DNA of 64,000 nucleotides. It comes from Kocuria sp. GTDB lineage: Bacteria > Actinomycetota > Actinomycetes > Actinomycetales > Micrococcaceae. This document shows, piece by piece, positions 1 through 64,000 of the stretch. Position 1 is the first letter of the stretch. Every line of letters starts with the position of its first letter. Position numbers and translations under genes: made by a program. The notes under the pieces are model-generated. The model ran no database searches. It saw only the letters and a program-made list of their open reading frames with translations, and was not told the origin of the DNA. Location of the stretch: assembly GCA_030524035.1 (NCBI GenBank), contig JAUNHG010000003.1, forward strand, positions 310,001 to 374,000, in the 5' to 3' direction.

Positions 1-2
1 GC

Positions 3-683
3 CGATACAACCCGGAAGTTTCCGAAGAAGCCCACTGGGACGAATTCCGGTTGACGATGTACGGCACGGACCGCGTATTAGACTGCTTGCACAAAATCAA
101 ATGGGAGATTGACGGATCGTTGTCCTTCCGCCGGTCTTGCGCCCACGGTGTGTGCGGTTCGGATGCAATGCGCATCAATGGTCAGAACCGGTTAGCTTGC
201 AAGGTGCTGTTGAAGGATTTGGACCTTTCCAAGCCTCTGACAATCGAGCCCATTAAGGGTCTGCCGTGCGAAAAAGACCTCATCGTGGACATGGAACCCT
301 TCTTCCAGTCCTACCGTGAAATCATGCCGTTCTTGGTCAACGTGGATAACGAACCGGAACGCGAGCGTTATCAGTCCGTGGAGGACCGCGCCCGCTTTGA
401 CGACACCACAAAATGTATTTTGTGCGCTGCATGCACTTCCTCCTGTCCTGTGTTCTGGACAGACGGACAGTACTTTGGCCCAGCAGCAATTGTGAATGCT
501 CACCGGTTCATCTTTGATTCTCGTGATCAGGCCGGGGATATGCGCCTGGAAATCCTCAACGACAAAGAAGGGGTGTGGCGCTGCCGCACCACGTTCAACT
601 GCACCGAGGCCTGCCCGCGCGGTATCCAAATCACCAAAGCCATTGCCGAGGTCAAAAAAGCAGCCCTGGCTCGCTCCATGTAG
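3..683 (+). CDS. sdhB: Succinate dehydrogenase iron-sulfur subunit (5'-truncated)
   Basis: Iron-sulfur subunit of succinate dehydrogenase (complex II), which carries electrons from the flavoprotein to the membrane quinone site. The gene enters from the left edge; the reading frame is already open at base 3, so the start codon is outside the window. Visible are the plant-type [2Fe-2S] ligands (SCAHGVCGSD, then C in RLACK), the ferredoxin-like [4Fe-4S] motif CILCAACTSSCP, and the [3Fe-4S]/second cluster segment CRTTFNCTEACPRGI near the C-terminus. The C-terminal end is normal for the family. sdhA and the membrane subunits would be expected to the left. A strong hairpin follows directly, so this is probably the last gene of the sdh operon. 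Confidence 0.95.
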   Translation, partial: RYNPEVSEEAHWDEFRLTMYGTDRVLDCLHKIKWEIDGSLSFRRSCAHGVCGSDAMRINGQNRLACKVLLKDLDLSKPLTIEPIKGLPCEKDLIVDMEPFFQSYREIMPFLVNVDNEPERERYQSVEDRARFDDTTKCILCAACTSSCPVFWTDGQYFGPAAIVNAHRFIFDSRDQAGDMRLEILNDKEGVWRCRTTFNCTEACPRGIQITKAIAEVKKAALARSM

Positions 684-711
684 CACTACACCCAATAGAG
701 GGTTTTTTCAC

Positions 712-760
712 AAAACGTTTCCCGTCGTTGCATCTGTAGCAACGACGGGAAACGTTTTTT
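712..760 (+). terminator. Rho-independent terminator after sdhB
   Basis: A perfect 19-bp inverted repeat (712-730 with 740-758) around a 9-base loop ends in a run of T on the plus strand (755-760). It starts 28 bases after the sdhB stop. The stem begins with A residues, so it could also act in the other direction. Confidence 0.92.
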
Positions 761-931
761 GTGCACCTGACTCATATGTTTCAACGACGACGTCACCACT
801 TCTTCCATGATGCAAAATTCATGATCTTGCGGCCAATTCCATGCGTGGTGATGAAAATGATCGCGCAGCAACCCATGCCAACCATGAAGGGTCATTCAAA
901 TATGGGACATCAACAAACCACCGTGGATCAC

Positions 932-963
932 GAGGGGTCCGCAGACCTCTCTGTGGACCCCTC
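932..963. other. Stem-loop in the sdhB-secreted protein gap
   Basis: Bases 932-943 pair with 952-963 (12 bp, one G.U) around an 8-base loop. It sits in the 385-base gap between sdhB and the next gene. No T-run follows, so a terminator role is uncertain; it could be part of a leader or an RNA stability element. The rest of the gap (764-1068) shows no convincing gene. Just before the next gene is a 7-bp inverted repeat CTTGTCA/TGACAAG (1013-1019 and 1034-1040). Confidence 0.45.
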
Positions 964-1068
964 CTGCACACTTTAGGGGACAAAAACACCTCATGGTGGT
1001 TGATAGTTTTTCCTTGTCAACGGGCCCTTTGACTGACAAGTGATCGACCGATTCAAGGACGTGAACCG

Positions 1069-1551
1069 ATGAAGAAGAAGACCATTCCCGCTGCCATCAC
1101 GCTGGCTGCCGCTCTGACGGCCGTCACCGTTCCGGCAGCCAACGCCACTGCCAACCACTCCGCTCCTTCCGGCGGCTCGCACTCCACCACAGTGAAATAC
1201 GGCACCGACTCCAGCGGCTGGTACAAGAAGTCTGGTACCTGGCAGATCAGCGGGTCGTACGAAACCGTCGGTGGTTGGTCCACCAAGTCTGGCGGCTCAT
1301 ACAACAGCGGCTCCCAGGGCGAGAAATCACATGACAGCGGCTCTACCGGCGGTCAATCACACGGCGATTCCGGCTCCAAAGGTGAATCACACGACTCTGG
1401 TTCACACAAGGGCGGCGGTGACCACGGTGATCACTCCCATGACAAAGGATCCGACCACGGGAAGAAGCACCACTCCAAAGGCTCACATGGCGTGACCTGG
1501 AGCAAGGTCTACGTCCCGAAGTCCAGCGGATGGAGCTGGGTCTACTGCTAA
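1069..1551 (+). CDS. Secreted Gly/Ser/His-rich low-complexity protein
   Basis: Family not recognised. The 160-residue product starts with a clear Sec signal peptide (MKKK, hydrophobic stretch to about residue 25, AANA cleavage-like site). The mature part is low complexity: a Ser/Gly/Tyr/Trp segment (about 30-80), then a Ser-Gly-His-Asp region (about 85-140) with recurring SHDSGS, GDHGDHSHD and KHHSKGSHG blocks. It ends in a short Trp/Tyr-rich segment with one terminal Cys. The AAGGACG Shine-Dalgarno motif before ATG 1069 fixes the start. The many His and Asp residues suggest metal or water binding at the cell surface, but no catalytic domain is visible. It is a single-gene unit between the sdhB terminator and a downstream hairpin. 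Confidence 0.8.
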   Translation: MKKKTIPAAITLAAALTAVTVPAANATANHSAPSGGSHSTTVKYGTDSSGWYKKSGTWQISGSYETVGGWSTKSGGSYNSGSQGEKSHDSGSTGGQSHGDSGSKGESHDSGSHKGGGDHGDHSHDKGSDHGKKHHSKGSHGVTWSKVYVPKSSGWSWVYC

Positions 1552-1599
1552 GCGAGCAGTGCCGCTGATTCCTTAGCAACCAGGAAGTGCTGAGAATCG

Positions 1600-1650
1600 C
1601 CGGGCGAGCTATCGGTCTGGGGCAGGTAAACCCCATACCGACTCGCTCGG
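1600..1650. terminator. Hairpin between convergent genes
   Basis: An imperfect inverted repeat (about 1600-1623 with 1631-1650) lies between the secreted protein gene and the 3' end of the minus-strand YihY-family gene, a position suited to a bidirectional terminator. There is a short T-rich stretch on the plus side. Confidence 0.5.
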
Positions 1651-1692
1651 TGATTTTCATGTGTGGGACAGCAAATACCACTGCAATGGGGT

Positions 1693-2805
1693 TTAGAGGT
1701 TCCGTTTGTGGGTGCGAATGCTGTCTAACAGCTGAACATCGATGGGCGTCACCGCCCGCTCCTCCCCTGGCGGTTGTGCGTGACCTCCATTAAAGTCAGC
1801 TTGCAACAAAGCACCAAATGCCGTGGAAATCAGGATTATCTGGCTGAAGAAATAGAACCAAAACAACACGCCAACAATGATTCCCACGGATAGCAAGTAC
1901 GGATTAGCGGCCATGTTTTGAATTAATGCCCCACCCACCTGCCGTAAAGCTACGTTACCGAGCACACCCAACGCCACAATGCAAAACATGGGCCACGGAC
2001 TGGGTTTCAGCTGCGCCAAGACGCGAATCATCAAGTACAACATGACGGCGTCTGCCAACACCCCCACGACCGTAGCGGCACCGTAAAAGAATTCACCACC
2101 CAGAAAATCTATAATCCCCCCAAACCAGCCAATCCCAGAAAGCGCCTCTTCTAAAAAACGCAAAGCACCAGCTGCTTCAGCATTCAACACCAGAGATACT
2201 GCTAAAACACCCACCAACAAGAGGAGACTGAAAACATCGCGTGGAATCGCTGCCACTGGGACTCCACGCGCCGGGGGCACCTCAAACATACGCCGACACG
2301 ATAACCTGATTCCCGCCGCCCACCGCCAGGCCACAAAACACAGAACAGCCGTAGCCACAATCGTGGTGACGGTGAAGGGCTGTGGATTGGCTAATACTGA
2401 TTCGGGGATCACACCACCGTCACCTGTATTAATCAGGCCAGGTACGGTGTCCACGATGGCATCCACCACCAACCGGCGCAGTTCAGAATCAGCACCCAAA
2501 ATACGCCCCGCCACGGAAGCGCCGATCGCTAAAAGCGCCGTCGAAGCAAAAAGCATATTGTAACTCAACCCGGCTGCCATCAAAGGACCACCGTGGAAGA
2601 AATAATGCATAATGAGCCGACCAGGTAACAACGTCCACACATAACTTAAGGCCAGGTTAAATACCTGGAACACCAAGCGGAAAAATCCCGCGCCACTATT
2701 TCGACGATACGTAAAAATAGCAACCTGGCGGCGAAATTCCCGCTGCAGACCTTCTTTATCGACAGCTGACGGCATCACCCGGGGCGGCTCCAACAACTCA
2801 GACAT
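1693..2805 (-). CDS. YihY/virulence factor BrkB family membrane protein
   Basis: Integral membrane protein of the YihY (formerly RNase BN/BrkB) family, function uncertain. The 370 residues hold about six hydrophobic helices. A typical family segment is [21 protein letters not shown] near residues 80-100, and the C-terminal helix is followed by a polar tail. The start chosen is ATG 2805, which overlaps the trpS stop by eight bases and suggests translational coupling; the frame stays open 38 codons further upstream inside trpS, but that extension does not look like this family. It is the last gene of a minus-strand run with trpS. Confidence 0.85.
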
Positions 2806-3841
2806 GGCGCGGTGGCAAAAAGCCCACTTTACGGTGCACTTCAGCCAAAGTTTCTGTGGCGATCTCCCGACCCTTTTGGGCCCCGCGCGCCAGAATACGG
2901 TCCAACTCAGCAGGGTCATCCAGCAATTCCTGCGCCCTCGTATGAATTGGGCTGAAGGTATTATTCACAACCTCCGCCAAGTCTACTTTGAGATGGCCAT
3001 ACATTTTTCCCTGATATTCGTCAACAATTTTCTCAATAGGCCGCCCTGTTAACGCGGAATAAATCGTGAGAAGGTTCGCTATTCCCGGCTGTTGATCACG
3101 ATCAAATCGAATCTGCGTGCCATCGTCAGTCACAGCAGATTTAATTTTCTTAGCGTTACGTTTTGCAGAATCCAAAATCCGCAACAATCCAGCATCCGAC
3201 TCTGCGGACTTAGACATTTTGACAGTAGGATTCTGAAGATCATAAATCTTAGCGGTGTCCTTGAGGATCTTGGGCTCGGGCACAGTCAGTGTTTCCCCGA
3301 ATCGCGCGTTGAACCGTTGCGCTAAATTCCGAGTCAGCTCCAAATGCTGCCGTTGGTCCTCCCCCACGGGCACCACATCACTGCGGTAAGCCAGAATATC
3401 GGCAGCCATCAACACCGGGTAAGTAAACAAACCCACTGTTGCAGCCTCTGCACCCTGTTTCGCAGATTTATCCTTGAACTGAGTCATCCGCGCGGCTTCA
3501 CCGTAGCCGGTCAAACAGTTCAGCACCCACGCCAGCTGCGCGTGTTCTGGCACGTGGGACTGCACCAGCATGATGGATTTATCTGGATCAATACCCGCCG
3601 CTATGTACTGGGCTGCCGTCACTCTGGTGCGGTGAACCAATTCCTGGGGATCTTGCGCCACAGTGATCGCATGCAAATCCGCGATAAAGAAAATGCACTC
3701 GTTGTCTTCCTGCATTCCCACCCAATTGCGCAACGCACCCACATAATTGCCCAAGTGCAATGAGTCGGCGGAGGGTTGCACTCCGGAAAGTGCCCGCGGC
3801 TTGCGGACGGGCACGGTGGCAGGCTGAGATGGAACGGTCAC
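2798..3841 (-). CDS. trpS: Tryptophanyl-tRNA synthetase
   Basis: Class I aminoacyl-tRNA synthetase that charges tRNA-Trp in the cytoplasm. The 347-residue protein carries the HIGH-type signature as LHLGNY (28-33) and a perfect KMSKS loop at 208-212, with conserved family segments such as [10 protein letters not shown] and [15 protein letters not shown] between them. Length matches bacterial TrpS. The GTG start is preceded by GAGGAAG. It lies 46 bases downstream of xth and overlaps the following YihY-family gene. Confidence 0.97.
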
Positions 3842-3887
3842 GGTAAAAACTTCTTCCTCGACATGATGCTCAGTTCAGCGGTGTTGT

Positions 3888-4739
3888 TCAGAAACGGTAG
3901 TCCACAACTAAGGGTGCGTGATCAGAAAAACGAGTGTCGTATGTGGCAGCTCGATCCACCACCGCCGTTGCGGCCTTGACCGCCAAAGCGGGAGTAGCCA
4001 TGTGATAGTCAATCCGCCAACCAGCGTCATTATCGAAGGCCTGTCCCCTATAAGACCACCAGGTGTAGGGTCCCGGTACCTGCCCCGCCAAGCTCCTGGC
4101 AACATCTACATAGCCAAGCTCACCAAAATACCGGTCAAAATAGGCACGCTCCTCCGGCAGAAACCCAGAGTTCTTGACGTTACCTTTCCAGTTTTTAATG
4201 TCCAATTCGGTATGCCCCACGTTAAGGTCACCCACCACCAGAACATGATCTGTTTGAGCTGCCAATTCAGGTAACCGCTGCGTCATCGCCTCAAGAAAAG
4301 CGTATTTATCTACCTGACGTGGGGTATCCACTTCACCAGAGTGAACATAGGTACATACCAGAGTGAGTGTGGTCTGATCCGGCAGAATGATGGTGTCCTC
4401 AATCCATCGCCCGGAATCGTTCGTGCCATCCGCCAAACCAACATGGCGCTGTGTGAGCAACAGACTGCCCTGACGAGCATCACGCCGCACTGCGGTCAAT
4501 ACTCCTGCTCGGCCTTTCGCTTCCGCCGCCTGATGGTGGATCTCCCACGTATCCTCCCCCAGCAATTCGCGAGCAATAGCATCCGGGGCGCGCACTTCTT
4601 GCAAACACAGGATGTCAACGTCCCGATCAGCCAACCAATCAGCCATCCCGCGTTTGTAGGCAGCCCGAATCCCATTGACATTGACCGTGGCAATACGCAC
4701 CACGTGGTCACGGGGAACTTGGGGGGATTGTTCACTCAC
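3888..4739 (-). CDS. xth: Exodeoxyribonuclease III (AP endonuclease)
   Basis: Xth/ExoA-type enzyme of the endonuclease/exonuclease/phosphatase fold, acting in base-excision repair at abasic sites. Across 283 residues the expected motifs appear in order: ATVNVNGIRAA at the N-terminus, the metal-binding Glu in LCLQEVRAP, CTYVHSG, VGDLNVGHTELD, the Trp/Asp segment WRIDYHMAT, and the terminal SDHAPLVVDY. The GTG start at 4739 has GAGAGGA eight bases upstream. Confidence 0.96.
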   Translation of the reverse strand: MSEQSPQVPRDHVVRIATVNVNGIRAAYKRGMADWLADRDVDILCLQEVRAPDAIARELLGEDTWEIHHQAAEAKGRAGVLTAVRRDARQGSLLLTQRHVGLADGTNDSGRWIEDTIILPDQTTLTLVCTYVHSGEVDTPRQVDKYAFLEAMTQRLPELAAQTDHVLVVGDLNVGHTELDIKNWKGNVKNSGFLPEERAYFDRYFGELGYVDVARSLAGQVPGPYTWWSYRGQAFDNDAGWRIDYHMATPALAVKAATAVVDRAATYDTRFSDHAPLVVDYRF

Positions 4740-4774
4740 TTCTAGGGTCCTCTCTGTGGTGTTTCAGAGCTTTT

Positions 4775-5326
4775 TCAACGGGAAGCGTCGTCCACAACCT
4801 CGCCGGTCAAAGGATTATCAGCATCTTTGATCATGCCCATACCGTTGGATGCGGTCACAGCAATGGTGTCCAGGGCGCGATCCACCTGATCACGGTCCCC
4901 AACGGAAGACCCATCCGCCGCCGGAAGGTTGGCAGCAATCACTCGGGCCTGGACCATGATGATCTGAAAAGAATGCTCCAACTTCTGATCCAAGATGGAC
5001 CGCTGCGGTGCCGGAGCAGTTGACGCCGATGCCATGGGCGCCCTGCCAAACCGAAGGTCAGCCTCAGCTTGGGCCTGTTGAATCTGACGCGCCCCAAACA
5101 AGGCAGCTTTACGCACCATCCACAGCACAAAGATGGCGACCAACAACCATCCCAAGGCAATGGCTGCCAGGATCCAGCCGAGCACAGAATGTTCGTTGGC
5201 CGCTTGCAATACAGCCACCATAAAAATAACCAACAGTGCGCTCATGCCGATCACCGTGACCCACAAGGAAGCACGAGATGATGGACGAGCGGTGGACGTG
5301 GCGCGTGAAGAACCGATGGGCTGCAT
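4775..5326 (-). CDS. Small membrane protein with two N-terminal helices
   Basis: Not assigned to a family. The 183 residues begin with a short basic Ser/Arg-rich segment, then two hydrophobic helices (about 22-43 and 50-72) separated by a short loop, followed by a cytoplasm-like tail. The tail contains RILDQKLEHSFQIIMVQARVIAANL-type helical sequence (about 110-135) and an acidic C-terminus. It sits between folD and xth on the same strand, 42 bases after folD and 35 before xth, so it probably shares their transcript. No enzymatic motif is visible. Confidence 0.75.
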   Translation of the reverse strand: MQPIGSSRATSTARPSSRASLWVTVIGMSALLVIFMVAVLQAANEHSVLGWILAAIALGWLLVAIFVLWMVRKAALFGARQIQQAQAEADLRFGRAPMASASTAPAPQRSILDQKLEHSFQIIMVQARVIAANLPAADGSSVGDRDQVDRALDTIAVTASNGMGMIKDADNPLTGEVVDDASR

Positions 5327-5368
5327 AGGCTCTATTGTCCCGCACCACGTCCGCCGTGAAGAAATCCT

Positions 5369-6256
5369 CTACCGTAAGCCGACAGACCTTTCGGCAGCCT
5401 CCACCACGTTAACCAGCAGCATGGCGCGTGTCATGGGACCTACCCCACCGGGATTCGGTGACATCCACGACGCCCGCTGAGCGGCGGCCGGATCAATGTC
5501 TCCGGTTAGTCGTCGCTTGCCCGTAACAGGGTCCTCTATCCGAGAAACCCCAACATCCAACAAAATGGCACCCTCACGAATCTGATCACCCGTCACCATA
5601 TGCGGCTGCCCGGCAGCGGCCACCACCACATCCGCAGAGGCTAACAACGCATCCAGATTGCGCGTACCCGTATGCGCCAACGTCACGGTGGCATTGATCT
5701 GCTTGCGTGTCAGCAACAACCCCATAGGGCGCCCCACCGTCACACCACGCCCGATCACCAACACGTTCTTACCTTGAAGGTCAATACCGTGGCGCACGAG
5801 CAATTCCACGATGCCATGCGGGGTACATGGCAGCGGAGAATCCATAGGATCGTTGACGTTGAGCACCAACTTGCCCAAGTTGGTTGGGTGTAGACCATCA
5901 GCATCCTTAGCCGGGTCAATCAAACTCAGAATGCGATTGGTATCGAGATGAGCAGGTAACGGCAGCTGCACGATGTACCCAGTACACGCCGGATCTGCAT
6001 TCAACGCTTTAATCTGCGCTTCCACATCTTCTTGCGTGCTATCAGCGGGCAAATCACAGCGAATGGAGTGAATGCCCACCTCCGTGCAATCCCGGTGCTT
6101 ACCACCTACATATGAATGGGACGCCGGATCGTCACCCACCAGAACCGTTCCCAACCCGGGCACCTGCCCATGCTGAGCCACAGCGGCTACGCGCGACGCC
6201 AACTCACTTTTGATCGCAGCCGCTGTGGCAGTGCCATCTAAAATTTCCGCACTCAT
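5369..6256 (-). CDS. folD: Bifunctional methylenetetrahydrofolate dehydrogenase/cyclohydrolase
   Basis: Cytosolic one-carbon enzyme that interconverts 5,10-methylene-THF, 5,10-methenyl-THF and 10-formyl-THF using NADP. The 295-residue product shows family motifs: [15 protein letters not shown] (catalytic Lys region), [31 protein letters not shown], the Rossmann signature [12 protein letters not shown], and [15 protein letters not shown] at the C-terminus. The ATG at 6256 shares ATGA with the glyA stop; a GTG six bases upstream is possible but less attractive. The tight coupling to glyA fits their adjacent steps in folate metabolism. Confidence 0.96.
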
Positions 6257-7542
6257 CGCCACTGTTCAAGGTCGTTGTACAGCGGAAAGTCCTTCGCCAA
6301 CTTGTCCACGCGTGTGCGCAAGGTTTCGACGTTGGGCTGGGGCTTCAGTGCCGTGGCGATGATGTCTGCCACTTCTTGAAACTCTGTGGCACCAAAACCG
6401 CGAGTGGCCAACGCAGGAGTACCAATACGTAAACCAGAGGTGACCATGGGCGGGCGAGGGTCAAACGGAACAGCGTTGCGATTAACCGTAATGCCCACCT
6501 CGTGCAAGAGATCTTCCCCTTGCTTGCCGTCTAATTGCGAGTTGCGTAGATCCACCAGTACCAGATGCACATCCGTCCCGCCGGTTAGTACGGAAATTCC
6601 AGCCTCCGTAACATCCGGTGCAGTCAAACGGTCAGCAATGATTTTGGCACCCTCAATGGTGCGTTGCTGACGTTGCGCAAATTCTTCCGTAGCAGCGATT
6701 TTGAAAGCCACGGCTTTGCCCGCAATAGCATGCATGAGCGGACCGCCCTGGTGCCCCGGGAACACGTTGGAATCGATTTTCTTTTTCCATTCCTCTGTGC
6801 ACAGGATGACCCCGGAACGCGGACCCGCCAAGGTTTTATGCACTGTGGAGCTCACGACATCGGCGTGAGCAACTGGATTAGGGTGCAACCCCGCAGCCAC
6901 CAACCCCGCAAAGTGGGCCATATCCACCCACAGCTTGGCGCCTACCTCATCAGCAATGGAACGGAATGCTTCAAAGTCCAGGTGTCGGGAATATGCAGAC
7001 CAACCGGCCACAATCACCTGGGGATTATTTTCCTTGGCCACCTGACGCACCTGTTCCATGTCCAGTTGGTGGGTCTGCGGGTCAACCTCATAGGCAGCTA
7101 TGTTGTAAAGCTTGCCGGAAATATTCAGCTTCATGCCATGGGTCAAATGCCCACCATGCGCCAAAGAAAGTCCCATGAGGGTATCGCCAGGTTCCATCAA
7201 AGCGGTCATGATCGCGCTGTTGGCTTGCGCCCCAGAATGCGGCTGAACATTAGCGTGGAAAGCACCGAATAATGTCGTGGCCCGATCACGCGCCAGGTTT
7301 TCCACAACATCCACATGTTCACAGCCCCCGTAGTACCGGCGACCCGGGTAACCTTCCGCGTACTTATTGGTCAGCACCGATCCTTGGGCTTCTAAGACAG
7401 CCCGCGGGGCAAAGTTTTCGGAAGCGATCATTTCCAGGGTGCCACGCTGCCGACCGACTTCAGCCTGGATAGCAGCAGCAACTTCTGGATCAACTTCCGC
7501 AAGGGGACGATCAGTGACATCAACCCGTGGTGTGGTGCTCAT
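6253..7542 (-). CDS. glyA: Serine hydroxymethyltransferase
   Basis: PLP enzyme that converts serine and THF to glycine and methylene-THF, the substrate of the downstream FolD. The 429-residue product has the family landmarks: IASENF (39-44), [31 protein letters not shown], and the PLP lysine in [13 protein letters not shown] (Lys236). The ATG at 7542 has AGGAGG at ideal distance; the frame extends 20 codons further upstream but without such a site. It is the first gene of the glyA-folD-membrane protein-xth run. Confidence 0.97.
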
Positions 7543-7676
7543 ATGTTTCCTCCTGGACTCACAGCGTGACGGTGTGAACAATTGGGGCAAATGCGGCGAC
7601 AAATGATCAACTGGCTCAGTCGTAGCTCATTGTAGAACCACCAGTCATGACACGACTATGACAATCTGCCATGGCC

Positions 7677-7717
7677 TTGACGGTGATTCACACAACACGT
7701 TTAAGACCTACACGTGT
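7677..7717 (+). promoter_or_regulatory. Candidate promoter and operator of the GH65 locus
   Basis: TTGACG (7677-7682) and TTTAAG (7700-7705) are separated by 17 bases and resemble a sigma-70-type promoter. The predicted start point falls in the perfect palindrome ACACGTGT (7710-7717), whose central CG fits LacI-family operators. A LacI-type gene closes the same locus. The 343-base gap 7543-7885 otherwise holds only this and the glyA leader. The GH65 reading frame is open back to base 7658, but the upstream segment does not look like protein. Confidence 0.4.
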
Positions 7718-7885
7718 GCGTGCTTTAATCTTGGTCGACACCTGATTATGGGGAGGGGTGTGTTCATCCACCATGGCCTTCCTCAGTCGTCCGACGCACA
7801 GCCGCGCCCGATCCCTTCAGGTCCAGGCGGTGGCAGGCCGCATTCCACCGGACAGGGTAGGGGCTCGTTAGTACAGGAGCACCTG

Positions 7886-10800
7886 TTGATCGCACTACCC
7901 ACCGCACCATTCACTGCTTCTATTCCGCAAATCCGTGGGAACGAAGCACCAGAAAAGCCTTCGGACGGTTTGCGTACCACTTACTCCGCCGTGATTTTTG
8001 ACATGGATGGCGTAGTCACAGATACCGCCGCTGTTCATGCCTTGGCTTGGAAGATGCTGTTCGACTCCGTTTTGCGTGACGACCGGCTGGAGGCTTCAGG
8101 CAGCGAACAGATCGACCGCAGCGAATTCGATATCGCCACAGATTACCGCGATTTTGTGGACGGACGACGCCGGGAAGACGGCATCCGCTCTCTGCTGGCC
8201 GCACGTGGAGCTGCTCTGCCGGAAGGTACGGATCATGACTCCGCCGGAGACTGGACGGTTCAAGGGCAAGCAGCACTCAAAAACACTTATTTCGCTGAAG
8301 CCTTAGAGGACCAAGGCGTACGGGTATTTGACGGCACGGTCAAGCTCATCGAACGACTACGCGATGCCAAAGTACCCGTAGGACTCGTGACCGCCTCCCG
8401 TAATTCCGAGAACGTGCTAGAACGCGCTGAACTAGGACACCTGTTTGATCATATTGTGGATGGAGCCACCGCAGCCAATCTAGGGCTTCCGGGAAAGCCT
8501 GCCCCGGATACGTTCCTGCTGTGCGCCCAAGAATTAGGGGTAGATCCCGCTAACACCGTGGTGGTGGAGGACGCCGTCGCCGGTGTGGAGGCCGGGGTGG
8601 CTGGCGGTTTCGGGTTGGTCGTGGGCATCGCCCGTCACGGTGACCGCCACGCCCTCTATAACGGTGGCGCGCATGTGGTGCTCAATGATGTTGGTGAACT
8701 GGACCTAGGCGCTGTGCGTGAAGACCCCTGGAAACTGGTTTTCACCGGGTTTGATCCTGCTGTGCAAGCCCGCCGCGAATCATTGCTGACCCTATCCAAC
8801 GGATATATGGGGGTTCGTGGCGCATATGCAGAACGTTCCGCTGACGGTGTGCACTACCCGGGCAATTACCTGTCCGGTGTATTCAACCGTGTGGTCAGCC
8901 ATATCAATGGCCGCGATATCGAACATGAATCCATGGTGAACGCACCTGACTGGACGCATATGGACCTACGGGTTTCCGGCGGCTCTTGGTTATCCGAAGG
9001 TGGGTTGGAATTTTCCGATGAACGCACTGAATTGGATCTGCGAACCGGTGTGCTGACGCGCAGCATGACCCTCACAGACCTCTCCGGTGATTCCACAAGC
9101 TCCGGTGAACGGCCCCAACTGTCTATAGTGCAGCGCCGTCTGGTTTCTTTACGATTGCGGCACTTGGCAGCACAGGAAACCACCATCACTGCGCTGAACT
9201 TTACGGGCCGTGTGCACGTACGCACCGGCATTGACCCCGCCGTGACCAACGATGGCGTCAAGGAATACCGTGAGCTCAATTCCCACCACCTCACCACCAT
9301 TGAATCCACCACGCTGCCTGACGACAAAGAAACACTGCTGAGCGTAGTGACCACCAACCAGTCACACATCCAAATCGCCACCGCTCAGCGCACGGAAGTG
9401 CACGGTGCCGTTGCCACGCAAGCCCGGCGTGAAATTCGCCCCGGTGGCACCGAATTCCGTCGGCATCAAATCAGCGTCCGCCAGGGCGAACCGATTGTTG
9501 TAGACACCACCACCGCTGTGGTTACCAGCCGGGACGCTGCCATCGGCTCTCCGCGTGACGGCGCGTTATCCCAGTTAGACCGCAGCCCTAGCGGCTTTCA
9601 GGGCCTCTTGCCGGGCCATGAGTTAGCGTGGCAACGCCTGTGGGATCGGTACGACGTTCATTTGAAGCCGGACCAGGCACCGGAGGAATTACTCACCCAA
9701 CTATCCCTGCGGACACACGCTTTCCATACTGCCCAAACTTTAGCGCCGCACCTTTCTACACGCGACGCCGGGGTGCCTGCGCGTGGTTTGCACGGTGAAG
9801 GGTACCGGGGTCATATCTTCTGGGATGACGTGTATATCCTCCCGTTGGTTTCCCTGCACGAACCCCACGTGACCCGTTCGCTCTTGTCCTACCGGTGGCG
9901 GCGCCTCCCCATGGCCTACTACCGTGCCCAAGGCTTTGGTTTGAAAGGTGCCGCGTTCCCGTGGCAGTCCGGCTCCGATGGACGCGAGGAAACACCGCCG
10001 GAACTCTACAACCATCATTCCCAGCGGTGGATGCCAGATAACTCTTGGCGGCAGTTCCACGTGGGGTTGGCTATTGCTTATAACGCCTGGCACTACTACG
10101 AAGCCACCGGGGATATTGATTGGCTCTCGGGGCAAGGAGCCGAGTTAATCATCGGCATCACCCGTTTGTTTGCGTCCTTAACGGAATTTGATGAAGCAGA
10201 TGGTCGCTACCACATCAGCGGGGTCATGGGCCCCGATGAGTACCACGATGGCCCCCGGGATCAACATGGTGGTGGCGTGAAAGATAACGCGTACACCAAT
10301 GTGTTGGCGGCCTGGCTGTTCCGGCACTCCGCGTACATCTTCCATGACATGGTGGACCACCAGCGTGAAGAACTTATGGCGCATTTTGGTGTGACAGAGG
10401 ATGAGCCCGCCCGGTGGCTGGACATGTCTCAGAAAATGGCCATCGCGTTTAACTCGGACGGAACTATTTCCCAGTACGACGGCTACGACGACCTCGACGA
10501 GTTGGACTGGGACTACTACAAGAAGAAATACCGCAATATCGGCCGCCTGGATCTCCTGCTGGAGAACGAAGGCGATATGACCAACAACTACAAGCTATCC
10601 AAGCAAGCCGACACCATCATGTTGGTCTATCTGCTGGGCCCAGAAGGCCTCATTGAAGAGCTGGGACGCATGGGGTACGACATCGACCATGACGTGGTTG
10701 AACGCACCGTGGATTTCTACATTGCGCGCTCTTCACACGGTTCTTCCCTCTCCAAAGTAGTGAACGCAGCGGTGTTGGCATGGTTAGCCCCGGACCGCTC

Positions 10801-11164
10801 TTGGGCATCGTTCCAAGATGCCTTGGTCGTGGACATGGACGACACACAAGGTGGCACCACCGGTGAAGGTATCCACATGGGCGCTATGGCTGGTTCGATT
10901 GACGTAGTCACCCGCGCTTACGCCGGTATGCGTGTACGCGGTGATTGGTTGGAATTCAGTCCCCACTTACCTGCACAGTTAAAGGGCGTGAAATTCACCG
11001 TTCTGTACCGGGGCCAGGTGATCCGGGTGGCAATCGACCACGATGTCTTAGAGCTGGAAGGAAGCTCTCAGCGCGCCAACCCTGTGACGGTCCACGTCCA
11101 GGGGGCAGAGTACGTGTTGAAGGGCGGTCAGAAGATCGCAGTGTCCATCCGCGCCAGAAAATGA
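7886..11164 (+). CDS. Fusion of beta-phosphoglucomutase-like HAD domain and GH65 glycoside phosphorylase/hydrolase
   Basis: Two enzymes in one 1,092-residue chain. Residues about 33-270 form a HAD domain of the beta-phosphoglucomutase type: nucleophile motif FDMDGVVTDT (Asp39, Asp41), VTASRNS, and GKPAPDTFL ... VVEDAVAGVEAG. Residues about 290-1085 form a family GH65 catalytic domain: GFDPAVQARRESLLTLSNGYMGVRG, GHIFWDD, the general-acid segment GPDEYH (Glu785), and a phosphate-loop-like SSHGSSLSKVVNA. GH65 enzymes act on maltose, trehalose or kojibiose, releasing beta-glucose 1-phosphate that the HAD half would convert to glucose 6-phosphate. Substrate cannot be told from sequence. TTG 7886 follows AGGAG at six bases; the frame extends to 7658. 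The next gene begins after one base. Confidence 0.88.
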   Translation: MIALPTAPFTASIPQIRGNEAPEKPSDGLRTTYSAVIFDMDGVVTDTAAVHALAWKMLFDSVLRDDRLEASGSEQIDRSEFDIATDYRDFVDGRRREDGIRSLLAARGAALPEGTDHDSAGDWTVQGQAALKNTYFAEALEDQGVRVFDGTVKLIERLRDAKVPVGLVTASRNSENVLERAELGHLFDHIVDGATAANLGLPGKPAPDTFLLCAQELGVDPANTVVVEDAVAGVEAGVAGGFGLVVGIARHGDRHALYNGGAHVVLNDVGELDLGAVREDPWKLVFTGFDPAVQARRESLLTLSNGYMGVRGAYAERSADGVHYPGNYLSGVFNRVVSHINGRDIEHESMVNAPDWTHMDLRVSGGSWLSEGGLEFSDERTELDLRTGVLTRSMTLTDLSGDSTSSGERPQLSIVQRRLVSLRLRHLAAQETTITALNFTGRVHVRTGIDPAVTNDGVKEYRELNSHHLTTIESTTLPDDKETLLSVVTTNQSHIQIATAQRTEVHGAVATQARREIRPGGTEFRRHQISVRQGEPIVVDTTTAVVTSRDAAIGSPRDGALSQLDRSPSGFQGLLPGHELAWQRLWDRYDVHLKPDQAPEELLTQLSLRTHAFHTAQTLAPHLSTRDAGVPARGLHGEGYRGHIFWDDVYILPLVSLHEPHVTRSLLSYRWRRLPMAYYRAQGFGLKGAAFPWQSGSDGREETPPELYNHHSQRWMPDNSWRQFHVGLAIAYNAWHYYEATGDIDWLSGQGAELIIGITRLFASLTEFDEADGRYHISGVMGPDEYHDGPRDQHGGGVKDNAYTNVLAAWLFRHSAYIFHDMVDHQREELMAHFGVTEDEPARWLDMSQKMAIAFNSDGTISQYDGYDDLDELDWDYYKKKYRNIGRLDLLLENEGDMTNNYKLSKQADTIMLVYLLGPEGLIEELGRMGYDIDHDVVERTVDFYIARSSHGSSLSKVVNAAVLAWLAPDRSWASFQDALVVDMDDTQGGTTGEGIHMGAMAGSIDVVTRAYAGMRVRGDWLEFSPHLPAQLKGVKFTVLYRGQVIRVAIDHDVLELEGSSQRANPVTVHVQGAEYVLKGGQKIAVSIRARK

Positions 11165-11165
11165 T

Positions 11166-12320
11166 GTGCGCGCCGTGACACTACGTACACCCGCTAACGC
11201 TGCGCGGAACCATCTGGCGGATTTTGCCAAAGTTGGGCTCAGTTCAACAACCCAGACAGACCACCCCTTAGAGCCCACGGATCCCACACAACCACCCGTA
11301 GGGTGGGGCGTTGTGGGTCCGGGGGTCATCGCCCATCGTGTGGTTCCAGATATCGCAATGCTCTCTGATGCCCACTTGGTGGCCGTCTCTTCCCGCGACC
11401 ATCAACGAGCCCAGGAGTTTGCCCAACGTCACGGTTTTGTTCGCTGGTATGCGGATGGGTCTTTAGGTTCTTCACAGGGTGTTTCGACGTCGTCTGGCTC
11501 GCTGACCGGCGTGGAAGCATTGGCTACGGATCCCGAGGTGGACGTAGTGTATGTGGCCTCCCCTCACGGTTACCACCATGATCATGTGTCCCACCTATTG
11601 CGTGCCGGCAAGCACGTGGTGTGCGAAAAGGCACTAGCCACCACAGAAGCTGAAGTCCGGGATCTTGTGAATCTAGCCGCAGCACACGGCGTCTTGCTGA
11701 TGGAAGCCGTGTGGACCGCCATGACACCCGGCTTTCGTCGTGCCATGCAGCTGGTGGACCACGGAGTCATCGGAACAGTTCACAGCGTCACCGGCGCTAT
11801 CGGATTTCATGCCACACCGGACCCCGAACATCGATTGTTCTCCCCCGCTGACGGCGGTGGAGCCACCCTGGATATGTTGGTCTATCCGTTGTTATGGTCG
11901 GACGCCCTTCAAGGCGAGATCCACGCTATTAACGTGATTGGGAGTGTCGGCCCCACCGGAGTGGATGACGATGTTGCTATACAGGTGAAACGCGAACACG
12001 GGTGGGCTCAGCTTTCTGCCACGCTGCGACGCGTCCCGGCCACTGGCGTCACATTGTCCGGGACGGAAGGGTGGTTGCGCGTTGATGGTCGCCTACACAA
12101 CCCGCCACAACTGGAATGGACGAACACCCAACGACAGGCCGACGGTATGGATCCTGTTGTGGAAACAATCTCCACCATAGGCGCCGGGTACGTTCCACAA
12201 ATGCGCGAAGCTACACGGTGCATCCGCCACGGTCTCGCTGAATCACCATACGTCCCGTGGGCATTGTCGTTATCTCGTGCGCGCTTATTCGACACGATCC
12301 GTTCCGAAATCGGGTTATAA
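11166..12320 (+). CDS. Gfo/Idh/MocA family NAD(P)-dependent oxidoreductase
   Basis: Probable sugar or polyol dehydrogenase. After about 45 poorly conserved residues there is a Rossmann nucleotide-binding start (VGWGVVGPGVIAHRVVPDIA), then VYVASPHGYHHDHVSHLLRAGKHVVCEKALATT, the family's EKP-like signature region with Lys of CEKALA, and MEAVWTAMTPGFRRAM. The C-terminal part is the alpha/beta substrate domain. Length (384 residues) is slightly long because of the N-terminal extension; the true start may lie downstream of GTG 11166. One base separates it from the GH65 gene, so the two are one operon. Confidence 0.88.
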   Translation: MRAVTLRTPANAARNHLADFAKVGLSSTTQTDHPLEPTDPTQPPVGWGVVGPGVIAHRVVPDIAMLSDAHLVAVSSRDHQRAQEFAQRHGFVRWYADGSLGSSQGVSTSSGSLTGVEALATDPEVDVVYVASPHGYHHDHVSHLLRAGKHVVCEKALATTEAEVRDLVNLAAAHGVLLMEAVWTAMTPGFRRAMQLVDHGVIGTVHSVTGAIGFHATPDPEHRLFSPADGGGATLDMLVYPLLWSDALQGEIHAINVIGSVGPTGVDDDVAIQVKREHGWAQLSATLRRVPATGVTLSGTEGWLRVDGRLHNPPQLEWTNTQRQADGMDPVVETISTIGAGYVPQMREATRCIRHGLAESPYVPWALSLSRARLFDTIRSEIGL

Positions 12321-12333
12321 ACAGCAGAAAGCA

Positions 12334-13473
12334 TCACACCGATGCAGATTCACCGGGAGCCTTCAAACGCCCCAAGATGTCGCTGGACGAGCGAATCACC
12401 AGTTTGGTGGCCAGCACTAGCGGGCGATTGGATGTGGGCGATGCTCCTTTGATCATGGCCACCAAGTTCTTCGCGCCTGTCGCGCCAACCGCGTGCATCG
12501 GGGCAGCGATTGTTGATAGACCGGGGGTTAGGAACGAGGCAGACATGATGTTGTCGTAACCGATGACGGCAACATCCTCCGGAATTCGCAGGCCCATTTC
12601 ATGAACGGTACGCACAAAGCCCATGGCCACAAGATCGTTGTAACAGATCACCCCGGGTGTCCTGTTATCTGCCCACGCCAATGCCGCCGCACGGCCACCG
12701 GCGGCGTTCGGCGCGGCAGGTCCAATCCGGTGAATCCGCAAATGGTGTTCCATACCGGCTTCCCGCACGGCGCGCCATCTCATGCCATCTGCCCAGGATG
12801 TTTCCGGACCAGCCACATAGGTGACGTCCTTACAGCCTTGACGCGCCAAGTGCTCGACAGCCCGGCGGGTTCCCGTGGGGTTATCGGTCACCACAGAAAC
12901 CACCCCGGCAACCGCCCGGTTCATGATGATGGTTGGTTTCTGTTTGGCGACCGCCCGCACTGCGGAATCTGACATGCGCGATGACGCCAGCAGCACTCCA
13001 TCAACCAGCGGAAGGACTCGCTCCAACGCTTCACGTTCCCGCCGGTCCGATTCTTGCGAGTTCGCCAGCAGCAGGGTGTATCCAGCCTCAGCAGCCGCCT
13101 CTTCAACCCCCCGGATCACCTCAAAGAACACCGGGTTAGAAATATCTGTGACGACCAGAGCAATCATGTGAGTGCCACCCTGATCTTCGGCATGACGCGA
13201 GATCGTGCGTGCCCGATACCCCAATTCATGTGCGGCTTCACGGATCCGCTCAGCTGTTTCGTACGAAACCCGGCCCGGGCGGGCAAAAGCGCGTGAAACA
13301 GTGGAAGGCGCCACGCCCGCCAATTTCGCGACGTCGTAAATCGTGGGGGCACCACCCCGCGATCGTCGACGCAATGGTGCGGACGGCGATTGTTGGTCAG
13401 CTGGCTGCGACTCATTCACGCTGTGATCCTGGTTCACCTTCTCAGTTTCCCGCAGGTGAGCCAACATGACCAA
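12334..13473 (-). CDS. LacI-family transcriptional regulator
   Basis: Sugar-responsive repressor. After a polar N-terminal extension of about 40 residues comes the LacI helix-turn-helix PTIYDVAKLAGVAPSTVSRAFARPGRVSYETAERIREAAHELGY, then the periplasmic-binding-protein-like effector domain (IALVVTDISNPVFFEVIRGVE ... VIGYDNIMSASFLTPGLSTI). TTG 13473 is favoured because AAGGAGG lies eight bases upstream; ATG 13467 is the alternative. It converges on the GH65-oxidoreductase operon with a 13-base gap, which makes those genes its likely target. Confidence 0.92.
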   Translation of the reverse strand: MVMLAHLRETEKVNQDHSVNESQPADQQSPSAPLRRRSRGGAPTIYDVAKLAGVAPSTVSRAFARPGRVSYETAERIREAAHELGYRARTISRHAEDQGGTHMIALVVTDISNPVFFEVIRGVEEAAAEAGYTLLLANSQESDRREREALERVLPLVDGVLLASSRMSDSAVRAVAKQKPTIIMNRAVAGVVSVVTDNPTGTRRAVEHLARQGCKDVTYVAGPETSWADGMRWRAVREAGMEHHLRIHRIGPAAPNAAGGRAAALAWADNRTPGVICYNDLVAMGFVRTVHEMGLRIPEDVAVIGYDNIMSASFLTPGLSTIAAPMHAVGATGAKNLVAMIKGASPTSNRPLVLATKLVIRSSSDILGRLKAPGESASV

Positions 13474-13806
13474 GCCGTAAACCTCCTTACGAAACGCCAT
13501 GACAACACCCAGCCCCACAGCCAGCGCAACCCAACGTCATAACGAGCGACACCACACGCCGACCACATTGCCAAAAGTCCACAGAACTGTTGACGAATGC
13601 CCTCCTATTCCACCATTTTCATGACCAATTCATCAGAAAACTGTGGTGTTTACTACAACAATGGGGACGTAGTCGATGCGGCAGGATACAGAATGCGGTG
13701 GAAGACTGTCCGAAACAGTCCACGATCGCCACTGCCAAACGGCTGAACATTCACCCGTTGTGTGGGCATGTGATTCATAATCCCAAGTTATTGAAGGAAA
13801 ACTGCC

Positions 13807-15480
13807 TTGACTTCTGCCCCGAGCCGCCGTGCCTGGCGAGAAGCAGAGAAGAAAAAGAGCGGTCTGCGATGGGCAGCGCTCGGGGCCGCTGCATTCATTC
13901 TGGTGGGCGGTGGTGGCCTTCTGTTGGTCACCCAGAACGATTCACCTTCCGACCCCGTTCCCACTAGCTGCGACTCCACACGGCGAGTTTCTGTGGTGAC
14001 GGAGCAGGCCATGGCCGACGTTCTCGCCGATAAACCGGTGGATGGTGATTCCTGTATCCAACTGGAGGTCACCACCGAGTCCAGCGCCCAGACGGCCTCA
14101 CGCGTCGCTTCCGGCGAACTACAAGAACCTCTATGGATCCCGGATTCCACCACCCGTGTTCCCGCTGATCTCATGGGCGAATCCGTATCCGTTCACACCG
14201 ACTCTTTGGCATCCTCCCCCGCAGTAGTGGTAGGGCAGAACAAGGTTGATGTCGGAGCAACCTGGACTGAAGCGCTGCGCGAAGACACAACCCGCATGGG
14301 AAGCCCCGACCGCGACAGCGGAGCACAATTAACCCTACTGAGCGTAGCTTCAGAGGTTAGCGAAGGCACCGTGGAACAATCCGACGCCGCAGAGGAACTC
14401 ACCACCCGGGCTCAGACCCAAGGCATCAATGGGCCCATCTTGTCTGCGGAAGAAATGTTGGGGGCGGTGAACGATGACGGCGGGCAAGCAATCGTTACCG
14501 AACGTGACTACATGGAGTACACCGCACAAAATGCAAATGCTGGTCTAGCCGCCGGGGTACCAGCGGATGGTACGTCTTTCCTGAACTTTCCTTTACTAGC
14601 GTCCGGAGACTCGCTCGAAAAGAACGACGCTGTCCGCGCTGCTGCCGATGAAATCAGCACGTGGTTGGGCACGGACGACGGCAAACAAGCCTTAGCTCGA
14701 CATCATTTGCGGACTGTCGATGGCCAGCTGGATCAGGCTGCCGTAGACAACCCCGCCCGCTTACCCGCTCCCAGCGAGGATGTAGCGACCACAATTCTTG
14801 AAAGCTACCGCAACCAGGCCGCTCCCATGAATGCGCTGGTTGCCCTCGATGCGTCGGGGTCCATGGGGACCGTGGAAGCTAGCGGGCAAACCCGTTGGAA
14901 GTCCACCGTTCAAACCCTCATGTTGGGCACTCAGCTTTTCCCTGCCCGGGACTCCATGGGAATTTGGTTGTTCTCGGACGACTTAGGAGACGAGACCCCC
15001 TACCGGGAGATCGTGCCCATCCGTGGTATGGAAGAAACCACAGATGGTCGTACGCAGCGTGAACTTTTGCAAGAAGCCTTAGCGGGGTCTGAGTACAAAA
15101 AAGGGGGTCAGACTGACCTGTACGAAACCGCATTAGCTGCTTTCCGGGAACAACAAAAAAACTATCAGGAGGGACAGCTAAACATCGTTCTGCTGATTTC
15201 CGATGGAGCACAGGAAAACTACACGGATGACTCCATGACATTGGAAGAAGTCACCTCGGCACTGCAGGAGGAACAGGATCCGAACCATCCAGTGGTGATT
15301 GTGTCTTTGGGGATAGCGGAAGAAGCAGACGCCGAAGCCCTCACCGCGATTTCGGAATCGACAGGCGGCAGCTACCACCCAGCCACGACGCCCGAAGAAC
15401 TCCAATCGGCTTTTGTGGAGGCCCTATCCGCCAAAGACTCACGCGAACCTGCCGAAGAAACCCCTGCTGCACAAAACTGA
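13807..15480 (+). CDS. Membrane-anchored protein with solute-binding-like and von Willebrand A domains
   Basis: Extracytoplasmic protein of 557 residues. A basic N-terminus and one hydrophobic helix (about 20-42) act as signal anchor. Residues about 45-325 resemble an extracellular solute-binding fold with two lobes. Residues about 343-540 are a von Willebrand A domain with an intact MIDAS motif, DASGSMG at 348-354, and the later LLISDGAQENY strand. The Asp/Ser MIDAS set implies a bound divalent metal and adhesion or assembly rather than transport. The TTG start has GAAGGA upstream. It is a monocistronic gene facing purH. Confidence 0.85.
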   Translation: MTSAPSRRAWREAEKKKSGLRWAALGAAAFILVGGGGLLLVTQNDSPSDPVPTSCDSTRRVSVVTEQAMADVLADKPVDGDSCIQLEVTTESSAQTASRVASGELQEPLWIPDSTTRVPADLMGESVSVHTDSLASSPAVVVGQNKVDVGATWTEALREDTTRMGSPDRDSGAQLTLLSVASEVSEGTVEQSDAAEELTTRAQTQGINGPILSAEEMLGAVNDDGGQAIVTERDYMEYTAQNANAGLAAGVPADGTSFLNFPLLASGDSLEKNDAVRAAADEISTWLGTDDGKQALARHHLRTVDGQLDQAAVDNPARLPAPSEDVATTILESYRNQAAPMNALVALDASGSMGTVEASGQTRWKSTVQTLMLGTQLFPARDSMGIWLFSDDLGDETPYREIVPIRGMEETTDGRTQRELLQEALAGSEYKKGGQTDLYETALAAFREQQKNYQEGQLNIVLLISDGAQENYTDDSMTLEEVTSALQEEQDPNHPVVIVSLGIAEEADAEALTAISESTGGSYHPATTPEELQSAFVEALSAKDSREPAEETPAAQN

Positions 15481-15506
15481 CCGTGCACCCTCCGACCTGT
15501 GAGGCA

Positions 15507-17126
15507 TCAGTGGAAGAAGTGCCGCGCCCCTGTGAAGTACATGCTCACTCCGGCTGATTGTGCAGCTTCGATCACCTCATCATCACGAATTGAGCCCCCC
15601 GGCTGGACGACTGCCGTGATACCGGCTTCCGCTAGCACACGCAGACCATCAGCAAACGGGAAGAAGGCATCCGACGCCGCCACCGCGCCCTGGGCACGGT
15701 GCACATCGTTGCCGGACAGTGAGTTAGCCCGTTCAATCGCCAATCGGCAAGAATCCAGGCGATTGACCTGCCCCATACCAATTCCCACCGTGGCACCATC
15801 CTTGGCTAACAGGATGGCATTGGATTTCACGGGCCGCAGTGCCGTCCAGGCAAAAGATAAATCAGCCAGTGTTGCCGCATCCACGGCCTCACCCGCCACA
15901 AGTTGCCACGCGGCAGGCTCATCGCCCGGCGCTTGTACACGGTCGGTGATTTGCATGAGCGCACCCCCTGAAATTTGGCGGTATTCCAGGGAGTCGCGGT
16001 CAAACCCCTCGGGCAATTGCAACAACCGAAGGTTCTTTTTGCTTCGCAAAATCTCCAAGGCCTGCGGGGTGAACGACGGAGCGACCACCACCTCTGTGAA
16101 AATCGGGGTGATGCTTTCAGCAGCTGCTGCCGTCACCGGGCTATTCACCGCGATCACACCGCCATAGGCAGATAAAGGATCACACGCGTGAGCCTTGGCA
16201 TGAGCACTGGCCACCGGGTCAGCGGCACCAGAGTCCGCCACGGCCAGGCCACACGGGTTGTTGTGCTTCACCACCGCGACAGCCGGTTCACTGAAGTCAT
16301 AGACAGCACGCAAAGCAGCGTCAGCATCGACGTAGTTGTTGTAGGACATTGATTTACCGTGGAGCTGTTCGGCTTGAGCGATCCCCGGGGACGCTGCCTG
16401 ATCCACGTACAGGGCAGCTTCTTGATGCGGATTTTCCCCGTAGCGCAGGGTTTCAGCACGTTCAAAGGTCACCCCCGCATATGGCGGGAAAGTGATGGCT
16501 GCGGGTTCAGCGGCGTCGTCCATGGGGAATTGTTGGTGGTACCAGGTCGCCACAGCGGTGTCATAGGCGGCCGTGTGCGCAAAGGCCGCTGCCGCCAACC
16601 GGCGACGCGCAGCAAGGTCAAACCCGTTCTTGGCGAGGGCATCCAACACTTCTTTGTAGCGCTGGGGTTCCACCACTACGGCCACAGAAGGATGATTCTT
16701 AGCGGCCGCCCGCACCATGGAGGGGCCGCCAATATCAATTTGTTCGACCACGGCATCTTGGTCGGCACCAGACCTGACGGTTTCCACGAAAGGATAGAGG
16801 TTCACAACTACTAGGTCAAAAGGATCAACGCCCAATTGACCGAGTTGTGTGACGTGGTCTTCTTTGCGGCGGTCGGCCAAGATACCAGCGTGCACACGGG
16901 GGTGCAGAGTTTTCACCCGGCCATCCAAACATTCCGGGAAGCCCGTTACATCCGCCACCTGCGTAACGGGAACACCGGATGCTGCGATATGTTCAGCGGT
17001 GGACCCGGTGGACACGATCTCCACCCCGGCCTGGTGCAGTCCCACTGCCAGCTGCTCCAATCCGGTTTTGTCGTACACAGAAATCAGAGCACGTTTGATG
17101 GGCACGCGGTCCAAAGGTTTGGTCAC
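15507..17126 (-). CDS. purH: Bifunctional AICAR transformylase/IMP cyclohydrolase
   Basis: Catalyses the last two steps of IMP synthesis. The 539-residue protein has the N-terminal MGS-like cyclohydrolase domain ([16 protein letters not shown] ... STGSTAEHI ... [24 protein letters not shown]) and the C-terminal formyltransferase domain with [18 protein letters not shown], and the terminal [13 protein letters not shown] ... FTGARHFFH. Length is normal. It lies 79 bases downstream of purN, the other formyl-THF-using enzyme of the pathway. Confidence 0.97.
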
Positions 17127-17205
17127 GAAAAGTCAGCTCCCACAATTCACTGGTTCGGGGCAGGCCGTTAGACGACCTAGTGACACCGGAAAGTCGGCGA
17201 CCAGC

Positions 17206-17772
17206 TCAGTTTACGGCGCTCACCAGCTCTGCAAGCGTTTGCACCACAAGTTCGCGTTCTGCAATTTTGATGCGTTCATGCAGGGTCAATTCGTCATCAC
17301 CGGTGAGAACAGGCACAGACACCTGGGCAAGAATCTGACCAGCATCAACTTCCGGAACCACCCGGTGGACAGTGGCGCCGGTGATCTTCACCCCGTATGT
17401 GAGGGCGTCACGGACGCCGTGGGCACCGGGGAAAGACGGCAGCAAGGCCGGGTGGGTGTTAATCAAGTTGGGGGCAAATGCGTGCACAAATTCGGCGTCC
17501 AGGATGCGCATAAACCCGGCCAATAACACCAGGTCGGGGTTGTGTTTGCGCACCTCGTGTTGCAGGGCACGATTCCAAGCTGGGCGGTCTGGGTGCGCCT
17601 GGGGAGTGACTACAAAGGTGGGCACCCCAGCTGCCTTAGCGCGTTCCACTCCCCCGCAGGGTTGGTCCGCCCCAACCGCCACAATCTGTGCAACGATCCG
17701 CCCTTGAGCCACGGCATTCAGAACAGCCTGCAATGTTGTGCCAGAACCTGACACAAGAGCAACAATGCGCAT
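17206..17772 (-). CDS. purN: Phosphoribosylglycinamide formyltransferase
   Basis: Transfers a formyl group from 10-formyl-THF to GAR in purine synthesis. Across 188 residues: phosphate-binding SGSGTTLQAVL near the N-terminus, LLAGFMRIL, the catalytic His segment INTHPALLPSFPGAHG, and the conserved Asp in VVPEVDAGQIL. The -10-like TAAACT lies six bases before the ATG, so the transcript is probably leaderless. The gene follows perM-like DUF6350 in many actinobacteria; here that gene is on the same strand about 0.5 kb further right, with a plus-strand gene between them. Confidence 0.96.
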   Translation of the reverse strand: MRIVALVSGSGTTLQAVLNAVAQGRIVAQIVAVGADQPCGGVERAKAAGVPTFVVTPQAHPDRPAWNRALQHEVRKHNPDLVLLAGFMRILDAEFVHAFAPNLINTHPALLPSFPGAHGVRDALTYGVKITGATVHRVVPEVDAGQILAQVSVPVLTGDDELTLHERIKIAERELVVQTLAELVSAVN

Positions 17773-17778
17773 GCCGTA

Positions 17779-17818
17779 AGTTTAGCCGGACCTGGGGTGC
17801 CGCTGGAGCGAATACAGT
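17779..17818. promoter_or_regulatory. Back-to-back -10 elements for leaderless purN and a membrane protein gene
   Basis: On the minus strand TAAACT (17784-17779) is followed by six bases and the purN ATG. On the plus strand TACAGT (17813-17818) is followed by six bases and the ATG at 17825. Such spacing puts the transcription start on or next to the start codon. No clear -35 element is seen on either side. Confidence 0.55.
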
Positions 17819-17824
17819 GGAACC

Positions 17825-18319
17825 ATGAGTTCCGCCTCCAGGCCCCCGTCGCCACCACGCAGCCCGCTGCGTGATTCTGGCGACTCCCCGCAGTCCGAAC
17901 GCAAAACCCCTCGCAATGGCAACGTTGTTCGCCGTCATAACGCACCCATGCGCACTCCGCTGGGTATGGCTCTTTCAGCGCTGGGGACGGCTGGTTTAGC
18001 CATGTTTATGACCTCCGGCCCCCTATGGATGACCATCATCGGGATGGTCAGTGGAGTGGCATCGTTAGTGTGTACGGGGATGGCCCTGTTGGGGTTACGG
18101 CAGTCGCAGCGGCGCATGCTGATTGTCTTGAGTACGCTCGTGGCGGTGATCCTTGCGGGATTTGCTGTACTGACCGGATCTGTACGGTTGCTGTTTTGGG
18201 ACACCGTGTCCGGTTATGAACAATGCATGTCCAGCTCAGTCACAATCTCCGGCGAAGCAGCTTGTCAGGAACAGATGGAAGAAAATCTTCGCGGAGTTTT
18301 GCTGCCTGGCGTGCGCTGA
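17825..18319 (+). CDS. Small membrane protein, three predicted helices
   Basis: Family not recognised. The 164-residue product has a Pro/Ser/Arg-rich cytoplasmic head (1-42), three closely spaced hydrophobic helices (about 46-66, 70-93, 98-122), and a short tail containing two Cys (about 139 and 151) that could form a disulfide if extracellular. It starts from a leaderless-type promoter divergent from purN. Its stop codon faces the stop of the PerM-like gene with only one base between (TGA-A-TCA). Confidence 0.75.
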   Translation: MSSASRPPSPPRSPLRDSGDSPQSERKTPRNGNVVRRHNAPMRTPLGMALSALGTAGLAMFMTSGPLWMTIIGMVSGVASLVCTGMALLGLRQSQRRMLIVLSTLVAVILAGFAVLTGSVRLLFWDTVSGYEQCMSSSVTISGEAACQEQMEENLRGVLLPGVR

Positions 18320-18320
18320 A

Positions 18321-19886
18321 TCAGCGATACCGGGCTGCTTTGCGTCGTTGTCGACGTTTTTCGGCCGCTGCCTGGCGCTGTGCCGCTTTGCGTTTAGCTT
18401 TCTGACGTCGGGCACGGCGCTTCTGTTCAATAGCCGCGCGTCGCTGGGCTTCGCGATCACGCTCCAGTGCACCCCGTGAGGGTTTAGCTTTTTGTGTGTT
18501 TTTCTTGCCTGAAGGAGAGCGCCTTTTGGCAGGGGCTGGGGCACGCACGGCAGCACCCTGCTCGATCCACGGACTCAGTGCAGCCCCCAGTGCAGCGCCA
18601 ACGGCTATCTCCGCCCCAATTGCTCCTGCCGCTTGCCATACTGCAGGGCCAACAATAGTCATCCGCCCCACCCCGAGCGACCCTGCGGCCATAGCCACTA
18701 GACCCGCCACCACCAGGGCAGCCACGGCTCCTATCAGGATTCCTGTGACCACGATGCTGATGGGGGACGAAAAGATCCGCCACGGGATACGGATCGCGAT
18801 CCATTCCCCCAGGTGGTTTTCACCTTCACGTACAAACCACCATCCGGCCAACATCCCACACAGCACCACAAGCCCAGGAGCAACCGCCAGAACGGTTGGG
18901 GCGTCATGTGATGGCAATGCGCCAAAAACGGGCACCAGTGGCAAAGTCTCGACGGAACTACCTGCCGGGGAGACCAGAGCCCCCTGGCCTAGGTAGAACC
19001 CGGCACCAGAAGCCCACGCCAGCGTCCACACCACAAAATTGGGTAACAGCGCCAGTTGAAGGACAAAAAATACGCTGTCCCCGGCGACGTCGGACCCCAG
19101 TTGTTGTTGGACCGCGATCACTCGCTGCCAACCCACCACTAGCGTCGCCGCAAGGAGTAGGGCACCCACGCCAAGTCCTGCCACCACAGCAACTGCGGCT
19201 GCACGCAAAATGGCCCAGAAGTAGGAGCCTGCCCACCGCATGTCTTGGCCTGTTTTTCGAGCGCGGTCCACCAGGGGGGCTCCCACTAACGCTGCCGGGG
19301 TGCCGCCCCCGATCAGTGTGCCTGCGGCCGTGGCCAATATGACGATCACTCCGCCCATGGCCAGTGCGTACAGGGGGTGCGTTTGAGCCACACCTGCCGT
19401 GACAAAGCGGGCGATAATACCTGCCACGGCAGCGTGACAAACCGCGATGGTCAGCACCACACCGGCCAAACCCGCGCCCTGCGGTGCACGCCGTGCTAAA
19501 CGGCTCCCGACGGTGAAAGCCAAGGCCGCCGTCAACAGGCTTAAGCCGAGTGGGGCGAGACTCACCACGCCGGACTGCGGTTGCGCACCGGATACGGGAG
19601 CCACAGAGACTTCCAAAGGAACCCCAAGAGATAACAGCCATAACTGGGTTCCCAGCGCCAGCCCTGGCCCCCAGGACAGGTCAGCGGAACCACCGGCAAG
19701 CACCCCCAGCAGAACCACGGCTTCGACCACCACCAAGGTGGTTAGGGCAATACCGAGGCCAGGCAGCACACCACGCACCCACGGGACTGATGGCACATGG
19801 GTGCGTGAGCGCTGTCGCCGGGCCTTAGAACCGGACGCTCCGGTTCGTGACTTCTTCGAAGGGGAGGTGGTTGCGGTCTTGGGCAT
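18321..19886 (-). CDS. DUF6350 multi-spanning membrane protein (PerM-like)
   Basis: Member of the actinobacterial DUF6350 family, whose M. tuberculosis member PerM (Rv0955) is linked to cell division. The 521 residues contain a basic head, about ten hydrophobic helices with many small residues, and a strongly basic tail (about 445-521) rich in Lys, Arg, Ala and Gln, likely cytoplasmic. ATG 19886 is chosen over an in-frame ATG 24 codons upstream because the sequence looks family-like only from MPKTATTS. Genomic position beside purN-purH agrees with Rv0955-Rv0957. Upstream (19887-20172, AT-rich) no gene is seen. Confidence 0.82.
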   Translation of the reverse strand: MPKTATTSPSKKSRTGASGSKARRQRSRTHVPSVPWVRGVLPGLGIALTTLVVVEAVVLLGVLAGGSADLSWGPGLALGTQLWLLSLGVPLEVSVAPVSGAQPQSGVVSLAPLGLSLLTAALAFTVGSRLARRAPQGAGLAGVVLTIAVCHAAVAGIIARFVTAGVAQTHPLYALAMGGVIVILATAAGTLIGGGTPAALVGAPLVDRARKTGQDMRWAGSYFWAILRAAAVAVVAGLGVGALLLAATLVVGWQRVIAVQQQLGSDVAGDSVFFVLQLALLPNFVVWTLAWASGAGFYLGQGALVSPAGSSVETLPLVPVFGALPSHDAPTVLAVAPGLVVLCGMLAGWWFVREGENHLGEWIAIRIPWRIFSSPISIVVTGILIGAVAALVVAGLVAMAAGSLGVGRMTIVGPAVWQAAGAIGAEIAVGAALGAALSPWIEQGAAVRAPAPAKRRSPSGKKNTQKAKPSRGALERDREAQRRAAIEQKRRARRQKAKRKAAQRQAAAEKRRQRRKAARYR

Positions 19887-20172
19887 CAGGTCTATGGTCG
19901 CACGATTGGGTGTGGGTTCACGGAATGAACCTCCTGCTCTGGTGCAGATTATCGCCAAGCGTCCTAGGGAAATTGCAAAAACCTTTTACCCAAAGTTGGG
20001 AAATAGGTAAATTTTGATTTTTACAAAATTAGTAATGTCTTGTGGTCTTCAAATCCACCATTTACTTTCACTTCAAATTCGAGCCCAACCACTCCTTCAT
20101 TTTTCGTCATATATGAATATGTAACTACTTTGCAGTAACATGACAGAGTCCGCTTACACAGGAAAGAATCCG

Positions 20173-21297
20173 ATGTCCATATCTCAAAAAGCACTCCAAC
20201 TCACCGCAATCACAGTCACCGTGTTACTCGCAGCATCGTGTAGTACCACAGAAAACACCACACCGCCCAACACAAACCAGCCGACCGAAACAACACAAGC
20301 ACTCCGAGGCGAAGAAGCAAAAGTACTCAGAGTTATTGATGGCAACACCCTTGATGCCTCCCTCAATGGAGAGCGCATTCGCATGCGCTTACTAAACGTC
20401 GATACACCCGAAACAAAGCATCCAAATAAAATTATTGAATGCCTAGGACCCGAAGCCACTAACTTCTTAGAAAGACTTTTGCCTGAGGGAACACTGGTCG
20501 GATTAGAATACGACCAGGAACGTAAAGATAAACATGGCAGAACTCTAGCTGGCGTCTACCTACCAGATGAGCGACTTGTTAATGCGGAAGTCGCCCGCCA
20601 GGGCTTCGGGGTCCCCACATATACCCCACCCAATCAGCGCTTCCTCCCTCCGGTTCAGGAAGCATTTTTGGAGGCAACAGAGCAAGGAAATGGATTACTT
20701 GACCCCTCAGTGGAGTGCACGATTCCTTCCCACATAGAAACCGCACAGGAGCAACTCGCCGATGTACCAGACGGAGGAATTTCTGAGAAAGCTACTTCTC
20801 TGATCGAATCTTTAAGCGACCCCGCGACTTTTGATAAAAAATTTATCACCATTATCACTCAAATGCCGGAATTTAAAAAAGATATTCGTGACATTCGTGA
20901 GCGAATAAGTAATTCAGAAAATGGATTACAAGATCCATCGAAATCACGATTTGAATCAACATCACCTGATTCTCCCACAGAGACAGAAAGAGTGCCCTCA
21001 AACCCGACCAAGGAATCAGTTCCCGAACCACGAGAAAACCCGGGACTGACTCAACCACCCTCGTCACTCCCTGACCAAATAACTCCACCTCTGGAACAGT
21101 TAGAGCCCAGACCCGAATCAGTTATTCCTGCACCTCAACAACCAGAGGCCCCCAAACCGGCTCCCAACACCGAAGCACAACAACATGCACAACCCAACGT
21201 AGCGGACGAAGCACCCCCTGGTTATTTCCGAGAAATTCCCGGTTATACCGGGCCCCGTTGTTATGCCCCTGGCGGGAAGTTCTATAAACCCTGTTGA
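20173..21297 (+). CDS. Staphylococcal-nuclease-like lipoprotein
   Basis: Predicted exported lipoprotein nuclease, 374 residues. The signal ends in a lipobox LLAASC (Cys23). Residues about 45-160 are an SNase domain: VLRVIDGNTLDASLNGERIRMRLLNVDTPETKHP supplies Asp and the first Arg and Glu of the active site, and DKHGRTLAGVYL the second Arg. The downstream part is helical and then very rich in Pro, Glu and Ser (about 245-345), ending in a small Cys-containing motif PRCYAPGGKFYKPC. ATG 20173 follows AGGAAAG; an ATG at 20140 is less likely. The gene and its upstream DNA are clearly AT-richer than neighbours, which suggests transfer. Confidence 0.88.
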   Translation: MSISQKALQLTAITVTVLLAASCSTTENTTPPNTNQPTETTQALRGEEAKVLRVIDGNTLDASLNGERIRMRLLNVDTPETKHPNKIIECLGPEATNFLERLLPEGTLVGLEYDQERKDKHGRTLAGVYLPDERLVNAEVARQGFGVPTYTPPNQRFLPPVQEAFLEATEQGNGLLDPSVECTIPSHIETAQEQLADVPDGGISEKATSLIESLSDPATFDKKFITIITQMPEFKKDIRDIRERISNSENGLQDPSKSRFESTSPDSPTETERVPSNPTKESVPEPRENPGLTQPPSSLPDQITPPLEQLEPRPESVIPAPQQPEAPKPAPNTEAQQHAQPNVADEAPPGYFREIPGYTGPRCYAPGGKFYKPC

Positions 21298-21323
21298 ATC
21301 TCACCAGAAGCATCCGGTCAGCT

Positions 21324-21366
21324 GCTCGTGTCCTCACCCCATAAGTTTGGCGGTGAGGACACGAGC
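21324..21366. terminator. Stem-loop shared by convergent genes
   Basis: A perfect 15-bp inverted repeat (21324-21338 with 21352-21366, loop 13) lies 27 bases after the nuclease stop. Its right arm and loop are the last codons of the minus-strand 1,062-residue gene, whose stop is at 21334. No T-run follows on either side, so termination strength is uncertain. Confidence 0.6.
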
Positions 21367-24300
21367 GAAATCTTCGGAAATATCCCCGTAATTGAGGGAA
21401 AAATCATCATCCACCCGTGTGGGGAGTAACCCTGAGCACAGCACCGTAGCTCGTGCATAAAGCCCAGGTAATTCAGCACCGATAGGCACGGAGAGCAATT
21501 GCAGCTGCTCGTCCCAAGAAATAAGCGGGGTGCCTGCATGCCGTGCAGCCAAATGTTTACCCAACCCGGAACTCACCAGCCGCCCGTGCCCGGACTCCAC
21601 ATCCGATGCGGTGCGGAACACATATCGGGTGCGGTGGTGATGATGAATACGGTACAAACCGGGCTGTTCACGATCCACAGTGGCCTGCCACGTGGCATCA
21701 GCCGGCACGAATAATTCAGCCACCCCGTTGTACTGCATCTCCGCTTGCGGTAGCCCCTGTTCCACGGTCGATAATGGCGTCAGAGTATCCAACATGACCG
21801 GGCCCGCCTCGTACACCACATCACACAGACCCTCCGGCACACGATCGGCGACATCTTCCAGCCCCACACCCTGCACCAGAGACGACGCATGGTCCTCCGG
21901 GGAGAGCGTCACCATCACACCGCCCAGTTCCTCAGCAACTGCCGCCACCACAGCCTCACGGTCCGGAGTCCAGCCGCCGGTCAACAAAATGGAACCATCC
22001 ACCAGCTGAGTTAACGCAGGCGAGCACACCTGCCACCGACGCACCACCCAATTTTCATCCCGCACAACCTCCAAAAAACCCAACGCCTGAAGATGTCCCA
22101 CAAACCATTCTTCAAAACGTTCAGTGTCCACCAGTTGCCGCGCCACAATAGACAGCGTGGACCGTTTACCACCACCCAAAAACGTCAAGGAATCACGGAA
22201 CGGCGCCCACGAGGTTGAAGTATTCGATTCATCCGGACCAATGAACTTCAACGATTCCACGGTGCCAACTTCCGCCACAGCAGAAAGTTTGGTTAACCGC
22301 CCCGGGTATCGCTTTTCCAGGCCGCAATCTTGACACCGCCCAAAAACCCACGGCGCCGTAGATGTCGGAGCTAACGGCGGCACCACAACACGGTGCTTAC
22401 CAGTGGCCAAACAGGACGGTCCCACATGATCAGGCAGAACATTTTCCCTGCGCACCATCAACTGACCTTCAGCGGAATGCCACCCCGGAACCCGAGGTAT
22501 AGTCACCGCCCCCAGTTCAGCCACAGGCAGCTCCACGGCATCCAGATTATTGAAGGCGCCTTGAACATATTCCTCGGGTAGCTCCGCCAAGGTCGCAGCG
22601 GTCACCGGCCACAACGGGTCATGGCCTACATGTACCAGCTCCCCTTCATACCCCAGAGTTCGTTGAGTCATATAGAAGGAAGAATCTCGGACTGAAAGCC
22701 GCACCCGTTGCTTCACAGTCCGACCGGATTTAAGCACTACAACGTAATCGTGAGGTTTTAGTCCCCCGCCGGGGGCAGCCATGGGCGTATTCTCCGGGGA
22801 AATTTGGAACGGTGCCACCAAATTATCGGCAAGTTTGTGCCGCTGCAGTCGGAACGTTTCCGGGTTACGCCACTCCACTTCCACACTCACCGGGTCCGCA
22901 GCATCGGAAACCACCGTAATCTGTGGTGGGAGTTGGGCAGACCACCGCACCACATCACCTGGAATCCTCAATCCACCCGACAGCCGCACCGTCGGCGTTA
23001 AACGCGGCACTAACCCAGAAAAATTGTCATGAATGGTGAGTTCAGGATTACCCGTACGCAATACTTGAACGTCATTAAACATCACCCAGCCTTCAGGAAT
23101 CCCTGCGGTACCCGCTGGAATGAACGTGTAATCAGGGGACGCCGAATCATCAAGAATAGCGCGCACCTGAGAAACCGTGGAATCATGATCGCGCACCAAA
23201 ATCCTACACGGCCACGCTGCCGGAATATGGTCTACGGAAATAAACGTATCGGAAAAAGCATCCTTTGCAAAAACCACCACCGGGCGGGCTACCCGCTCAA
23301 ACGTATGCGACCCAGCAGACAGCTTGAGATCTCCTTCTAAAAGGGACAATGGCTCAATTCGGGCAGCTAATGCCGAAATTCCCACATAAGCGTCCCCGAT
23401 ATAGGACAAAAACAATGTGCGAGGACCTGCCGTAGTTTCTAATTCCACTTCACGATCAACCATAAAGCGTTTAGGCACCACAAACCCACATTCGAACACC
23501 GTATTACCGATGTAGTCGATGGCTTCAACCAACGTCAAAGATGCCGAACGCCTGCCAGGTTGGCTCGAAACCACCCGAGTCACAGGAGTAGGACCACCGG
23601 CTTCTGCACGAGAGCGTTCCCACCGAGTAAGTTCCTCCCGCGCCACTTCAAGCGCCGGTTGCCGGGTGATAGGAGTGGACCAAATCTGGCGCATTGCTGG
23701 GGTGATGTCTGTGTCCACCACGTCCAACCAAAAATCCAGGTACACGCCCAGCTCAGCAACGGACAGCCCCTGAGCCGTCGTCAGTTCCATGTCCGCAAAC
23801 ATCTGGTGTAGCTGTTCACGCTCGGATTCCCCCAAGACGGTCTGGGATAACGCCAAACCCATGGGGCGTTGATTTAAGGCGTCTCCCACGGGGAGCCCAA
23901 TCTCCCCATCGTGCAACTCCAACCAGTACCGCAAAGCATCCCAATAGGCTTCTGTGTCTTTTTTCACAGAAGCCTCCAACGTCTTAGTGTCTTGTCCGGA
24001 CTGCAACAAGACCGCCAATGGCGTATAAAACGCAGATGCCGACGTATTCCCCGTCCGGGCAACCAAGCGAGATGTGTGCCGGGCAGCCACAGCACATAAT
24101 GCCAATAAGGCCACTACCGGCGGTGGGGCAAGCTGCGGCAGAGCATCCACGTGACGCCGAGAATCGCGATACCACAAAGTCATCAGTCGGGTGAATCTAT
24201 CGAAGACTGAGGTACGAGAACCATCAAGCACCAGCAGTGGAGTCACGGAATCGGCGATAGCCCGTAGGGTCGATGGACCATCCAACCCATACCGTTGGCC

Positions 24301-24522
24301 AATAAGCGTCAACGTTTTGTCGTCTAAATCCAACGGGACCAGCTGCCCTGCCCGATGGCTTCCAAAGAACGCTGCACACACGGCATCGTTCCAGCCGAGG
24401 TACTCCACCTCAGCTTCGTCACGCGCTATATGGTGCTGCCCTAGCGCGAGCGAATTGGCCTCTGACACGTGCTCCCTCCATCTGCCGTGTAACCACGACT
24501 GAATCTTTGTATGTTTTTCCAC
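21334..24522 (-). CDS. Large protein of unknown function (about 1,062 residues), divergent from a SNF2 helicase
   Basis: I do not recognise the family. The N-terminal third (about 1-320) looks alpha-helical. The middle (about 330-690) is rich in beta strands with repeated Val/Asp-rich segments that resemble Ig-like modules. A possible zinc-binding cluster follows: PSCLATGKH then FGRCQDCGLEKRYPG (about 735-770). Next is a winged-helix-like stretch (about 810-880) and a conserved-looking C-terminal domain ending near LPGLYARATVLCSGLLP. There are no signal peptide or membrane helices and no ATPase motif. The start is uncertain: GTG 24522 is downstream of TACAAT (24541-24536); ATGs at 24570, 24573 and 24588 lie upstream of that -10. 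It is transcribed away from the helicase gene. Confidence 0.72.
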   Translation of the reverse strand: MEKHTKIQSWLHGRWREHVSEANSLALGQHHIARDEAEVEYLGWNDAVCAAFFGSHRAGQLVPLDLDDKTLTLIGQRYGLDGPSTLRAIADSVTPLLVLDGSRTSVFDRFTRLMTLWYRDSRRHVDALPQLAPPPVVALLALCAVAARHTSRLVARTGNTSASAFYTPLAVLLQSGQDTKTLEASVKKDTEAYWDALRYWLELHDGEIGLPVGDALNQRPMGLALSQTVLGESEREQLHQMFADMELTTAQGLSVAELGVYLDFWLDVVDTDITPAMRQIWSTPITRQPALEVAREELTRWERSRAEAGGPTPVTRVVSSQPGRRSASLTLVEAIDYIGNTVFECGFVVPKRFMVDREVELETTAGPRTLFLSYIGDAYVGISALAARIEPLSLLEGDLKLSAGSHTFERVARPVVVFAKDAFSDTFISVDHIPAAWPCRILVRDHDSTVSQVRAILDDSASPDYTFIPAGTAGIPEGWVMFNDVQVLRTGNPELTIHDNFSGLVPRLTPTVRLSGGLRIPGDVVRWSAQLPPQITVVSDAADPVSVEVEWRNPETFRLQRHKLADNLVAPFQISPENTPMAAPGGGLKPHDYVVVLKSGRTVKQRVRLSVRDSSFYMTQRTLGYEGELVHVGHDPLWPVTAATLAELPEEYVQGAFNNLDAVELPVAELGAVTIPRVPGWHSAEGQLMVRRENVLPDHVGPSCLATGKHRVVVPPLAPTSTAPWVFGRCQDCGLEKRYPGRLTKLSAVAEVGTVESLKFIGPDESNTSTSWAPFRDSLTFLGGGKRSTLSIVARQLVDTERFEEWFVGHLQALGFLEVVRDENWVVRRWQVCSPALTQLVDGSILLTGGWTPDREAVVAAVAEELGGVMVTLSPEDHASSLVQGVGLEDVADRVPEGLCDVVYEAGPVMLDTLTPLSTVEQGLPQAEMQYNGVAELFVPADATWQATVDREQPGLYRIHHHHRTRYVFRTASDVESGHGRLVSSGLGKHLAARHAGTPLISWDEQLQLLSVPIGAELPGLYARATVLCSGLLPTRVDDDFSLNYGDISEDFARVLTAKLMG

Positions 24523-24614
24523 CGATTCCGCTCTAATTGTAGGGCGGACTGGTGTTATCCCTTGCCGCATCATGTGCCCACACGCCACCCTGGTGGACTC
24601 TTAGAATGGTCAGA

Positions 24615-27600
24615 ATGACCTCACGTGCCGCTGAGCCCGCACCAACCCGCTCTCTCCCCACATGGCAGAGAGCTTTGGCATCCATGCTCGACGACACCAC
24701 AGCCGCTCAAGCGGTCGCCGACGCCGAGCACCCACCTCCCGTTATCGGCTTGGAATTTGATCTACGCCCCCTGACCTTCCGTCGCGTCCGTCAGGATCGG
24801 AGCACAGCAGGAGCCGCCTACTCACTCGGCATGCGCCCGGTGCGCAGAGGTCAGCGCGGTGGATGGATTCGTGGGGGGCTTGACTGGGAAAAAGTCTCCG
24901 ACGCCGGTGTCACCGGGACGTTATCCGCTGAACAAGCGGACTGGTTGGATGAAATCCGAGCGTTAGCCACCGTACGCTCACGCCAAACGATTCATGACCG
25001 TCACTGGGTGTATGTGGAGCATTATGAATCTCCGATGCTGTGGTCTCTGCTGAGTCGAGCGCAGCATCTGGGGGTGCAGCTGATGACTAAGGATCATGAA
25101 CAGCCTGTGGAGCTCAGTGCGCCGGGGCGTTTCCAGATTGACCTGATTCACGATCACAACCACGATCTCGCGCTCTGCCCGGAAATCCTTGTCCCCAACG
25201 CGCAGAGCGCATCAGATACAGACGCGGTGTCCTTAGACACCGTAGGAATTGTTGGAGCACCAGGTCACGGCGTATTTTTTCCGATCACCGCAGACCCCGT
25301 TGAAGCGCACCAGGCTGCAGAGAACTCCGAGGACCTCAACCGGTTCCCGCTGCGCTTAGTGCCACTGGGAACCCGCCTGACTCGCGATCAACGGCAGTTC
25401 TTAGATACAGCCAGTAACGTCACGGTTCCGCATGATGAAATCCAGGAATTTGTGGACCACTGGTTTCCCCGGCTGCACCAGCGGGTTAGCCTGACCAGTG
25501 GTGATGGATCCATCGAGCTCCCAGAGGTTGCCCCACCGGAGATGGTGCTCACAGTCCACCACGACGACCTCACGATCCGCTTGGAATGGGAGTGGGAATA
25601 CAGCCACAGCGGGCAACGGATCCGGTTACCATTCCGCCCCACAGACCCTCTGGGCACTGAGCCGGTCAAACGTGAATCCACGTGGGAAACCGCCATGACC
25701 AAAGCAGTCGAGCGCCGTATACCTCAACTGGAATTTCGGCGATCAGCCTACGTGGGGCATGAGGCCATCGTGCTTCTACGAGACTGGCTGCCAGAACTGG
25801 AAAAAGTTCCTGACCTGCGCATTCGGATCACCGGAACAGAACCTGCATATAAACCATCCGGTGAACTACCCCAGGTCACAGTCTCCACACTGCCCAGCGA
25901 TCACCGTGATTGGTTTGATTTAGGGGTCACGATACGGGTAGGGGATTCCTATGTTCCGTTCGCAGAAATTTTCCGCGCTCTAGCTCAGGGTCAGGACATC
26001 ATGATGCTGCCCAACGGCTCATGGTTCTCCTTGGATACCCCCCGGTTCGAACAGTTACGCGAACTACTGCGTGAAGCACGCTCTGTGCAGGACGGCCCAA
26101 CAGACCAACTGCGTATTTCCGCCCACCAGATAGGACTGTGGCAAGACCTTGAAGAACTTGCTGATCACAGTGAACCAGTCACAAGATGGCGCGAGGCTGT
26201 TCATCGACTAGCCCACCGTGACCACCAAAACCCAGTTCCAGTGCCGGCGTCTCTGCATGCCGAGTTACGCCCATACCAAGTGGAGGGCTACCAATGGTTG
26301 GCTGCCCTCCACACGTTGGGGCTAGGCGGAATCTTGGCTGACGATATGGGCCTGGGAAAAACTGTTCAGGTGATCGCGATGATCACCTACGTGGTGGAAC
26401 AGGCCCAGGCCCGCGCGACAGAAGGGTCCCCCTCACCCTATCCTTTCCTAGTGGTAGCCCCCACCTCCGTGGCTTCTAACTGGGTGTCCGAACTGAAAAA
26501 ATTCGCACCTCACCTGCAGGTAGGGTTGGCGACAGGTACCGCCGCTGGCACAGGTCAAACACCCACGGCGCTGGCTGCAGATCACGATGTTGTCGTGACC
26601 TCTTACACCTTGTTGCGCATGGACGAGCAACTGTGGAGCCTGCCCGATTGGGAAATTGTGGTGTTGGATGAAGCCCAGTTTGTGAAAAACCCCCGGACCC
26701 AGGCCCATCGGGTAGCGCGTAACATGAAGACCTCTACCACCATTGCAGTGACCGGCACTCCGCTGGAAAATGGCCTAACGGACCTATGGGCGCTGTTGAG
26801 TCTGACCGCACCTGGCCTATTCCCATCACGGCGCAAGTTTGTGGAGGATTACCAACGTCCCATCGAGGTGTCCTCCGACCGCGCCGCTCTGGCCCGTATG
26901 CGTCGCAGAATTGCCCCGTTTATGCTGCGACGCACCAAGGATTCGGTGGACCTCCAACTGCCACCCAAAGTGGAACACACCGTCCGCATTCCGCTGACCG
27001 AGGAACACAACAAGCTGTATCAGCTGCACCTGCAACGCGAACGTTCCAAGGTGCTCAAGTTACTGCCGGAGCTTGACCGTAATCGGTTCACAATTTTCAG
27101 TTCCTTGACCAAACTGCGCCTCATGGCATTGGATCCATCGTTGGTTGACCCCGAAATCGATACCAATTCTTCCAAGCTGGAAGCGTTATTTGAGCACCTC
27201 CCAGAGATTGTGGCCGAAGGCCACCAACCGTTGGTATTTTCTCAGTTCACTGGTTTCCTGAAAGTGGCGGCGGCACGCTTAGACCGGTTGGGCATTCCTT
27301 ATTCCTACCTCGATGGATCAACCCGTGATCGTCCGACGGTCATTGATCGATTCCGTCACGGTCAAACTCGTGTGTTTCTGATTTCGTTAAAAGCAGGAGG
27401 CACTGGGCTAAATCTCACGGAAGCTGATTACTGCTTTCTCTTGGACCCCTGGTGGAATCCCATGGTGGAAAACCAGGCAGTAGACCGCGCCCATCGAATC
27501 GGCCAGGAACACAAGGTGATGGTGTATCGGCTGGTGGCGAGCGGCACTATTGAAGAAAAAGTCATGGAACTGAAGGAGCGTAAAGCTCACCTCTTTGACT

Positions 27601-27674
27601 CCGTCATGGATGACGACGGTACTTTTTCTTCTGTCATGACGGCGAATGACGTCATGACACTGCTCGATCCGTGA
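24615..27674 (+). CDS. SNF2/RAD54-family helicase-like ATPase
   Basis: Double-stranded-DNA translocase of superfamily 2, 1,019 residues. The N-terminal half (about 1-540) matches the layout of bacterial SNF2 proteins with an accessory domain of beta-rich segments. The ATPase core has motif I ADDMGLGKT (about 574-582), Ia VVAPTSVASNW, motif II DEAQ in VVLDEAQFVKNP (about 685), motif III VTGTPLENGLTDLW, then the second RecA lobe with YLDGSTRDR, SLKAGGTGLNLT, and motif VI VDRAHRIGQ. ATG 24615 sits seven bases after TAGAAT, a leaderless arrangement. Similar stand-alone proteins (e.g. HelZ, Rv2101) are common in actinobacteria, so the divergent neighbour need not be a partner. Confidence 0.9.
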   Translation: MTSRAAEPAPTRSLPTWQRALASMLDDTTAAQAVADAEHPPPVIGLEFDLRPLTFRRVRQDRSTAGAAYSLGMRPVRRGQRGGWIRGGLDWEKVSDAGVTGTLSAEQADWLDEIRALATVRSRQTIHDRHWVYVEHYESPMLWSLLSRAQHLGVQLMTKDHEQPVELSAPGRFQIDLIHDHNHDLALCPEILVPNAQSASDTDAVSLDTVGIVGAPGHGVFFPITADPVEAHQAAENSEDLNRFPLRLVPLGTRLTRDQRQFLDTASNVTVPHDEIQEFVDHWFPRLHQRVSLTSGDGSIELPEVAPPEMVLTVHHDDLTIRLEWEWEYSHSGQRIRLPFRPTDPLGTEPVKRESTWETAMTKAVERRIPQLEFRRSAYVGHEAIVLLRDWLPELEKVPDLRIRITGTEPAYKPSGELPQVTVSTLPSDHRDWFDLGVTIRVGDSYVPFAEIFRALAQGQDIMMLPNGSWFSLDTPRFEQLRELLREARSVQDGPTDQLRISAHQIGLWQDLEELADHSEPVTRWREAVHRLAHRDHQNPVPVPASLHAELRPYQVEGYQWLAALHTLGLGGILADDMGLGKTVQVIAMITYVVEQAQARATEGSPSPYPFLVVAPTSVASNWVSELKKFAPHLQVGLATGTAAGTGQTPTALAADHDVVVTSYTLLRMDEQLWSLPDWEIVVLDEAQFVKNPRTQAHRVARNMKTSTTIAVTGTPLENGLTDLWALLSLTAPGLFPSRRKFVEDYQRPIEVSSDRAALARMRRRIAPFMLRRTKDSVDLQLPPKVEHTVRIPLTEEHNKLYQLHLQRERSKVLKLLPELDRNRFTIFSSLTKLRLMALDPSLVDPEIDTNSSKLEALFEHLPEIVAEGHQPLVFSQFTGFLKVAAARLDRLGIPYSYLDGSTRDRPTVIDRFRHGQTRVFLISLKAGGTGLNLTEADYCFLLDPWWNPMVENQAVDRAHRIGQEHKVMVYRLVASGTIEEKVMELKERKAHLFDSVMDDDGTFSSVMTANDVMTLLDP

Positions 27675-27821
27675 AACCCTTGACGTGACGGTAACTTGAA
27701 AGCGAAGATGTCACGTCAACTATTGCCGTGAAGTGGTTCCTCACCACACCCCCCTACTTATGTGTTCCCACACACGTGCAATGACGCTGATGATCCACAT
27801 CCCCCCAGGAGGTGCCCGGAA

Positions 27822-28958
27822 GTGCCCACGTCAACATCCGGCCTCCCGCTGTTCGTAGACCGGCATGGTCCTCTCATTGCCCTTCTCTTCGAACGCGGGT
27901 TGCGCCCGGATCAAATCCGCCGTCGTTTTCACCTGCTCCACCCGGAGGAGTCCCCTGCCATGCTTAACCAGCTTCTGGCTCGTATGGCTCCGCCTTACTC
28001 CTTGCAGGAAGCCACGGACATGGCAACGTACTACACGGATGCCCAGGTCCAAGTGGGTGTGGAGTTAGCCGTCTTCAAGATCTCCGACTTGACCCATAAT
28101 TTCGACGCCGCACACTTCCTTGATGAATCAACGTTCATTGCGGTGGACCGGCTCACCTCTGCCTATGACCCTTCTGGAGAGTCCGCTCGCCGCCTGTTAG
28201 GCGCTATTGCTGCAGTGCGTCAAGCAGTTGCCGATGGACAAAAATTCCGCCTGGATCCGGAAGTCTACGAACAGGTACGCCAACAATTGGGGGGCGTTGT
28301 CGGTCTGGAGGACACCCCAGCTTGGCCCGTTCCCTCGACAGAAGTGGCCTGCCGCATGGGCAACGGTTTGTGGCAGCACGCTGTCCGCTCTATGGGCCTG
28401 GATTCCTCTTCCGGCACCCATAGCACGGTGGCGTATGGGCAGGTGGCAGTGGAAATTCGTGACTTACACGACCCAGGAATTGGGCTAATCCCCCCTCGTA
28501 TTCCTGCTGACCAAATCCCCGAGTCGGTCTGGGACGATCTCCGCGATCTTTTGGCCGAAGACTTAACCGCACTCCCCTGGCGCAGCCAGATGGTTGTGAA
28601 GTACTTGACCGGCGGTATCGGCAACGCGCCCTCCGCGTGGGCAAGCGCCGGACCTGACGGCATTTCTTGTGCCATGGCCACCGCTGTGACTGTTCCGGTG
28701 TCTCACTGGCCACTGGACATCGCATATTTCGATGAAGGTCACTGGGAAGAGCCCACGTCCTGGGACCGCCCCTGGACCGCTGGGCCCCTGGACCCGGTCA
28801 CGGCAGCTGAACGGATGGTAGATGGTCTTCGATTTGGGCGTTTATGTTCAGATCCCTATAACTTTCGGTGGGGTGCCACCTCACCGACAGATCTGGACAG
28901 TGACCAACACAGCGACGGCGATGTAATTCCCCTTCAGCAGCAGAAGCACAAAGGGTAA
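27822..28958 (+). CDS. Protein of unknown function downstream of the SNF2 gene
   Basis: Family not recognised; 378 residues, soluble, no signal peptide. The N-terminus contains a helix-turn-helix-like helical pair (LIALLFERGLRPDQIRRRFHLLHPEES, split here only for description) followed by helical segments to about residue 155. The C-terminal half is mixed with recurring Trp-rich loops (AWPVPSTEVA, LPWRSQM, SWDRPWTAG). GTG 27822 is preceded by AGGAGG at nine bases; the ATG 60 bases upstream has no such site. It follows the helicase on the same strand after 147 bases, so joint transcription is possible but not shown. Confidence 0.72.
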   Translation: MPTSTSGLPLFVDRHGPLIALLFERGLRPDQIRRRFHLLHPEESPAMLNQLLARMAPPYSLQEATDMATYYTDAQVQVGVELAVFKISDLTHNFDAAHFLDESTFIAVDRLTSAYDPSGESARRLLGAIAAVRQAVADGQKFRLDPEVYEQVRQQLGGVVGLEDTPAWPVPSTEVACRMGNGLWQHAVRSMGLDSSSGTHSTVAYGQVAVEIRDLHDPGIGLIPPRIPADQIPESVWDDLRDLLAEDLTALPWRSQMVVKYLTGGIGNAPSAWASAGPDGISCAMATAVTVPVSHWPLDIAYFDEGHWEEPTSWDRPWTAGPLDPVTAAERMVDGLRFGRLCSDPYNFRWGATSPTDLDSDQHSDGDVIPLQQQKHKG

Positions 28959-29028
28959 TAGTTCTCACAGTAACCGCCGGGGGTGGAGCAGTACACTGTG
29001 CTGGTCACAGGGAGGGTAAGTTCCAGCA

Positions 29029-30156
29029 ATGAATGAGCCAAACATCGAACATCCGAAGGCGATGCAGGAACCCACCACCACCCAGATTCGACGGTGGCGT
29101 CGGTATCTAGCGGAAGAGCGCGCAGAGGCCGAAATTTACCGGCGGCTCGGTAAATCCAGCACCGGGAGGCAACAGGAGATTCTGCTGCAAGTCGCTACGG
29201 CAGAAGGGCGGCACGCAGGCCACTGGGAACGTAAGTTAGGCTCCCACGCGCACAAGACCGTACGCCCATCAGTGGGCTCCCGAATGTTGATGTTTCTGGC
29301 AGAACACTTCGGTTCCGTCTTTGTACTGGCGTTGCTACAACGAGCCGAGTCCCGTTCCCCCTACCGGGAAGATCAGGATGCCTCCCCCGCCATGGCTGCT
29401 GACGAAGCAATTCACGGCGAAATCGTGCGCGCCTTAGCCCAGGACGGGCGCCAACGGCTATCGGGAAATTTCCGCGCCGCCGTCTTTGGGGCTAACGACG
29501 GTCTGGTTTCAAACCTGGCACTGGTAATGGGTGCTGGCGCCACGGGCATGTCCTCCACCATGGTGCTTTTCACCGGTATCGCGGGGCTGCTGGCCGGTGC
29601 GTTATCCATGGGTGCTGGTGAATTCGTGTCAGTGCGTTCTCAACGGGAGCTCTTAGAGGCGTCCTCCCCCACCCAAATAACCCTGACAGCAGCCCCGAAC
29701 CTGGACTTGGACGCCAACGAGTTAGAACTGATCTACCGTGCCCGTGGCATGAACCCAGAAGCTGCCGCACACCGTGTCCAGGAAAGGTTGGGATACCTGG
29801 ACTGTGACTGTGATCCTTCGCTGTCTTTCCGACAACCGGATCCCGAGGATCAGGACTCCCACGATTCGCATGTGGCCCTAGGAACGGACCTGGGAGCTGC
29901 CGCATCAAGTTTCTGTTTCTTTGCTTCAGGGGCCGTGATCCCTATACTCCCCTACCTGATAGGCATGAGCGGACTGTGGGCCATGGTGATCGCCATGGCG
30001 TTGGTGGGGATTGCCCTGTTGATTACCGGCAGCATGGTGGGGTTGCTGTCCGGCGCCTCCCCTTTGACGCGTGGCTTACGACAACTAGCTATCGGTTATG
30101 GTGCAGCATTAGCTACATACGCACTGGGATTGTTGTTTCACACCACGGCTGTGTGA
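29029..30156 (+). CDS. mbfA: MbfA-like membrane ferritin/VIT1-family iron exporter
   Basis: Fusion of a ferritin-like (rubrerythrin-type) domain and a VIT1/CCC1 transporter, 375 residues. The N-terminal domain (about 20-145) is helical and has carboxylate and His ligands in EERAEAEIYRRL, ATAEGRHAGHWE and DEAIHGEIVRAL, fitting a di-iron site. The C-terminal domain (about 145-375) starts with the VIT1 hallmark FGANDGLVSNLALVMG and has about five helices, with GALSMGAGEFVSVRSQREL. In MbfA proteins of alpha-proteobacteria the ferritin domain feeds iron to export and protects against peroxide stress. GGAGGG precedes ATG 29029. No DtxR box was seen upstream, although a DtxR gene lies in the window. 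Confidence 0.9.
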   Translation: MNEPNIEHPKAMQEPTTTQIRRWRRYLAEERAEAEIYRRLGKSSTGRQQEILLQVATAEGRHAGHWERKLGSHAHKTVRPSVGSRMLMFLAEHFGSVFVLALLQRAESRSPYREDQDASPAMAADEAIHGEIVRALAQDGRQRLSGNFRAAVFGANDGLVSNLALVMGAGATGMSSTMVLFTGIAGLLAGALSMGAGEFVSVRSQRELLEASSPTQITLTAAPNLDLDANELELIYRARGMNPEAAAHRVQERLGYLDCDCDPSLSFRQPDPEDQDSHDSHVALGTDLGAAASSFCFFASGAVIPILPYLIGMSGLWAMVIAMALVGIALLITGSMVGLLSGASPLTRGLRQLAIGYGAALATYALGLLFHTTAV

Positions 30157-30296
30157 GGAACGCACACCGAATTTTTACTCAACGAAATCTCGCTCAAGAT
30201 GTTGACATGACACATTTCGTAAAGATTGGTTCGCCACCACAGTTCAGTACGCACCAAGTTCGTCGAGTATCGCGGTCAAGTCGGTAGCATGGAGTA

Positions 30297-30605
30297 TGTG
30301 TGGCTTATTGCCACACAGCATTCAGGAGAACACAACAGAGTCTGACCGATCGGACGGCACTGGGGGGTGCCACCGAGTCGTCGCCTGCTGTGGATCCGAC
30401 CGACCAGCCCGCGGTCCTCTCCTGATAGGGCGTTTACTCGCCCGCCGATGGTTGCGGGTCCTCTTCCATCACTTGGAAGCGCATCTCTCCCCGCGCTGGG
30501 TGCATTCAAGCATCCGTTCCCGCGACCATCGGTCTTGCGCAGCCAATAGTTGTTCTACAGCCCACGCACAGCGGCGGCCCCACCTAATACCGGTGGGGCC
30601 GCCGC
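30297..30605 (+). ncRNA. Candidate structured RNA between mbfA and sucD
   Basis: The 473-base gap 30157-30629 has no credible protein gene but folds extensively on the plus strand. Stems: 30297-30304/30310-30317; 30322-30329/30418-30425 enclosing 30340-30345/30350-30355 and 30356-30360/30367-30371; 30428-30432/30439-30443; a 14-bp stem 30445-30458/30519-30532 enclosing 30463-30468/30474-30479 and 30498-30503/30510-30515; then the terminator 30571-30605. The three non-Watson-Crick pairs are all G.U on the plus strand and would be A.C on the minus strand. TAGCAT (30285-30290), a -10 candidate, lies six bases before the first stem. Known RNase P, tmRNA, SRP RNA signatures are absent. No -35 is clear. 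Confidence 0.5.
30571..30605. terminator. GC-rich hairpin after sucD
   Basis: Perfect 14-bp inverted repeat (30571-30584 with 30592-30605, loop 7), 25 bases past the sucD stop. It can end sucCD transcription on the minus strand and the candidate RNA on the plus strand. No T-run follows on either strand. Confidence 0.75.
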
Positions 30606-30629
30606 CACTGTGTTGCCAAAAAGTACAGG

Positions 30630-31544
30630 TTACTTGGACATCACATCACGCATAAGCTGAGCAGTTTCAGTTGGGGTCTTGCCCACCTTCACACCGGCGG
30701 CTTCCAAAGCCTCCTTCTTGGCCTGCGCTGTACCGGAAGACCCTGAGACAATCGCGCCCGCGTGTCCCATGGTTTTACCTTCCGGTGCGGTAAAGCCCGC
30801 AACGTACCCCACCACGGGCTTGGTGACGTTGTTTTTAATGTACTCAGCGGCGCGCTCCTCGGCATCACCACCGATTTCACCAATCATCACAATGCCCTCA
30901 GTTTCCGGGTCGGCTTCAAAAGCCTCCAGAGCATCAATGTGGGTTGTACCAATGACGGGGTCCCCACCAATTCCAATCGCGGTCGTGAACCCCAGATCGC
31001 GCAGTTCGTACATCATTTGGTAAGTCAAAGTGCCAGATTTAGAGACCAAACCCAGTTTGCCCTTACCCGTGATGTTGGCGGGGGTAATGCCTAACAAGGA
31101 TTCTTCTGGGGAAATGATCCCGGGGCAGTTTGGTCCAATGATCCGGGTGGTGGGTTTGCCGTCCGCTCCAGTCTTACCTTTGGAGTACGACCAGAATTCA
31201 GCGGAGTCCTGCACCGGAATACCCTCGGTAATCACCACAACCAACGGAACCTGCGCGTCAATGGCTTCAATCACGGCGTCCTTGCAGAACTTCGGCGGGA
31301 CAAACACGATCGACGCATTCGCACCGGTCTGTTCAACGGCTTCAGCTACTGAACCGAACACCGGCAATTCAACGTCGTTGCCATTGTGGTCCCGATGCGA
31401 CACCGTGGTGCCAGCTTTCCGGGCGTTAACGCCACCAAGTATGTTGGTTCCGGCGGCGAGCATCCGGGCGGTGTGTTTGGTGCCTTCCCCGCCGGTGATG
31501 CCCTGAACGATGACCTTGGAGTCCTTGTTCAAAAAGATGGACAT
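30630..31544 (-). CDS. sucD: Succinyl-CoA synthetase alpha subunit
   Basis: Alpha subunit of the TCA-cycle enzyme that couples succinyl-CoA cleavage to NTP formation. 304 residues with the CoA-binding fold ([18 protein letters not shown]), [15 protein letters not shown], the phosphohistidine region IGPNCPGII, and the loop [21 protein letters not shown] containing the active-site His. ATG 31544 follows GAGGAA; the open frame upstream of it overlaps sucC and is not coding. It lies 34 bases after sucC. Confidence 0.97.
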
Positions 31545-31578
31545 AAGTGTTTCCTCTATTTCGTATGTGTGGCGGAAA

Positions 31579-32745
31579 TCAGTTGGCGGCAGCCAGTTCA
31601 GCGGCTTTATCCGCACCGCCGTCCATGGTGTCCACGGAAGTAACGAGCGGATGGTTGGCTTCCGCCAGGATCCGACGGCCTTCCTCGACGTTGTTGCCAT
31701 CAAGACGCACTACGAGCGGTTTGGTGGCGGCATCGCCCAAGATTTCCAGAGCCTTCACAATGCCATTCGCTACAGCGTCACATGCAGTGATGCCGCCGAA
31801 CACGTTGACGAATACGGAGCGCACATCCGGATCCCCTAAAATCACGTCCAGGCCGTCAGCCATGACTTCGGCGGAAGCCCCACCGCCAATATCCAGGAAG
31901 TTAGCGGGTTTCACACCACCGTGGGCTTCACCGGCGTATGCCACAACGTCCAGGGTGGACATCACCAAGCCAGCACCATTACCGATGATCCCCACCTGGC
32001 CGTCAAGCTTGACGTAGTTAAGGTCTTTTTCTTTCGCTTTGGCTTCCAAGGGGTTTTCTGCGGCCTTGTCCACCAGATCGGCGTGTTCAGGCTGACGGAA
32101 GTCGGCGTTATCGTCGAGCGACACCTTGCCGTCCAGGGCCAGAATCTGTCCGTCACCGGTCTTCACCAACGGGTTGACTTCCACCAAGGTGGCGTCTTCT
32201 TTTGCGTATACGTCGCCCAACTTCACCAGTACAGGAACGACTTTCTCAGCAGTGCCGGCATCAAACTTGGCCTCCGCCACAATCTGCCGTGCTTTGTCTT
32301 CGGTGATGCCCTCATTGGGGTCAACGTCCACACGCGCCAAAGCTTCTGGGCGCTCCACCGCCAGCTGCTCGATTTCCATGCCACCTTCCACCGAGCACAT
32401 GGCCAGGTAAGAGCGGTTGGAACGGTCCAGCAGCAACGAGAAGTAGTACTCCTCGGCAATGTCCGCTCCCTGAGCAATCATCACGCGGTGCACGGTGTGG
32501 CCTTTAATATCCATGCCCAAGATCTGTTGGGCATACTCGTAAGCCTCATCAGGGGTTTTGGCGACCTTCACGCCGCCCGCCTTGCCGCGGCCGCCCACCT
32601 TAACCTGAGCCTTAACGACTGTCACGCCGCCAATTTTTTCTGCGGCTGCTTTGGCTTCTTCTGCGGTGGTGGCAACATAGCCCTGAAGCACAGGAACTTC
32701 GTGCTTCTCAAACAGGTCACGCGCCTGGTATTCAAACAGGTCCAC
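31579..32745 (-). CDS. sucC: Succinyl-CoA synthetase beta subunit
   Basis: Beta subunit with an ATP-grasp domain, 388 residues. It begins with the typical [19 protein letters not shown], then [44 protein letters not shown], and the CoA-synthetase-like C-terminal domain with [15 protein letters not shown] and [13 protein letters not shown]. The GTG start at 32745 has GAAGGA nine bases upstream; longer frames in the track-like sense are not supported by homology. The region 32746-33003 upstream should hold its promoter, but no clear -35/-10 pair is evident. Confidence 0.96.
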
Positions 32746-33003
32746 GGGTGAGAGTCCTTCTCCGTCGAAGTTCGTTGGCCCCAGCAGTCCGCTGGTTAAG
32801 CCGTGTTCTTCAAGAGTGCTGCGAAGCATCGCGGCGGACCGCACGGCCTCATCAGCTGATGCACCACAACATTCTCTAAGATCCAAGGTTAACGGACAGC
32901 ACCGCGATACGTGAGACCAGCTACTGCCGTGTGACCGGAACACAGCGGACACCACACCTTTGCTTGTCGATTGCCTTCAGCAAAAGTTGGTTGACTGTCT
33001 CTC

Positions 33004-33741
33004 ATGGAAGCCACAGATCCACGACGCCACCAACCCTCCCGGTTGCGCCTGAGCGCCGCGTTGATCGGGTGCATTCTGCTGGCCACACTGCAGATACCGG
33101 TGGCGTCCGTGACGGATGTTGTCAATCCCCCAGGACGACTATTGGAGCTATGGCCGCAATCTCTGCTGTGGGCAGGGATAAGTGGCATATGGTTCCTGGG
33201 GGTTCACATGATCTACCGCAAACTCCAGAACGTCACCCATCAGGCGGAAGTCTTTGAAAGTGTGCCACCCCCGCCGCCATTCTTCGAAGATCATCGACAC
33301 GTCACTGCAGCCTTATGGCTAGGGGTTTCAGCTGTTTTGTGCACGGTGATCTTACCGCCCATGTTGGTGGGTCAGTGGACGTTGCAACCGGTGCTCACGT
33401 GGCAAGGACTCTACGGGACTTATGGGATGGCGGGGCTTGTGGCTGCAGTCGGACTACTGCTGTACCACGGGGGTTTTGGTGCGGTTACCGCATTGGCTCT
33501 AGCTATCGTCCAGGCCCTGGCCGATACCGTGGGGCGCACTGCATGGTTCAGCAAAGTCCCGATGGGCGGAGTGGTAGTAGGCCTGGCAGCTGCCACATAT
33601 CAGAGCGCAACAGGCGGTTGGGCAATGTTCGTCACCACACTCGTAGCATTCACTCTGCTAGGTGCCGTACACCTACTCACCGGACGGCGCCTGCGGTGGA
33701 CCGTACCGGCCACCGCCATGACACTGGTTTTCCTCTACTAA
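33004..33741 (+). CDS. Multi-spanning membrane protein of unknown function
   Basis: Not assigned to a family. 245 residues with about six or seven hydrophobic helices: the first at about 16-36, a second at about 50-66, a proline-rich loop (VPPPPPFFEDH), and the remainder between 100 and 245. It is divergent from sucC and converges with the uvrD1 gene with 21 bases between. No Shine-Dalgarno motif precedes ATG 33004. Possible transporter-like or regulatory integral protein; no motif supports a role. Confidence 0.72.
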   Translation: MEATDPRRHQPSRLRLSAALIGCILLATLQIPVASVTDVVNPPGRLLELWPQSLLWAGISGIWFLGVHMIYRKLQNVTHQAEVFESVPPPPPFFEDHRHVTAALWLGVSAVLCTVILPPMLVGQWTLQPVLTWQGLYGTYGMAGLVAAVGLLLYHGGFGAVTALALAIVQALADTVGRTAWFSKVPMGGVVVGLAAATYQSATGGWAMFVTTLVAFTLLGAVHLLTGRRLRWTVPATAMTLVFLY

Positions 33742-33762
33742 CCCATGCAGGGACACATCGCG

Positions 33763-36219
33763 CTATGGTGCGTCGGGTTCCTGAGAGATTCGCGATAACG
33801 GGGCGGAGCGGACCAGCAACCGTTTTTCTTCCGCCGCTACGCCACGTCCAAACCGAACTTTGGCGATGAGTTTGTCGCCAGTCCCTTCAAGTTGAATCAC
33901 AGTGCCTCGCCCAAAAGTTTTGTGATCCACCTGTTCCCCAACTGACAGGTGCAATACCTCCCGATTTTGTGGCACCCGAGCCGCTGCACCCATTCGTTGA
34001 AACCCCTGGGAACTGCCAGCACCAGCTCCCCACCAGGACCCGGTGTGACCACGACTCCTACCCATGCCACCAACTGAAGACTCACCCCAGGAGTCCACCG
34101 CCCCTGGGGTCGCACCCAACCCCGTAGACACACCAGACCCCTCTCGTTCCCATCGCACCAATTCAGACGGTACGTCTTCTAAAAATGGGCTGGGTGGGTT
34201 GTACTGAGCCTGGCCCCACTGCTGGCGACTTTCCGCGCGGGTCAGATACAAACGACGCCGTGCCCGGGTGATCCCCACATAAGCCAGCCGCCGTTCCTCC
34301 TGCATCTGGTTGTCATCGGTCATGGATCGTTGATGCGGGAAAATCCCGTGTTCCATACCAGTGAGGAACACCACGGGGAACTCCAGCCCTTTAGCGGTAT
34401 GCAAGGTCATCAGTGTGACCATCCCGGCATCATCATGAGTCTGGGAACTATCCGGGAGTTGATCGGCATCAGCCACCAGAGCCACGTGCTCCAGGAAATC
34501 CGGCAGGCCCACCTCGGGGTTTTCGCGTTCGTATTCGCGGACCACCGCAACCAGTTCCGCCAGGTTTTCCACCCGTGATTCATCTTGAGGATCATCGGAA
34601 GTACGCAGAGCTTCTAGATAACCCGTTTGCTCTAACACAGCTTCCAGAACGGCAGACGGACCATTGCCTTCCGCCACGGTGGATAGGTCATCTATCAGTT
34701 GGACAAAGGCCCGAACCGCTTTCAGCGAGCGCGTCGCCATACCGGGGGCCTCATCAGCGCTCCGCAACGCTTGCATGAACGGCACCTGTTCACGCTGCGC
34801 CAGTGCGCTGACTGCAGCCTGTGCACGATCCCCAATACCGCGTTTGGGTTCGTTCAGAATGCGACGGACTGTGACTTCGTCGTCCGGGTTAATCAGGGTG
34901 CGCAGGTACGCCAGGACGTCCTTGATTTCTTTGCGTTCATAAAACCGGGTGCCACCTACCACCCGGTAGGGCAGCCCCACGCGCATCAGGATTTCTTCCA
35001 GGGAACGCGACTGCGCGTTGGTGCGGTAGAAGATCGCCACATCCGCGGGGCGAATATTTTCCTGATCTTGGAGCCGATCGATTTCTTCGACGATCCACCG
35101 GGCCTCTTCGTGGGCGGATTCCGCAACGTACCCCACAATTTCAGCGCCGTCCCCGGCAGCAGTCCACAACCGTTTGTCCCGACGCCCTGGGTTTTTGCCG
35201 ATCACTGCATTTGCGGCGGACAGGATGGTTTGGGTGGATCGGTAATTCTGTTCCAACAAAACCGTGCGTGCGTTGAGGTAATCCTGTTCAAAGTCCACGA
35301 TATTGCGGATATCCGCACCCCGGAACGCGTAGATGGACTGATCTGAATCCCCCACCACGGTGAGTTCTGCCGGCGACACGGCGCTTTGGGCCCCGTCATC
35401 AGCGGAGTCAGCACCCACGATCTCACGCACCAGAGCGTATTGGGCATGGTTAGTGTCCTGGTATTCATCAATCAGCACGTGTCGGTACTTACGTCGGTAG
35501 TAGTCGGCGATGGCGGGAAATGCCCGAAGCATATAAACGGTTTGGGTGATCAGGTCGTCAAAGTCCAAGGCATTGGCGGCACGTAACCGCTGTGTGTATC
35601 CGCGATACACCTGTGCCACGGCAGATTCCCAGGCGTCCGTATCCGTCATGCGTTGCGCGTAGGCATCGTCGTCCACCAGTTCGTTTTTGAGGTCAGAAAT
35701 GGCTCGCTGTATGGCTTTGGGCGCAAAGCGTTTGGGATCTAGGTCGTGTTCCCTGGCCACCGCTGTGACAACACGCAAGGAGTCAGCGGAGTCGTAAATG
35801 GAGAACGTGGATTTGAGGCCGATAGAAGTCGCTTCCCGACGGAGCACGCGCACACAGAAGGAGTGGAAGGTGGAGATAGTCATGGTCTTGGCGGAGACGC
35901 CCACCAAATCCACGACACGCTCCCGCATTTCAGCCGCAGCTTTGTTGGTAAACGTGATAGCTAGGATCTCCCCGGGGCGAGCCCTGCCGGTAGCCAAGAG
36001 GTAGCCGATGCGATGAGTGAGCACTCGGGTTTTACCGGAACCTGCACCAGCCACGATCAGCAGGGGTGAACCCGCGTGTTCTACAGCTTGGCGTTGAGCG
36101 TCGTTGAGCCCTTCCACCAGGTCCGCTGGGGCCGCAGACACAGGTGATGGGTCAGGTTGTTCCATGCGTGGGGAAGCAGCGGCCACGGAAAGCAGGGGGT
36201 TATCCGACAGGAAATCCAT
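33763..36219 (-). CDS. pcrA: ATP-dependent DNA helicase UvrD1/PcrA
   Basis: 3'-5' superfamily 1A helicase for nucleotide-excision repair and clearing of proteins from DNA. 818 residues: Q-motif LNDAQRQAVEHAGSPLLIVAGAGSGKTR with the Walker A at 57-63, TFTNKAAAEM, LIDEYQDTNHAQY (motif II), VVGDSDQSIYAFRGAD, LEQNYRST, VTLMTLHTAKGLEFPVVFLTG, and EERRLAYVGITRARRRL. The C-terminal Tudor-like domain (VGEQVDHKTFGRGTV ... KVRFG) is the part that contacts RNA polymerase in PcrA/UvrD. ATG 36219 gives the family N-terminus. The pcrA-sucC-sucD order matches Rv0949-Rv0952. Confidence 0.96.
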   Translation of the reverse strand: MDFLSDNPLLSVAAASPRMEQPDPSPVSAAPADLVEGLNDAQRQAVEHAGSPLLIVAGAGSGKTRVLTHRIGYLLATGRARPGEILAITFTNKAAAEMRERVVDLVGVSAKTMTISTFHSFCVRVLRREATSIGLKSTFSIYDSADSLRVVTAVAREHDLDPKRFAPKAIQRAISDLKNELVDDDAYAQRMTDTDAWESAVAQVYRGYTQRLRAANALDFDDLITQTVYMLRAFPAIADYYRRKYRHVLIDEYQDTNHAQYALVREIVGADSADDGAQSAVSPAELTVVGDSDQSIYAFRGADIRNIVDFEQDYLNARTVLLEQNYRSTQTILSAANAVIGKNPGRRDKRLWTAAGDGAEIVGYVAESAHEEARWIVEEIDRLQDQENIRPADVAIFYRTNAQSRSLEEILMRVGLPYRVVGGTRFYERKEIKDVLAYLRTLINPDDEVTVRRILNEPKRGIGDRAQAAVSALAQREQVPFMQALRSADEAPGMATRSLKAVRAFVQLIDDLSTVAEGNGPSAVLEAVLEQTGYLEALRTSDDPQDESRVENLAELVAVVREYERENPEVGLPDFLEHVALVADADQLPDSSQTHDDAGMVTLMTLHTAKGLEFPVVFLTGMEHGIFPHQRSMTDDNQMQEERRLAYVGITRARRRLYLTRAESRQQWGQAQYNPPSPFLEDVPSELVRWEREGSGVSTGLGATPGAVDSWGESSVGGMGRSRGHTGSWWGAGAGSSQGFQRMGAAARVPQNREVLHLSVGEQVDHKTFGRGTVIQLEGTGDKLIAKVRFGRGVAAEEKRLLVRSAPLSRISQEPDAP

Positions 36220-36329
36220 GATGAACGCAGTGTACGTGGGCACACGGACAACACACATGGTGGTTTCCGTTAAGCCGCACGTAGTCTTGTCGCACGTTCA
36301 ATGACCCGACCACACGAAAGGTGATTTGC

Positions 36330-36500
36330 ATGGGGTTGTTTTTTAGGAAACGCAAGAAACTCGGGAAGCGAAGCAGCATGAGTGTGTCGCGATCAGGCGT
36401 CTCTTTTTCTCGCAGGTTTGGGCCATTCAGCCTTTCTTCGCGAGGAAACGCGTCGGTGCGACTAGGCAAGGGGTTCAGCTTCCGCAAAAAACTGTGGTGA
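36330..36500 (+). CDS. Small basic protein, DUF4236-like
   Basis: A 56-residue gene, too short for routine length cut-offs. It begins MGLFFRKRKKLGKRSSMSVS and ends LGKGFSFRKKLW, with the pattern of an N-terminal RKR-type basic cluster, a SxSGVSFSRRFGP core and a SVRLGKGFSFR tail that resembles small DUF4236-type proteins found widely in bacteria and phages. AAAGGTG lies six bases before ATG 36330. The frame is unbroken and its Arg/Lys and Ser/Gly content is non-random. It lies alone between uvrD1 and tRNA-Arg. Function unknown. Confidence 0.7.
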   Translation: MGLFFRKRKKLGKRSSMSVSRSGVSFSRRFGPFSLSSRGNASVRLGKGFSFRKKLW

Positions 36501-36538
36501 TCCGCTCGCTGTCGAAGGTAAGAAAGGTCAATATGGGG

Positions 36539-36611
36539 TGCCCCCGAGTGGATTCGAACCACCGACACCGGCTTTAGGAGAGCCGTGCTCTATCCCCTGA
36601 GCTACGGGGGC
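36539..36611 (-). tRNA. tRNA-Arg (anticodon CCT)
   Basis: Full cloverleaf on the minus strand: acceptor GCCCCCG/CGGGGGC, D-arm GCTC...GAGC, anticodon arm CGGCT-CTCCTAA-AGCCG (anticodon CCT, reads AGG), and T-arm with TTCGAAT loop. The discriminator is A at 36539. CCA is not encoded. Confidence 0.96.
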
Positions 36612-36683
36612 AACACGGACCATCATACGGCTACACCGCGTGGTCCGAGCCTCCGGGCATGTGGGGCGGTTAGATTGACAGTC

Positions 36684-38090
36684 ATGTCCGTCTACATCGA
36701 CCCACCCCGTTGGCCTGCCCACGGAACCGAATTCTCCCATTTGATTTCGGATACTTCCCTGGCAGAACTGCATGATGCCGCCCAACGCATTGGTCTTTCC
36801 TCACGGGCTTTTGACCGTGACCACTACGATGTCCCCAAGGAGCGCTACGACGACGCTGTGGCTGCGGGAGCCCGTGAGGTGGACGGCAAAAAGTTGGTGC
36901 GCCTGCTGGTAGCTTCCGGCCTCCGCATCCCTGCAGCGCGACGTAACGAGAAAGTGCTCTCCGCCCTACGCCACCGTTGGGATCACGCCGTAGGGCACAG
37001 CGAACCCCTGCAACAAGTGCGCGAAACCTTACTAGCCGCTTGGGGGCAACCGCACCGGACATACCATGACCGTACCCACCTGCTGGCGGTACTCACCGCC
37101 CTTGATGCCCTCACGGACAAACACGTACCGCTAGAAATCGTCCTAGCGGCGTGGTTTCACGACGCCATTCACACAGGCCAGACGGGCAAGGACGAAGAAG
37201 AATCCGCACAGCTGGCATTGGACACCCTGCCGGATGCTGGTGTGGAACCATCCGTCGCGGAGGAAGTGGCACGGTTAGTGCGTTTAACCGTGCACCATCG
37301 CCCGGAACCGGAGGATGTTCATGGGGCGTTGTTATCGGATGCTGACCTTGCGATTTTGGGCGCACCCCCTGAGCGTTACGCAGAATACGTACGCCAGGTC
37401 CGTGCGGAATACGCGCAGATACCCAAACACGATTTTGCCCATGCTCGTCTAACGATTCTCAAAAGCCTGGATCCTCAGGAGCTGTTCCATACTGAGCGTG
37501 GCCGTACCCTGTGGCAAGAGCAGGCCCAGGAAAACCTGGCGGTGGAAATTGATGAGCTGCAACTGGCCGCCCTGAACAACCTGCACGTACCCGAGCAACA
37601 CACGGTGTTACCCATAGCGGGCCTGTGCTACATAACCAACGGAAAACTGCTGACCGTACGCAAACAGGGCACCAGCATGTTCATGCTCGTCGGAGGCAAA
37701 TGTGAGAGCGAGGAAAGCCCACTCAATGCAGTGTTACGCGAAGCACAAGAGGAAGTCGGACTGGAGCTAGGCCCCGGCGACGTCCGTCTTTTAGGCCGAT
37801 TCCATTCGCCAGCGGCCAACGAGCCCGACACGTGGATCGACTCCACGGTGTTCCTGACCGACGTACTTGACGGCGACCACCAGGACTCCGAAGCGCAACG
37901 CCATCCCACAGCTTTGGCGGAGATCGACGAACTGCACGAACTGGACCTGCACCCACACACCGTGCGCGAAGTCGAGGAAAACCTCGCCCCCTTGCTACGC
38001 AGACAGGTGCTGCCCTTGCTGCGCAGACGCGACCGGCGATTCTGGTCCGCGTACTGCGGGCCGCTTGGCCCTTACGAGGTACAGCGGTAA
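36684..38090 (+). CDS. Three-domain protein: DUF4031, HD phosphohydrolase, Nudix hydrolase
   Basis: A 468-residue fusion. Residues 2-85 are DUF4031 (SVYIDPPRWPAHGTEFSHLISD ... DGKKLVRLLVASGLRI). Residues about 110-255 are an HD-superfamily hydrolase, with YHDRTHL, the AWFHDAIHTG motif and SDADLAILG. Residues about 315-430 are a Nudix domain with a perfect box, G-x5-E-x7-REAQEEVGL (about 337-359). Both hydrolases act on phosphate esters or nucleotides, so the chain may sanitise or recycle nucleotides; substrate unknown. ATG 36684 follows TAGATT by seven bases, a leaderless layout. It starts 73 bases beyond the tRNA-Arg 5' end. Confidence 0.9.
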   Translation: MSVYIDPPRWPAHGTEFSHLISDTSLAELHDAAQRIGLSSRAFDRDHYDVPKERYDDAVAAGAREVDGKKLVRLLVASGLRIPAARRNEKVLSALRHRWDHAVGHSEPLQQVRETLLAAWGQPHRTYHDRTHLLAVLTALDALTDKHVPLEIVLAAWFHDAIHTGQTGKDEEESAQLALDTLPDAGVEPSVAEEVARLVRLTVHHRPEPEDVHGALLSDADLAILGAPPERYAEYVRQVRAEYAQIPKHDFAHARLTILKSLDPQELFHTERGRTLWQEQAQENLAVEIDELQLAALNNLHVPEQHTVLPIAGLCYITNGKLLTVRKQGTSMFMLVGGKCESEESPLNAVLREAQEEVGLELGPGDVRLLGRFHSPAANEPDTWIDSTVFLTDVLDGDHQDSEAQRHPTALAEIDELHELDLHPHTVREVEENLAPLLRRQVLPLLRRRDRRFWSAYCGPLGPYEVQR

Positions 38091-38100
38091 CGTGAAGAAT

Positions 38101-38364
38101 TCACGGGCGTCCCTTGTTCTTCTTCCGCCGATACACCGCAGCAGCGACCACTAGCCCGATCACAATACCCACACCCCCGGCAACAGACACCCACATGGCA
38201 GCATGCCCCAAGGGAATAGCCATCAACAGCCCAATAATCACGCCCGGCACAGCGCCCGCGACCATGCCAATCGCCAAATAGGTGTATTCCTGATCCGCGC
38301 TAGTACGCGACGAAGCGCTGTAATCCCGGGGAGGTTGTGCAGGTGGACGACCATGAGATTCCAT
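38101..38364 (-). CDS. Small two-helix membrane protein
   Basis: 87 residues: polar head (1-27), two hydrophobic Gly/Ala/Val-rich helices (about 29-51 and 56-78), and a basic tail YRRKKNKGRP. The topology suggests both ends in the cytoplasm. It converges with the Nudix fusion gene with 10 bases between. No family assigned. Confidence 0.65.
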   Translation of the reverse strand: MESHGRPPAQPPRDYSASSRTSADQEYTYLAIGMVAGAVPGVIIGLLMAIPLGHAAMWVSVAGGVGIVIGLVVAAAVYRRKKNKGRP

Positions 38365-38402
38365 ACCAACAGCCTACCCAGCCACCGGACAGATCGCTTG
38401 TG

Positions 38403-39260
38403 CTACCGATAGGTGTAGAACCCGTCAAGTGGCATGGCATGAATGGAATGAACAACGGTGCCTTCCTCCGGGTTTAATGCTGAAATCATGCGGTCACCAC
38501 CTAAGAAAATTCCCACATGTGCCCCGTTATTCTGCGACACCAAATCCCCCGGACGTGGCGATGCCGTGGGGGTAGCTGCCGCAAATTGGTCCCACGTGAC
38601 ACGAGGAATCTCCAGACCATGGCGGGCATACACCCACTGCACATAACCGGAGCAATCCCAGGCCATAAAGTCAGTGCCACCCCACACATAAGCGCCGCCC
38701 AGCCCCTGATAAGCAGTTTCCAGGATTTCTTGATCTGATACCCCGGACGCCGGAAGGCTTATGGGTTGTGTTGCCTGATGATTTACCTCAGCGCTGAAGG
38801 GGGCAGCAGCCACAGCTGCAAGGTCTGCCATACCCACATCCGGTGTCGCAGTGACGATGTCCTCGCCGGAAGGCGCCGCGCTCCACAACGCGGTGGGGAT
38901 GATCTGTGGTGATTCAGGGACATCGGCAGAGCTGCTGGTGGCGCCGTCGGCATACACAAAAGTCACGACGCCTTGCGCATCAGTGGACCAGGAAAACGTC
39001 CAGTTGTTAGCGTCCGCAGCCGCTCGGTCAAACCCGGCGTCGTCAGGCACCGTTCCCGTGACCGTAGCCCATCCAGGAAACTCCACAGGAGCGGCCTGCG
39101 CCGGTGCGGCACTGAGGGCCGCTGCACCCAGGCCAATGGCGCTACCAACCATCCACGGATGTTTCAGACGTTCACGCTCTCCAACACAGCGCACATCAAC
39201 TGTGGGTGCGGTAAAGCACCACCCTGTGTCGGTTACGGCAGCGGGCAAACAACGAGCCAT
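38403..39260 (-). CDS. Secreted NlpC/P60 peptidase
   Basis: Peptidoglycan endopeptidase of the NlpC/P60 cysteine-peptidase family, 285 residues. A long N-terminal region precedes the hydrophobic signal (about 37-52), with an AQA cleavage-like site near residue 56. Residues about 60-160 are low complexity linker. The catalytic domain has AYVWGGTDFMAWDCSGYVQWVYARHG (nucleophile Cys203), NNGAHVGIFLGG (catalytic His) and ISALNPEEG (third residue). AGAGGAA precedes ATG 39260. Confidence 0.92.
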   Translation of the reverse strand: MARCLPAAVTDTGWCFTAPTVDVRCVGERERLKHPWMVGSAIGLGAAALSAAPAQAAPVEFPGWATVTGTVPDDAGFDRAAADANNWTFSWSTDAQGVVTFVYADGATSSSADVPESPQIIPTALWSAAPSGEDIVTATPDVGMADLAAVAAAPFSAEVNHQATQPISLPASGVSDQEILETAYQGLGGAYVWGGTDFMAWDCSGYVQWVYARHGLEIPRVTWDQFAAATPTASPRPGDLVSQNNGAHVGIFLGGDRMISALNPEEGTVVHSIHAMPLDGFYTYR

Positions 39261-39371
39261 GGTGGGTTCCTCTCAACGTGTTGTCACGAAGCCATCAATA
39301 TTTCAGAATCGATGACCCAGAGAGGGCGCGCTGTGGAAAATCTGTGGAAAACTACGCTAAGCTCCTTGAGT

Positions 39372-40121
39372 TCACAAAGAAGCCACACACAACGCCTGCG
39401 CCACTTGTGGAGATATCTGGACTTCCACAGCCGAGGCAGCATGGTCATCAGCAACACGACGAATCAGCACCCAGTCATCGCCATCGTCAGCAAATTCCGC
39501 GTGGAAAACCGTGCCGATCATCACCCCAGCCTCCGACAGGGTGTCCAGCGAAACGCCATCTGCCTGAACCACTTCCGGAACCCCATACAGAACAAAGGGC
39601 CCCACAGCTCCTTCCTTCAATAACGTCAGCAGCCTGGGTGTATCAGCCAAGGCTCCCGTCGGAACAGCTAAAAGAGCCTCGACAGCAGCCTGATGATCCT
39701 GCGCCTTCAAACCGTCCAATCCCGGGATTGGCATGCCATACGGAGAAGAATCTGGGGCATCCAACAACACCATGAGGCGGCGTTCGACATCCTCGCTCAT
39801 CACATGCTCCCATCGGCATGCTTCGTCGTGCACCTGGGATAGTTCCAAGCCGATCACATCAGCCAGTAAGCGCTCCGCCAACCGATGCTTGCGCATAACC
39901 TTCACCGCTGTTTCCCGTCCGGCATCGGTCAGAGCGATTCGACGGTCAGGCATGACAGTGAGCAAACCATCACGTTCCATTCGGGACACTGTCTGAGAAA
40001 CCGTGGGACCGGAATGATCCAGGCGCTCCACAATACGCGCCCGCATGGGGGGAATGCCTTCCTCCTCCAGCTCAAGCACGGTGCGCAAATACATCTCCGT
40101 TGTGTCGATCAAATCAGTCAC
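39372..40121 (-). CDS. DtxR/IdeR-family metal-dependent repressor
   Basis: Iron- or manganese-dependent repressor, 249 residues. N-terminal winged helix (VTDLIDTTEMYLRTVLELEEEGIPPMRARIVERLDHSGPTVSQTVSRMERDGLL, listed here as its landmark residues 1-54), a metal and dimer domain with Cys, His and Glu in SQVHDEACRWEHVMSEDVERRLMVL, and a C-terminal SH3-like domain. GTG 40121 has AGGAG eight bases upstream; the GTG three codons earlier is less likely. The MbfA gene at 29.0 kb is a plausible physiological partner, but no binding box was found there. Confidence 0.9.
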   Translation of the reverse strand: MTDLIDTTEMYLRTVLELEEEGIPPMRARIVERLDHSGPTVSQTVSRMERDGLLTVMPDRRIALTDAGRETAVKVMRKHRLAERLLADVIGLELSQVHDEACRWEHVMSEDVERRLMVLLDAPDSSPYGMPIPGLDGLKAQDHQAAVEALLAVPTGALADTPRLLTLLKEGAVGPFVLYGVPEVVQADGVSLDTLSEAGVMIGTVFHAEFADDGDDWVLIRRVADDHAASAVEVQISPQVAQALCVASL

Positions 40122-40296
40122 GGAAAACACTCCTGCACGGAAAACTTGGGCCTCTCACAGCACCAATGGCACATTCATCAACCTGCGCTCAACCACAAAC
40201 GGGGACCCAAAGACTAATCTGGCCACGTTGCCCAGCAAGGCCTGGGCGCAATGATTGTATCCGCACACCGTACAACCGCCCGCACGGAGGCCACAG

Positions 40297-41436
40297 TTGC
40301 CACACTCCATCGCAATTCCCCAGCATCTCCTGCCATCTGACGGGCGTTTCGGTTCCGGTCCATCCAAGGTCCGCCGCGAACAGGTGGAAGCGTTAACTTC
40401 GGCCGCTCATAATGTGCTGGGCACCTCCCACCGTCAGGCACCGGTCAAGGACATGGTGGGAAGAATCCGCGAAGGACTCAAAGAATTTTTCCGCCTGCCG
40501 GATGGTTACGACGTACTGTGCGGAATGGGTGGTGCTACCACCTTCTGGGACGCCGCCGCCTACGGATTAGTGCAGCACCGCGCCCAGCATGCAGCCTTTG
40601 GCGAATTTGGCAACAAATTCGCCACCGTCACGAACAATGCCCCTTTCTTAGAACCCTCAACCATCCGCTCCGCACCGGCAGGAAGCTGCATTGAGGTGAT
40701 CGCTGAGGACGGTGTGGATGTTTATGCCTGGCCCCATAACGAAACCTCCACCGGCGTCATGGCTCCGGTCGCACGCCCCCATGGTGTACGCCGCGCCGTT
40801 GCAGGCGACGACTCCCCCCTGATCCTGGTAGATGCCACATCCGCAGCGGGCGGCACCACAGTAGACATAGCGGAAACGGACGTCTACTACTTTTCCCCCC
40901 AAAAGAATTTTGCATCCGATGGCGGCCTATGGTTCGGGACGTTCTCACCGGCAGCCATTGAACGAATTCAACGCATCAATGCTTCTGATCGTTGGATTCC
41001 CGAGTCTCTGTCCCTGCACGCCGCACTGGAAAACTCCAGGAAAAACCAAACCCTCAACACCCCAGGTTTAGCCGGTCTCATCATGCTGGAAAACCAAGTC
41101 CGTTGGCTCAACGACCATGGCGGCATGTCCTGGGCTGCCGCCCGTGCCCGGGAGTCCTCCAACCGCGTGTACACATGGGCTGAGTCCCGCGATTTTGCCA
41201 CCCCATTCGTAGCGGACCCGCAGTACCGCTCCACCGTCGTAACCACCGTGGACTTCCATGAGGACGTCGATGCAACAGCGATCAGCTCGGTGCTGCGCAC
41301 CCATGGGGTGGTGGACGTCGAACCCTACCGGAAGTTAGGCCGTAATCAACTAAGGATCGCCACCTTCACTGCCGTGGACCCTGATGACGTATCCGCGCTG
41401 CTGGACTGCATTGACCTGGTGGTTAACCAACTATGA
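40297..41436 (+). CDS. serC: Phosphoserine aminotransferase
   Basis: PLP enzyme of serine biosynthesis, 379 residues, of the actinobacterial subtype. Family signature LLPSDGRFGSGPSKVRREQ near the N-terminus, GTSHRQAPVKDMVG, HNETSTGVM, ILVDATSAAGG, and the PLP Lys in VYYFSPQKNFASDGGLW. TTG 40297 is chosen because GGAGG lies six bases upstream and the next residues IAIPQHLLPSDGRFG match known SerC starts; the frame extends to 40255. It supplies serine for glyA and purine synthesis. Confidence 0.94.
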   Translation: MPHSIAIPQHLLPSDGRFGSGPSKVRREQVEALTSAAHNVLGTSHRQAPVKDMVGRIREGLKEFFRLPDGYDVLCGMGGATTFWDAAAYGLVQHRAQHAAFGEFGNKFATVTNNAPFLEPSTIRSAPAGSCIEVIAEDGVDVYAWPHNETSTGVMAPVARPHGVRRAVAGDDSPLILVDATSAAGGTTVDIAETDVYYFSPQKNFASDGGLWFGTFSPAAIERIQRINASDRWIPESLSLHAALENSRKNQTLNTPGLAGLIMLENQVRWLNDHGGMSWAAARARESSNRVYTWAESRDFATPFVADPQYRSTVVTTVDFHEDVDATAISSVLRTHGVVDVEPYRKLGRNQLRIATFTAVDPDDVSALLDCIDLVVNQL

Positions 41437-41470
41437 GCCACAAGGCAACCCCTTAAACAACACAAAAACC

Positions 41471-42283
41471 ATGAACCTGACAACTCTTTGGGGAGAAACG
41501 CCCCTCACGGTCATCGCGCTGGTGATCCTGGCAGCGTTAGCGGCTGGGTGGATTGACGCCGTGGTGGGCGGCGGCGGGTTATTGCAGCTACCCGCCCTGA
41601 TCTTGGTACCCGGCATCTCCCCCGTTCAGGCATTGGCCACCAACAAAATGGCTTCTGTCTTCGGCACCACCACCAGCGCAATCACCTGGTTCCGGCGGGT
41701 GACACCCGACCTAAAAACCACCCTGCCCATGGCCCTCATTGCATTGGTGGGCAGTTACGGTGGTGCCAATGTCGCCGCCCTCTTACCTGCTTCTATCTTC
41801 AAGCCCACTATTGTGGTAGCACTGGCCGTGGTGGCTACGGTGACACTCGCCAAACCCGCCTTGGGCGAAACCTTGAAATACACAGGACCCTCCCGTAAGC
41901 ACTACGCACTATCCGGCCTGATTGGCATCGGTATCGGCGTCTATGATGGCGTGATGGGACCGGGCACGGGGACGTTTTTGATCATGGCCCTGATCACCAT
42001 CATTGGTCATGATTTTTTGACGGCAAGTTCCACCGCCAAGATGGTTAATGTAGCTACCAACATTGGTGCCCTAGCGTTTTTTATCCCCCAAGGGCATGTG
42101 TTATGGGCTCTGGGGCTGGCCATGGGGGTGGCCAATATGGTGGGGGGCTACGCGGGATCGCGCATGGCAGTGGCCAAAGGCAACCGGTTCATCCGCGCTG
42201 CGTTTCTGGTGGTGGTTACCGTCTTAATCGTCAAACTTGGGTACGACGTCTGGGGAGAAAACCTAGTGCCCAGCCTCCACTAA
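41471..42283 (+). CDS. TSUP (TauE/SafE) family membrane transporter
   Basis: Sulfite/sulfonate-type exporter family, 270 residues with about eight helices. The family hallmark AAGWIDAVVGGGGLLQLPALIL is near the N-terminus, repeated in the second half as GVYDGVMGPGTGTFLI, reflecting the internal duplication. Other conserved segments are ATNKMASVFGTTTSAITWF and STAKMVNVATNIGALAFF. ATG 41471 is taken as start; the frame continues upstream through the serC end without a convincing site. Substrate cannot be assigned. Confidence 0.88.
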   Translation: MNLTTLWGETPLTVIALVILAALAAGWIDAVVGGGGLLQLPALILVPGISPVQALATNKMASVFGTTTSAITWFRRVTPDLKTTLPMALIALVGSYGGANVAALLPASIFKPTIVVALAVVATVTLAKPALGETLKYTGPSRKHYALSGLIGIGIGVYDGVMGPGTGTFLIMALITIIGHDFLTASSTAKMVNVATNIGALAFFIPQGHVLWALGLAMGVANMVGGYAGSRMAVAKGNRFIRAAFLVVVTVLIVKLGYDVWGENLVPSLH

Positions 42284-42322
42284 CTGATGATTCGTCAGGG
42301 TGAAACGGAGTTGCTGTGTTGA

Positions 42323-42775
42323 TCAAGGTGTTGACCAACCCGGCTCAGCGTCAACATCCTCTTCGTCAACGTCTTCTTCCGCTGCACGTTCTTCATCACT
42401 GAGGCGCTCAGACCACGGAACCCATTGTGGGGCCAAAAGCGCTCGTTCCGACGGCAAAAGTCCAGTCTCGCAGACCGTCGGCACAGATTGGCGCGCCGCC
42501 CGAGCAATCGTGACGTACCACTCCCAGTCACGGTAGCCCCGCTTGGTGGAAGTGAAGTAGTGAGTCACCAGGCGTTCGCCGTCAGCCACCACACGATGCC
42601 CATCGCCAATGTGTTCCGCCGGCACCAATTCCTGAAGTGCACTCACGGCAAACTCCTTGGCCTGGGCAAGCTTCTGATCTAAGGGTGGTTTACGTCGGAT
42701 ACGAACTCCGCCGGAAACACCCTCCACAGCATCCGAATCCGAAGGCGCATCGTCAGACACAACGCGTTTAGGCAT
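42323..42775 (-). CDS. DUF3027 protein
   Basis: Actinobacterial DUF3027 family, 150 residues, function unknown. Core: LDQKLAQAKEFAVSALQELVPAEHIGDGHRVVADGERLVTHYFTSTKRGYRDWEWYVTIAR, ending in an acidic, disordered-looking tail. ATG 42775 has GAGGGG four bases upstream. The stop of the cold-shock gene lies nine bases upstream of it (42784), so the two are probably cotranscribed. Similar gene neighbours in M. tuberculosis are Rv0883c and serC (Rv0884c). Confidence 0.86.
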   Translation of the reverse strand: MPKRVVSDDAPSDSDAVEGVSGGVRIRRKPPLDQKLAQAKEFAVSALQELVPAEHIGDGHRVVADGERLVTHYFTSTKRGYRDWEWYVTIARAARQSVPTVCETGLLPSERALLAPQWVPWSERLSDEERAAEEDVDEEDVDAEPGWSTP

Positions 42776-42783
42776 AAAACCCC

Positions 42784-43167
42784 TCAAACATCCAGGTTGT
42801 CAGCGACGGTGCGCAGAATGGTCGCAATCTTCTTGCTGTGCGCTCGGTCTGGGTACTTGCCACGCTGCAAACCACCGGAAATGTCATCCAATAATTTGAT
42901 CAAGTCCTCGTTGATCACGGCCATTCGTTGCGCAGGCATACGGGTGTTCTTTGCCACGGACGGGGTCCGTTCAATCACCGTGGCAGACAGCGCAGAGGGG
43001 CCACGACGACCGTCGGCTATTCCGAACTCCATCCGCGTTCCCGGCGCAACCGTATTCACACCGGCCGGTAATGCGCTGGCATGCAGAAATACTTCCGCGC
43101 CGTCGTCACTTGCCAGGAATCCAAATCCTTTGTCAGCATCGAACCACTTGACCTTGCCAGTGGGCAC
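42784..43167 (-). CDS. Cold-shock protein with C-terminal extension
   Basis: 127 residues. The first 65 form a nucleic-acid-binding cold-shock domain: GKVKWFDADKGFGFLASDDGAEVFLHASAL with RNP1-type KGFGFL and RNP2-type VFLHAS. The remaining 60 residues (DLIKLLDDISGGLQRGKYPDRAHSKKIATILRTVADNL) are helical and are not part of the small CspA type but occur in actinobacterial relatives. It is followed at once by DUF3027. Confidence 0.9.
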   Translation of the reverse strand: MPTGKVKWFDADKGFGFLASDDGAEVFLHASALPAGVNTVAPGTRMEFGIADGRRGPSALSATVIERTPSVAKNTRMPAQRMAVINEDLIKLLDDISGGLQRGKYPDRAHSKKIATILRTVADNLDV

Positions 43168-43342
43168 TTTTTTCGACCTCAGTTCTTGTGGTGATCCATG
43201 TGTTGCAGCAGATCAACTCGGACCGCGACGAGCCCAGGACCTGTTACACACCAGCCTAGTTCAGTTGTGTGTCACGGCTAAGCACGGCCCACCCGTGACG
43301 TCAGGACAATTAACGCGGCCACCCAGCAGTATTCTGGTGAAT

Positions 43343-43642
43343 ATGTCCGCCAGCAACCATTCCGCCGCACGCCCTACCCCGGACCCACGCCATGAACCTA
43401 CTGACGGACGTCTGGAGTCGAGGGCCGGAACACCCTCTGGTATGAACTTGTGGGGGTGGCTTGCGGTGGCGTTATTTATCACCTCCGGGATTGCCCTCAG
43501 CATCATGCTGATTTTCACATGGATTTCTGGAGGGGAACCGGTGTGGCCTTGGTTCACACGGTACGCGTATTTCGCCTTCCCAGCAGCTTTCCTATGCCTT
43601 CTGCTGGCTTTACTGCAAAACCTGCTCCAGCGCCTCCGCTGA
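43343..43642 (+). CDS. Small two-helix membrane protein
   Basis: 99 residues: polar Pro/Arg-rich head (1-33), two hydrophobic helices (about 35-60 and 70-95), very short ends. The -10-like TATTCT (43330-43335) lies seven bases before ATG 43343, so the mRNA may be leaderless. A longer reading frame exists upstream but runs antisense to the cold-shock gene. It is 45 bases before thymidine kinase. No function assigned. Confidence 0.65.
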   Translation: MSASNHSAARPTPDPRHEPTDGRLESRAGTPSGMNLWGWLAVALFITSGIALSIMLIFTWISGGEPVWPWFTRYAYFAFPAAFLCLLLALLQNLLQRLR

Positions 43643-43687
43643 AACTCACCAAAAGATCCCTGCGCGCGTGAGGAGAACACGAATACC

Positions 43688-44308
43688 GTGGCAAAACTGT
43701 ATTTCCGCCATGGCGCCATGAATTCCGGTAAGTCCACGGCCCTGCTGCAAGCAGCCTTCAACTATGAAGAACGTGGACAACGCGTCCTGCTGGCCAAAGC
43801 TCAGGTAGATACTAAGGGAGACACCCAAGTCATATCCCGTCTCGGCATTTCCCGCACGGTGGATCTGCTAGTGGAACCGGCAGACAACCTCCGCGCCAGA
43901 TTCCGCGCCCTGGCAGCAGGGGTGGAGCCCGAAGCGCTTGTGGATAATCTTTCCCTACCCCCGGTGGCGTGTCTGTTAGTGGACGAAGCCCAATTTCTCA
44001 CCCCAGAACAGGTGGAAGACTTGTTACGTATTGCGGTCCTCGATGACGTCCCCGTCCTCGCCTACGGAATCCGCACAGACTTTCGCACCCGCTCCTTCCC
44101 TGGATCAGCACGGTTATTGGAGCTGGCCCACTCCTTAGAGGAACTCAAAACCATCTGTCGTTGCGGGCGCAAAGCCATCTTCAATCCACGCCGCATCAAC
44201 GGAACATTTGTGTTCACCGGCGATCAAGTGGCCATTGACGGGGACGCACAATATGAATCACTGTGTGCAACCTGCTACTTGCAGTTTTCGGGTGGCCTCT
44301 TGGGGTGA
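43688..44308 (+). CDS. tdk: Thymidine kinase (type II)
   Basis: Deoxythymidine salvage kinase, 206 residues. Walker A GAMNSGKST (9-17), Walker B LLVDEAQF, the flexible-loop region YGIRTDFRTRSFPGSARLLEL, and zinc-lasso cysteines ICRCGRKA and CATC. GAGGAG precedes the GTG start at 43688 by 11 bases. Length is normal for the family. Confidence 0.95.
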   Translation: MAKLYFRHGAMNSGKSTALLQAAFNYEERGQRVLLAKAQVDTKGDTQVISRLGISRTVDLLVEPADNLRARFRALAAGVEPEALVDNLSLPPVACLLVDEAQFLTPEQVEDLLRIAVLDDVPVLAYGIRTDFRTRSFPGSARLLELAHSLEELKTICRCGRKAIFNPRRINGTFVFTGDQVAIDGDAQYESLCATCYLQFSGGLLG

Positions 44309-44411
44309 TCTGAGACAGGCAAACGCCACCTTGCGAGACCCCCTGAATCACACAGGCAGAACATCTACCCGTCACAGTTGCCTCACAGAAAACGTGGAGA
44401 CAATCATTTCC

Positions 44412-45122
44412 GTGAATATCAAAACTCCTGAAGCGAAACTGTTGGTCGTTGACGACGAACCCAACATCCTTGAGTTGCTGGCTACTTCCCTGCGCTTCGC
44501 CGGGTTCGACGTCGTGACGGCCACCAACGGCCGTGACGCCATCACCAAGGCTGAGCAGGAGAACCCAGATTTAGCGGTGCTCGATGTCATGCTGCCAGAC
44601 CTGGATGGCTTCGCAGTGACTCGTAAACTCCGCACAGAAGGCCGCACCTTCCCAATCGTGTTCTTGACCGCCAAGGACGACACCGAAGACAAGGTTCAGG
44701 GCCTCACGGTGGGGGGGGATGACTACGTCACCAAACCCTTCAGTCTGGATGAAGTAGTAGCCCGCATCCGGGCTGTGCTACGTCGCACGCAGCCCGCCGA
44801 GGACGATGACTCCCGCCTGCGAGTCGATGATCTTGTTCTCGACGATGACGCCCACGAGGTCTTTCGCGGAGACCGAGAAATCGACCTCTCCCCCACCGAG
44901 TTCAAACTGCTGCGCTACCTGATGCTCAACCCAAATCGGGTGTTATCTAAAGCCCAGATTCTGGATTATGTGTGGGAGTACGACTTCAACGGTGATGCGT
45001 CCATTGTGGAGTCCTATATCTCTTACCTTCGCCGCAAGATCGACAACGACCCTGACTTACCGGCCCTCATCCACACCAAGCGCGGCGTGGGATACCTACT
45101 GCGCACCGCAAATAAACACTGA
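44412..45122 (+). CDS. OmpR/PhoP-family response regulator
   Basis: DNA-binding response regulator, 236 residues. Receiver domain LLVVDDEPNILELL with acidic pocket, phosphorylated Asp58 in AVLDVMLPDLDG, switch Thr in FLTAKDD, and conserved Lys in VTKPFSLDE. The C-terminal winged helix (about 135-236) has LSPTEFKLLRYLMLNPNRVLSKAQIL and SYLRRKID. GTG 44412 is taken as start; the upstream frame overlaps tdk. It is 53 bases before its sensor kinase. Nearest described relatives include TcrX/PrrA-like and MprA-like regulators, but symbol is left open. Confidence 0.94.
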   Translation: MNIKTPEAKLLVVDDEPNILELLATSLRFAGFDVVTATNGRDAITKAEQENPDLAVLDVMLPDLDGFAVTRKLRTEGRTFPIVFLTAKDDTEDKVQGLTVGGDDYVTKPFSLDEVVARIRAVLRRTQPAEDDDSRLRVDDLVLDDDAHEVFRGDREIDLSPTEFKLLRYLMLNPNRVLSKAQILDYVWEYDFNGDASIVESYISYLRRKIDNDPDLPALIHTKRGVGYLLRTANKH

Positions 45123-45175
45123 CGACGGCTGTCTGTCTTTGACCGGACGTGGCTCCTGAAGGACCATGAACCACA

Positions 45176-46717
45176 GTGGAAACCTTGGTAACTCGCTGGC
45201 AAGCGTCATCACTGCGAACGCAGTTGATGGCGCTGACCGGCATGCTGCTCGCCGTCAGTATCGCAGTCACCAGTTTTGTGGCCATTTCGGTACTCCGTGA
45301 TTCCTTGATCAGGACTATCGACGAAAGTCTCCAGGCTTCCCTGCACCCGGTGTCTACGGCCTTGATGTCGGAAATGACCGGCAGTCCTTCAGAAACCGTG
45401 CCCCACCAAGGGTATTTGCTGTCAGAGGACGCCGAAGTCATCGCACACGTTGACTCCACGGGGCGGAACGCCACGCTGCCCACCTCACAACCGGACCTTT
45501 CTAAATTCACCCGGGATATGGCCGCACACTCTGGACAGGTGGGGGTCACTGTCTCCTCGGCCGATGGCTCTGAGAGTTCATGGCGGGTGGTCGCAGCCCC
45601 TCAAGCCAGAACCAGTTACACGGTGGTGGTGGCTGAGCCCCTGGGAGATACCAACGGTTTGGTATCAGCAATCACCCTGTTGACGCTCAGTTTCGGCGCT
45701 GCCACCCTACTGGCCGCCCTGGTGGTGGGATGGCTACTCATCACCAGAGCTTTCCGACCGTTGAAAGAGGTTGAACAAACCGCAGCCAAGATCGCTGAAG
45801 GTGACCTCTCCCGCCGAATGGTTGGCTATAACTCCCAAACGGAGCTCGGGCAGCTATCAACGTCCTTAAACAGGATGCTTGGCCATATCGAGGACGCCTT
45901 TGATGCTCGTAAGAACTCAGAAGCGAGATTGCGGCAGTTTGTGGCCGATGCTTCCCACGAACTGCGCACCCCCTTGGTCTCTATCCGGGGATACTCGGAG
46001 CTCTACCGCCACGGAGCACTCAAGGACCCCGAACAGACCGCACAAGCGATGGGCAGGATCGAAGCGGAATCCACCCGCATGACCCAGTTGGTCGAAGACT
46101 TACTGTCCCTGGCTCGTTTAGACAGCAAACGAGAACTCGTGACCTCTGACGTCGATCTTTTGGTGCTGGCCCATGACGCCGCAGCTGATTTTGCAGCTTC
46201 TAGTCCTGACCGGAAGATCACGGTGACAAACCTGGATGACGGCCCGGCCACCCCCGTGTGGACGCGTGGAGAAGAAGCCAAACTACGCCAGGTGGTGGCC
46301 AACCTCATGACCAATGCAGTGCGGTACACACCACAAGGCAGCGCCTTACAGATCCTCACCGGGACCGTTCCTGTGACGGGGGTGCCCAGCGATCAACGCC
46401 CCCCCGAACCGGGCACGTACTCCGCATCGGGGTCGCTAGCACAAATCAAGATCCGTGACCACGGCCCAGGCATCAAAGGCAAGGACCGCACCAAAGTGTT
46501 TGAGCGTTTTTACCGCGCCGATACTTCACGCACCCGCGAAACCGGTGGTACGGGGCTTGGGCTGTCCATCGTTTCCGCAGTGATCACCCAACACGGGGGA
46601 ACAGTCACTTTGGAAGACACACCAGGGGGCGGGGCAACTTTTGTGGTGTCTTTACCCAGCGCAGCAGCCCCTGAACCACCACCAGAATCCCAAGAAGATT
46701 TTGGGGAGCCCTTCTGA
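45176..46717 (+). CDS. Membrane sensor histidine kinase
   Basis: Partner of the preceding regulator, 513 residues. First helix about 14-40, extracytoplasmic sensor region about 41-155 of about 115 residues, second helix about 165-190, HAMP linker (RPLKEVEQTAAKIAEGDLSRRM), dimerisation/phosphoacceptor domain ADASHELRTPLVSIRGYSELYRHG with His261, and ATP-binding domain with NLMTNAVRYTPQGS (N box), DHGPGIKGKDRTKVFERFYR (G1/F boxes) and GTGLGLSIV (G2). The GTG start is 12 bases after GAAGGA. Signal unknown. Confidence 0.94.
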   Translation: METLVTRWQASSLRTQLMALTGMLLAVSIAVTSFVAISVLRDSLIRTIDESLQASLHPVSTALMSEMTGSPSETVPHQGYLLSEDAEVIAHVDSTGRNATLPTSQPDLSKFTRDMAAHSGQVGVTVSSADGSESSWRVVAAPQARTSYTVVVAEPLGDTNGLVSAITLLTLSFGAATLLAALVVGWLLITRAFRPLKEVEQTAAKIAEGDLSRRMVGYNSQTELGQLSTSLNRMLGHIEDAFDARKNSEARLRQFVADASHELRTPLVSIRGYSELYRHGALKDPEQTAQAMGRIEAESTRMTQLVEDLLSLARLDSKRELVTSDVDLLVLAHDAAADFAASSPDRKITVTNLDDGPATPVWTRGEEAKLRQVVANLMTNAVRYTPQGSALQILTGTVPVTGVPSDQRPPEPGTYSASGSLAQIKIRDHGPGIKGKDRTKVFERFYRADTSRTRETGGTGLGLSIVSAVITQHGGTVTLEDTPGGGATFVVSLPSAAAPEPPPESQEDFGEPF

Positions 46718-46719
46718 AC

Positions 46720-47538
46720 TCATGTTTCTGCTGTGGCCTGGTAGTGGGATAGCAGCCAGGCGCCTGATTTTTCCAGGGTCCATAGAGAAGCCTGGACAGT
46801 GGGCTGTGTCCGTGGATCTCTGCCCACCACGTGTGTGGAAATCAGCACCGCCTGCGACCCCATGGTTAAGGTCTGCACCACATGGACGTCGGCATCAGGA
46901 TCTCCCACTCCCATAGATTCTGGCTCAATTGGGCGCCCGTCGATCCCAATCAACAGAGCCTGTGGGTCAATAGCGCTGGATGACACCCCGTGATGTAGGC
47001 GCCGCAGCTCGCACTCCAACGCTTCCTGCTCCGGGGTTTTTAACGAAGTTAACGACTCATCACGGTGCTCAAGGCCTGGTCCTTGGTCAGGTTTTTGTCC
47101 TGCTTGGAAAGCCTTGGCGGCTGCATTGGCACGGGCGTCAGCGGCTTCGTTTAAAGGATGCCCGGCGTGACCTTTCACCCATTCAAAGGTGACATCTCGG
47201 TCGGTGAGTGCTGCGTCCAGAGCCTGCATGAGCTCAATGTTGAGGACTGGTTTGCCGTCCTTTTTCTTCCACCCCCTCTTCTTCCACCCCGGCATCCACG
47301 TGGTGATGGAGTTGATCACGTACTGGCTATCGCACAGTATCTGTAACGGCTCATCGACGTGAGCGGTGGACTCCAGCAGATCTAAAACCGCTTTGAGTTC
47401 CCCCATATTGTTCGTGCCATGTTCCCACCCACCAGCACGCCATCTGCTGTCGTCGATGTACCAGGCCCATCCTGCCGGCCCCGGATTTCCGAGCGCGGAG
47501 CCATCAGCAGCTGCGATGATCGTCATGACAACAACCAT
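46720..47538 (-). CDS. rnhA: Ribonuclease HI fused to an NTF2-like (DUF4440-type) domain
   Basis: 272 residues. The first about 145 are RNase HI, with metal ligands in AAADGSALGNPG, NNMGELKAVL, ILCDSQYVIN and GHPLNEAADARA, and the basic handle region PGWKKRGWKKKDGKP. After a linker, residues about 170-270 (EALECELRRLHHG ... IGIDGRPIEPESMG ... VSTHVVGRDPRTQ-like ... WTLEKSGAWLLSHYQ) resemble the NTF2/SnoaL-like fold of DUF4440. ATG 47538 has GGGAG seven bases upstream; ATG 47526 is an alternative. It converges with the sensor kinase with two bases between stops. Confidence 0.88.
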   Translation of the reverse strand: MVVVMTIIAAADGSALGNPGPAGWAWYIDDSRWRAGGWEHGTNNMGELKAVLDLLESTAHVDEPLQILCDSQYVINSITTWMPGWKKRGWKKKDGKPVLNIELMQALDAALTDRDVTFEWVKGHAGHPLNEAADARANAAAKAFQAGQKPDQGPGLEHRDESLTSLKTPEQEALECELRRLHHGVSSSAIDPQALLIGIDGRPIEPESMGVGDPDADVHVVQTLTMGSQAVLISTHVVGRDPRTQPTVQASLWTLEKSGAWLLSHYQATAET

Positions 47539-47633
47539 GACACAGCTCCCTGGGGTTCGAGAGCATGGTGTGTATCCAATTTCCCCACCCAAAACGTACA
47601 TAGAGCATGACTTCGGTGGAGAGTGGGAAAAGA

Positions 47634-47673
47634 CCAAGGGCCGCCCGCCCTGATTCGGACGAACGGCCCCTGG
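47634..47673 (-). terminator. Terminator after groEL
   Basis: Bases 47634-47643 pair with 47664-47673 (9 of 10) around a 20-base loop, and the minus strand continues with a T-rich stretch (GGTCTTTTCC). It lies 20 bases past the groEL stop. Confidence 0.7.
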
Positions 47674-47692
47674 GATCAGTCATAGGACTTGA

Positions 47693-49441
<1,749 letters not shown>

Positions 49442-49486
49442 TCACTCACCGTCTTGAGTGCACCGGGCAACCGCAGCACAGGCTCC

Positions 49487-49513
49487 CTAGCAGTCCACTC
49501 AACTGAGTGCTAG
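49487..49513. promoter_or_regulatory. CIRCE operator (HrcA site) upstream of groEL
   Basis: CTAGCAGTC (49487-49495), nine-base spacer, GAGTGCTAG (49505-49513). The arms are complementary except at one position and match the CIRCE pattern TTAGCACTC-N9-GAGTGCTAA. The site lies 165 bases before the groEL start. It predicts HrcA repression and induction by heat. Confidence 0.88.
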
Positions 49514-49597
49514 AGCCATTATTGGCACTCGGGCATGATGAGTGCAAACCTTTCAGAGGTTTGCCCCGGCGTGTTCGCCTTCAGCACACGGGCAGCA

Positions 49598-50410
49598 TCA
49601 TTGGACTGCACCGTATGGGTCCGGGACGGGCGGCACATACGGTTCAACAACGGGCTCGCTGACCGGCGCTGAATCCGCGGGCACTTGCTCAGGGGGTTGT
49701 TCCACCGGCGCCTGTTCAGCCGGGACCTGCTCCTCCGATGTTTGCTCAACAGGCCTTTGCGGCGCAGTCGTTTGATTTGTCGCCCCTGCCGGCGTCGGAA
49801 TAGCAGTGGCCTCACCGGCAATATCCGTACCAATCACCACCACAATGGGGTAAGACACCGCATCGTCTTCAACCACCTCGTCAATGCCCAATTCCTCCGC
49901 CAGGGCTTGAGCCTGTTGCTGCTCATCGTCCGCGTAATAAACCACGCTGGTATCAGAGGCCACACCCCAGTTATCTATTGAGGCCACACTCCAACCAGCG
50001 TCAGTGAGCTGCTGGGCTGCGGTACCTGCGGCTCCGTTCACCGATGCTGCGTTGTACACCCCTACTTGCACAGAGCTGTCTGGTTCCGCCACTGCCCCAG
50101 AACCTGCGGCGGTACTGTGAGCGCTCGGGCTGGTGGCAGCACTCACATCGGAAGCCCCATAGTCTGGGTCCACGCCCAACAAGTAGGCAGCCGCACCCAC
50201 GAGAAGCGACACCGCACCCGCTGCAATCAGCAACAGAATCCCTGCGGTCGCCCGGGGAGTGGGGGCGTCCAACGCCCGGTGAGTTCCAGCCCGCCTGCCA
50301 TCTTCGGGAACATCATCAAAGACATCGCGGGGGATCTGGTTCAGCCCTATGGCACCACGAAGGGACGCCGTCGAGGAGTTACGGTGCTCTGACTGGCTGG
50401 TCGATGTCAT
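49598..50410 (-). CDS. LytR C-terminal domain protein (VirR-like)
   Basis: Membrane-anchored envelope protein, 270 residues. A cytoplasmic head (1-55), one helix (about 57-82), and an extracytoplasmic LytR_C domain (about 112-210: VQVGVYNAASVNGAAGTAAQQLTDAGWSVASIDNW ... YYADDEQQQAQALAEELG). The tail (about 212-270) is Pro/Glu/Val-rich. It follows DUF3263, the same order as Rv0430-Rv0431 (VirR) in M. tuberculosis, and groEL follows it as Rv0440 does nearby. VirR-type proteins act in cell-wall integrity. Confidence 0.88.
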   Translation of the reverse strand: MTSTSQSEHRNSSTASLRGAIGLNQIPRDVFDDVPEDGRRAGTHRALDAPTPRATAGILLLIAAGAVSLLVGAAAYLLGVDPDYGASDVSAATSPSAHSTAAGSGAVAEPDSSVQVGVYNAASVNGAAGTAAQQLTDAGWSVASIDNWGVASDTSVVYYADDEQQQAQALAEELGIDEVVEDDAVSYPIVVVIGTDIAGEATAIPTPAGATNQTTAPQRPVEQTSEEQVPAEQAPVEQPPEQVPADSAPVSEPVVEPYVPPVPDPYGAVQ

Positions 50411-50477
50411 AGCCTCATCATTCCACTGGACCCACTATGCCGCTTTCTGTTCGTCGCGACCCACGTCTTGTATGCCG

Positions 50478-50744
50478 TCACATCACCCCGCCGTCACGAT
50501 AATCACGCAGTCGACGCATCAAGGCCGGGTACGCAGCCCACGCAGCAGAAGCATCGATCAAGGCATTCAGCTGCTGATAGTAGCTGGTCACAGAAATCTG
50601 CAGTTCCTGGCGTATTGTCCGTTCTTTAGCCCCTCGGTACTTAAACCGCCGCGATTCCATCTCCAGGATCGCCACATCCATATCGCTCAGCCGAGACTCC
50701 GTGGGTGCGGAAGAGGCAGAAGAAGGTGACTGCGGAGTCGTCAT
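50478..50744 (-). CDS. DUF3263 protein
   Basis: Small actinobacterial protein of 88 residues with the DUF3263 core [46 protein letters not shown], which looks like a helical DNA-binding-type domain. Tail contains [16 protein letters not shown] 50744 is six bases from TAGAGT, a leaderless arrangement. Upstream of the LytR_C gene by 67 bases on the same strand. Confidence 0.9.
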
Positions 50745-50746
50745 AT

Positions 50747-50798
50747 ACCCACTCTACGATCCAGGACGTTCTGGCGGCACATCCACCGTAGAGTGGGT
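50747..50798. promoter_or_regulatory. Mirror-image leaderless promoters for DUF3263 and ung
   Basis: A perfect 12-bp inverted repeat, ACCCACTCTACG (50747-50758) and CGTAGAGTGGGT (50787-50798), spans the 57-base divergent gap. Each arm carries TAGAGT; on the minus strand six bases then separate it from the DUF3263 ATG, on the plus strand seven from the ung ATG. The repeat may also be a shared operator. Confidence 0.6.
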
Positions 50799-50801
50799 GC
50801 C

Positions 50802-51479
50802 ATGACCAAAGCAGAGCTTTCGGAAATTATGGCTTCTGACTGGGCAGAAGCCCTGCGCCCCGTGGAAGGCGTGATCCGTGAACTCGGTGATTTTCTGCGC
50901 GCTGAACACCGCCAAGGATTCCGCACTTACCCACCAGGCTCCGATATTTTCCGCGCGTTTCAGGAGCCCATGACTGCGGTGAAAGTCCTGGTGGTGGGAC
51001 AGGATCCATATCCAACCCCTGGGCATGCTATGGGACTGTCATTCTCTGTACGCCCGGATGTTCGTCCGATACCACGTTCACTACAGAACATCTATACGGA
51101 ACTCCAGGATGATCTCGGCATTCCACCAGCCACTCACGGAGATCTCAGCGCGTGGACCCAACAGGGGGTCATGTTGCTCAACAGGTGTCTCACCGTACGA
51201 GAAGGCGCGCCGGCATCGCATCATGGCAAAGGGTGGGAAACCGTGACCGAATGTGCGATCAAGGCCTTAGCCGCCCGTGGGGGACCGTTAGTTGCTGTAC
51301 TCTGGGGGCGTCCCGCCCGCTCAACAGCGGCTTGGTTAGGGGAAACGCCCCGAGTGGAGTCCGCTCACCCTTCTCCCCTGTCAGCCTCTCGTGGGTTTTT
51401 CGGATCGCGCCCATTTTCCCGCGTTAATCAGCTGCTGGAGAACCAGGGAGCGGCCCCCGTCGATTGGCGTGTGCAGTAG
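50802..51479 (+). CDS. ung: Uracil-DNA glycosylase
   Basis: Family-1 UDG that removes uracil from DNA, 225 residues. Water-activating motif [18 protein letters not shown] (Asp68), [14 protein letters not shown], and the DNA-intercalation motif [13 protein letters not shown] with the catalytic His. ATG 50802 is placed seven bases after TAGAGT; a GTG at 50793 is possible but overlaps the -10. Confidence 0.95.
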
Positions 51480-51496
51480 ATGCGGCATTCGGCCCA

Positions 51497-53428
51497 TCAC
51501 CGACGCCGGTTCCGCCCAGTGCCCAAGCTGTACTGCTGATGGTCAAAGGGACGCATCAGGTATTGCCCCAGCACCAAACCCGCAGCCATGGTCACGATTG
51601 TGGTCATAGCGGTCACCAATGACACAACACCATCGCCAGTGGTTTGCCCCTGAATAAACACGGCATACATCCCTCGGAAGATTGACAACCCCGGCAACAG
51701 GAATGTCATCGCCGGGACAGCAATCACCAAAGACGGTATCCGCATACGTCCTGCGACCAGTGCGGCAACGCAACCCACCGCTACAGCACCGGCGACTGCC
51801 TGCAATCGCACATCCACACCGAGGTATCCCACCCCGTGGTAAAAAACCAAACCACAGAACGCAGCGCATAGAACGGGTACAAGAAAGCGGGCAGAGGCCT
51901 GCAGCGTGACGGCAATGAACACGGCCGCTATGGTCATGAACACTGTGTTCATCACCACTCCGGGAGGTTCAAAATGGCTCTGCGCTGGGTCCACGGCGGT
52001 GATTTCGAATAAACCAGCCACCACGATGCCCGCATAAATTCCTGCCACGATCCCCGCGAAAGCCATTCCGGTGGACACAATGCGCCCAGCGGCTGTCACG
52101 GGGAACCCACTGATGGCGTCGTGCATAGTGGACATAAACCGCGTGGTGGGCATGAGCATAATCAGTCCAGCCGCGATGACCCGCGGCGGAGATATCTCCA
52201 GATCCGTTTGCGAAAACATCATGGCCAATCCGGTTAGAACAAACCCGGAAACCGTCATGGTGAAAAACTCTGGGTATCTGCGCCTTCCCATCCACTGGCC
52301 AATCCGGGACACAATCAACGCAGACAGCCCAGAGATTCCCGCACCTACCACTCCCCCACCGATTCCCAGGGTGATACTGAATGCCGCAGCAATCATGGCT
52401 GCAGTGACCACCCAGTTTGGGAAAGTTTTGGGTCGGGAGTTGATGGCTTCTAGCCTGGCACTGGCTTCGGCTCGGGGCATGTCCCCTTCAATGATTTCAG
52501 CCACTAGGTGGTGTGTATCCGCCAGCCCCGCGTAATTGTCTGTCCAGGAGCGCACCACACGCATCACCGTGTGGCTGGTCATATTGTTGTCTTTAAAAAC
52601 GTCTTCGCGAGTCATAGTGGCGGTGGCTGCGGTATCCGGCACGTAGTTGATCATCACCGCCTGGTTGGTGATGTCTACCTCCAGGTTTTCCACCCCATAC
52701 GTGGCGCAGACTGCCACAATCGCATTTTCCACTTCCAATGCGTCTGCCCCGTAGTGGAACATTGTTTCCGCTAGCCGAAGGGCAAAGTTCAGGGTTCGTC
52801 GGGCTTCTTTTTCATCGGCGCCGGTGTGGCGGCGCAAATGAGCAAACGGGCTGACAGCCAAACGATCCACCAGTCCCATGGGGGCGGTCATGCCGGTGTC
52901 ACGTTTCAACAATGAATGCAGCACCCGCCTGGACCGTGGCTGGGTAGCCGTGGATTCCGACGACGGATAAGCGGCTGGCAGAATCGCTGTTGTCGGCCCC
53001 GTCACAGCGGGTGCCGCGTCGAGCATGGTGGTATCTGGCCGCACCACAGCGGCAGTCTCTGCGGTCTGTCCCTTTCGGCCTCCGGTACTCCCGGGAGGCT
53101 CACCCAGTAACGCGTGTCGCTTCTTCCAGTCCTGTGCAACATCCTCGGGGGTCAGGACCGGGATGGGGGCAACAGCAGCCGTGAGTACCTCTGTTTTTGC
53201 GCCCGCTTCACGTGCCCGTGCGCGCTCAGCCTGTGCTTCAGTGGCTGCCGCGCGTACAAAAATACCGCCGGTATACCTGTGATCCAGATTGAGGTGGGTG
53301 TCCGGTCCAAAAGGCTCGGAATCTGACTGAGAATCAACCCACCCTGACACCGGATACCCGCCGCCATCCAGTGTCAGGGACAGCCGACCGATATCGGCGG
53401 ATAACGGCTCAGTAGAACGGTCCGTCAT
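51497..53428 (-). CDS. ThrE-type threonine/serine exporter with long N-terminal extension
   Basis: Membrane protein of 643 residues. The first about 200 residues are polar and low complexity, ending near a Pro/Ala-rich segment. The rest holds the two ThrE modules: a cytoplasmic-type segment (RLAETMFHYGADALEVENAIVAVCATYGVENLEVDITNQAVMINY) and about ten helices with family segments such as ITLGIGGGVVGAGISGLSALIVSR and ISGFPVTAAGRIVSTGMAFAG. The ATG at 53428 overlaps the FemAB stop by 20 bases; GTG 53464 would give 12 more residues. Substrate may be threonine or serine, as in Corynebacterium ThrE. Confidence 0.86.
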   Translation of the reverse strand: MTDRSTEPLSADIGRLSLTLDGGGYPVSGWVDSQSDSEPFGPDTHLNLDHRYTGGIFVRAAATEAQAERARAREAGAKTEVLTAAVAPIPVLTPEDVAQDWKKRHALLGEPPGSTGGRKGQTAETAAVVRPDTTMLDAAPAVTGPTTAILPAAYPSSESTATQPRSRRVLHSLLKRDTGMTAPMGLVDRLAVSPFAHLRRHTGADEKEARRTLNFALRLAETMFHYGADALEVENAIVAVCATYGVENLEVDITNQAVMINYVPDTAATATMTREDVFKDNNMTSHTVMRVVRSWTDNYAGLADTHHLVAEIIEGDMPRAEASARLEAINSRPKTFPNWVVTAAMIAAAFSITLGIGGGVVGAGISGLSALIVSRIGQWMGRRRYPEFFTMTVSGFVLTGLAMMFSQTDLEISPPRVIAAGLIMLMPTTRFMSTMHDAISGFPVTAAGRIVSTGMAFAGIVAGIYAGIVVAGLFEITAVDPAQSHFEPPGVVMNTVFMTIAAVFIAVTLQASARFLVPVLCAAFCGLVFYHGVGYLGVDVRLQAVAGAVAVGCVAALVAGRMRIPSLVIAVPAMTFLLPGLSIFRGMYAVFIQGQTTGDGVVSLVTAMTTIVTMAAGLVLGQYLMRPFDHQQYSLGTGRNRRR

Positions 53429-54494
53429 GGAAACGAACCCATAATTGACGTGCGACTTTTTCACCTATCCGGTTCCACACGGCCACTTTGGTGGGGTGGA
53501 TTTCTTGGTCCCATACGCCTACGTAGTCGACAACTTCGCCTTTTGTGAAAGACGTTTTGAACATCCCCATGCCGTGAAACTGATGATCTTCGTTCTTAAG
53601 CTGGTCAGAAGGGGGTGTGCCACAGAGGTCGTAGTCCTTGATGGCGTGTTCGGCCATTAAGTCGTTCATAGCGGTCCACTGCACCAAATGCGCATCCCCA
53701 CGCTGTTTACGGCGCGGTTTGGATCCGCCGTCCTTGTACGTGGCATGAGGGCCGTAGTTAACCACAAAAGCTCCTACGGAAGGCTCGCCGTCCTCGTAGG
53801 CAAAGTACAACCGCCCTTGCCCGTTATTCGCAAAGTTGCTCCAGAACCGGCTGTAATACGAAAAGGGACGCAGCGTGACGTTAAGTTGCCCCTGACGTGC
53901 AGTCTGCATCAGGGAATACATGGCCCGCATGTTCTGCTCATTGACCTCCACCCTCTCCACTCGGGCTTCTTCACGGATCGCGCGCCGCAGCTTATTGCGT
54001 CCGTTAGATTGCATGCCTTTCATAATGTCTTCCGGGTCGCGCTCGGTGTTCACGACGGCGGTGTGATCATTAGGTTGAATGATCAGAGACTGCATGAGGC
54101 CAGCATTATTCATAGCCTCACGAGCCTGTTGTGAATCTGGGATCACGGGCTCCATCTTGACCAGGAATACGTCTTGGGCCTGGGTTTGCACAAATCTGCG
54201 GGTGGCATCGGAAAACCCCGCAATATCTTCCACGGTTTCGACGGCTGGGCCTTTGACCATGTACCACAAACGGCCAAGCACCGGAAAAGTCTTTTCCAAC
54301 ACCAAGGTGTAGATGGCCTGGGAACCATCGTGAGGTTCATGGACTAGATAGACGGGTTTCCACCCATATTCCTTTTTAACGTCCGCGAAAGAAGCAGACT
54401 GAAGCATGTCCCCACCATGCGGGTTGGCAATCACGTGGTCGTCCCACTGGGCTACTTCCGTGGTTGTGGCATAACGCGCTGCAAACTCTCTCAA
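53409..54494 (-). CDS. FemAB-family aminoacyltransferase (first copy)
   Basis: Peptidoglycan interpeptide-bridge-type transferase using aminoacyl-tRNA, 361 residues with a GNAT-like double fold. Recognisable segments: WDDHVIANPHGGDMLQS, LWYMVKGPAVETVEDI, FLVKMEPVI, SNGRNKLRRAIREEARVER, HLVQWTAMNDLMAEHAIKDYDLCGTPP and MFKTSFTKGEVVDYVG. Last of two tandem FemAB genes; it overlaps the ThrE-type gene. Amino acid specificity cannot be read. Confidence 0.86.
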   Translation of the reverse strand: MREFAARYATTTEVAQWDDHVIANPHGGDMLQSASFADVKKEYGWKPVYLVHEPHDGSQAIYTLVLEKTFPVLGRLWYMVKGPAVETVEDIAGFSDATRRFVQTQAQDVFLVKMEPVIPDSQQAREAMNNAGLMQSLIIQPNDHTAVVNTERDPEDIMKGMQSNGRNKLRRAIREEARVERVEVNEQNMRAMYSLMQTARQGQLNVTLRPFSYYSRFWSNFANNGQGRLYFAYEDGEPSVGAFVVNYGPHATYKDGGSKPRRKQRGDAHLVQWTAMNDLMAEHAIKDYDLCGTPPSDQLKNEDHQFHGMGMFKTSFTKGEVVDYVGVWDQEIHPTKVAVWNRIGEKVARQLWVRFHDGPFY

Positions 54495-54569
54495 CTATTT
54501 CTCCCCCGTGATGTCAAAGACTCAGAATCGTACGGCCGTAACGACCTTGTGTAGGTTTCGGCAGTAGTA

Positions 54570-55763
54570 CTAGTACCAATTTTCGCCGGTTCTCTTCAGA
54601 TGTACGCGCAATAAGGCACCTTCGCCGCCTGCCGTCCATGCACGGTATTTGATGGTGTTCAGCGGTAAGTCCCAACATCCCACAAAATCTGTGACGTGGT
54701 CGTTGAAACCCGTTTTGAACTGTCCCACTCCGTACAAGGAGTGTTCGGTGTCTTTGATTTTGTCTGATGGTGGGCAGGCACAGAGGTCATATTCGGTGGC
54801 TCCGTGCTCTTGAAGCCACCGAATACTCTCCACCACGGAAAGGGCAGGAACCCCACGGACAGGCTGCCGGCGCAAGGATGCGGCATCCTTGCGCGATCCT
54901 TTATTCCCCAAAAGCATCACGAAGTCACAGCACACCACCTTCAACGGGGTACCACCGGAAGTTTCGACCGCCGCAGGGTCTGGAACGTAACCGAACACAA
55001 AACACCCCTGCCCTGCCTGGGCGTGGCGTTTCCACATCGAGGTGTAGTACTCACGGTTACGCATACTGAAACGCCCCTGTGCGGTTTCAGCGAACAAGTC
55101 CAGGAAGATCTCGCAGTTCTCGTCTGTCACAGGAACCACCTTGGCCACGGCTCCGTCTTTACGCGCTTTACGGATGTTGTAGCGGGTTCCCCGGCTAAAG
55201 CTAGCCTCAATGCTCTCTAGGCCATGCGCGATATCCACAATGATCGTGGAGCCATTGGGCTGTACGTTCCACGTCTTCTGCAAACCTGCGTGGGATAAGG
55301 TGACACGGTTAGCCACGGTATCCAGCAACTCGGGCTCTACTTTCAGCAAAAAAGCGCCTTGGTCACGGGCCAATCGACCGAGTGCGTGAACGACCTCCAC
55401 AGTCTGCACCGCAGTCACCGTGCCCGGGCCTTTGGGCACGTACCACACGGCGCCCAACCCCGGCACCTGACGCACCAGCACAGTCACAGCTACGTCACGA
55501 CGACCGCTATTAACGTCACCGGGTAGCCCCACAAGGACATATTGTGGCCGCCACCCAAATGCGCCTTTGTGTTCAGCGAACGCAGGTCCTTGGAAAACAT
55601 TGCCACCGTCCGGATTACTGGTAAGGCGCTGCACCCATTCCTGCGCTGAAGCTTCCACCACACGAGCATGCCCCGTGTTCTCAGTGGAGGCATACTGCGT
55701 GGCATCGGATGGGAAGCGACTGGTCATTCCCGGCAGAACGCGTGGGATCTTGGGCAGAGGCAT
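54570..55763 (-). CDS. FemAB-family aminoacyltransferase (second copy)
   Basis: 397 residues, same family as the following gene: SNPDGGNVFQGPAFAEHKGAFGW, AVWYVPKGPGTVTAVQTVEVV, FLLKVEPELL, FSRGTRYNIRKARKDGAVAKV, ESIRWLQEHGATEYDLCACPP, and GQFKTGFNDHVTDFVGCWDLPL. It is more divergent and longer in the middle (a charged loop near RKDAASLRRQPVRG). ATG 55763 has AAGGTGA eight bases upstream; ATG 55727 is the alternative. It lies 75 bases before the first copy. Confidence 0.84.
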   Translation of the reverse strand: MPLPKIPRVLPGMTSRFPSDATQYASTENTGHARVVEASAQEWVQRLTSNPDGGNVFQGPAFAEHKGAFGWRPQYVLVGLPGDVNSGRRDVAVTVLVRQVPGLGAVWYVPKGPGTVTAVQTVEVVHALGRLARDQGAFLLKVEPELLDTVANRVTLSHAGLQKTWNVQPNGSTIIVDIAHGLESIEASFSRGTRYNIRKARKDGAVAKVVPVTDENCEIFLDLFAETAQGRFSMRNREYYTSMWKRHAQAGQGCFVFGYVPDPAAVETSGGTPLKVVCCDFVMLLGNKGSRKDAASLRRQPVRGVPALSVVESIRWLQEHGATEYDLCACPPSDKIKDTEHSLYGVGQFKTGFNDHVTDFVGCWDLPLNTIKYRAWTAGGEGALLRVHLKRTGENWY

Positions 55764-55845
55764 CAGAGCAATCACCTTGATCGGAGGGCAGCTTTTCAAC
55801 CCCGTAACGGTACCGGTTCCAGAAGGCCCTTGCACGCCCAGCACG

Positions 55846-55870
55846 TCTGGAGTGCGGCTCGCACTCCAGA
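55846..55870 (-). terminator. Hairpin after the DeoR gene
   Basis: Perfect 10-bp inverted repeat (55846-55855 with 55861-55870, loop 5) just past the DeoR stop at 55874. No T-run, so it may only attenuate transcription into the FemAB genes. Confidence 0.5.
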
Positions 55871-55873
55871 GAA

Positions 55874-56662
55874 TTAGACCACCACTACCTCCACTCCGTT
55901 AGCTGATAAGGCATCAGCTAACGGACCTTGCGGGTGAGCATCGGTGATCATTACGTCTACCTGGCTGAAAGCAGCAAATCTGGCCAGATTTTCATGGTCG
56001 TGCTTTTCCGCGTCACATAACACCACCACGGTGCGTGCCGAGTTCACGATTGCGGTTTTGACGGCGGCCTCTGGAAGGGCTGGAGTGGAGAATCCAAAAC
56101 CAGCTGCCACACCGTTACACCCCAAGAACGCGATATCTGCCCGGTACCGGGAATACTGTTCAGCAGTTAGTGCCCCAGAAGCTGCCCAGGTCAAGGTTCT
56201 TACCCGCCCGCCCACAAGTTCCACCGAAATTTCTGGCTGATCTGCTAATCGACCCGCCACATGTAGCGCGTGAGTCATAACCAACAAAGAGTCCTCACCA
56301 CAGCCAGCTCTACTCGTGGCCAGAGCATCAGCTACGGTCTCCACGGTGGACCCGGCGTCAAGCACCACACTCGTGGCTTCCGATTTTTCAAGCAACTGAA
56401 CCGCAGCGGCGGCGATACGCCGTTTGGCCGGAGTTTTCAGGGGTTCTCGGCTGCTAAGCGACTGTTCCATGGAGGAGGCACGATCAAGAGAAACTGCACC
56501 TCCGTACACGCGGCGCAGTACCCCTACTGACTCAAGTGCCGCCAGATCACGGCGGATGGTCTCCATCGTGACAGCAAATCGCCTTGCCAAGTCCGCGCCG
56601 CTGACACGACGGGTCGTCGAAACCAGTCGGGCAATCTCGTCTTGGCGTTCCTCAGCAAACAT
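55874..56662 (-). CDS. DeoR-family transcriptional regulator
   Basis: Sugar-phosphate-responsive repressor, 262 residues. N-terminal helix-turn-helix MFAEERQDEIARLVSTTRRVSGADLARRFAVTMETIRRDLAALESVGVLRRVYGGAV, then the DeoR effector domain with VVLDAGSTVETVADAL, VELVGGRVR, and ADIAFLGCNGVAAGFGFSTP. ATG 56662 gives the family N-terminus; 11 codons of open frame precede it. The 232-base gap to the plus-strand neighbour (56663-56894) should contain its promoter. Target not evident; FemAB genes follow directly but are an unusual target. Confidence 0.92.
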   Translation of the reverse strand: MFAEERQDEIARLVSTTRRVSGADLARRFAVTMETIRRDLAALESVGVLRRVYGGAVSLDRASSMEQSLSSREPLKTPAKRRIAAAAVQLLEKSEATSVVLDAGSTVETVADALATSRAGCGEDSLLVMTHALHVAGRLADQPEISVELVGGRVRTLTWAASGALTAEQYSRYRADIAFLGCNGVAAGFGFSTPALPEAAVKTAIVNSARTVVVLCDAEKHDHENLARFAAFSQVDVMITDAHPQGPLADALSANGVEVVVV

Positions 56663-56894
56663 CGAGCCCCGTTCCTGTCCTTCCATACCCATCATTGTCC
56701 ATGTGTACGCAGGAATGGGCTGTCTCCTGCCACTGATGGCCCTTCAAAACATTTTCGGGGTTGTTGTGCTTTCACCTCGTCCATCAATACACCGACCGCT
56801 CGATGGCTAGGGAACAGTTACGTAGCCGATTCGCCCCGGGCACAATGTAAGTTCGCCATAACCGTTGTGAATTCGTTGAAGGGAAGGAGCGATC

Positions 56895-57497
56895 ATGACT
56901 AATTTCGCCCTCGTTGAACGCCGCCACCTGGCAGCCCTATTGCGCCGTGTGGGCCCAGATGCACCCACCCAGTGCGAAGGCTGGAATACCCGCGATCTTG
57001 CTGTGCACTTGGTGGAGCGTGACTCTCGTCCTGACATTGCGGTGGGTAAGGCAGCACCCAAGCTGCCGGTACTCGGCAAACGGGCTCATGCTGGAGACGC
57101 CGCACTGCACAGCATGCCGTGGAGTGATCTGGTGTCCAAAGTCGAAAAACCCTCACTGTTCTCCCCCGCCCGGTTCGGCCCGATGGATAAGCGACTCAAC
57201 ACCGTCGAATTTTTTGTACACCACGAAGACGTCCGGCGCGCCCAGGACACATGGCACCGGCGTCAATTACTGCACGACCAAGAAAAAGATCTTTGGGCAA
57301 CGTTACAGCTGATGGCTAAGTACCTACTGCGGGGCGAACAGGACTCTGTTCTGTTGGTGGCTTCCGGCCATGGCTCAATTCGGGCCGGTAAAGGAAAAAC
57401 TCACAGTGTTCGCTTGGTCCGTGGCTATCCTTCAGAGCTGTTGCTGTGGACCTACGGACGCCGGGAATCCGCTGATGTGAGTATCACCGAAGAATAA
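56895..57497 (+). CDS. TIGR03085-family metal-binding protein (mycothiol-dependent isomerase fold)
   Basis: 200 residues of the DinB-like fold shared with mycothiol-dependent maleylpyruvate isomerase. LVERRHLAALLRRVGPDAPTQCEGWNTRDLAVHLVERDSRPDIA is the typical N-terminal landmark, and LNTVEFFVHHEDVRRAQ supplies the conserved His pair thought to bind metal. The Shine-Dalgarno GAAGGGAAGGAG is followed by ATG 56895. Substrate unknown. Confidence 0.86.
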   Translation: MTNFALVERRHLAALLRRVGPDAPTQCEGWNTRDLAVHLVERDSRPDIAVGKAAPKLPVLGKRAHAGDAALHSMPWSDLVSKVEKPSLFSPARFGPMDKRLNTVEFFVHHEDVRRAQDTWHRRQLLHDQEKDLWATLQLMAKYLLRGEQDSVLLVASGHGSIRAGKGKTHSVRLVRGYPSELLLWTYGRRESADVSITEE

Positions 57498-57548
57498 CCC
57501 CGCACGGGGGAGGCAAGGAGTTGCTGCTACGCGTGGAGGCATCATAAG

Positions 57549-57621
57549 AGCCCCCTGTCGGACTCGAACCGACGACCTACGCTTTACAAGAGCGTCGCTC
57601 TACCAACTGAGCTAAGGAGGC
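57549..57621 (-). tRNA. tRNA-Thr (anticodon TGT)
   Basis: Cloverleaf on the minus strand: acceptor GCCTCCT/AGGGGGC with one G.U pair, D-arm GCTC...GAGC, anticodon arm ACGCT-CTTGTAA-AGCGT (anticodon TGT), T-arm with TTCGAGT loop. Discriminator T at 57549, CCA not encoded. Confidence 0.95.
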
Positions 57622-57708
57622 GTGTTCCATCACGGAACCCGCCCATCATAGCGGTTGCTTGGCCTGGCTTCACATCCGCAGCTCCCACTGCCCCAATAGT
57701 CATCAGAT

Positions 57709-57754
57709 ACGTGTAACGCCCCGCAGCCTCAACCGGCGACGGGGCGTTACACGT
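57709..57754 (-). terminator. Hairpin after the DsbA-like gene
   Basis: Perfect 15-bp inverted repeat (57709-57723 with 57740-57754, 16-base loop) 15 bases beyond the stop of the DsbA-like gene. No strong T-run is present. Confidence 0.7.
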
Positions 57755-57769
57755 AGGCACTAGAACAGA

Positions 57770-58609
57770 TCAGTTTCGAGCAGCCTCCACGGTCTCCTTG
57801 ATGCCTTGTTTCTGATCCCACTGTTTCCCATCAATGATCACTGTGGGCGTTCCAGCCACGCCGTTACCTTGCGCCAAAGCTGAGGTGTAATTGACCATGG
57901 TGCGCCACTGGCCATCTTTGACAGCATCTGTGACGTCCGCACCGTGCTTTGCGGCGATATCAATGATTTCTTGGTCATCAAGACCGCCGCTGCCTTGATG
58001 AGTGAATATTTCTTTCTGGAATTCCAGTGCCTGTTCTGTACCCACCTGTTCAGCCACCGCATAGTAGGCGTTAGCCGCCCGGGAGGAATACTGGGTTCCG
58101 TTGTCAAGGAAGTTTACGGTCCGGTACTCCACCGTGGCATCACCATTTTTGACCAGTTCAGCAATCTCGTCGCCGTACTCTTTCTCCATGTCAGCGCAGT
58201 GAACACAGTCAAAATCTTGCCAAATCACGATTTGCACCGGGTCACCTGTTTCGGATGCGGTCCCGGGGTCGACGATCCCTTCAGCATCAGGCTCACTGGG
58301 CGGAGTTTCTGGCGCCGGCGGGGCATCCTTAACGTTCACTTCCGTGGTATCCGAGGTGTCTTTTTCAATCCCGTCGGCGGTCATGACGATTCCGCCATAC
58401 TGGTTAGAGGATCCAGGAACGGGCCCTGCGTCAGGAATCTGCTGTGAACGCACTTGCCAGATCACCAGACCAATCACCACCAGTACCACCAGTACCAGCG
58501 CACCAATCCCGCCCATCAGCCATTTGCGGCGACGGGCATCCGATTTAGCGTGTTTATCCGCGATCTGACGAGCTTGGGCTCGGAAGTCTTGACTACTCTT
58601 ACTGGCCAT
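57770..58609 (-). CDS. Membrane-anchored DsbA-like thiol-disulfide protein
   Basis: 279 residues: cytoplasmic basic head (1-30), one helix (about 31-52), acidic/proline-rich linker (about 55-120), then a thioredoxin-fold domain with the active-site CVHC (Cys135, Cys138) in FDCVHCADMEKEY and the cis-proline segment VAGTPTVIIDG. Likely catalyses disulfide formation or isomerisation outside the membrane. GAGGACCC precedes ATG 58609. It lies 145 bases after malG on the same strand. Confidence 0.92.
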   Translation of the reverse strand: MASKSSQDFRAQARQIADKHAKSDARRRKWLMGGIGALVLVVLVVIGLVIWQVRSQQIPDAGPVPGSSNQYGGIVMTADGIEKDTSDTTEVNVKDAPPAPETPPSEPDAEGIVDPGTASETGDPVQIVIWQDFDCVHCADMEKEYGDEIAELVKNGDATVEYRTVNFLDNGTQYSSRAANAYYAVAEQVGTEQALEFQKEIFTHQGSGGLDDQEIIDIAAKHGADVTDAVKDGQWRTMVNYTSALAQGNGVAGTPTVIIDGKQWDQKQGIKETVEAARN

Positions 58610-58754
58610 GGGTCCTCTTCGTCTGACGGTGGGGGAAGGTACCGGGTGCTTCGTGGTAAACCGCGTAGCAGATACCGGAACCAAATTTCTGGTCTACCGC
58701 AAGAATAACGGTCTTGATGACACAGCTGCTGCCCAGGTAAGGCTCATAATCCCC

Positions 58755-59672
58755 TCAGCCTTTAACCGCGCCTCCGGTTAACCCTGCCACGATGTAACGC
58801 TGCAGCAGTAAAAAGAGCAGGACCACAGGGAGTGCGGAAATTACCGCGCCGGCGCTAAATACGCCCCAATCTTCACCAAACTGAACCGACACGAACTCGT
58901 AGAGCCCCACGGCAAGAGTGTATTGGTGAGGGTCTTGTAACACGATCCGCGCCAATAAAAAGTCCGAGAAAGCTGTGATAAAAGACAGCATGCCCACCAC
59001 TACCAGGATGGGTCTCACCAACGGCAGAATCATAGTCCAGTAAATCTGCGCATGGGACGCCCCATCAATCGTGGCTGCTTCGTCAATGTCTCGCGGGATC
59101 GTGTTGAAGAATCCGTACATTAAGAAAGTATTAGCCCCCAAGGCACCACCCAGATAGACAGCAATCAGACCCATCCAAGAATTTAGCCCCAACGCCGGGT
59201 AAACTTGGGAAATTGCGAATAGCAACAAAAAAATTGCCACGAAAGCAAGCAGTTGTGGGAACATCTGGATGACAAGTAGAGACATCAGTGCTTTGCGACG
59301 ACCCGCGAACCGGAAGCGCGAAAAGGCATAAGCAGCAGCAGCTCCAATCACGGTGGTTCCAATAGCTGTCGAGATCGCGATCACCATTGAGTTCATAAAC
59401 CATCGCAAGAAAGGAGTATGTGGATTAGAAAACAAATCTTGATAGTTAATAAGACTAATTGTCGAAAACAGCTGGTTGGAACTCATCAAAGATCCGCTAG
59501 CGGATAATGACGATGACACCGCATACAGCAAAGGAAAGAGAGCAAAAATACAAGTTATCAGAGCCACCGCATGTCGCCACCACGCATTCGCCCGCGTCAC
59601 AGCAGACCGGCGCCGCCTGCGAGGCGGCAATTTAGGGCTTTCCTGGGGCATATGTGTAGTTTTACTGACCAT
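58755..59672 (-). CDS. malG: Sugar ABC transporter permease (MalG-type)
   Basis: Inner-membrane permease, 305 residues with six helices. The EAA loop EAATIDGASHAQIYWTMILPLVRPI, which contacts the ATPase, is near residue 210. A basic PRRRRRSAVTRAN head precedes the first helix. The ATG at 59672 shares TGATG with the malF stop, so translation is coupled. Confidence 0.94.
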   Translation of the reverse strand: MVSKTTHMPQESPKLPPRRRRRSAVTRANAWWRHAVALITCIFALFPLLYAVSSSLSASGSLMSSNQLFSTISLINYQDLFSNPHTPFLRWFMNSMVIAISTAIGTTVIGAAAAYAFSRFRFAGRRKALMSLLVIQMFPQLLAFVAIFLLLFAISQVYPALGLNSWMGLIAVYLGGALGANTFLMYGFFNTIPRDIDEAATIDGASHAQIYWTMILPLVRPILVVVGMLSFITAFSDFLLARIVLQDPHQYTLAVGLYEFVSVQFGEDWGVFSAGAVISALPVVLLFLLLQRYIVAGLTGGAVKG

Positions 59673-61234
59673 CACGCAATCTCCTCAAGCGCCCGGGAGC
59701 GACGAAAAGTCAACACAGAGACAATAGCAATCATGACAAAAATTAATATAGACAGGGCCGCAGCCAACCCGTAATCATTTGCTCCTCCAGAAAATGCAAT
59801 CTTGTAAACAAATGAAATAAGGATGTCAGTGGACCCCACCCCCGTCGTGGATTCAATATTTTGAGGACCACCCTTGGTGACCAAATAGATCACATTGAAA
59901 TTATTGAAGTTCATAGCGAAGGAGGCAATCAATAAAGGACCCACCGCCACCATCAGCATGGGCAACGTGATCGAACGAAATCTCCGAAAGGGCCCCGCCC
60001 CGTCCATGGCAGCTGATTCATAAATTTCATCCGGTATAGACTGAAGAGCCCCCGTAGTGATCAAAAACATATAGGGGAACCCCAGCCATAGGTTGACCAA
60101 AATGACAGACAGCCTAGCCAGCCATGGATCATCCAGCCATGGAACCAAATTCTGGTTGAGTAAAACTTGATTTACCCAACCATAATCTGTATTAAGCAGT
60201 CCTGCCCAAATCAAGGCAGAGAGAAAAACCGGGAATGCGTAGGGCAGGAAAATAATGGCTCTGTAAATATTTCTCCCTTTAAGATTTCGATCATTAAACA
60301 TGATCGCCAAAAATAAGCCAACGAAAAAACTTAGCGCGACAGACATGAAAGCGAACACGAAAGTCCATATCGTGACCGATAAAAATGACCCGCCCAGCAC
60401 TTTTGGATCAAAAACAGATCCGAAATTTTCAAACCCTACAAAAACTTGCCAACCTGGGCGTAGTTCTTCTCCGCTTGGTCCAACAAAAGCACCTTTACCC
60501 TGGTCAACCCAAGCGGTGCCGTCGTCCTCCACCATGGCATCTCGATTTTTGTCATAATGAATTGTGGGTGTATATACAAAAGCTTTGCGGCCATCAGTAG
60601 TGCGCAAAAACTCGTCATGAGCATCTTCTGACCTCGGAACTCTCAATTCTGCCAGCTGCTCGGAAACCGCCACCACTTGGGGGTACTCCAACACATCGTA
60701 ACCATTCACTGCTCGAACAGACCGATCGAAAATTTCTGCAGAATCAACACTTTTAAGAGGCTGATCGTTACCACCAACCAGTACACGGTCATCCTGCACG
60801 ATGGCCAACGCTAGTTCTCCACCCCCATCCCGCAGAACCGTTACAGCATACTGCGGTGATCCCTCAACGCGCTGCTCATGGGCACGTTCCAGATGTTCAA
60901 TAGCAGCTTCTTTTGTTCCACTATGGCCATCCCCGTAGTTGGTTAATGCCGTATACCCAGTGTATAAAATGACGAATATTTGAAATACTAAAAGAAAAAT
61001 TAAACCCGGGAACATATATTTAGCCGGGAGAATTCGTCGCCCGGGGAGGAAATATATAATATTTACCGCAATAAGTGTTAATGCCAAGAAAAGGGTGATG
61101 CCCCAACTTCCTACGCCAGACGCCGCCACAATTCCGTACAAACCGAAGGCATTGACCATCCCCATAAGGATCAGTTTAACTAAGAAACCTCCGCTGAATC
61201 CATGAGCATGGGATATTTTGGCTGTCGTCTCCAT
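59672..61234 (-). CDS. malF: Sugar ABC transporter permease (MalF-type)
   Basis: Inner-membrane permease, 520 residues. Three N-terminal helices are followed by a large extracytoplasmic loop (about 110-265, the MalF P2-type insertion) and then the conserved core with EAA motif ESAAMDGAGPFRRFRSITLPML. Large P2 loops are characteristic of maltose/maltodextrin systems. The ATG at 61234 shares TGATG with the malE stop. Confidence 0.94.
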   Translation of the reverse strand: METTAKISHAHGFSGGFLVKLILMGMVNAFGLYGIVAASGVGSWGITLFLALTLIAVNIIYFLPGRRILPAKYMFPGLIFLLVFQIFVILYTGYTALTNYGDGHSGTKEAAIEHLERAHEQRVEGSPQYAVTVLRDGGGELALAIVQDDRVLVGGNDQPLKSVDSAEIFDRSVRAVNGYDVLEYPQVVAVSEQLAELRVPRSEDAHDEFLRTTDGRKAFVYTPTIHYDKNRDAMVEDDGTAWVDQGKGAFVGPSGEELRPGWQVFVGFENFGSVFDPKVLGGSFLSVTIWTFVFAFMSVALSFFVGLFLAIMFNDRNLKGRNIYRAIIFLPYAFPVFLSALIWAGLLNTDYGWVNQVLLNQNLVPWLDDPWLARLSVILVNLWLGFPYMFLITTGALQSIPDEIYESAAMDGAGPFRRFRSITLPMLMVAVGPLLIASFAMNFNNFNVIYLVTKGGPQNIESTTGVGSTDILISFVYKIAFSGGANDYGLAAALSILIFVMIAIVSVLTFRRSRALEEIA

Positions 61235-62502
61235 CAGATCTGCCCCTCGATGTTTAAAATCATGTCATTCCACAATTTTTCAGGATCACCTTTCCCCTCA
61301 ATAATTGAATTTTCAGTCGTTCCCCAAAAATTCCAGACAACGCCCATCTGAGGGATGGCGGGCATGGGCAGAGCACTCTCCGCAATCTCTGCATAGCGAG
61401 TGCGCCAAGGGTCGTCCTGCATTTCCTTCACCGCAGCTGACGAGGCAGGGGGGCGTCCCGTTGACTCATAAAGTGCCAGCTGGGTTTCAGGGCGAGTCAC
61501 CCAGTTCGTCACAAAATCATGAGCAGCCACAGGGTTCCGACCATAGGCGTTCACGAAAAAAGCCTGAACGCCAACAAAAGGAAGAGATTTTTCTGGCCCT
61601 GCCGGAGGAATTGGAAGTACTGTACAGTTCATTTCTGCTGCTTCAATATCCACCAAATCCCACGGACCACACACGTGGAATGCTGATCTTCCGCTCAAAA
61701 AATTCTCTTTTGCGATTTCCGGAGTCATGGAAGTTCGCAAATCGCCCGAATCTCCCAGCTCCGCCAAATAACGGGCAAACTCTAAACCACCGGAACCACC
61801 CATGGCGATCTTCGGCAAATACTGCCCTTCGGTGTCGCGCTTAAAAACTTCCGCACCAAAAGAGGTTTGTAATGCGTAAAGATGGTAAGGGTCACCACTC
61901 GTTGGTGACTGGGATATTGTGAATGGATACTGCAACCCTCGCTCATCCATCAACCGACGCCCTATAGAACGCAGGTCATCAAAATTTTCAGGGTTTTCGC
62001 GGGTGACGTCGTCGTTGCGAACTACAGCCACACATTCCACAGCATAGGGCACTCCATAATTTGCTCCTTCGTAGGCTATCGCACTCAAGAAATTAGGGAT
62101 AAAATCCGTGCTTTTATCCCCCATCTCCACAGTTTCGATAACGCCATTTGCAACTAATTGGCCTAGATTGTCATGTGGAGATATTAAAATATCGGGAGCT
62201 TGCCCCATGGGCGCCTGTGATATAAAGTCAGATATAGATTGAGAGTTAATTTCCCGTTGAATAAGCTCGACCTTAATCCCCGTCGATTTATTATATTGAT
62301 CAGCGATTGCCCGCAGCCCTGGAATTTCATCGTCACCAGCTTGAATCCGAAGGGTCTCGGCCCCCGCAGCAAGAGTCCCACGCTCCGCCGAGCCGCACGC
62401 ACTCAACGCCACCACAACACCCACACCCACCGCTCCACTCACCAGGCGACGCCGATTTACTATCCCCAGAGGCGAGGTGGGTATCACGTGATGACTAGTC
62501 AT
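61234..62502 (-). CDS. malE: Sugar-binding lipoprotein (MalE-type)
   Basis: Extracellular solute-binding protein, 422 residues, anchored by a lipobox (ALSAC, Cys36). It shows the type-1 sugar-binding organisation: LRIQAGDDEIPGLRAIADQYNKSTGIKVELI, APDILISPHDNLGQLV, YGVPYAVECVAVVRND, GRSAFHVCGPWDLVD, and RPPASSAAVKEM. TAAGAT lies six bases before ATG 62502, consistent with a leaderless transcript. First gene of malEFG; no ATPase gene accompanies it, so a shared MsiK-type ATPase is expected. Confidence 0.92.
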   Translation of the reverse strand: MTSHHVIPTSPLGIVNRRRLVSGAVGVGVVVALSACGSAERGTLAAGAETLRIQAGDDEIPGLRAIADQYNKSTGIKVELIQREINSQSISDFISQAPMGQAPDILISPHDNLGQLVANGVIETVEMGDKSTDFIPNFLSAIAYEGANYGVPYAVECVAVVRNDDVTRENPENFDDLRSIGRRLMDERGLQYPFTISQSPTSGDPYHLYALQTSFGAEVFKRDTEGQYLPKIAMGGSGGLEFARYLAELGDSGDLRTSMTPEIAKENFLSGRSAFHVCGPWDLVDIEAAEMNCTVLPIPPAGPEKSLPFVGVQAFFVNAYGRNPVAAHDFVTNWVTRPETQLALYESTGRPPASSAAVKEMQDDPWRTRYAEIAESALPMPAIPQMGVVWNFWGTTENSIIEGKGDPEKLWNDMILNIEGQI

Positions 62503-62525
62503 CCTCACATCTTACGGTCATATTC

Positions 62526-62541
62526 TGTGATCCACATCATG
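62526..62541. promoter_or_regulatory. Weak CRP-like site in the malE promoter
   Basis: TGTGA-N6-TCATG (62526-62541) matches 8 of 10 informative positions of TGTGA-N6-TCACA and overlaps the region expected for the -35 of malE. An 8-base direct repeat ACATCAyG (62534-62541 and 62548-62555) overlaps it. It could serve cAMP-receptor or other sugar control; by chance a match of this quality is not rare. Confidence 0.3.
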
Positions 62542-62647
62542 TTAAAAACATCACGTGTGCCAAAAAATCACAGGTCACGCTTCATCCCGTGAACCGCCCC
62601 AGACAAGCTAAAGTCACACCCTCACCCCGGTGTAAACTTCCGTAATC

Positions 62648-64000
62648 ATGCAAAATTTCTCATCGGGTTCCTCCCCCCAACCGTTCTGGGGGAACCACCT
62701 CCCCAACGCAGTTGCCCGCCGAGTCCGGATCCAAACGAGTTTTCCGCAGCCCGAACTATTAGATCTGCCGTGGCCAATTCATCTTGCCGAATGGCCAGAT
62801 GATCTTCTAGTGGCCTACCCCCGGGGAATATCCCGGCACGTCGTAAGGTTCGCGCAGGTCGGTGATCGTGTGCTTGCCGCTAAGGAAACCACCGCCCGCA
62901 ATGCTTCCCGCGAATACGATTTACTTCGACGCCTACGACAACTGGGCGCCCCTTGCGTGGTCCCGGTGGCCGTCATCACTGAACGACATAACCCCGCTGG
63001 TGAACACTTACCAGCTGTTCTACTCACGGAGCACATGAATTTTTCATTGCCATACCGTGTGCTGTTCTCGGAACACCCCGATGGAGAAATTGCCAACAAA
63101 CTCGTCGATGCTCTGGCTCTGCTGCTCGTGCAGCTGCACCTAGCAGGCTTTTACTGGGGTGACGTCTCCTTATCCAACACCCTATTTTTACGTGACGCTG
63201 GTCGCTTCGCAGCCTGCCTTGTTGACGCAGAAACCGGAGAGCTGCATCCACGTCTTACCACCGGGCAACGCAGCTACGATCTTGAACTTGCCCGCACCAA
63301 TGTGGCTGGTGAACTGATGGATCTCTTAGCTGGTTTCGACGATGACTCCCAGGACGGTGCACCACTGGACCCTTCCATGACCACGGGGGAAAAGGCTCAC
63401 TACGAACCCGCCGCCGTGACCACTGCGCTGCCACGAATCGTCGCGTCCTCTAGCCCTGCAGTGCCCGTTGATCCGTTCAGCACGTCCGAACGCATCGTGG
63501 AAACTTACACCAAGCTGTGGGATGCACTTACCGGCGAAGAACGCTTTCCACATGAACAAAAGTGGCGCGTCGCAGAACGTATCAAACACCTCAATGACCT
63601 CGGCTTTGATGTTGAAGAAGCTTCTTTAGATACAGATGAACAGGGGTACGTTCATTTGATTCCCCGGGTCGTGGAACCGGGGCACCACTCACGGCACCTA
63701 CGCAATATCACTGGCATGACGGCCCGAGAAAACCAGGCCCGCCGTATCCTCACGGACATCACACAATTCGGACGCGCGCTTTACCCGGGGGTGCCGGAGG
63801 ATCTCACCGGTGCTTTGTGGATGCAGGAGGTATACGCCAAGATCATGGCCGCTGTGCCGTCTGATTTACGCGCTAAACGTGAGCCTGCGGAAATTGTGCA
63901 TGAGGTGTTAGAACACCGATGGTTTCTCTCCGAACGCCTCCTTGAGGACATCCCCACCCCCCAAGCAGTGGAGGACTACGTGGAGTCACAGTTACGAACC
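62648..64000 (+). CDS. DUF4032 protein with lipopolysaccharide-kinase-like domain (3'-truncated)
   Basis: Open from ATG 62648 to the right edge without a stop (451 codons seen). The N-terminal part (about 60-220) resembles the LPS-kinase/InaA protein-kinase-like fold: VLAAKETTARNASREYDLLRRL with the conserved Lys and Glu, LLVQLHLAGFYWGDVSLSNTLF (catalytic-loop-like Asp and Asn) and ACLVDAETGEL (metal-binding Asp). The following DUF4032 region contains HYLRNITGMTARENQARRIL-like text and VHEVLEHRWFLSERLLEDIPTPQAVEDYV. The TAAACT -10 is nine bases before ATG. Divergent from malE. Substrate unknown. Confidence 0.85.
   Translation, partial: MQNFSSGSSPQPFWGNHLPNAVARRVRIQTSFPQPELLDLPWPIHLAEWPDDLLVAYPRGISRHVVRFAQVGDRVLAAKETTARNASREYDLLRRLRQLGAPCVVPVAVITERHNPAGEHLPAVLLTEHMNFSLPYRVLFSEHPDGEIANKLVDALALLLVQLHLAGFYWGDVSLSNTLFLRDAGRFAACLVDAETGELHPRLTTGQRSYDLELARTNVAGELMDLLAGFDDDSQDGAPLDPSMTTGEKAHYEPAAVTTALPRIVASSSPAVPVDPFSTSERIVETYTKLWDALTGEERFPHEQKWRVAERIKHLNDLGFDVEEASLDTDEQGYVHLIPRVVEPGHHSRHLRNITGMTARENQARRILTDITQFGRALYPGVPEDLTGALWMQEVYAKIMAAVPSDLRAKREPAEIVHEVLEHRWFLSERLLEDIPTPQAVEDYVESQLRT

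What the first reader, a model, noticed from the sequence alone, without database searches (positions are those of the whole stretch)
30285..30605. Candidate structured non-coding RNA beside sucD
A 473-base gap without a gene forms, on paper, nine stems on the plus strand, including a 14-bp stem that closes a two-hairpin junction and a second 8-bp stem that closes another two-hairpin junction, then a strong terminator-like hairpin. All three wobble pairs are G.U only on the plus strand, which orients the RNA. A -10-like TAGCAT lies six bases before the first stem. The size, about 310 nt, is similar to that of the Ms1 RNA known from mycobacteria, but no homology is claimed.
Basis: partly seen in the sequence, partly recalled or inferred. 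Interest (0 to 1): 0.72.

Follow-up and report, generated by a model that had tools for sequence, protein, structure and literature searches.

The report
A conserved structured RNA in Kocuria
Between two unrelated genes of a Kocuria bacterium lies what looks like a gene for a folded RNA of about 240 bases that codes for no protein, keeps its shape across the relatives examined, matches no catalogued RNA family, and may be this genus's counterpart of the RNAs that bind RNA polymerase in other bacteria.

Summary
The stretch folds far better than shuffles (z -8.05). The RNA is in 27 of 27 genomes of the genus, Kocuria, single in this genome; 25 of 26 full-length copies, folded alone, hold at least 86% of one shared structure. 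Pairs are kept by compensation: 39 same-branch events against 3.0 +/- 1.7 expected, 0 of 500 simulations as high. G.U exceeds A.C 127 to 31, so the plus strand is the RNA. A TAnnnT -10 stands 6-7 bases before the first stem in 26 of 26. Downstream genes differ between clades and the upstream gene is replaced in K. dechangensis: a stand-alone gene. No Rfam family matches, and no convincing homologue was found outside Kocuria. The conserved RNA is about 240 nt; the last hairpin is clade-specific. Function is unproven. Ms1 membership fails on synteny and shape. As no 6S and no Ms1-type neighbourhood was found in Kocuria, RNA-polymerase binding is my leading, modest-confidence mechanism; a loop-pairing sRNA is the main rival.

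The parts
30285..30290 (+). -10 element TAGCAT (TAnnnT); start of transcription inferred at about 30297
   Evidence: TAnnnT 6-7 bases before the first stem in 26 of 26 loci examined, L027 not examined; no -35 consensus apparent
30297..30540 (+). structured ncRNA, conserved core (about 240 nt); 5' end inferred from the -10 element, 3' end from the end of conservation
   Evidence: covariance models R1 and R2 match 30294-30540; compensatory changes
30298..30316 (+). P1, 5' hairpin with variable loop
   Evidence: 85.4% of cells paired; no same-branch compensation in this helix; pairs in another register in some relatives
30319..30427 (+). P2 domain: 8-bp stem (30319-30327 with 30420-30427) closing the P3-P4-P5 arm and hairpin P6
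   Evidence: 99.5% of cells paired, 6 of 8 pairs with double changes
30333..30392 (+). P3-P4-P5 arm with invariant apical UGGGGGG
   Evidence: double changes in 5 of 5 (P3), 1 of 2 (P4) and 10 of 15 (P5) pairs, but only 84-92% of cells paired; apical letters invariant in 26 of 26
30398..30416 (+). P6 hairpin, loop with conserved CAGCCCR
   Evidence: 100% of cells paired, double changes in 3 of 5 pairs; loop letters in 26 of 26
30428..30443 (+). P7 hairpin, variable loop
   Evidence: double changes in 4 of 6 pairs
30444..30533 (+). P8 domain: 15-bp stem (30444-30458 with 30519-30533) closing P9, P10 and a variable hairpin
   Evidence: 97.1% of cells paired, 9 of 15 pairs with double changes
30478..30497 (+). 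P9 hairpin, loop with invariant CUCUCCCC
   Evidence: loop AYCUCUCCCC in 26 of 26; stem nearly invariant, so little covariation (1 of 5 pairs)
30498..30515 (+). P10 hairpin, variable loop
   Evidence: 99.3% of cells paired, double changes in 3 of 6 pairs
30570..30604 (.). 14-bp GC-rich hairpin, probably a two-way terminator between the RNA gene and convergent sucD; no U run
   Evidence: 0 of 60 shuffles as high in L001, L002, L003 and L007 only; in the other 22 of 26 loci 2 to 57 of 60 shuffles reach the score
   Evidence: Pfam VIT1 8.2e-54; in 25 of 27 genus loci
30630..31556 (-). sucD, convergent; context, not part of the RNA (start codon approximate)
   Evidence: Pfam CoA_binding, Ligase_CoA, Succ_CoA_lig

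Best explanation
Shown by sequence comparison: a stand-alone gene for a structured non-coding RNA of about 240 nt, with its own -10 element, conserved in the genus Kocuria. Inferred: it works as a protein-bound regulator through its folded shape and three nearly invariant loops, most likely as the abundant RNA-polymerase-binding RNA of the genus, filling the place that 6S, Ms1 or CoRP hold elsewhere. The two domains (P2 and P8) would form the binding surface, perhaps held together by pairing of the G-rich P5 loop with the C-rich P9 (or P6) loop.
For: Structure. Own -10 element. Present in 27 of 27 genomes of the genus and single in the window genome, as expected of a core function. Neighbours change while the RNA stays. 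No 6S over cut-off in 27 Kocuria genomes (two matches of E 0.5). No Ms1-type neighbourhood found: the HAD-IB matches of the window genome are SerB, a 726-aa two-domain protein, and a 234-aa protein whose downstream gap is an ileS leader with a T-box-like motif (motif recalled). RNase P RNA lies elsewhere (26 of 27), as does a 6C-like RNA. PMC11077062 section 33 (read) proposes one abundant RNAP-bound RNA per species and unknown types in bacteria such as Micrococcus luteus.
Against: No expression or binding data. The fold is two branched domains, not the long hairpin with a central bubble of 6S and Ms1. All arguments for RNA polymerase are indirect: size, core status, and alternatives not found. 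Not finding Ms1 rests on synteny and on Rfam, whose Ms1 reaches only near mycobacteria (PMC9130861); no Ms1 sequence was available for direct comparison. Invariant C-rich and G-rich loops fit a base-pairing sRNA equally well. The reverse strand also folds strongly. One of five covariation measures on A1 (number of further pair types, 66 against 69.7 in shuffles) did not exceed shuffles.
Confidence: 0.37

Rival explanations
1. A trans-acting base-pairing sRNA: the invariant C-rich loop of P9 (CUCUCCCC), and perhaps P6, pairs with G-rich ribosome-binding sites or other G-rich stretches of mRNAs; the P5 G-rich loop masks it or pairs with other targets.
For: Three loops are nearly invariant while P1, P7 and P10 loops vary. 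C-rich loops are the hallmark of 6C-type RNAs (recalled). A very weak Rfam match (ar14, E = 4, 12 bits against a cut-off of 58.8) falls on this hairpin in one relative.
Against: Complements of the loops are not enriched before start codons in the window: GGGGAG 12 of 43 sites, GGGAGAG 1 of 5, TGGGCTG 4 of 16; controls GGAGGA 13 of 45, GAGGGG 6 of 21, GGAGGG 7 of 20 (crude, and the controls resemble ribosome-binding sites). 74 conserved pairs are more than a pairing sRNA needs.
Confidence: 0.3
2. Another protein-bound or catalytic RNA of unknown partner (for example ribosome-associated), not bound to RNA polymerase and not pairing with mRNAs.
For: Two-domain fold, invariant loops and no match in Rfam leave this open.
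Against: Nothing specific points to any such partner.
Confidence: 0.26
3. A cis-acting element: leader (riboswitch-like) of the downstream gene or 3' UTR piece of the upstream VIT gene.
For: The VIT gene is upstream in 25 of 27 loci.
Against: Downstream stands sucD (opposite strand) in the window clade, a formyltransferase gene (same strand) in others, and another opposite-strand gene in L013 and L016. In K. dechangensis a BenE transporter gene stands in place of the VIT gene and the RNA remains. A -10 stands directly before the RNA in 26 of 26.
Confidence: 0.04
4. Not an RNA: a translated short ORF, or DNA-level repeats and terminators that only look structured.
For: ORFs cross the gap in the window.
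Against: No frame is open across the core in more than 9 of 26 relatives; compensatory changes far exceed a tree-based null.
Confidence: 0.02

Closest known systems
Ms1 RNA (MTS2823, scr3559) of Actinobacteria
   Same: Stand-alone RNA of about 230-300 nt in actinobacteria, with a promoter directly upstream (PMC4191392 passages, PMC9130861 section 19)
   Different: Not beside a HAD hydrolase gene; two branched domains instead of one long hairpin with a bubble; no Rfam match; binding to RNA polymerase unknown
CoRP RNA of Corynebacterium
   Same: Genus-restricted structured RNA in a genus where 6S and Ms1 were not found (PMC11077062 passages)
   Different: CoRP is 516 nt, lies among tRNA genes and is cleaved in stationary phase; this RNA is about 240 nt beside a VIT gene
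6S RNA (RF00013)
   Same: Size class
   Different: No match in the window region up to E 10 and none over cut-off in 27 Kocuria genomes
6C RNA (RF01066)
   Same: C-rich hairpin loops (recalled for 6C)
   Different: The 6C model has 75 positions, and a 6C-like RNA lies on another contig of the same genome (G000:C2, 43 bits, under the 47-bit cut-off)

Membership tests
Ms1 RNA | Beside a HAD-IB hydrolase gene | tested here: not met
   Neighbours are VIT1 and sucD. Best HAD-IB (TIGR01490) score in 25 Kocuria genomes is 116.8 bits, in open frames of 750-1086 aa, against 160-204 bits where relatives have the separate gene; the window genome's other HAD-IB genes have no Ms1-like gap that I could recognise
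Ms1 RNA | Long hairpin with single-stranded central bubble (PMC4191392, passages seen) | tested here: not met
   The conserved fold has two branched domains plus two hairpins
Ms1 RNA | Length about 230-304 nt | tested here: met
   Conserved core 233-247 nt in 26 loci
Ms1 RNA | Binds RNA polymerase core | not testable with these tools
   Needs RIP-seq or pull-down
Ms1 RNA | Rises in stationary phase | not testable with these tools
   Needs Northern blot or RNA-seq
6S RNA | Match to RF00013 | tested here: not met
   No match in the region up to E 10; 0 of 27 genomes over cut-off
CoRP RNA | tRNA-flanked, about 516 nt (PMC11077062, passages seen) | tested here: not met
   Nearest of the two tRNAs in the window begins at 36536; core about 240 nt
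6C RNA | Match to RF01066 | tested here: not met
   No match here; a 6C-like RNA lies elsewhere
RNase P RNA | Match to RF00010 | tested here: not met
   RNase P RNA lies elsewhere in 26 of 27 genomes; the miss is a 76% complete genome
cis-regulatory leader / riboswitch | Same downstream gene and orientation in relatives | tested here: not met
   Downstream gene and strand differ between clades
structured ncRNA gene (general) | Compensatory base-pair changes beyond phylogenetic expectation | tested here: met
   39 events against 3.0 +/- 1.7, 0 of 500 simulations as high
structured ncRNA gene (general) | Transcript detected | not testable with these tools
   No expression data at hand

The most novel reading that the evidence does not exclude
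A fourth class of abundant RNA-polymerase-binding RNA, beside 6S, Ms1 and CoRP, that arose within the Kocuria lineage, does not mimic an open promoter with one long bubbled hairpin, and binds the enzyme through a two-domain fold locked by a loop-loop contact.
Probability: 0.22. Interest if true: 0.82.

Novelty: new member of a known kind. Interest (0 to 1): 0.58.

Why it matters
It is an RNA family with strong comparative support and no match in Rfam 15, found in all 27 genomes of the genus that were held. A published proposal (PMC11077062, section 33) says that each bacterial species has one abundant RNA-polymerase-binding RNA and that unknown types await in actinobacteria without 6S or Ms1. 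This RNA is a concrete, easily tested candidate in such a genus. A separate class there would show that polymerase-binding RNAs have arisen or been replaced repeatedly.

Tried and rejected
Rfam at curated cut-offs on the window and on six Kocuria loci, and at E up to 10 on the region in the window and in three relatives: no family, and no weak family shared between them.

Distant homologues outside Kocuria: DNA search over 59 relatives (of 32 genomes of other genera two had matches of 22 and 30 bases, E 4.8e-4 and 0.005), exact-motif scan of genome contigs (19 loci, all titled Kocuria), R1 over 197 Micrococcaceae including 13 of the genus and over 394 genomes of the class, R2 with laxer filters over 35 genomes of 31 other genera. 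The model searches gave only six hits outside the genus, E 0.007-0.09 per genome. Of the three, two overlap long ORFs on the other strand (L093, L094) and the third (L095) has the same match letters as L094. Those were not followed. A divergent homologue below this sensitivity is not excluded.

Ms1 through its HAD neighbour: a strong HAD-IB gene is in 31 of 61 Micrococcaceae genomes, and I first took the conserved DNA behind it for Ms1; it is two small coding genes (bS22-like and BldC-like by eye, no family search). Among 12 order-level loci only those same coding stretches were shared. So no Ms1 from a near relative was available for direct comparison. In the window genome the three better HAD-IB matches were looked at: SerB, a 726-aa two-domain protein, and a 234-aa protein with a 289-base gap before ileS; that gap holds a T-box-like motif (recalled), has no Rfam match over cut-off and folds with z -1.7. 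6C as a landmark (six of eight fetched regions were inspected) led to no Ms1-like gap that I could recognise.

The same place in other genera: in 4 of 27 other-genus Micrococcaceae loci (L162, L174, L180, L184) sucD follows the VIT gene directly. The first 600 bases behind the VIT gene in the 27 loci gave no convincing similarity to the RNA (best E 0.004 over 35 bases).

Ribosome-binding-site pairing of the loops: no enrichment in the window; weak test with 64 kb.

Terminal hairpin as part of the RNA: rejected, beyond all shuffles in 4 of 26 loci only.

Literature, listings only: Kocuria with 6S RNA (0 papers); two of Kocuria, structured RNA, covariance model (217 papers, 20 listed, none of the 20 holds Kocuria); Kocuria rhizophila with small RNA (8 papers); Kocuria with noncoding RNA and transcriptome; structured noncoding RNAs with Actinobacteria; Micrococcus luteus with 6S RNA. 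Nothing in these listings describes this RNA. A search on MbfA (5 papers) was not used.

Full report
What is there. Window 30157-30629 is a 473-base gap between a plus-strand VIT-family membrane protein gene and the convergent sucD. The claimed stretch folds much better than shuffled sequence on the plus strand (z -8.05, 0 of 100 shuffles) and also on the minus strand (z -7.0, 0 of 100). The core alone, 247 nt, has z -6.0, 0 of 200; three relatives have z -3.2 to -3.4, with 0, 1 and 0 of 200 shuffles as good.

Organism and spread. A covariance model finds the full RNA in 19 of 19 of them. A DNA search of 59 genomes found the stretch in all 27 of the genus (own included); of 32 others two had matches of 22 and 30 bases that I take as chance. 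Model R1 finds it in 27 of 27 genus loci, one of them (L027) cut by a contig end. It is single in the window genome.

Structure. The 26 full-length copies were aligned (A1). Folded alone, 25 of 26 hold at least 86% of the consensus pairs open to them; L007 holds 39 of 66, lacking P3 to P6 as drawn, and L028 lacks P7. P1 forms in another register in some. The shape: hairpin P1; stem P2 closing a long arm (P3-P5) and hairpin P6; hairpin P7; long stem P8 closing P9, P10 and a variable hairpin. On A1 this structure has 36 of 74 pairs with changes on both sides against 20.4 +/- 2.3 in shuffles, and 90.4% of cells paired against 84.8%; one of five measures, the number of further pair types, does not exceed shuffles (66 against 69.7). 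On the model-fitted alignment A2, which leans towards the structure, 92.8% of cells pair, 45 of 74 pairs change on both sides against 23.6 +/- 2.5, and further pair types are 80 against 73.5 (7 of 500 as high); sliding the partners by 1-3 columns drops pairing to 34-50%. Single pairs in P3, P5 and P7 are unpaired in up to 15 of 26 rows, so the arm differs in detail between clades. With relatedness kept by a parsimony null, on a tree made from the same alignment (25 distinct full-length rows; L027 dropped), 39 same-branch compensations were seen against 3.0 +/- 1.7, 0 of 500 as high. They fall in eight of ten helices; P1 and P9 have none (P9 is nearly invariant). RNAalifold on its own predicts 43 pairs on A1 and 60 on A2. 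G.U cells are 127, A.C cells 31, which orients the RNA to the plus strand.

A gene of its own. A TAnnnT element stands 6-7 bases before the P1 stem in 26 of 26 loci (L027 not examined), so transcription is inferred to start at the foot of P1; no -35 consensus is apparent. The VIT gene is upstream in 25 of 27 loci. Downstream stands sucD in L001, L003, L007 and L010; a formyltransferase gene on the strand of the RNA in L005 (Pfam) and, by eye, in L004, L014, L017 and L022; and a different opposite-strand gene in L013 and L016 (phosphatase-like by eye only) (seven loci inspected). No reading frame stays open across the core in more than 9 of 26 copies. So neither neighbour explains the RNA and it does not look like a message. 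A terminal hairpin beyond all shuffles is found only in L001, L002, L003 and L007, so it belongs to the junction, not to the conserved RNA.

What it is not. No Rfam family matches. 6S was not found in Kocuria by RF00013 (0 of 27 over cut-off, two matches of E 0.5), RNase P RNA lies elsewhere in 26 of 27, and a 6C-like RNA lies on another contig. In the wider family and class no convincing homologue was found. A VIT-gene homologue is present in 61 of 61 Micrococcaceae genomes, but no similar RNA follows it in the 27 other-genus loci examined. The RNA thus seems to have arisen, or changed beyond recognition, in the Kocuria lineage.

How it may work (inferred). Three loops are nearly invariant (P5 UGGGGGG, P6 CAGCCCR, P9 CUCUCCCC) while the P1, P7 and P10 loops vary freely. 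The G-rich and C-rich loops could pair with each other (-7.3 kcal/mol for the bare P5 and P9 loops), but as neither varies there is no covariation to test it. The published view (PMC11077062, section 33 read) is that each species keeps one abundant RNA-polymerase-bound RNA, and that actinobacteria without 6S or Ms1 hide unknown types. The Ms1 survey (PMC9130861, sections 19 and 22 and the first part of 23 read) lists Arthrobacter but not Kocuria among carriers. Kocuria has no HAD-IB match of the strength seen in relatives, and in the window genome the three better matches are SerB, a 726-aa two-domain protein, and a 234-aa protein before an ileS leader with a T-box-like motif, none with a recognisable Ms1. 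A core, single-copy RNA of 240 nt with its own -10 element is what one would expect in that place, hence my leading mechanism; but its shape is not that of 6S or Ms1, and a base-pairing sRNA with C-rich loops fits the invariant loops as well. The test for pairing with ribosome-binding sites in the window was negative but weak.

Confidence. Structured ncRNA gene on the plus strand, about 0.96. Stand-alone rather than cis-acting, about 0.93. RNA-polymerase binding, about 0.35.

Noticed in passing
window 30570-30604; L002, L003, L007: Very strong hairpins (14, 21, 17 and 32 bp) stand after the RNA in part of the genus; in the window without a U run. Probably two-way terminators of convergent genes.
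   Followed up: partly
L005 / L061 (Kocuria dechangensis): The VIT-family gene next to the RNA is replaced by a BenE transporter gene; the best remaining VIT match in that genome is a 62% identical copy on another contig.
   Followed up: partly
L192 (G000:C2:301361-301436): A 6C-like RNA that scores 43 bits, under Rfam's 47-bit cut-off; the two other Kocuria genomes in that search score 42.0 and 46.3 bits, so cut-off-based annotation would miss it.
   Followed up: no
L211:2123-2411 (G000:C4): The 289-base gap before ileS holds a T-box-like motif (recalled) but has no Rfam match over cut-off.
   Followed up: partly
L126-L155, downstream of the HAD-IB gene: In many Micrococcaceae the HAD-IB gene is followed by a tiny bS22-like ribosomal protein gene and a BldC-like regulator gene (identified by eye); easily mistaken for an RNA-containing gap.
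   Followed up: partly
L004, L014 and relatives, between the RNA and the formyltransferase gene: A second -10-like element (TAGGAT or GATAAGATC) stands before the downstream gene, so that gene may have its own promoter (by eye).
   Followed up: no
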